From a virus, in IMG/VR virus record IMGVR_UViG_3300002488_000125, positions 1 through 20,221 of that record: a stretch of 20,221 nucleotides of DNA, one strand, 5' to 3'. The notes under the pieces are model-generated. The model had not been told where the DNA came from. It made no database searches and was given only the letters and a program-made list of their open reading frames with translations. The position numbers and the translations under genes are program-made. How positions within the stretch are numbered: position 1 is the first letter of the stretch; each line of letters starts with the position of its first letter. Shown in pieces: positions 1 through 20,221 of the stretch.

Positions 1-2
1 TT

Positions 3-50
3 TGTCATGCAGATGATGTTTGGGCGTGTGGGGTGTATGGATGTGCATAA
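3..50 (+). CDS. Possible 3' end of an upstream Cys-rich gene (partial)
   Basis: The frame starting at base 3 is open from the window edge and reads CHADDVWACGVYGCA before a TAA at 48-50. It carries three cysteines in 15 residues, which suggests the tail of a zinc-binding or Cys-rich protein whose start is off the window. After the TAA the same frame continues for 40 more codons with three further closely spaced cysteines (KCSGC-type spacing), ending at a TGA at 171-173. No function is assigned. It overlaps the next ORF, and either or both could be non-coding. Confidence 0.25.
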   Translation, partial: CHADDVWACGVYGCA

Positions 51-288
51 TGTAAGGAGATTGTACAAGGTAAATGTAGCGGATGTAACCCTCTCAAAGT
101 CAGCGAAGCTAGAGACCAAGAAACAGAAGGTGATGAACTATGTCAGTCTGTTTACTGGGGCGCGAACAACTGAGAAGATCTGGGACTCATGGTGTGAACA
201 AGTTATGTGGAACCAGTGTAATCGTGGGCGGTTCTCATCGGCTGATGAAGTATCGCGTCTGCATCTAACTGTACTAACAGGAGAGTAA
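7..288 (+). CDS. Hypothetical small protein at the window edge
   Basis: This open frame (93 codons from the first ATG) ends at TAA 286-288, and the Shine-Dalgarno sequence of the next gene lies inside its 3' end, as in the other tightly packed genes here. The start is uncertain. ATGs at 7, 13, 16 and 37 have no clear ribosome-binding site, an AAGGAGA at 54-60 lies directly against a TTG at 61 (too close), and an ATG at 133 follows AGAAGG at short spacing. The frame is also open to the window edge. The product has a Lys-rich stretch followed by a Trp/Cys-containing C-terminal half. I do not recognise a family. Confidence 0.45.
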   Translation: MQMMFGRVGCMDVHNVRRLYKVNVADVTLSKSAKLETKKQKVMNYVSLFTGARTTEKIWDSWCEQVMWNQCNRGRFSSADEVSRLHLTVLTGE

Positions 289-289
289 A

Positions 290-646
290 ATGAGTGAAAC
301 AAACAAAGGTGTACTGGTTGATCCTTACACAAAAACAATCAGTAATGTGCAAGTCGGAGACTACAAAGATATCAAGAAACATTTGCAGTGTTCCGTGTTC
401 TGTAGTGGCGGGCGAGACGAAGGTGGTGATGCCATCTACGTGAACGATGAAGGCCTGTATACTGAGACTGAGTTTTGGTATGCCCCAGAGATCTACCCGT
501 ATCCGTATGCAGGTCGAGTGTTGTTCCTTGGTATTGATGCAGGAGGGAACAGTGCTGACTCATTCTTGGACGCCGAAGATTTGGAGGACATAGATGCTAA
601 GTTTATGTCGCGTGATGAAGTTAAGGTAATGGTGGATTTGTACTAA
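290..646 (+). CDS. Acidic DUF3846-like small protein
   Basis: This is a 118-residue protein with a good Shine-Dalgarno (AGGAG, 279-283) 6 nt before the ATG. It begins with a KGVLVDPYTKTI strand-type segment, then has DAIYVNDEGLY and GRVLFLGIDAGGNSADSF. That order (a dialled-in residue value, a 'YvNDEG' turn, then 'GpvlflG.D..G') resembles the DUF3846 family found in phages and plasmids; the assignment is from memory and tentative. By count it has 23 Asp+Glu against about 10 Lys+Arg, so it is clearly acidic. Its stop overlaps the next start (TAATG at 644-648), so the two are probably translationally coupled. No enzymatic residues are evident; the role is unknown. Confidence 0.7.
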   Translation: MSETNKGVLVDPYTKTISNVQVGDYKDIKKHLQCSVFCSGGRDEGGDAIYVNDEGLYTETEFWYAPEIYPYPYAGRVLFLGIDAGGNSADSFLDAEDLEDIDAKFMSRDEVKVMVDLY

Positions 647-933
647 TGAGTATATACACAGACGGAACAGAGTACACATGTACTCACTATTGGTGGGACG
701 CAGAGGATAATGACTTTGAGTTGGTTGCAACATGGAAGTATGAGCGCAACTATCCCGATGCTCCAGACTATTGGCACTTGATTGATGTTGATCTGGACTA
801 CTATGCGGATACTTTACCGAATCACCTTGTTGAGTTGGTAAACGCGGGTTGTCAAGTTAGTGGGGACATATGGTGTGAGGTTGATCGTGAAGGTCCTAAT
901 TTAGAATCCCTGAAGGAGGTCGAGTACTCATGA
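646..933 (+). CDS. Highly acidic hypothetical protein
   Basis: This 95-residue protein is coupled to the upstream gene by a TAATG overlap and to the downstream gene by ATGA at 930-933. I count 22 Asp+Glu and only 4 Lys+Arg, with many aromatic residues (several Trp and Tyr). Such a strongly negative, aromatic, small protein from the early side of a phage genome is the profile shared by DNA-mimic and anti-restriction proteins, but no named family is recognised and this is inference from composition only. It could equally be a simple host-takeover or scaffolding peptide. There is no signal peptide or membrane segment. Confidence 0.65.
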   Translation: MSIYTDGTEYTCTHYWWDAEDNDFELVATWKYERNYPDAPDYWHLIDVDLDYYADTLPNHLVELVNAGCQVSGDIWCEVDREGPNLESLKEVEYS

Positions 934-1145
934 TTTGGTTCTCAACAGACTGCCTAGCAAACTGGGTTGAGTCGTTACCTGACGAATACAACTGCGTTGA
1001 AGATGAAGAAGGAATACGAGAAGCAACAGCGACACGGCTCCGTACTTATCAGGAGCATATTCAGTTTCTTGAGCAACGCATTGACTTAGCTGAGAATGTT
1101 ATTGGTGAATTGTACTTGATGTTGAAGGAGGTTGATGGTATATGA
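930..1145 (+). CDS. Small acidic coiled-coil-type protein
   Basis: This 71-residue protein starts at an ATG overlapping the previous stop (ATGA), with a strong AAGGAGG at 913-919, 10 nt upstream. The C-terminal half (about residues 28-68, from IREATATRL through QFLEQRIDLAENVIGELYLM) has a leucine/isoleucine heptad-like spacing consistent with an alpha-helical coiled coil. It is the third consecutive acidic protein (about 16 acidic against 5 basic residues). No family is recognised. Its operon position, immediately before a DNA-methyltransferase-like gene, makes an accessory or anti-defence role thinkable but unproven. Confidence 0.6.
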   Translation: MIWFSTDCLANWVESLPDEYNCVEDEEGIREATATRLRTYQEHIQFLEQRIDLAENVIGELYLMLKEVDGI

Positions 1146-1172
1146 CGCACCGATTAAGGAGGAGCAGACAGC

Positions 1173-1793
1173 ATGAAAGTTTTGATCGCTTGTGAGTACT
1201 CAGGAAAAGTGCGGGAAGCCTTCCGCGCCAAAGGCCATGACGCTTGGTCATGCGATCTGTTACCGGCAGACGACGGGTCACCTCACCACATACAAGGAGA
1301 CGTGCTAGAAATTCTCAATGACGGATGGGATTTGCTAATCGGGCATCCCCCCTGCACGTACCTGTGCAACAGTGGTGTGTGTTGGCTACATACACGGCCT
1401 GAACGTTGGGAGCAGATGCGCGAGGGTGCGGAGTTTTTTAAGGCATTATGGGAGGCTGATATTCCAAAGATCGCCATTGAAAACCCAATCATGCATAAGT
1501 ACGCCAAAGAGATTATTGGCGCGAACCAAACGCAATTGGTACAGCCATACCAGTTCGGCCACCCTGAATCTAAGGCCACGTGCTTATGGCTCAAAGGTCT
1601 CAATCCGCTAGTAGAGACTCATAACGTCAAAGAGGTTTGGAAGTCTCGACCCAAGAGAGAAGCACAACGGCTTCATATGTTACCGCCATCAGAAGAGCGG
1701 TGGAAACTGAGGTCAGAGACGTATCAAGGCATCGCTGACGCAATGGCGGATCAATGGGGCGATGAGAAGGTAACGGAAATGTGGTCTGCATAG
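1173..1793 (+). CDS. Cytosine-C5 DNA methyltransferase-like protein, short form without target-recognition domain
   Basis: This 206-residue protein starts at an ATG preceded by AAGGAGG at about 1156-1162. It has the C5-methyltransferase landmarks in order: an N-terminal SAM-binding-type strand (VLIACEYSGKVREAF, residues 3-17, motif I-like), an acidic residue after strand 2 (CDLLPAD, 27-33), HPPCTYL at 58-64 with the candidate nucleophile C61 (motif IV), IENP at 102-105 (motif VI), a QPYQFGHPESK segment in the motif VIII position, and a C-terminal YQGIADAMADQWG helix resembling motif X. Classical enzymes such as M.HhaI are about 330 residues and carry a target-recognition domain between motifs VIII and X; that segment is nearly absent here. 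The expected role is methylation of phage cytosines for restriction evasion, with unknown and perhaps short specificity. Activity is not guaranteed. Confidence 0.75.
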   Translation: MKVLIACEYSGKVREAFRAKGHDAWSCDLLPADDGSPHHIQGDVLEILNDGWDLLIGHPPCTYLCNSGVCWLHTRPERWEQMREGAEFFKALWEADIPKIAIENPIMHKYAKEIIGANQTQLVQPYQFGHPESKATCLWLKGLNPLVETHNVKEVWKSRPKREAQRLHMLPPSEERWKLRSETYQGIADAMADQWGDEKVTEMWSA

Positions 1794-1807
1794 AGGGGGC
1801 AGAAATT

Positions 1808-2032
1808 ATGAGTGATTATCAACCATTATACGTGTTTTCGCGTATACCGAATGATGAGAAGGGCAAAGCGTTTGTCGATCAGATGCGGCAATATTTCAAC
1901 CGTGGCAGGTACAAAATGAAAGTACGTGGGTCGGGGTTGATCGAGGGCGGGAGTTGGAAAGAGCACCGCTACGGAGCACCGCTCGACAAGTCAACGCATT
2001 TACGTGTGTATATTGAGGAAAAAACAGTATGA
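1808..2032 (+). CDS. Hypothetical basic small protein
   Basis: This is a 74-residue protein. The frame is open from 1781, but the ATG at 1808 is preferred because AGAGGGGGC lies just upstream at a usual distance and because it avoids overlapping the methyltransferase gene. The product contains a basic mid-section (NRGRYKMKVRGSG) followed by a Gly-rich loop and a strand-like C-terminus (THLRVYIEEKTV), suggesting a small alpha/beta fold that might contact nucleic acid. No family is recognised. The stop overlaps the start of the next short ORF (ATGA at 2029-2032). Confidence 0.6.
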   Translation: MSDYQPLYVFSRIPNDEKGKAFVDQMRQYFNRGRYKMKVRGSGLIEGGSWKEHRYGAPLDKSTHLRVYIEEKTV

Positions 2033-2139
2033 AACTATTTTTCTACAACTGGGCAGGTATTTTGTCTGTCAATTTATTATTACAGGTGTCGTATATTTTA
2101 TCGGCAGAGTGGGAATTATTTTTACGAACAATATTGTAA
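2029..2139 (+). CDS. 36-residue putative single-pass membrane peptide
   Basis: The ORF begins at an ATG overlapping the previous stop (ATGA) and ends at TAA 2137-2139, exactly filling what would otherwise be a 120-bp gap. The peptide begins MKLFFYNWAG and is followed by a hydrophobic stretch (ILSVNLLLQVSYIL, residues 11-24), then a charged SAEWELFLR tail. That is compatible with one membrane helix. Stop-start coupling and the fit between two solid genes support translation. Function is unknown; small phage membrane peptides include holin-like, superinfection-exclusion and host-inhibitory proteins, none of which can be chosen from sequence alone. Confidence 0.45.
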   Translation: MKLFFYNWAGILSVNLLLQVSYILSAEWELFLRTIL

Positions 2140-2152
2140 CAGGGAGTAAGAT

Positions 2153-2443
2153 ATGAGTGGACGTAAGAATCTTTGGACCGAAACGCAGATTGCTACGTTG
2201 CGTAAGATGCGCTGTCACGGCGCTACCATACGAGAGATTGCTGAAGAAGTAGGTAGAACTACTCATTCTGTATCTACGTTTATCAAGAATCATGCTCACA
2301 AGTATGGTATTGAAGTTGCGTCACGGACTCTGCATAACGGAGACTTTGACAAAGAGTGGCATGGTGTGATACCCTGTGGGCATTGGATGATAACCAAAGC
2401 ATGGGGTAAAAAATGCGATGTCAAGCCTGCGACAAGTTGTTAA
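2153..2443 (+). CDS. Helix-turn-helix DNA-binding protein
   Basis: This is a 96-residue protein with AGGGAG just upstream of the ATG. Residues 8-52 (WTETQIATLRKMR, then GATIREIAEEVGRTTHSVSTFI) form a trihelical homeodomain/Myb-type or GcrA-like unit: an initial W-T-x-x-Q-I helix, a G-x-[ST]-x-x-x-IA helix, the turn VGRT, and a recognition helix HSVSTFIKNHAHK. The C-terminal part contains two further cysteines but no clear zinc site. It probably binds phage or host DNA as a regulator. It sits directly upstream of a zinc-binding gene and of the promoter at 2576-2604, so that promoter is a natural candidate target (inference). It overlaps the next gene by 31 nt. Confidence 0.7.
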   Translation: MSGRKNLWTETQIATLRKMRCHGATIREIAEEVGRTTHSVSTFIKNHAHKYGIEVASRTLHNGDFDKEWHGVIPCGHWMITKAWGKKCDVKPATSC

Positions 2444-2598
2444 ATGATTTTGAATCTACAAGGAAATCAACAACTTATGACGACTATTTAGATTTGTGTA
2501 ATGAATGTTACTCATACATTAGAGACGATGTGAAAGCAATCGAGCGATATGATTTAATGTCGATTGAAGACAGAGTTGACAGTGAGAAAAATTCGTGA
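2413..2598 (+). CDS. Small Cys4 zinc-binding protein
   Basis: This 61-residue protein starts inside the 3' end of the HTH gene, after GGGGTAAAAA. Residues C3-x2-C6 (CQAC) and C29-x2-C32 (CNEC) give a treble-clef/zinc-ribbon-like Cys4 site with a 22-residue loop, followed by an acidic helical tail (from RDDVKAIERY). Short proteins of this form are frequent in marine phages and are usually annotated only as hypothetical. It might bind nucleic acid or act as an adaptor for a host protein. The -35 box of the next promoter lies within its last codons. Confidence 0.65.
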   Translation: MRCQACDKLLNDFESTRKSTTYDDYLDLCNECYSYIRDDVKAIERYDLMSIEDRVDSEKNS

Positions 2599-2604
2599 TA
2601 CAAT
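2576..2604 (+). promoter_or_regulatory. Sigma-70-type promoter for the primase/polymerase unit
   Basis: TTGACA (2576-2581), a 17-bp spacer, then TACAAT (2599-2604), with TG at 2596-2597 giving an extended -10. The predicted start is near 2611, leaving a leader of about 30 nt to the ATG at 2642. The -35 is inside the end of the zinc-protein gene. The match to the bacterial housekeeping consensus is 11 of 12 box positions, so host RNA polymerase would be expected to use it. Confidence 0.8.
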
Positions 2605-2641
2605 GTCACTATATAGTTTCTAAGAGAGGATTATTATTATT

Positions 2642-2884
2642 ATGTATAATATACCTACAGAGATGACTCTTGAGGAGTTCAACAGTGCCATGACTGAGGC
2701 CAATGAGCACTTCTTATTGACTGATGTTGTGAATTTAATTTACCGTCACGGTCTGCATAAGTTCTTGTTGAGCCTCGCGGATCATTGTGAAGATGGACTG
2801 AGCACGTATGCGTTGGCTGAACTTGCAAAGATCTACAAGGAGAATGAACTTGACTTTTGTAAAGACGCACCAACCATGCAATGA
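2642..2884 (+). CDS. Hypothetical helical protein, first gene after the promoter
   Basis: This is an 80-residue protein. The ATG is preceded by AGAGAGGA (2623-2630) with an 11-nt ATT-repeat spacer. The sequence is mostly amphipathic helix (MTLEEFNSAMTEANEHFLL, then DVVNLIYRHGLHKFLLSLADH and a LSTYALAELAKIYKEN helix), with no catalytic motif. It overlaps the primase-helicase gene by about 40 nt and shares the same transcript, so it may be a small replication accessory, but no family is recognised. Confidence 0.65.
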   Translation: MYNIPTEMTLEEFNSAMTEANEHFLLTDVVNLIYRHGLHKFLLSLADHCEDGLSTYALAELAKIYKENELDFCKDAPTMQ

Positions 2885-4436
2885 CTGTGGTTCTAGCGAT
2901 GGGCTTGCTATCAATGATGATGGATGGACGCACTGCTTTGTCTGTGACGTACGTACAGCCCCTCAGAGAGACGATCTACCATTAACCAATACGGAGGTAC
3001 AGGTGGAAGCAAAAGTATTGTCAGTTACCCCTGAAAATTACAGGACTATTATTGACCGTGGTATCAACAGTGAGACCGCACGAACGTACAAGTGTGCCAA
3101 GTCTGGAGACAAGTATCACTTTCAATACACCAATGAATCCGGCGATATAATTGCGGAGAAGGTGCGTACACCTGATAAGCATTTTTCCATTGCAGGAGAT
3201 TGGACAAGCGCTGGGCTGTATGGTCAGCATTTGTTCTCCAAAGGCGGGAAGTATGTGACGATTGTGGAGGGTGAGTTTGATGCGATGGCGGCATACCAGA
3301 TGCTTGGGTCTAAATACCCAGTAGTGTCTATCCGCAACGGGGCATCTTCGGCGGTCAAGGATGTGCAAAAGCATTATGAGTGGCTCGATTCGTTTGACAA
3401 CATTGTCATATGTTTCGATGCAGATGAAGCAGGACAGAAAGCATCATCGCAAGTGGCTGAGTTATTCGGGGCCAAGGCCAAGGTGTTTCGACACGCCCAA
3501 GGTATGAAGGATGCTTGTGACTATCTGGTGACTAAGCATAACAAGGAGTTTACGGATAAGTGGTGGTCTTCTGAGCAACATGTACCGGATGGTATTGTAG
3601 TCGGTAGTAGTCTGTATGACGATGTCATGAAACCTCTTGCACCGGCTGACTGCGAGTACCCCTTTACAGGTGTAAATGAGTTGACGTACGGGATACGCAA
3701 AGGAGAACTGGTAACGATTACCGCAGGTTCAGGACTAGGGAAGTCTCAATTCGTTCGGGAGATTGTGTGGCACATCCTGAATAAGACAGAAGATAACATG
3801 GGTCTAATGTTTTTAGAGGAGTCTATTCGCAAAACTGGACTGTCGCTCATGTCACTGGCGGCGAATCAGCCCTTACACTTACCGGATACTACCGCAACTG
3901 TGGAGGAGAAGAAAGATGCGTTTGACAGGACACTGGGAACTGATCGTATGTATTTGTTTGATCACTTTGGGAGCACTTCTGTTGACAATATCGTTAATAG
4001 AGTACGCTACCTTGCCAAAGGATTGGGCTGTAGTTATATTTTTCTGGATCACATTAGCATCGTGGTATCTGCTCAAGCCAGCGGGGATGAGAGAAAAGCA
4101 ATAGATGAAATCATGACTAGACTTCGTATGCTTGTGCAGGAGACCGGCGTTGCTTTGATTGTGGTCTCTCATCTCAAGCGCCCTGACTCCAAGGGCCATG
4201 AAGAGGGTGCGGCGACCTCTTTGGCACAACTACGTGGCTCTGGATCTATCGCCCAGCTATCTGATATGGTGATCGGACTTGAGAGAAACGGTCAGGCAGA
4301 GGATACGACAGAACGCAACACTACACGAGTGCGTGTGCTGAAGAACCGATTCAGTGGGACTACTGGGCCTGCTTGTGCCTTGCTATATTCGCACAGCACT
4401 GGTAGGATGAATGAAATAGATGATGAGGATATCTAA
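2844..4436 (+). CDS. Bifunctional DNA primase-helicase (T7 gp4-like)
   Basis: It unwinds the fork and lays primers for the phage polymerase. Numbering from the ATG at 2844 (530 residues): a Cys4 zinc-binding site C12/C15/C31/C34 for primase template recognition; TOPRIM acidic residues at E142 (VEGEFD) and D192/D194 (CFDADEAG); Walker A GSGLGKS at 295-301; Walker B IFLDH at 399-403; a sensor H443 (VVSHLKRP); an RGSGSIAQ segment at 464-471; and a candidate arginine finger R502 (NRFSG). The acidic tail NEIDDEDI parallels the T7 gp4 tail that contacts polymerase. The start is debatable. The frame is open from an ATG at 2808, the ATG at 2844 is almost touching AAGGAG (2837-2842), and a TTG at 2850 has ideal spacing; all three keep the zinc site. 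It is directly followed by a GTG-started gene. Confidence 0.95.
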   Translation: MNLTFVKTHQPCNDCGSSDGLAINDDGWTHCFVCDVRTAPQRDDLPLTNTEVQVEAKVLSVTPENYRTIIDRGINSETARTYKCAKSGDKYHFQYTNESGDIIAEKVRTPDKHFSIAGDWTSAGLYGQHLFSKGGKYVTIVEGEFDAMAAYQMLGSKYPVVSIRNGASSAVKDVQKHYEWLDSFDNIVICFDADEAGQKASSQVAELFGAKAKVFRHAQGMKDACDYLVTKHNKEFTDKWWSSEQHVPDGIVVGSSLYDDVMKPLAPADCEYPFTGVNELTYGIRKGELVTITAGSGLGKSQFVREIVWHILNKTEDNMGLMFLEESIRKTGLSLMSLAANQPLHLPDTTATVEEKKDAFDRTLGTDRMYLFDHFGSTSVDNIVNRVRYLAKGLGCSYIFLDHISIVVSAQASGDERKAIDEIMTRLRMLVQETGVALIVVSHLKRPDSKGHEEGAATSLAQLRGSGSIAQLSDMVIGLERNGQAEDTTERNTTRVRVLKNRFSGTTGPACALLYSHSTGRMNEIDDEDI

Positions 4437-4652
4437 GTGATTAAACGCATACATGTTAATCAGCACAACATCCGCGCAAATGCAAAAGGTGCTGACTTGC
4501 CTATCTTTACGGTCAAGACTTATAAAGAGAACCGCAAAGGTAACAGGGTTGTCATTCAAGGAGACTCTGAGTTAGTCTATAGTCCTGACAAGCCTCTATC
4601 TTGTGGTGCGAAAGTGTGGATTGAAACAGAAGCGGAGGTAGTAATTGAATGA
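4437..4652 (+). CDS. Conserved-type hypothetical protein between helicase and polymerase
   Basis: This 71-residue protein starts with GTG directly after the helicase stop (TAAGTG) and overlaps the polymerase start by 4 nt (ATGA). The sequence is strand-rich and basic at the N-terminus (KRIHVNQHNIRANAKG) with a KTYKENRKGNRVVIQGD turn and an acidic C-terminal strand (KVWIETEAEVVIE), consistent with a small beta-barrel. Similar short proteins accompany T7-like replication genes in marine phages as I recall, but no function is established. Its place suggests a replication accessory (inference). Confidence 0.7.
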   Translation: MIKRIHVNQHNIRANAKGADLPIFTVKTYKENRKGNRVVIQGDSELVYSPDKPLSCGAKVWIETEAEVVIE

Positions 4653-6271
4653 AGGTATTGGTTCTCGACATTGAGACCAATCTAACGCACGATAATATTT
4701 GGTGCTGTGTTGCGAACGGTGATGTGTACACGGATGCTACTGGTCTGCAAGACCTGATCAATTCGCATGACATCATTGTCGGGCACAATATCATTGGGTT
4801 TGACGGGCCAGTGTTGTCTCGGGTTTGGGGAGTCAAGATTCCCCTCTCCAAAGTTCGTGACACTCTGGTCATGTCAAGGTTAGCAAACCCTCAGATTGAG
4901 GGAGGACACAGCCTACGTGCGTGGGGTGAACGTCTTGGTGATTTTAAAGATGACTTCACAGATTTTGACGGGGGTCTAACTCAAGAGATGATTGACTACT
5001 GCAAGCAGGATGTCCATGTCACAACACTGCTTTACAATCGACTAAAGCGAGAGCTTGATTTAATTGTCGGGTGTGCTGTGGAACTTGAGCATCAGATTGC
5101 ATTCATAATGAAGAGACAGGAAGACAATGGGTTTAAACTTAATATGCCAGAGGCTATCTCTCTATTGGCTCAACTTAAAGATCGAATGTCTTTTATTACT
5201 GACCACTTGCAAAATATATTTCCTCCGATTGTGGAAGAGCGTTGGTCTGAAAAAACAGGCAAGAGACTCAAAGATCGGGTTACCGTATTCAATGTGGGTT
5301 CAAGGCAACAGATCGCGCAAAGGCTTCAAAACCTTGGTGTCAAGTTTACTAAGAAGACTGAGAAAGGCAGTATCATAGTTGATGAGGGAACACTGAAGGA
5401 CATTGATTTACCTGAAGCACAACTGATCTCTGAGTACCTGATGATACAGAAACGTGTAGGCTTATTAGACTCTTGGATTGATAACATCAAAGATGATGAG
5501 CGTGTACACGGTAGAGTAATTACCAACGGTGCTGTGACCGGACGAATGACACACCAGAAACCAAATATGGGACAGATTCCTAGTGTTAACAGTGAGTATG
5601 GCGCTGAGTGTAGACGGCTGTGGACTGTTGATGATGGTAATGTACTGGTAGGTAGTGATCTATCAGGCATCGAACTACGGTGTCTTGCACATTACATGCA
5701 AGATAAAGAGTGGACAGAAGAGTTGTTGAATGGAGACATTCACCATAAGAACGCGATTGCGGCGGGGATTACCAGACCACAGGCCAAGACTCTTATCTAC
5801 GCCACGCTTTATGGCGCAGGACCAAGCAAGATTGGTGCTATTGTGGATGGGACGGCTAAGGATGGACAAAAGATACTTGACCGCTTCTATCAGGGAACCC
5901 CTGCGCTTTCTCGACTCATGTCAAAGGTTAAAACGATGGCGAGCAAAGGGTACGTACGCGGCTTAGACGGTAGACGGATTATCGTTAGGTCAGAACATGC
6001 CGCCCTCAATTCACTATTGCAAGGATGTGGGGCTATTATTGCAAAGCAATGGTGTATTGAAGCCCACAAGACTCTCAAGAAGCAACGGGTTCCTGTCAAG
6101 CAAGTTGCGTTTGTGCATGACGAAATCCAGATTGAAACAAAGGAGGAATATGGTCAACAGGTTGCGCTCTGCATGGTTGCCTCCGCTGTCAAGGCGGGGA
6201 TTACCTTGGGCTTTCGTTGCCCAGTAGACGCAGAAAGTAAAATTGGTTACAATTGGTTTGACACACATTGA
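4649..6271 (+). CDS. Family A DNA polymerase with 3'-5' exonuclease domain
   Basis: The replicative polymerase, 540 residues (T7 gp5 is 704). Exonuclease domain: D7/E9 (LDIETN), HNIIGFD at 46-52, and YCKQD at 117-121. Polymerase domain: TGRMTHQKPNMGQIP at 297-311; motif A with D337 (VGSDLSGIELR); motif B O-helix R376, K380, Y384, Y388-G; and motif C VHDE at 489-492. All proofreading and catalytic aspartates seen in the family are present, so the enzyme looks active. Y384 occupies the position of E. coli Pol I F762 and T7 Y526. The compactness comes from a short region between the two domains, and no thioredoxin-binding loop like that of T7 is obvious. The ATG overlaps the previous stop. The next promoter lies across its stop codon. 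Confidence 0.95.
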   Translation: MKVLVLDIETNLTHDNIWCCVANGDVYTDATGLQDLINSHDIIVGHNIIGFDGPVLSRVWGVKIPLSKVRDTLVMSRLANPQIEGGHSLRAWGERLGDFKDDFTDFDGGLTQEMIDYCKQDVHVTTLLYNRLKRELDLIVGCAVELEHQIAFIMKRQEDNGFKLNMPEAISLLAQLKDRMSFITDHLQNIFPPIVEERWSEKTGKRLKDRVTVFNVGSRQQIAQRLQNLGVKFTKKTEKGSIIVDEGTLKDIDLPEAQLISEYLMIQKRVGLLDSWIDNIKDDERVHGRVITNGAVTGRMTHQKPNMGQIPSVNSEYGAECRRLWTVDDGNVLVGSDLSGIELRCLAHYMQDKEWTEELLNGDIHHKNAIAAGITRPQAKTLIYATLYGAGPSKIGAIVDGTAKDGQKILDRFYQGTPALSRLMSKVKTMASKGYVRGLDGRRIIVRSEHAALNSLLQGCGAIIAKQWCIEAHKTLKKQRVPVKQVAFVHDEIQIETKEEYGQQVALCMVASAVKAGITLGFRCPVDAESKIGYNWFDTH

Positions 6272-6286
6272 TTAGTGTGTTATAAT
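6258..6286 (+). promoter_or_regulatory. Perfect-consensus sigma-70 promoter for the SSB/exonuclease unit
   Basis: TTGACA (6258-6263), exactly 17 bp, then TATAAT (6281-6286), with TG at 6278-6279 providing an extended -10. All twelve box positions match the housekeeping consensus. The -35 box is within the last codons of the polymerase gene. The expected start is near 6293, and the SSB-like gene begins at 6319 after AGGAG. A 6-bp inverted repeat lies between and partly within the boxes (see separate entry). Confidence 0.9.
6261..6280. repeat. Inverted repeat within the promoter spacer (operator-like)
   Basis: ACACAC (6261-6266) and GTGTGT (6275-6280) are exact reverse complements separated by 8 bp. 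They sit between the -35 and -10 boxes of a perfect promoter, where a bound dimer would block RNA polymerase. No U-run follows, so it is not a terminator. An operator function is inferred from position only. Confidence 0.45.
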
Positions 6287-6318
6287 ATTAGTTCATTCAC
6301 TTCCCACAGGAGAAAAGT

Positions 6319-6726
6319 ATGAGTGAAGTATTTAAGTTCCAAGACATAGAGCTATTCTGGCCTAGTCTTTATGAAGTCAATCCGACTTCTAATAAGTACC
6401 AAGTTGACTTGGTAAATCTCAGCCCCAAACAGGTTGACAAGCTTGAAAGTCTTGGCATTGAAGTCAAGTCCAAAGATGATGAGCGTGGCTTTTTTGTTAC
6501 GTGTAAGTCTAAATATGAGATCGTACCTTACGACTCCAACGGGGACGCTTTAGAGCGCAACATCAAAGTGGGCAACGGCTCTCGCGCTAGTGTGATGGTT
6601 AAGCCATACGCATGGAAAGGCCCAACAGGTAACAAGGGCGTTTCTCTTGGTGTGTCCAAGCTTGTAGTCACAGACCTGAAGAAGTACGTTCAGGAAGAGT
6701 CTGATGAGGACGTTGAAATCCTGTGA
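6319..6726 (+). CDS. Single-stranded DNA-binding protein-like
   Basis: This 135-residue protein has a good AGGAG 8 nt before the ATG. The strand-rich body with spaced aromatics (KFQDIELFWPSLYE, GFFVTCKSKYEIVPYD, RASVMVKPYAWKG) and an acidic, hydrophobic-ended tail (EESDEDVEIL) is the classic profile of phage SSBs such as T7 gp2.5, whose acidic tail recruits replication partners. Length is shorter than gp2.5 (232 residues). Its position directly before the exonuclease and behind its own strong promoter fits a protein needed in large amounts. The OB fold is inferred, not demonstrated. Confidence 0.7.
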   Translation: MSEVFKFQDIELFWPSLYEVNPTSNKYQVDLVNLSPKQVDKLESLGIEVKSKDDERGFFVTCKSKYEIVPYDSNGDALERNIKVGNGSRASVMVKPYAWKGPTGNKGVSLGVSKLVVTDLKKYVQEESDEDVEIL

Positions 6727-7406
6727 TTGGATTAATTGATGGCGACATTCTTTGCTATCGCATTGGGTTTGCAACGAATGAAGAGTCTGAGAGCGTGGCT
6801 ATCCGCACGATGGCCGCATTCTTAGAAGATATGCTGATGTTTGATATTGAGTGCAATGATTGGAAAACATACCTAACAGGCTCGACAAACTATCGGAATA
6901 ACTACGCCATCACTGCGTCATACAAAGGAACTAGAACAGGAGAAAAACCAACGCACCACGCTTTATTGCGCGAGTACTTACTCACTGGATGGAATGGTGT
7001 GATAACTGAAGGGAATGAAGCTGATGACGCTATTGCTATTGCTTGTACTGAGTACGGTGACGATAGCGTTATCATTTCCTTAGATAAAGATTTTGATCAG
7101 GTGCAAGGGTGGCACTATAATTTTGTTAAGAAGGAGAAGTATTACATAACACCCGAAGAGGGATTGCTTAATTTTTATTGTCAGTTCTTAACTGGAGATA
7201 GAATTGATAACATTATTGGTGTAAGAGGTATCGGCCCTGTTAAAGCAAACAAACTTTTAGAGGGTAAAACAGAACAGGAGATGTTCGATATCTGCGTTGA
7301 AGAGTTAGGTAGTCGTGATCGTGCAATTGAAAATGGTATTCTTTTGTACCTACAAAGAAAACAAAATGAGATATGGAGTCCTCCAGATGAAAGCCCAATC
7401 AGCTAA
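6723..7406 (+). CDS. 5'-3' exonuclease / flap endonuclease (T7 gp6-like)
   Basis: A structure-specific nuclease of 227 residues, expected to remove primers and degrade host DNA for nucleotides. Metal-binding acidic residues are visible: D6/D8 (LIDGDIL), E99/D101/D102 (NEADDA), D121/D123 (SLDKDFD) and D159/D162 (GDRIDN). The helix-three-turn-helix DNA-binding motif is at about 164-178 (IIGVRGIGPVKANKL). The start is GTG at 6723, overlapping the SSB stop (GTGA). The length fits the short phage form of the PIN/FEN family. It overlaps the downstream nuclease by 20 nt. Confidence 0.9.
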   Translation: MIGLIDGDILCYRIGFATNEESESVAIRTMAAFLEDMLMFDIECNDWKTYLTGSTNYRNNYAITASYKGTRTGEKPTHHALLREYLLTGWNGVITEGNEADDAIAIACTEYGDDSVIISLDKDFDQVQGWHYNFVKKEKYYITPEEGLLNFYCQFLTGDRIDNIIGVRGIGPVKANKLLEGKTEQEMFDICVEELGSRDRAIENGILLYLQRKQNEIWSPPDESPIS

Positions 7407-7725
7407 AGCTAAGGGAAGAAAGTTACAACAATGGACTCGTGATCTCGTATTACAGACGTATACTCACTTGGAGGAAGACGATGTCAGAAGTACCAGTATG
7501 GGTGTCAGTGGCAGTGATCTGCAACTTAGTCCTTTGGCTCGTAAGTCTTTCGCGTATGATGTTGAATGCAAGTCGCTTGCGAGAGTTGGAGTCTATCGTT
7601 ATGTTGACCAGTGCAACAATCGAGGCGATGCACAGCCGCTTGTCATTGTTAAAGAAAACAGAAGAAGACCTCTCGCAGTCGTAGACGCAGAGCACTTCTT
7701 TGAACTGTTAAGGAATCAGAAATGA
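7387..7725 (+). CDS. PD-(D/E)XK-type nuclease
   Basis: A 112-residue protein from the ATG at 7387, with TGGAG 8 nt upstream; the frame is open from 7315, but that start would overlap the exonuclease by 92 nt with no ribosome-binding site. Candidate catalytic residues are D44 in SGSDLQL and E60-x-K62 in VECKS, the D...ExK signature of the restriction-endonuclease/Holliday-resolvase fold, preceded by the DDVRSTSMGVSG segment seen in phage nucleases of this type. It likely resolves branched replication intermediates or cuts host DNA, as endonuclease I does in T7. Downstream overlap is ATGA (7722-7725). A second ORF is nested in the +1 frame (see findings). Confidence 0.75.
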   Translation: MKAQSAKAKGRKLQQWTRDLVLQTYTHLEEDDVRSTSMGVSGSDLQLSPLARKSFAYDVECKSLARVGVYRYVDQCNNRGDAQPLVIVKENRRRPLAVVDAEHFFELLRNQK

Positions 7726-8483
7726 AACACATGGTCATACCTGATACGCAAGTCAAGCCGGGAAACTCGACTGAGCATTTGCGTTGGGCAGGAGAATATG
7801 CCGTTGAAAAGAAGCCTGATGTGATTGTTCACATTGGAGATCATTTTGATATGCCTTCTTTATCTACCTATGACGTAGGAAAAAAATCATTTGAGGGAAG
7901 ACGATATATCAATGATATCAATGCGGGCATTGAAGCAATGCGTGTATTCTTAGAGCCTATCGAAAAAGAACGCAAACGATTACAACGAAATCGTCACAAG
8001 CAATGGAATCCTCGCATGGTGTTCACTCTGGGTAATCATGAGTACCGTATTGCTAGAGCTATCAATGCTGATCCAAAGCTTGAGGGCTTGATGTCGTTTG
8101 ATGATTTACATTTAACTGAAATGGGATGGGAGGTCTATGATTTTTTACAGCCCGTGGTTATTGATGGTGTATGTTATAGTCATTACTTTGTTAGTGGTGT
8201 CATGGGAAGACCAGTAAGCTCTTCTAACGCACTGATTAATAAACAACATATGTCATGTATTATGGGCCACGTACAGGATCGCTCGATCAGCTACGCAAGA
8301 CGTGCAGACGGTAAGAGAATTACAGGACTGTTTGCCGGTATCTTTTATCAACACAATGAGGAGTATTTAAACCCACAAACTAATGGATCATGGTCTGGTA
8401 TTTGGATGCTTCATGAGGTCATGGACGGTACATTCGATGAGATGCCCGTATCTATCAACTACTTGAGGAATCGCTATGCCTGA
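7722..8483 (+). CDS. Calcineurin-like metallophosphoesterase
   Basis: A 253-residue protein with the binuclear-metal signature in order: D8-T-Q10 (the usual DxH with Gln for His), GDHFD at 39-43, GNHEYR at 104-109, H154 (YSHYF) and GH at 182-183. The family hydrolyses phosphoester bonds; the phage members' substrates are mostly undetermined and could be nucleotides, nucleic-acid ends or signalling nucleotides. It lies between nucleases and RNR, so a part in nucleotide salvage or DNA processing is reasonable. It has no signal peptide, so it is cytoplasmic. It overlaps the next gene by 8 nt. Confidence 0.9.
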   Translation: MKHMVIPDTQVKPGNSTEHLRWAGEYAVEKKPDVIVHIGDHFDMPSLSTYDVGKKSFEGRRYINDINAGIEAMRVFLEPIEKERKRLQRNRHKQWNPRMVFTLGNHEYRIARAINADPKLEGLMSFDDLHLTEMGWEVYDFLQPVVIDGVCYSHYFVSGVMGRPVSSSNALINKQHMSCIMGHVQDRSISYARRADGKRITGLFAGIFYQHNEEYLNPQTNGSWSGIWMLHEVMDGTFDEMPVSINYLRNRYA

Positions 8484-8727
8484 TTTGTCAGAGATTGCAG
8501 AAGCCTATGCCGCAGAAATTGCAAGAGACCATCAAGTTGGAGGCAATCATTATCAAAAATCAATACAACCTTGGGACTATATGGAAGTTGTTTTAACAGA
8601 AGAACAGTTCAAAGGATACTTAATTGGTAATGTAATCAAATACATATCACGGTTTCAAGACAAAGGAGGTATTGTTGACCTTGAAAAATGTTCACATTAT
8701 CTTGACAAACTCAAAGAAGTGTGGTAA
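8476..8727 (+). CDS. DUF3310 family small protein
   Basis: This is an 83-residue protein with the recognisable DUF3310 core: VGGNHY (21-26), QPWDYM, LIGNVIKYISRF, a short K-GG linker, and a C-terminal DLEKCSHYLDKLKE helix. The family is common in phages and is sometimes labelled a nucleotide-kinase-like protein, but its biochemical role is not settled. Placement between the metallophosphoesterase and RNR fits nucleotide metabolism. The promoter for the RNR block overlaps its 3' end. Confidence 0.85.
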   Translation: MPDLSEIAEAYAAEIARDHQVGGNHYQKSIQPWDYMEVVLTEEQFKGYLIGNVIKYISRFQDKGGIVDLEKCSHYLDKLKEVW

Positions 8728-8730
8728 AAT
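8702..8730 (+). promoter_or_regulatory. Sigma-70-type promoter for the RNR block
   Basis: TTGACA (8702-8707), 17 bp, then TAAAAT (8725-8730), with TG at 8722-8723 as an extended -10. This is 11 of 12 box matches. The expected start near 8737 falls just after the ATG at 8733 of the first small ORF, so this promoter would serve nrdA rather than that ORF. It shares the AGTGTG sequence just upstream of the -10 with the promoter at 6258. Confidence 0.75.
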
Positions 8731-8732
8731 AA

Positions 8733-8909
8733 ATGTTTACGCTTGAAGATATTAAAGATAAGCTCAAGCAGTTAGATGAGGTAACTCTAATGGAAGTGTT
8801 AGAGATTACCTCAGATGACTTGGTAGAACGGTTCGTAGATAAAATCGAACAAAAAGAAGAGACACTGGAGAATGATTTAGATGACTCAACACCTTGGGAT
8901 AACGATTGA
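8733..8909 (+). CDS. 58-residue acidic helical protein ending in TPWDND
   Basis: The ORF reads MFTLEDIKDKLKQLDEVTLM at its start and ends DDSTPWDND, with a helical, very acidic middle. It fills the gap between the DUF3310 gene and nrdA and overlaps the nrdA start by 29 nt. The ribosome-binding site is weak (AGAAG about 13 nt upstream). Similar short 'LEDLK...DEVTL' proteins with a TPWD-type end occur before RNR or other genes in marine podoviruses as far as I recall, with no known function. An acidic tail ending in a short aromatic motif may be a partner-binding peptide (inference). Confidence 0.6.
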   Translation: MFTLEDIKDKLKQLDEVTLMEVLEITSDDLVERFVDKIEQKEETLENDLDDSTPWDND

Positions 8910-10638
8910 TTATGAAAGAGACAGTCGCCTCAGTGATCAAGCACATACGCTCATGCGTGATTACTATATGTATGAACATGAAACTTCTCCTCAAGAAGCT
9001 TTTGCTCGTGCTAGTGTGGCCTATTGCGCGGATGATCTCAACCTTGCACAGCGTATTTATGATTATGCTTCAAAAGGTTGGTTTATGTTTGCGTCACCTG
9101 TGTTGTCAAACGCACCTGACAATGCACGAAACAATAGGGGCTTGCCTATTAGTTGTTTCCTTACTTACGTGGGGGACAATCTTGATAGTCTTATTGAACA
9201 TAATGGAGAAATAGCATGGCTTTCCGTAAAGGGCGGCGGTGTGGGTGGTCACTGGGGGGACGTGAGAGGTATCAGCGACAAGGCTCCCGGCCCGATACCG
9301 TTCATGAAAGTAGTGGACAGTCAGATGACTGCTTACAAACAAGGAAAGACACGGAAGGGAAGCTACGCCGCATACCTAGACGTAAGTCATCCTGATATTG
9401 AGGAGTTTATCTCCTTCAAAGTACCCACTGGCGGTGATATTAATCGCAAGTGTTTTAATCTTTTTAATGCAGTGAATATCACTGATGCTTTTATGGAGGC
9501 AGTAATTAATGATACCGAATGGCAACTTACAGACCCACATACAGGAGTTACAAGAGATACAGTCCAAGCTCGTGCGCTGTGGCAACGAATCCTTGAAGCT
9601 AGGTTCAGAACTGGCAGTCCTTACATTAACTTTATCGACACAGCCAGAAAACACTTACCGGAAGCTCAGAGAAAACTTGGATTGTCAATTAATGGCAGTA
9701 ACCTCTGCAATGAAATCCATCTCGCAACAAGTAAAGAACGCACAGCAGTCTGTTGCCTCTCCTCCGTCAACCTCGAAAAGTACGATGAGTGGAGAGCAAG
9801 CGGAATGGTTGGAGACCTTATCCGATTCTTGGACAACGTCATTCAATACTTTATTGACAACGCACCAGAAGAACTGGGAAAAGCTGTCTACTCAGCTTAC
9901 AGAGAACGCTCAGTCGGCCTTGGAGCAATGGGCTTCCACGGCTACCTCCAAAGTAAAAATATAGCATGGGAATCATGGCAGGCCGCAAGTGAAAACTACA
10001 AACTCTTTCAAGATATTAAACAACAGTCTGCGTACTCAACATACCAACTCGCTGTGGAACGTGGCGAATGCCCTGATGGAGTGGGTACTGGTGTTAGGAA
10101 TATGCATCTCTTGGCTGTTGCTCCTAACGCTAACAGCAGTATCTTATGTGGGTGCAGTCCTAGCATTGAACCACGCATTAGTAACTGCTATGTTCATCGC
10201 ACTCGTGCCGGTAGTCATACTGTGCGTAATCCGTATCTGGAGGGAGTCTTAGAATTTTATGGTAAAAATACCAAGAAAGTATGGTCATCTATCATTGAAA
10301 GTGAAGGCTCAGTTCAGCATTTGGAATTTCTCAGCGACTCAGAAAAAGACACATTTAAGACAGCGTTTGAACTGGATCAGACGTGGGTTATTGAACATGC
10401 GGCCAAGCGACAGGAGTTTATCTGCCAAGGCCAAAGCGTCAACGTATTCTTCCCGTCTGGGACTAACAAGGCTTTTGTCAACCAAGTCCACCTTCAAGCG
10501 TGGAAGCAGGGTCTCAAGGGGTTATACTATCTCCGCACTACAGCAGGGGTTACTGCTGAGAAGGTTGGGACTAAAGTGGGAAGGGACGCACTAAAAGACT
10601 TTGTAGATGAGGAGGTGTGTGTATCATGTCAGGGTTAA
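8881..10638 (+). CDS. nrdA: Ribonucleotide reductase class I large (alpha) subunit, short form
   Basis: It reduces ribonucleoside diphosphates to dNDPs together with NrdB. In its 585 residues the catalytic set is complete: C92 (PISCF) and C291 as the redox pair, C276 as the thiyl-radical site within N274-x-C-x-E278, Y549/Y550 (LYYLRT) for radical transfer, and C580/C583 (CVSC) as the C-terminal reducing pair. Also present are the nucleotide-binding-loop segments (KGGGVGGHWG, 117-126; CGCSPSIEPRISN, 423-435). E. coli NrdA is 761 residues; the N-terminal ATP-cone (about 100 residues) is absent, so dATP shut-off through that domain is not expected. GGAG lies 10 nt before the ATG. It is followed by a small ORF and nrdB in the same operon. 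No thioredoxin or glutaredoxin gene is seen nearby. Confidence 0.97.
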   Translation: MTQHLGITIDYERDSRLSDQAHTLMRDYYMYEHETSPQEAFARASVAYCADDLNLAQRIYDYASKGWFMFASPVLSNAPDNARNNRGLPISCFLTYVGDNLDSLIEHNGEIAWLSVKGGGVGGHWGDVRGISDKAPGPIPFMKVVDSQMTAYKQGKTRKGSYAAYLDVSHPDIEEFISFKVPTGGDINRKCFNLFNAVNITDAFMEAVINDTEWQLTDPHTGVTRDTVQARALWQRILEARFRTGSPYINFIDTARKHLPEAQRKLGLSINGSNLCNEIHLATSKERTAVCCLSSVNLEKYDEWRASGMVGDLIRFLDNVIQYFIDNAPEELGKAVYSAYRERSVGLGAMGFHGYLQSKNIAWESWQAASENYKLFQDIKQQSAYSTYQLAVERGECPDGVGTGVRNMHLLAVAPNANSSILCGCSPSIEPRISNCYVHRTRAGSHTVRNPYLEGVLEFYGKNTKKVWSSIIESEGSVQHLEFLSDSEKDTFKTAFELDQTWVIEHAAKRQEFICQGQSVNVFFPSGTNKAFVNQVHLQAWKQGLKGLYYLRTTAGVTAEKVGTKVGRDALKDFVDEEVCVSCQG

Positions 10639-10796
10639 AGAATTTATTACAGAGATTAGAGTTATTAAAAGATGTTGACCCTTTTAACAAGCAACTTTTA
10701 AATGACTGTTATGACAGTCTAAACGAATTAATAGAGAGAAATAAACTACTGGAGAAACAATTGTATGGGCTTGCTGGAACAGAACAAAAGCTATAA
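10626..10796 (+). CDS. 56-residue coiled-coil ORF between nrdA and nrdB
   Basis: An ATG at 10626, with GAGGAGG about 8-10 nt upstream, opens a 56-codon ORF that overlaps nrdA by 13 nt and nrdB by 32 nt. The product (start MSGLKNLLQRLELLKDV, later LNELIERNKLLEKQLYGL) has leucine/isoleucine spacing typical of a helical coiled coil. It fully occupies the 126-bp space between the two RNR genes. The strong ribosome-binding site and overlaps favour real translation. No family is recognised; it may be unrelated to RNR or may couple the subunits (inference). Confidence 0.6.
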   Translation: MSGLKNLLQRLELLKDVDPFNKQLLNDCYDSLNELIERNKLLEKQLYGLAGTEQKL

Positions 10797-11715
10797 ACCA
10801 TTTAGTTATCCTTGGGCTGTGTCGTATGCCACAGAGCATGAACGCATCCACTGGATAGAAGATGAACTGGAGTTACAAACAGATGTATCGCATTGGAAAT
10901 CTGGTAAACTATCAACGCAAGAAAAAAATCATATCACCCAAATCCTGCGGCTATTTACGCAGACAGACGTGGCGGTTGGAACAAACTATCTTGAGTATTA
11001 CATACCCAAGTTTAAGAACAATGAGATTAGAGCCATGCTCACAGCCTTTGCTTCTCGTGAGTTCATACACCAACGAGCATACGCCTTACTCAATGACACT
11101 CTCGGATTACCTGAAGAGGAATTCACAGCGTTTTTAGAATATCAACAGATGGCAGACAAAGTAGAATTTATGGGGGACATAGATGTACATTCCTTGTCAG
11201 GAACAGGTCTGGCTATTGCACGATCTGTACTCAATGAAGGGATGTCATTGTTCAGTGCATTCGCCATGTTACTCAACTACCAACGCTTCGGCAAGATGCC
11301 GGGAATGTGTACAGTTGTGGAGTGGTCAGTCAGGGACGAGTCGCAACATGCAGAGGGTATGGCAAAACTCTTTAGAGAATTTTGTGAAGAGCATCCAAGG
11401 ATCGTAAATGATGAATTCAAGAAAGATATATACGAAATGTTTAGACAAGCTGTCAAACTTGAAGACAAGGTTATTGATCTTGCATACGAGATGGGAGCTT
11501 TGGAAGGACTCACTGCGGGAGAAGTTAAACAGTATATACGTTACCTTGCAGATAGAAGGCTTATCCAACTGGGTCTCAAGCCGAATTGGAAAGTTAAAGA
11601 CAATCCTATCCCGTGGATGGAAGAGTTGATTGGAGGGTCTAGCATCAGTAACTTTTTTGAGAAGCGTGTTACAGATTATAATGCTCAAGGTATGACAGGA
11701 ACATGGGGGTGGTAA
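10765..11715 (+). CDS. nrdB: Ribonucleotide reductase class I small (beta) subunit
   Basis: The radical-generating ferritin-like partner of NrdA, 316 residues. All six carboxylate/histidine metal ligands and the radical tyrosine are present at E. coli-like spacing: D68, E99, H102, Y106, E158, E192 and H195 (E. coli D84, E115, H118, Y122, E204, E238, H241). This marks a class Ia/Ib-type tyrosyl-radical enzyme and argues against the metal-free class Ie or tyrosine-lacking class Ic. The C-terminal tail (GMTGTWGW) should dock into the large subunit. It is a little shorter than E. coli NrdB (376). GGAG lies about 10 nt before the ATG. The stop overlaps the next start (TAATG). Confidence 0.97.
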   Translation: MGLLEQNKSYKPFSYPWAVSYATEHERIHWIEDELELQTDVSHWKSGKLSTQEKNHITQILRLFTQTDVAVGTNYLEYYIPKFKNNEIRAMLTAFASREFIHQRAYALLNDTLGLPEEEFTAFLEYQQMADKVEFMGDIDVHSLSGTGLAIARSVLNEGMSLFSAFAMLLNYQRFGKMPGMCTVVEWSVRDESQHAEGMAKLFREFCEEHPRIVNDEFKKDIYEMFRQAVKLEDKVIDLAYEMGALEGLTAGEVKQYIRYLADRRLIQLGLKPNWKVKDNPIPWMEELIGGSSISNFFEKRVTDYNAQGMTGTWGW

Positions 11716-11903
11716 TGTTTAGAGTTTATGAAGTTTATTGTGGTGACCGTTTTATTGGCAACTACAAAGATAGTTCAGCAGACGGTGCTATTAAACAAGC
11801 ATACATGAAAAGCGGAAGCGCATCTAAGTACACAGGTAATGCTCAACATATGTATAAAGCTAAAGAGATTGGCAAGCTATGCGGTTGTGGAGACGAACAA
11901 TGA
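11715..11903 (+). CDS. Small hypothetical protein, coupled to nrdB
   Basis: This is a 62-residue protein. The ATG at 11715 shares its first base with the nrdB stop, and GGGGGTGG lies just upstream; the frame is open from 11703, but the coupled ATG is preferred. It reads MFRVYEVYCGDRFIGNYKDS, then a helix (SADGAIKQAYMKSGSASKY) and ends KLCGCGDEQ. The layout looks like a beta-beta-alpha unit seen in small phage proteins with a 'YEVYdG...G.ykA.saddAik' pattern. The role is unknown. The CGC near the C-terminus might be redox-active or metal-binding, but this is speculative. Confidence 0.65.
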   Translation: MFRVYEVYCGDRFIGNYKDSSADGAIKQAYMKSGSASKYTGNAQHMYKAKEIGKLCGCGDEQ

Positions 11904-12091
11904 GCGTATCAATTAAGTTTTGGCATGTGTTTGGTTTATCGTGGGAGTCTGTTGAAAGCCAACCAGTGTTTGGCCATCAGCGAGGAGAGACAGCAGATAA
12001 CGCTTGCATATATTTCTTTGATGGATACATTTTTAATATACCGTTCTTTAAAATTATGATAGGAGAAGTATACGGTCTCCTAGAAGACTGA
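11900..12091 (+). CDS. Small hypothetical protein, last gene of the plus-strand unit
   Basis: A 63-residue protein from the ATG at 11900, which overlaps the previous stop (ATGA); the frame is open from 11879, but this start is coupled and has GGAGA upstream. It is aromatic-rich (FWHVFGLSW, YFFDGYIFNIPFFK) with a hydrophobic centre, and may fold as a small beta protein or associate with membrane. No family is recognised. It ends 18 nt before the terminator stem, closing the operon. Confidence 0.6.
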   Translation: MSVSIKFWHVFGLSWESVESQPVFGHQRGETADNACIYFFDGYIFNIPFFKIMIGEVYGLLED

Positions 12092-12109
12092 ACCACCCTC
12101 CAGTGGATT

Positions 12110-12131
12110 GCCCTCTTCGGAGGGCTTTTTT
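12110..12131 (+). terminator. Rho-independent terminator with TTCG loop
   Basis: GCCCTC (12110-12115), TTCG loop (12116-12119), GAGGGC (12120-12125), then six T residues (12126-12131). The stem is perfect, and the UUCG tetraloop is the most stable type. It ends the plus-strand unit. The T-tract runs into the stop codon of the converging minus-strand gene. On the minus strand the hairpin is not followed by a U-run, so termination there would be weaker. Confidence 0.93.
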
Positions 12132-15036
12132 AATCCAACCGTTCGTTGTATCGTTCAGTGCCTCCACCGAACCAAGCATACAACAGAGGGCCAACAATAG
12201 GTATAGATCGAGTATACTCAAACGGTTCTATATCCGTATCTTCCTTAAACGAATCTGAGCCTAAACGTAAAGCATCATCAATAAGAGGAGTTGCAGGTAT
12301 TAACAAGTTGACCAAGCCTTCTTTAACTTGACCATTTTGGAAGTAACGCTCTGTAAGGTACTGGTTTAAACCAAAGACACTGAGTAAACTCCACATAGCT
12401 TTATCAGGTAAAGCATCTACATTAATATCTCTTCCATAGATCATATCACGAGTAACCTGCACACCTGTATTCGCAACCGTTAAGTACCCTGCAAGCATTG
12501 TCATATTTCGAGCGGCAGTTGCTTTATTACCTTTTTGCCATTCCTGATAAATATTTCTTCTAACAATATCATACTGTTTCAAAGTAAACGATTTAAGCAT
12601 ATACAATAAACGTCCGCCATTATTTTCTAGATAACCTTGTGGCATCTCGCTTAATGAAATAGGTTGGAAGTCTGATAACTCATGGAAGGCAAGTAGCTTT
12701 ACATTGTCGCTCTTGGCTCCGGTTCGTAGATCATCCAACAAAGAATCAAAGTCATCACCATATACATTCTTATACTTCTTCACCAGTTCTGTTTCAGTTT
12801 TCGATACAACTTTAGGATTAGTACTTGTTAATCCTTTTGAAAACTTACGCAGTGATGCGTTGATTGTTGTTTCTTTAGCTAATTGGTCTAGCGCCCTAAA
12901 TCCAGAGTACTGAAATAATTTTTGTAGTATTGCAGAAGATTTACGTGGGTCTAGCATAGCCGCTTGGGCTTGGTCAATACCAATATCAAGGATCTGCATA
13001 TTCTTTGTACCAAACAAAGACGCTAACGTATTACGCAGTCCATTAAATGTAGCAGACTGTGCAAGGTCTCCAAGCTGAATCAAGGCTGTCAACGGGTTAG
13101 CAATTGTTCCTGAGTAGCCCAAGTCTCTTATAACACTAGCGGCTTTATTGAGAGGCATCTCTCCGCCAACAAACCGTGCTTGCAAAAGATCTTTTAGCTC
13201 TCCTTGTCTATCAGGGTTAATATTCCCTTTACGAATTTCATCTGCAATAAATTTTTGAATACTTTGATCAACGTCAAGATCTCCGGTAGCGTCAAGCACT
13301 GCGTTTTCTTTATTAGTTCTTCCAAACAAACTACGCTTTTCAATATCATGCAGCGATCTTCGTATATACATCTGCAAGGCTTCTTCAGGAGGAGCGTAAT
13401 ACTGCATTATCTGATTGGCTGTTACCGTTTCTATCTTTCTAGGTTTTAAGAGTTTCCCGTTAGATAAATTAATAGGCTCATTGCGTAAAACTTTTTCAAT
13501 AATACGATTAACCTGATCATCACCAAGCTTTGTATAAATTTCTTCATTACTCATTTGACTGACATTAATTGTCTTTGCATCTTTAAATTTAATCTTTGCA
13601 AAATCTCTAATCGCTTTGTCAATAACTCCTTGCGTTTTTTGACCAAATGAGTTACGCAATCCTTTCAGATCGTTAACTAAACGCGGAAAGTAATCTGTAC
13701 CTAAGTCTACATTTTTATACCCAACACGCTCTAACTCTGAGCCGATCCCTCTGATAACCCCAATGGTTGTATCGAACTCTTTGAGTAACTCTGGTGCTTG
13801 AGTTTTCATAATACCTCGAGCGGCTTTAAAGTTACCATTAAAGAGAGCACGGGATAATGGTTTTTTAACAGAGTCAGTTAACCCTTGTAATGCCCTGTTA
13901 AAATTATCGACCTCTCCCAAGGATTCAGCAGTACGGGCATGGGTTTTGTATTCAAATTTTCTGACTGCCCCAAATACAGGCTCAGATATATTTTTAATTC
14001 GTGTAGATAAAGCGCCCAAATATTTGTCAAGACTTGGGTATATTAACCGCCCAACAGCGCCGTCTGTTTTAATCATTTCAGTTAACTGAAGTTCAGCGGC
14101 TTCGGGGGTTTTAGCCACCTGTGTTTTAGTACCGGATCGTCTTACAGCTACCGCAAACTCTTCACGAGTAACGCCTACCTCTTCAAGAGCCTCATCAAAT
14201 GCTCCTTTTCTGCTTGCACCGTCTTTTTGTTTTTGCAAGATAGTAGCTTGGACTTTCTTAACTACTTGTTCAGAGCCAGTACGAGCCATTTTATCAAGCC
14301 CTTTACTTAGCCCACGTCCTAGTGCAACTACTCCTGCTCCGGCCCCTGCACCTACAACTGTAGACGGTAAAGCTTCTACAACATCTACTTCGCCGGTTTT
14401 TGCAAGCTGTTCAGACGCAGAATATCCAAAGCCTAGACCGGCTCCAATACCTGCCGCGCTTTTGATAGTTCTGCCAAGTGGTAAAATCGTAGTAGGAGTT
14501 GTTATAGCTTTAACGACAGCACCGGCTCCTGACGAAACTGAATCATCAGGCATAAAGTACTCACCGTACTCTTCTAGTAAAGCACGTTCGCGCTGTCTAG
14601 CTTGTAACTCTCTGCGTTGTGCCGGAGTAGATTGCATGTACTCTTCGCCAAATCGTTCTTCCGCAGAGATATAACCGTCAGTAAAATTAAACTCCCCAAG
14701 AGGAATGTATTGGTCTAACCATGCGGCCAAGTTTGTAACGTCATTACCTGCTTCATCAAACCCATACATAAATTGTTTAGCGGCAGAGTCTGAGCCGGTG
14801 CGGATAATTTCGTTATCGTCGGTAAAGATATCATTGGGTTTAACATTATTTTGCTGTAGATAAGGGCTACTTGCAATATCAGATTCAGTAATACGTTTAC
14901 CAGTTTTACGAGTATCGCCTTTATCAGAGTGAACACGGGTAATCTCACCGTCTTCAAACTTATCTCCGGGCATTACACCATTTTCCCAAAGATATCGACT
15001 GTTTTTAATATCTTCAAGAGTGATAAGTGTTGACAT
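12130..15036 (-). CDS. Giant virion/ejection-type protein (internal virion protein-like)
   Basis: At 968 residues it is the largest gene in the window and the last of the minus-strand virion module. Residues 5-37 and 49-82 are a tandem repeat (ITxxDIxxSxYLxxNxVxPxDxFxDxEIxR). Around 165-240 is a Gly/Ala-rich stretch with small-residue helices (SAAGIGAGLGFGYSAS; VVGAGAGAGVVALGRG), the rest is largely alpha-helical, and the C-terminus reads IPIVGPLLYAWFGGGTERY, like the ends of phage ejection or large polyvalent proteins as I recall. Position after fibre and tail genes fits a protein carried in the capsid and ejected with DNA (compare T7 gp15/gp16). No lytic transglycosylase motif is visible. 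The start ATG overlaps the upstream stop (TAATG) after AGGAG. Confidence 0.7.
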   Translation of the reverse strand: MSTLITLEDIKNSRYLWENGVMPGDKFEDGEITRVHSDKGDTRKTGKRITESDIASSPYLQQNNVKPNDIFTDDNEIIRTGSDSAAKQFMYGFDEAGNDVTNLAAWLDQYIPLGEFNFTDGYISAEERFGEEYMQSTPAQRRELQARQRERALLEEYGEYFMPDDSVSSGAGAVVKAITTPTTILPLGRTIKSAAGIGAGLGFGYSASEQLAKTGEVDVVEALPSTVVGAGAGAGVVALGRGLSKGLDKMARTGSEQVVKKVQATILQKQKDGASRKGAFDEALEEVGVTREEFAVAVRRSGTKTQVAKTPEAAELQLTEMIKTDGAVGRLIYPSLDKYLGALSTRIKNISEPVFGAVRKFEYKTHARTAESLGEVDNFNRALQGLTDSVKKPLSRALFNGNFKAARGIMKTQAPELLKEFDTTIGVIRGIGSELERVGYKNVDLGTDYFPRLVNDLKGLRNSFGQKTQGVIDKAIRDFAKIKFKDAKTINVSQMSNEEIYTKLGDDQVNRIIEKVLRNEPINLSNGKLLKPRKIETVTANQIMQYYAPPEEALQMYIRRSLHDIEKRSLFGRTNKENAVLDATGDLDVDQSIQKFIADEIRKGNINPDRQGELKDLLQARFVGGEMPLNKAASVIRDLGYSGTIANPLTALIQLGDLAQSATFNGLRNTLASLFGTKNMQILDIGIDQAQAAMLDPRKSSAILQKLFQYSGFRALDQLAKETTINASLRKFSKGLTSTNPKVVSKTETELVKKYKNVYGDDFDSLLDDLRTGAKSDNVKLLAFHELSDFQPISLSEMPQGYLENNGGRLLYMLKSFTLKQYDIVRRNIYQEWQKGNKATAARNMTMLAGYLTVANTGVQVTRDMIYGRDINVDALPDKAMWSLLSVFGLNQYLTERYFQNGQVKEGLVNLLIPATPLIDDALRLGSDSFKEDTDIEPFEYTRSIPIVGPLLYAWFGGGTERYNERLD

Positions 15037-16187
15037 TAATTACTCCTAATAGTTGCACCTGCATAGGGATCACTTTGAGGCTGTTGAGCCTCTTGCGTTT
15101 GGTCTGGGCGTTCTCCTTGAAGTGCGCGATCAAGCGCTTCTTCTATACCAACCCCATCTTGTCGTCTAATTTGCTCTGCGCGATTAAATAATTGTAAGCG
15201 TCCTGCGTCTGAGTTAAGATCCGAAATACCTGTTTGACTTTGAATTTGTATTTCTTGATCTGTATCGCTCACGTCAAGTCCAAAGAGTGTGCCAAGATCA
15301 ACACGGTTTTCAAATAAAGTATTATAGGTTTTATAGTCTTGACTCTTTTTATTAATTATGTTTGGAACCGTTGGTTTGCGCTCTGTATCAGGCTTGCCTT
15401 GGGTTAACTTTGGAGACCGTATCCATCCGCTTGGAGTATATTGTAAGAATGATTTACTTGTTTTATCATACGCGCCCAACACAGGTGTACCATCTTCAGT
15501 CGTATAGTTTCCAATTTCAATCAAATCTAACTCAGGATTTTGTGTGTCAATCCACGCTTTTATTGAGGCATCAGGTGTAATAAGTCCTTTTTCTGTAAGA
15601 GTTGCCCACTCATTGAGTCCTTTTTCTTTTAAAAATTTAACTGCATCCGTTTTTACTTGTTTTTCTCTGTCTTTACGTTCTGTCTGATCTGTCAATTTAT
15701 TTTGAGCAATTTGTAATTCAAGATCTTTAATTTCTTTTGCTAATTGGTTTGCGGCTTTTATGTCGGGACGATCTTCCTCTGCCGCGGCAAGCTCAAACTT
15801 TGAAGCTTTTGCTTGTGTAGTGCGGAGATCCAAGGTGATGTCATCTATTTTTCTTTGACGAACCTCTCCTTCAACTTGTGATGCACGATCAAGAATCATA
15901 AGCGCACGATCAGGAGCAAAGGTAGAAACCGTCCTAGCAACTTCACGTAAAGCTTCTGGATCACTAACATCTACGCCTTGTAATGCTTCTTGCATCCGCA
16001 TAGCTTGCGTTTCTTCGGTAGATGGCCCTGAAAATAACCGTCCTATTGCACTTCCAATAGCTTGACCAGTTTGCTGATACGGATCACGAATAGACTGTAA
16101 TAGCTGTGCTTCTTCTCTAGCTTGTCGTTCACGAATTTGTTCTGGAGTAGCTCCAAACAGCGATAATACTTGTGTTCTAGTTGCCAT
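15036..16187 (-). CDS. Virion-module protein with central coiled coil
   Basis: A 383-residue protein. The N-terminus (ATPEQIRERQAREEAQLLQS, then AIGSAIGRLFSG) is helical with a short hydrophobic patch; about residues 108-190 are charged and heptad-like (KIDDITLDLRTTQAKASKF, KEIKDLELQIAQNKL), predicting a long coiled coil; the central part has strand-like segments and a conserved-looking SGWIRSPKL; the C-terminus is Gln/Pro-rich and disordered. It is coupled at both ends by TAATG overlaps, with GGAGGG before its start. By place in the module it is probably an internal or ejected virion protein. No named family is recognised. Confidence 0.65.
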   Translation of the reverse strand: MATRTQVLSLFGATPEQIRERQAREEAQLLQSIRDPYQQTGQAIGSAIGRLFSGPSTEETQAMRMQEALQGVDVSDPEALREVARTVSTFAPDRALMILDRASQVEGEVRQRKIDDITLDLRTTQAKASKFELAAAEEDRPDIKAANQLAKEIKDLELQIAQNKLTDQTERKDREKQVKTDAVKFLKEKGLNEWATLTEKGLITPDASIKAWIDTQNPELDLIEIGNYTTEDGTPVLGAYDKTSKSFLQYTPSGWIRSPKLTQGKPDTERKPTVPNIINKKSQDYKTYNTLFENRVDLGTLFGLDVSDTDQEIQIQSQTGISDLNSDAGRLQLFNRAEQIRRQDGVGIEEALDRALQGERPDQTQEAQQPQSDPYAGATIRSN

Positions 16188-17092
16188 TAACTAATCCCTC
16201 CTAATCCAGAATTAGGAAAATACGTTCCGGTCATGGCTCGATTGCCTCCACCGCCGCCACCAAACAGCTTTAGGACATCGTCAAGACCTGATCTAAAACC
16301 ACCAGAAAATAAACCACCGCCATAACTACTAGTACGTCCTGCACCTGACAACAACCCGCCATATAATCCCATACGATTTGCTTGGTTTTGTGACTGTGCT
16401 TGAATTGCAGACGCATATGGATTTAATGCTAAATTGCCTGCTCCATACGCGGCGGCGGCTCTAGCAGTTTCAGCATCTAAACCTTGTGCCATTAATGCAC
16501 GTTCTGCTTCACCAATAGATAATCCTGCACCTAATAGTCCCTCACTGAGTGCTTGTAATTGTGCTTGCTCTCGCATAGCTTGTTCACGAGATCCTGCGGC
16601 AATATCAGCAAGAGTTTGTTGTTGCGCTTGACCTAGCCCAAACACGTCAGGTTGTACCATACCACTACCGGCTCCTACGCCTTCTCCCGCAAGTCGCAAC
16701 CCTAACCGTCCTGATCCTAGCAATCCTTGACGCAATCTTGTTTCTTGTTTTGCAAACTCAGGAGCTAATAAAGCGGCTTGTTCTGAAAATACTTCTTGAC
16801 TTCGTTGATTCGGATCAAATGTGGCGGCTCTTTGAAATAACTGCCCTGCTCCAGTTAACGATGTACCTAAAATATTTTGTAAAGGATCAGATAATGCAGT
16901 AACAAAGCCTACTGTAGGATCATACCCTGTAGTTCCTGTTGAGGTAGTAACCGTATAAGGTTTAAAAGACGCTTCTTTTGCTCGTCTATTTGCCTCTTCA
17001 ATAGCGGCTCTTGACATACCCGTTCCACCGCCACCACCGAGCATTCCTCCAATGGCAGAACTAATTAAACTTGCTCCAATTTGTTCTATCAT
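16187..17092 (-). CDS. Gly/Ala-rich virion-module protein (ejection-type)
   Basis: A 301-residue protein. It starts with MIEQIGASLISSAIGGMLGG, a small-residue hydrophobic helix followed by Gly5, then a long Ala/Gln-rich helical region (residues about 100-230) and a Gly-rich end (LFGGGGGGNRAMTG). Such N-terminal 'GA..G..GGGG' membrane-active segments are typical of small internal or DNA-ejection proteins of short-tailed phages (P22 gp7/T7 gp14-like role). The role is inferred from composition and location between the fibre gene and the other internal proteins. AAGGT lies upstream of the ATG. Confidence 0.6.
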   Translation of the reverse strand: MIEQIGASLISSAIGGMLGGGGGTGMSRAAIEEANRRAKEASFKPYTVTTSTGTTGYDPTVGFVTALSDPLQNILGTSLTGAGQLFQRAATFDPNQRSQEVFSEQAALLAPEFAKQETRLRQGLLGSGRLGLRLAGEGVGAGSGMVQPDVFGLGQAQQQTLADIAAGSREQAMREQAQLQALSEGLLGAGLSIGEAERALMAQGLDAETARAAAAYGAGNLALNPYASAIQAQSQNQANRMGLYGGLLSGAGRTSSYGGGLFSGGFRSGLDDVLKLFGGGGGGNRAMTGTYFPNSGLGGIS

Positions 17093-17102
17093 AATTTTTA
17101 CC

Positions 17103-18134
17103 TTACTGTTTAATAATGTAATTCAGCACTAATGTAGGCTGAATAATGTTGTGTGCGGATGATGCGTCTGCGGCGGCTATGTTATTGGTTTCAGTAATGC
17201 CTGTTGATTGAGGATCTGTAGTCACTTCACCCCCGCCACTAGTGCTTGTAGTCATGTTTGGTTTATTAGTCCCACCCGACCCACTTGCATTAATATTAGT
17301 TGTATGAGCATGGCTAGGATCAGTAATAGTGTGTTTATGCTCAGGCAATCCTGATTCACCACTTGTTAACAAGTGAGTATTTTTACCACCGGCAGAGCCA
17401 AGGACTGCACCATCAAATGCAAACGTTAAGGCTGTATCATCTGCAATAGTAACATTAGCTGACAATACAATATCTGTTTGACTGTTAATCTTAATAACAG
17501 TAACTTCACTTGAAATTCCTGTGCCTGTAATTTTCATTCCAAGAACAATAGTACCGCTATTACTATCAACCAGAATGTTAGAAGTACTTGTAAATGATCC
17601 ATTAGCACTTGCGGTAGCCGTGGTAGCTCCATTGTCTCCTGTTAAACGAGAAGCCGCAGAGCCTCCCATATCATCTTGACCGGCAATAGTACGCCCACGG
17701 AGATCAGGAACATTAAAGGTTGTTCCGCTTGAAGCATTACCGTCTCCTGCTCCATACGTAGTTCCAATAACCGCAAAAAGATTTGCATATGTGCTACGAC
17801 TAACGGCTTGCCCATCACATAAAAACCATCCCGTAGGTGCTGACGTTCCTGCAAACGGTGCAAGCATTCCTGATGGAATTGTAACCAAAGCTCCTACCGC
17901 AGTCTGTACAAATGCCGTAGTTGCTAATTGTGTTGTATTAGTACTAGAGCCTGCCGTAGGAGCCGCAGGAGTTCCTGTAAAGGTTGGGGACTCAATCATT
18001 GCTTTTTCTGCAATAGAAACTTGAATTGCAGTAAACTCTGCGTCTATTTCTGTGCCTTTAATAATTTTATTAGCGTCTCCACTAGAAAGATTATCTTTAC
18101 TTGCAAAGTTCGTTAATTTTGAATAATTAGCCAT
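17103..18134 (-). CDS. Tail fibre protein with phage tail-collar domain
   Basis: A 343-residue receptor-binding candidate. Residues 44-80 carry a common fibre linker (SPTFTGTPAAPTAG, then TTQLATTAFVQTAV). From about 88 the collar domain begins: GMLAPFAGTSAPTGWFLCDG, with YANLFAVIGTTYGAGDG and FNVPDLRGRTIAGQDDMGG. After RLTG (163-166) comes an insertion of about 75 residues, then the domain resumes at LGSAGGKNTH, with H254, H267-x-H269 and H275-x-H277 resembling the metal-binding HxH motifs of fibre tips. The end NIIQPTLVLNYIIK closes the collar fold. The N-terminus (1-43) probably anchors it to the tail. The start overlaps the previous stop (TAATG). Confidence 0.88.
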   Translation of the reverse strand: MANYSKLTNFASKDNLSSGDANKIIKGTEIDAEFTAIQVSIAEKAMIESPTFTGTPAAPTAGSSTNTTQLATTAFVQTAVGALVTIPSGMLAPFAGTSAPTGWFLCDGQAVSRSTYANLFAVIGTTYGAGDGNASSGTTFNVPDLRGRTIAGQDDMGGSAASRLTGDNGATTATASANGSFTSTSNILVDSNSGTIVLGMKITGTGISSEVTVIKINSQTDIVLSANVTIADDTALTFAFDGAVLGSAGGKNTHLLTSGESGLPEHKHTITDPSHAHTTNINASGSGGTNKPNMTTSTSGGGEVTTDPQSTGITETNNIAAADASSAHNIIQPTLVLNYIIKQ

Positions 18135-19738
18135 TACAAAATCCTGCCTTGTTTAACGTATGCATCTAATTTTTGAATTGATATTTCTGCACCATTAAGA
18201 TTAGCTTCAAAACCAACCTGAAGAATGCTTCCTGTTCCTGATCCCGGAAGTCTTACAATATCTGAAATAGTTCCGCTTGTGTATTCCGCAGGAGTTGAAT
18301 CATCTGAACTTGTTGCACCATTAGCACCGTATTCAGCAATCCCATATTCTGCGACTGCTAGGTCTTCTAATCTTGCAGGATATGACGTGTAATTATCAGT
18401 ATAATCAAATCCTGCTTTAAAAATAAATCGTTGGTCAACCCCGCCAATAATGGTAGCAGAAATTCGTTTTAACATTTTAGTTGTAGTTGAGTTACCAAAA
18501 TCAAAATAATTAGTAAAATATTGAAACGTATATTGGGCGGTATTATCATTGTATCCAAAATATTCTGCAAGGCCATCGGTTTGCATAAACAAAACAGAGT
18601 TAGCTAAAGATAACATATTATTTTGATTTTGGGTATCCCAAACAGTAACTCTAAGAGACCCGTCTTGCAAGGGAGCGCGGGTGTCAAAACAATATATCTG
18701 TTGAACATGGGGAAACAACAACAAATAAAATGCATTGTCTTCAGAATAAACTGATCTAATTTGTTCTACATTTGCAACGGCTGTTAAATTAACTACATCA
18801 TCTCTTACGTTTTTAGATAAATCACGCATTGGCAGTGACTTTTCTTGAACAACCCTACCGAGACTTCTCAGGCCATCTTCAGACAAAAAGAAAATATCAA
18901 TACCAGTGTTTTGAATACTGTCTCGTGCAACACAACCTACGCGACTAATAACTTCAACAAGCCTAAGATTAGCAGGATCGAAAGAAGAACTACCACCGGT
19001 ATCATCAAATATTACAATGTTTCGTTTGCAAAAAACAATAAACTGTCCATTCTGAGCACCCATGCTAATAATTTCATCAGTGCCATTAATAAGAATTGCA
19101 GATAAATTAATTGAACCTGCGGAACCAGTGCTCCAATCTGCACCGTCAAGCAGATCAGAAAAATACACAGTCATTTTATCGTAGTAAGAATTATCGCTTG
19201 GGTCTTGAATATCTGCAGTCCACAAACGACCATAAGCAGAAAGTACAGTATTACCGGGAGGTGCTTGAGTAGTGCTATTAATACTAACACCGCTAAACGA
19301 TGTCTCATCTTCTACATCTTTAATGGTTCCGTTAGCTGGGTTATACACCATTGGTTTGTAGCCACGTTGAAAGTAATAGGCCTTATCGTTAAGTGTAGCG
19401 CATTGCCAGTTACCTGCAGTAAAGGTATTGTCAGATGTAGGTGTAATTTCAGTAAGTGTTGTAGTGCCTTTGTAAAACTTAGTTGCAGACCACGATAGAA
19501 TCGTCTCAGTGCCTTCAATATCAATAAAACGATGAGAACCTAACAAATTGACTGCCGAGCCGCCTGAGGTCGTTATATAACGCCAACCCTTACGCGCACC
19601 TAGGCGTCCATATTTGTCAATAATGCAGTTATTAGCAGTTAATGCAAATCCACTTTCAAGCGTAATACCAGACTCTTGGGTATTTAAGCCAAAGAATCCC
19701 GGTGCGGCAATACTAAGTGCTTGTAACGGTTTAGCCAT
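18134..19738 (-). CDS. Tail nozzle / DNA-stabilisation-type protein
   Basis: A 534-residue, strand-rich protein. The N-terminal segment APGFFGLNTQESGITLESGF, followed by ANNCIIDKYGRLGARKGW, is characteristic of phage tail-closure proteins that read 'N...D..G.l..R.G...'. Repeated four-strand units follow (GTETILSWSATKFYKG; NGQFIVFCKRNIVIF; DIFFLSEDGLRSLG), consistent with a beta-propeller-like body as in P22 gp10 or T7 gp12. It would form the distal tube that retains packaged DNA. It directly follows the adaptor-like gene (TAAATG junction) and precedes the fibre gene, a normal podovirus order. I am sure of a tail role, less sure which family. Confidence 0.75.
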   Translation of the reverse strand: MAKPLQALSIAAPGFFGLNTQESGITLESGFALTANNCIIDKYGRLGARKGWRYITTSGGSAVNLLGSHRFIDIEGTETILSWSATKFYKGTTTLTEITPTSDNTFTAGNWQCATLNDKAYYFQRGYKPMVYNPANGTIKDVEDETSFSGVSINSTTQAPPGNTVLSAYGRLWTADIQDPSDNSYYDKMTVYFSDLLDGADWSTGSAGSINLSAILINGTDEIISMGAQNGQFIVFCKRNIVIFDDTGGSSSFDPANLRLVEVISRVGCVARDSIQNTGIDIFFLSEDGLRSLGRVVQEKSLPMRDLSKNVRDDVVNLTAVANVEQIRSVYSEDNAFYLLLFPHVQQIYCFDTRAPLQDGSLRVTVWDTQNQNNMLSLANSVLFMQTDGLAEYFGYNDNTAQYTFQYFTNYFDFGNSTTTKMLKRISATIIGGVDQRFIFKAGFDYTDNYTSYPARLEDLAVAEYGIAEYGANGATSSDDSTPAEYTSGTISDIVRLPGSGTGSILQVGFEANLNGAEISIQKLDAYVKQGRIL

Positions 19739-20221
19739 TTATACAACCCATTCTAGTTCTTCGGTGTGCCGTTGGGCATCTTGAGCAATTGCATCGTTTA
19801 ATACACGGGTAGCTGTAGCATAAGCTGATGAACTGCCAACACCGCCATCTTCACCCCGCTCTTCAACTGCTTTAGCATAAGCAAGTAACAAAACAGGCAA
19901 CGATGGACAAATTAACTTATCTGTGTTAGCTGAAAGATCACCCGTGCGTTGAATAATGTTAAAGAAAATAGTGTAAATAGTATCAGGCTTAGGATACACA
20001 TCAACTTTAGTGTCTCCGTCTGTAGTATCGCCTCCAGCAATAGAAGATACACCATTAAAATTATAATATCTAGGATTTCCACTTGTGGGTGTTTGATTTA
20101 AATAAAACTGATTAAAATCGTGTTGAGTGCGGTATTCCATAAAGTAATCACCATTTTGATTAACCACATCCATAACACTAAAGTTATTACCAGTACCCTC
20201 TAAGTTATAAGTAAAAATCCC
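19739..20221 (-). CDS. Tail adaptor / tail tubular protein A-like (5' end off window)
   Basis: The first ATG is at 20173 (144 codons), but there is no ribosome-binding site before it and the frame stays open through 16 more codons to the window edge (reading GIFTYNLEGTGNNFSV into the ATG), so the gene is truncated here. Visible segments are strand-rich (GDYFMEYRTQHDFNQFYL, PRYYNFNG, KVDVYPKPDTIYTIFF) and then helical (LPVLLLAYAKAVEERGEDGG; YATATRVLNDAIAQDAQRHTE). This resembles T7 gp11/P22 gp4-type head-tail adaptors, which have a beta part with 'YP.Pd..yti' and a C-terminal helix bundle. It lies next to the nozzle-like gene, as in other podoviruses. Confidence 0.75.
   Translation of the reverse strand, partial: GIFTYNLEGTGNNFSVMDVVNQNGDYFMEYRTQHDFNQFYLNQTPTSGNPRYYNFNGVSSIAGGDTTDGDTKVDVYPKPDTIYTIFFNIIQRTGDLSANTDKLICPSLPVLLLAYAKAVEERGEDGGVGSSSAYATATRVLNDAIAQDAQRHTEELEWVV

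Follow-up and report, generated by a model that had tools for sequence, protein, structure and literature searches.

Predicted host-type promoters at gene junctions and a conserved hairpin, a candidate translational operator, before the SSB gene of an uncultivated phage lineage

The window, the whole stretch of 20,221 nucleotides analysed here (IMG/VR record IMGVR_UViG_3300002488_000125), carries on its + strand a replication arm that includes primase/helicase, DNA polymerase, single-stranded DNA-binding protein (SSB) and ribonucleotide reductase genes, with the following genes and predicted elements:

2576..2604, + strand: promoter A (TTGACA, 17 bp, TG, TACAAT; 11/12)
2808..4436, + strand: primase/helicase (phrog_239, E 1.8e-175)
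4649..6271, + strand: DNA polymerase family A with 3'-5' exonuclease (PF00476, PF01612)
6258..6286, + strand: promoter B (TTGACA, 17 bp, TG, TATAAT; 12/12)
6259..6282, + strand: dyad TGACACAC/GTGTGTTA, spanning the -35, the polymerase stop codon and the -10 of promoter B
6299..6318, + strand: SSB-leader RNA hairpin, between promoter B and the SSB ATG (6319), ending directly before the ATG
6319..6726, + strand: SSB, gp2.5-like ssDNA-binding protein (phrog_112, E 7.5e-9)
8702..8730, + strand: promoter C (TTGACA, 17 bp, TG, TAAAAT; 11/12)
8733..8909, + strand: 58-aa ORF
8881..11715, + strand: ribonucleotide reductase, large chain 8881-10638, small chain 10765-11715 (PF02867, PF00317, PF00268)
12110..12125, + strand: intrinsic terminator at the junction of two converging arms, with a T-run on the + side only

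The SSB protein has no Pfam match, and the 58-aa ORF matches no Pfam or PHROG family. The three promoter sites lie exactly where the initial annotation placed them, and the consensus scores (11, 12 and 11 of 12 against TTGACA/TATAAT), the 17-bp spacer and the TG that it reported for all three are correct. The motif scan that it proposed (TTGACA-N14-TGnTAnAAT), run on the window, returns these 3 matches, all on the + strand, and no others, against a mean of 0.01 and a maximum of 1 in 100 dinucleotide shuffles. The search pattern was picked after the sites had been seen, so the tests outside the window are what counts.

Each site adjoins the end of an upstream gene, as had been claimed: the TG of promoter A belongs to the TGA that ends an upstream 61-aa ORF, the -35 of promoter B lies within the final codons of the DNA polymerase gene, and at promoter C the -35 lies in the DUF3310 codons CTT GAC A while the -10 overlaps the DUF3310 TAA stop. 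Judged by position, promoter A would drive an 80-aa ORF and the primase/helicase, promoter B the SSB, the exonuclease and the genes after them, and promoter C the ribonucleotide reductase. The RNA start near 8737 that had been predicted for promoter C would fall inside the 58-aa ORF, a point that had been missed; the ATG of this ORF is two bases past the -10, so that an RNA starting at 8737 would be without its start codon.

Contig G001 (36,314 bases) includes the entire window and differs from it at 2 of 20,221 positions (99.99% identity). A slightly wider pattern finds 6 sites on it, all at gene boundaries (6/6), although boundary positions make up 7.3% of its 29-mers and shuffles give 0.01. 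The initial annotation held that equal motif frequency in gene interiors would speak against its reading; 0/6 sites on G001 lie inside genes, and over nine contigs 27 of 32 sites are at boundaries. Three further promoters, on the opposite strand of G001, had been overlooked. At the orthologous junctions of 80 loci plus the window, counted as distinct sequences, a TG-containing site with at least 10/12 matches occurs in 26/41 (A), 40/48 (B) and 24/34 (C) cases, against 0/485 distinct 90-mers from the polymerase gene interior; the strict TG-containing criterion is missed by 15/41 A, 8/48 B and 10/34 C sites. The sites have the form of sigma-70 extended -10 promoters, with hexamers at 16-18 bp and a TG one base before the -10, and like these they are selected upstream of genes and rare within them. 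The spacer of exactly 17 bp is not kept in relatives: at site B, in loci with a polymerase at 60% identity or more, it is mostly 18 bp (28 of the 50 regex-parsable among 70 distinct sequences).

At site C, comparison of relatives shows codon constraint beyond protein coding: the Asp codon is GAC in 31/31 distinct sequences (background 46%) and the -35 codon CTT is kept in 30/31, while the Tyr codon two before the Asp is divided between 16 TAT and 15 TAC. At site B, in loci with polymerase identity of at least 60%, the Phe codon beneath the -35 is TTT in 50/50 Phe cases (background 58%). Occurrence far beyond chance is confirmed at the sequence level. That the sites are chance matches or coding by-products, as the position of the B and C -35 elements in conserved codons might suggest, has a negligible probability and was rejected on the shuffles, the boundary placement, the interior control and the contrast between constrained codons beneath the -35 and free codons alongside. 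The uniformity of the sites had been ascribed to common origin or selection; their conserved position and the site C codons speak for selection, and common origin finds no support because the three sites lie in unrelated coding sequence.

Of 16 contigs from the lineage or relatives (G001-G016, possibly incomplete), none has a match to a single-subunit RNA polymerase (RNAP; PF00940); phage HTVC019P, the positive control, gives 4e-106. The type of T7-like phages with their own RNAP (Autographiviridae) is thus represented by 0/16 contigs, which may be fragments, and promoters for a phage RNAP were rejected since no RNAP gene was found. The claim of direct host RNA polymerase use is supported by this search and its working control, and the host enzyme would transcribe the replication arm, using three or more extended -10 promoters of the sigma-70 type: A before the primase/polymerase, B before the SSB/exonuclease and C before the ribonucleotide reductase. 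A host search in the genome contigs gave a single 28% match and nothing more.

The promoters had been said both to segment the replication region and to boost its expression repeatedly. Boosting fits better than segmenting because, on the + strand before 15 kb, a single terminator-like site reaches 4 G-C pairs or more, and this site, 12110-12125, lies after the arm. Being placed in the ends of upstream genes, the promoters would add to read-through. Between A and C there are weaker terminator-like sites with 3 G-C pairs (the scan total is 21, against 13.4 in shuffles), and weak termination may occur there.

Following promoter B leads to a feature that had been overlooked, the SSB-leader hairpin. 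It is composed of ACTT-CC-loop CACA-GG-bulge AGAA-AAGT and pairs the GG of the Shine-Dalgarno sequence. A model of the hairpin matches the window at 6295-6322 with 30.2 bits, the window row being among those used to build the model. Among 119 loci with a polymerase identity to the window of 65% or more, 115 carry the hairpin, the exceptions being L027, L036 and L046/L209; below 65% it occurs in only 4 of 75 leaders. In L027, a tRNA-Cys occupies its place. The anchor CC-loop-GGA[GC]AA occurs in 123 of 196 SSB leaders, as 43 distinct strings. A known RNA family was rejected: a search of the window against Rfam at E up to 1 gave one match, elsewhere and below its gathering score, with none to the hairpin, and five relatives gave no match at the gathering threshold. 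No published report of this hairpin was found in the literature searched. Model matches untied to an SSB leader occur in L154, L153 and L148 (E 0.011-0.48) and in L100 (E 5.5), and may be due to chance.

Although the anchor ignores outer pairing, 36 of the 43 strings have at least 4 contiguous outer pairs, and the Watson-Crick cells number 207, against at most 156 in 2000 swaps. This count includes four stemless strings (L118, L156, L159 and L175; polymerase 51-61% to the nearest query) and three strings (the rows of L063, L065 and L070) that a leftmost-CC rule mis-anchored; these count against the structure here, pair fully at the next CC, and were re-anchored for the tree and the 119-locus counts. 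In 23 natural rows, 6/6 outer pairs show two-sided changes, with 46 such cells against 14.8 in shuffles (0/500); two of five whole-structure measures, pairs with two-sided change and pair types, do not exceed the shuffles (343 and 145 of 500). A quick polymerase tree, restricted to 37 of the 43 strings (nearly complete polymerase, at least 60% to a query), calls for 12 changes of the four-base stem pair, 12 affecting the 5' arm and 11 the 3' arm; the stem sequence has switched about 10 times, both arms jointly, while CC and GGAnAA stayed constant. The inner CC/GG pairs never vary (23/23 rows), so covariation is no test of them. In a natural control with a pattern fixing only two outer pairs, covering all 83 stretches found in viral contigs, 55 of 56 SSB-adjacent places have at least 5 pairs and 24 of 27 other places have at most 4.

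The hairpin is predicted to be modestly stable (-4.8 to -8.1 kcal/mol), and 9 of 10 fold z-scores fall between -0.5 and -1.2. The minimum-energy structure differs from the hairpin in 2 of the 7 first folds (L056 and L023); in the window, its bulge is displaced by one base and SSB codons take part in an extra outer helix. The four-base bulge on one arm and the G-U pairs favour an RNA over a DNA palindrome, and a DNA-level reading of the SSB hairpin was rejected on these grounds.

These sequence comparisons are best read as evidence for a translational operator of SSB coupled to a host-type promoter. Promoter B and the short hairpin, which would lie at the start of the SSB mRNA or close to it, would act as one unit, in which the invariant CC pairs the Shine-Dalgarno GG and the hairpin closes just before the start codon. 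Since the Shine-Dalgarno GG would be paired and the start codon adjoins the hairpin, SSB translation should stay low until the hairpin opens or a factor releases it; SSB itself would be the foremost candidate for the regulator.

Alternatively, the hairpin may be a 5'-terminal stabiliser that protects the promoter B transcript against 5'-end-dependent decay, its overlap with the Shine-Dalgarno sequence being incidental. The stems are short and moderately stable and begin 2-13 nt past the -10 in 100 of 111 loci, that is, mostly near the predicted mRNA 5' end. A stabiliser, however, has no need to hold CC against the Shine-Dalgarno GG in 23/23 rows or to finish at the start codon or a few bases from it, and the eight loci of the L008 group keep the hairpin 49 nt past the -10, which makes this explanation unlikely.

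The hairpin could also be recognised by some host or phage factor that is not SSB, such as a CsrA-like repressor or a GGAG-cutting endonuclease. An A precedes GGA in 39 of 43 strings, and in three relatives a similar hairpin seems to stand before a second, unrelated gene. CsrA sites have an A-N-GGA core in a hairpin loop; here that core occurs in only 22 of 43 strings and the GG is predicted to be paired, outside the loop. Recognition by a factor other than SSB is improbable. The second gene encodes 80 aa and, in the branch of G008, L123 and L285, follows a promoter-like site located on the structural strand; the hairpin is found in 3/3 distinct leaders of this gene in the branch, two of the three being judged by eye and fold only. 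It is conceivable, and put forward tentatively, that the hairpin represents a new class of phage translational operator (stem-CC-loop-GGAnAA-stem'-start codon) with a small regulon, in which one trans factor ties replication to the structural arm. If so, this factor, perhaps SSB freed when single-stranded DNA runs out, would provide timing to a phage apparently without its own RNAP.

The dyad within promoter B could serve as a DNA operator or, in read-through mRNA, fold into an RNA hairpin of 8 bp. It folds at -9.4 kcal/mol (z -2.65). A repressor that binds the dyad between the -35 and the -10, and so controls promoter B as DNA, would be consistent with the variants AGACTCAC/GTGAGTTT and TGTCAC/GTGATA and with best stems averaging 5.62 over 69 distinct sequences, above all 300 swaps, although this own-versus-swapped signal is weak (mean of swaps 5.11, largest 5.33). 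However, some of the match is imposed by other constraints, since the 5' arm encodes Asp-Thr-His and the TG motif runs into the 3' arm, and the pairing of ACACGCA with TGTGTGT needs a G-U pair, more in keeping with RNA than with a DNA dyad. A repressor at this site is improbable.

The combination of host-type promoters A-C with a translational SSB hairpin coupled to promoter B is the best explanation of the whole, with a probability of roughly 0.7. It draws on the observed sites, their conservation, the site C codon constraint and the base-pair covariation, from which we infer transcription starts, translation masking and any regulator. A few near-perfect start signals at fixed places appear to give this phage, from an uncultivated lineage, the use of host transcription. 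A phage apparently without its own RNAP may still tune its expression, with repeated near-consensus host promoters setting the level and the hairpin coupled to promoter B setting the translation of the replication SSB.

The closest cultivated phages are pelagiphages of the HTVC103P type (polymerase 47%, primase 50-54%), which share the two-arm layout (PMC8528129); no RNAP match was found in HTVC103P or HTVC115P. Unlike the lineage described here, the HTVC103P type has its SSB before the primase, and the hairpin model finds nothing at this SSB in record parts that include the gene. Nor does the model match an SSB leader in the parts of records covered for HTVC103P, HTVC115P, ctYwJ313 and HTVC019P; one weak match in HTVC115P (E 0.06) lies in structural genes. 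The SIO1/cobavirus group, described in PMC6775973 and PMC6918029 as without RNA polymerase, resembles the present phage in the lack of a detected single-subunit RNAP, in host-type promoters and in opposed arms with a terminator between them. The word 'promoter' is absent from the main text of PMC6775973 and PMC6918029, and, unlike in those accounts, near-consensus promoters recur here at fixed gene junctions. Cobaviruses have a cobalamin-dependent reductase, whereas the window encodes a pair of large and small chains (PF02867/PF00317/PF00268).

The coat-protein operator of R17/MS2 is a short bulged hairpin over the Shine-Dalgarno sequence and the start codon; the hairpin described here differs in its four-base bulge on the 3' side and its SSB gene, and its binding protein is hypothetical. 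The STAXI motif, a repeated pseudoknot, is a structured RNA whose neighbours include SSB genes (PMC2864571); the SSB-leader element is instead a single bulged hairpin with no Rfam match. The autogenous operator of T4/RB69 gene 32 has a conserved leader structure with diverging sequence near the ribosome binding site (PMC535899), and the present lineage likewise has a phage SSB leader with a conserved RNA structure. In T4, a pseudoknot lies 5' of the Shine-Dalgarno sequence together with a less structured region of UUAAA repeats, whereas the small bulged hairpin here includes the Shine-Dalgarno GG itself. Repression by SSB of its own mRNA, as in T4 gene 32, is by analogy a candidate here. Should the hairpin bind SSB, autoregulation of the kind known from gene 32 would have a second solution, of different structure, in uncultivated phages, and this idea is directly testable in a laboratory strain.

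In a phage that lacks an RNA polymerase of its own, near-consensus sigma-70-type promoters alone are nothing unusual; the part worth following is a predicted RNA hairpin coupled to one of them, promoter B. The features concerned are:

2576-2604 (+): promoter A, followed by an 80-aa ORF, primase/helicase and then polymerase
4649-6271 (+): family A DNA polymerase gene
6258-6286 (+): promoter B, followed by SSB (gp2.5-like), 5'-3' exonuclease, resolvase-like, phosphoesterase and DUF3310 genes
6299-6318: predicted hairpin of the SSB leader, directly before the SSB ATG (6319)
8702-8730 (+): promoter C, followed by a 58-aa ORF and the large and small ribonucleotide reductase chains
12110-12125: terminator, end of the replication arm

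TTGACA-N14-TGnTAnAAT has three matches in the window, always on the + strand and exactly where the initial annotation had placed its three near-consensus promoters, against 0.01 occurrences in shuffled sequence. With looser criteria, the scan returns 42 promoter-like sites versus 41 in shuffles, headed by B (12 of 12 matches), A and C (11 of 12 each), the only listed sites with the TG; thus, the signal is confined to the near-perfect class. Upstream of promoter A lies a DNA methyltransferase-like gene (1173-1793; phrog_757, E 9e-61). The structural arm, with tail-type matches, runs on the other strand toward the terminator. Megablast of the window against the phage collection found no similar record; the nearest polymerase, from the cultivated pelagiphage HTVC103P, is 47% identical, and the protein of 18134-19738 has a single match, weak and partial.

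The three gene junctions were compared across 80 related loci, counting distinct sequences with the window included. A site that has the TG and matches 10 or more of the 12 positions is kept in 26 of 41 sequences at junction A, 40 of 48 at B and 24 of 34 at C, versus 0 of 485 control stretches; in a distant branch several C sites lack the TG yet retain TTGACA and TAnAAT. The -35 of promoter C falls within Leu-Asp-Lys codons, of which the first is CTT in 30 of 31 distinct sequences (Val GTT in the remaining one) and Asp is GAC in all 31, against a 46% background. Beside it, the preceding Tyr is split between TAT (16) and TAC (15), and five Leu codons are used after the Lys. At B, all 50 Phe cases use TTT (background 58%), and the Asp codon is GAC in 47 and GAT in 11. 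These counts, controlled by free neighbouring codons, come from related sequences and hence carry no p-value.

The lineage contig G001 (IMG/VR, 36.3 kb) spans the whole window with 2 mismatches over 20,221 bases (99.99% identity). The whole-contig motif scan that the initial annotation had called for finds six sites of this class there, three per strand and all six at gene boundaries; by coordinates, one extra site lies 211-239 bases past the right end of the window, facing structural genes. Seven of eight other contigs carry 2-5 such sites, and G007 has none. Over the nine contigs, 27 of 32 sites stand at boundaries by automatic gene call. The five exceptions (G002-G005, G009) are the promoter of the divergent region, where the overlapping ORFs are short (46-88 aa), run on the opposite strand in all but one case and were judged probably spurious. 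G002, the contig of L012, has a promoter order similar to that of G001 and G003 but is roughly double their length (74.7 kb versus 35-36 kb); it may hold extra DNA or be a joined assembly. A PF00940 search matched no RNA polymerase in any of the 16 contigs (G001-G016), which may be incomplete, and recovered the control phage HTVC019P. Direct use of host RNA polymerase, the main proposal of the initial annotation, is thus well supported by this result and by the sites kept at junctions.

The -10 of promoter C (TAAAAT) overlaps the DUF3310 TAA stop, and the ATG (8733) of the 58-aa ORF (8733-8909, without a family match) follows the -10 box by two bases. Transcripts usually start 7 nt past the -10, so RNA from promoter C would begin within this ORF and serve the reductase instead; the small ORF would not be expressed whole from C and would need read-through from B. 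At promoter B, a dyad (TGACACAC/GTGTGTTA; fold -9.4 kcal/mol) covers the -35, the polymerase stop codon and the -10. The dyad may serve as an operator, or it may form a hairpin in read-through RNA; its own-versus-swapped excess is weak, and it is explained in part by coding and promoter constraints.

From promoter B to the SSB start the window reads ACTT-CC-CACA-GG-AGAA-AAGT-ATG, and relatives surround the same CC and GGAnAA core with other stems (for example, ATACCA/TGGTAT, AGTCA/TGACT, ACTCA/TGAGT, ATAGCA/TGCTAT, ATCACA/TGTGAT). To avoid circularity, leaders were anchored on CC and GGA[GC]AA alone, found in 123 of 196 leaders (43 distinct strings). At least four contiguous outer pairs form in 36 of the 43; Watson-Crick cells over six positions number 207, whereas 2000 swaps average 112 and never exceed 156, and pairing is far lower in slid registers. 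Across 23 natural rows, each of the six outer pairs shows changes on both sides, with 46 both-side-changed cells versus 14.8 in shuffles (reached by none of 500) and 94% of cells paired versus 68% shuffled and at most 45% slid; neither how many pairs changed nor how many pair types occur is above shuffles. On a quick 37-row polymerase tree (9 of 34 inner branches starred, making the change count rough), the four-base stem pair requires 12 or more changes, near the 12 and 11 counted for the separate arms. Without the one-sided GCTT/AAGT change and the one on the way to the unpaired L118, about ten paired replacements are left.

Counted by locus without deduplication, the hairpin is present in 115 of 119 loci with polymerases at least 65% identical to that of the window (absent in L027, L036, L046 and L209), in 2 of 32 at 55-65%, 2 of 43 below, and neither of two without a polymerase match. 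By this distribution, the predicted hairpin is a mark of the lineage. L027 has a tRNA-Cys gene (GCA; L027:11111-11185) between promoter B and SSB, at the relatives' hairpin position, and no hairpin was found there. A collection-wide pattern fixing only two outer pairs hit 83 places (83 stretches), of which 56 adjoin SSB and 27 lie elsewhere; at least five pairs form in 55 of the 56, and at most four in 24 of the 27 (23 and 22 distinct strings, respectively). When a covariance model was run on nine whole contigs (E up to 0.01), seven of them (G001-G003, G005-G008) had a match at the SSB leader, and G004 and G009 had none.

The model's second match, in G008 (L099:2935-2962), lies behind another promoter. 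There, a CC-loop-GGAnAA hairpin precedes a gene of 80 aa that starts with TTG and has a promoter-like site upstream, on the structural strand. In L123 and L285 a similar form before the orthologous gene was recognized by eye and fold, the model having matched the G008 copy alone; with these, 3 of 3 distinct leaders of the gene in this branch carry it. At the same position, genomes of clade 1 show GGAGAA-ACTC-n-GAGT, or sequences close to it, instead. Inverted repeats of the type CAAGAG...CTCTTG occur in promoter A leaders of relatives (for example, L012, L024) and in divergent-promoter leaders (G002, G003); among the 41 distinct leaders at A, a strict regex recognizes them in 9. In distant relatives, inspection by eye shows many CTATATAG/TAGCTA repeats in this region, which may be an origin or a regulatory leader. 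In a group outside the lineage (L219, L223, L224, L225, L227), some SSB leaders look by eye as if they could form different hairpins near the Shine-Dalgarno, such as GTTGG...CCAAC and ATCTCAT...ATGAGAT, which suggests that Shine-Dalgarno masking may be more widespread than the lineage.

The stem begins 2-13 nt past the promoter B -10 in 100 of 111 loci; in the other 11 it lies at 49 nt (8) or no -10 is recognized (3). With this spacing, promoter B mRNA would begin at or near the hairpin in most genomes, placing it at or near the 5' end. The predicted hairpin pairs the GG of the Shine-Dalgarno and bulges its remainder, with the stem ending at or near the start codon; we infer that it has the classic form of a translational operator. 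Counted against the operator reading are its modest predicted stability, the preference for another structure in two of seven folds, and the window's best fold, in which the bulge is one base off and the stem extends into SSB codons. SSB autoregulation has a precedent in T4 gene 32, whose RNA differs from the hairpin here (PMC535899).
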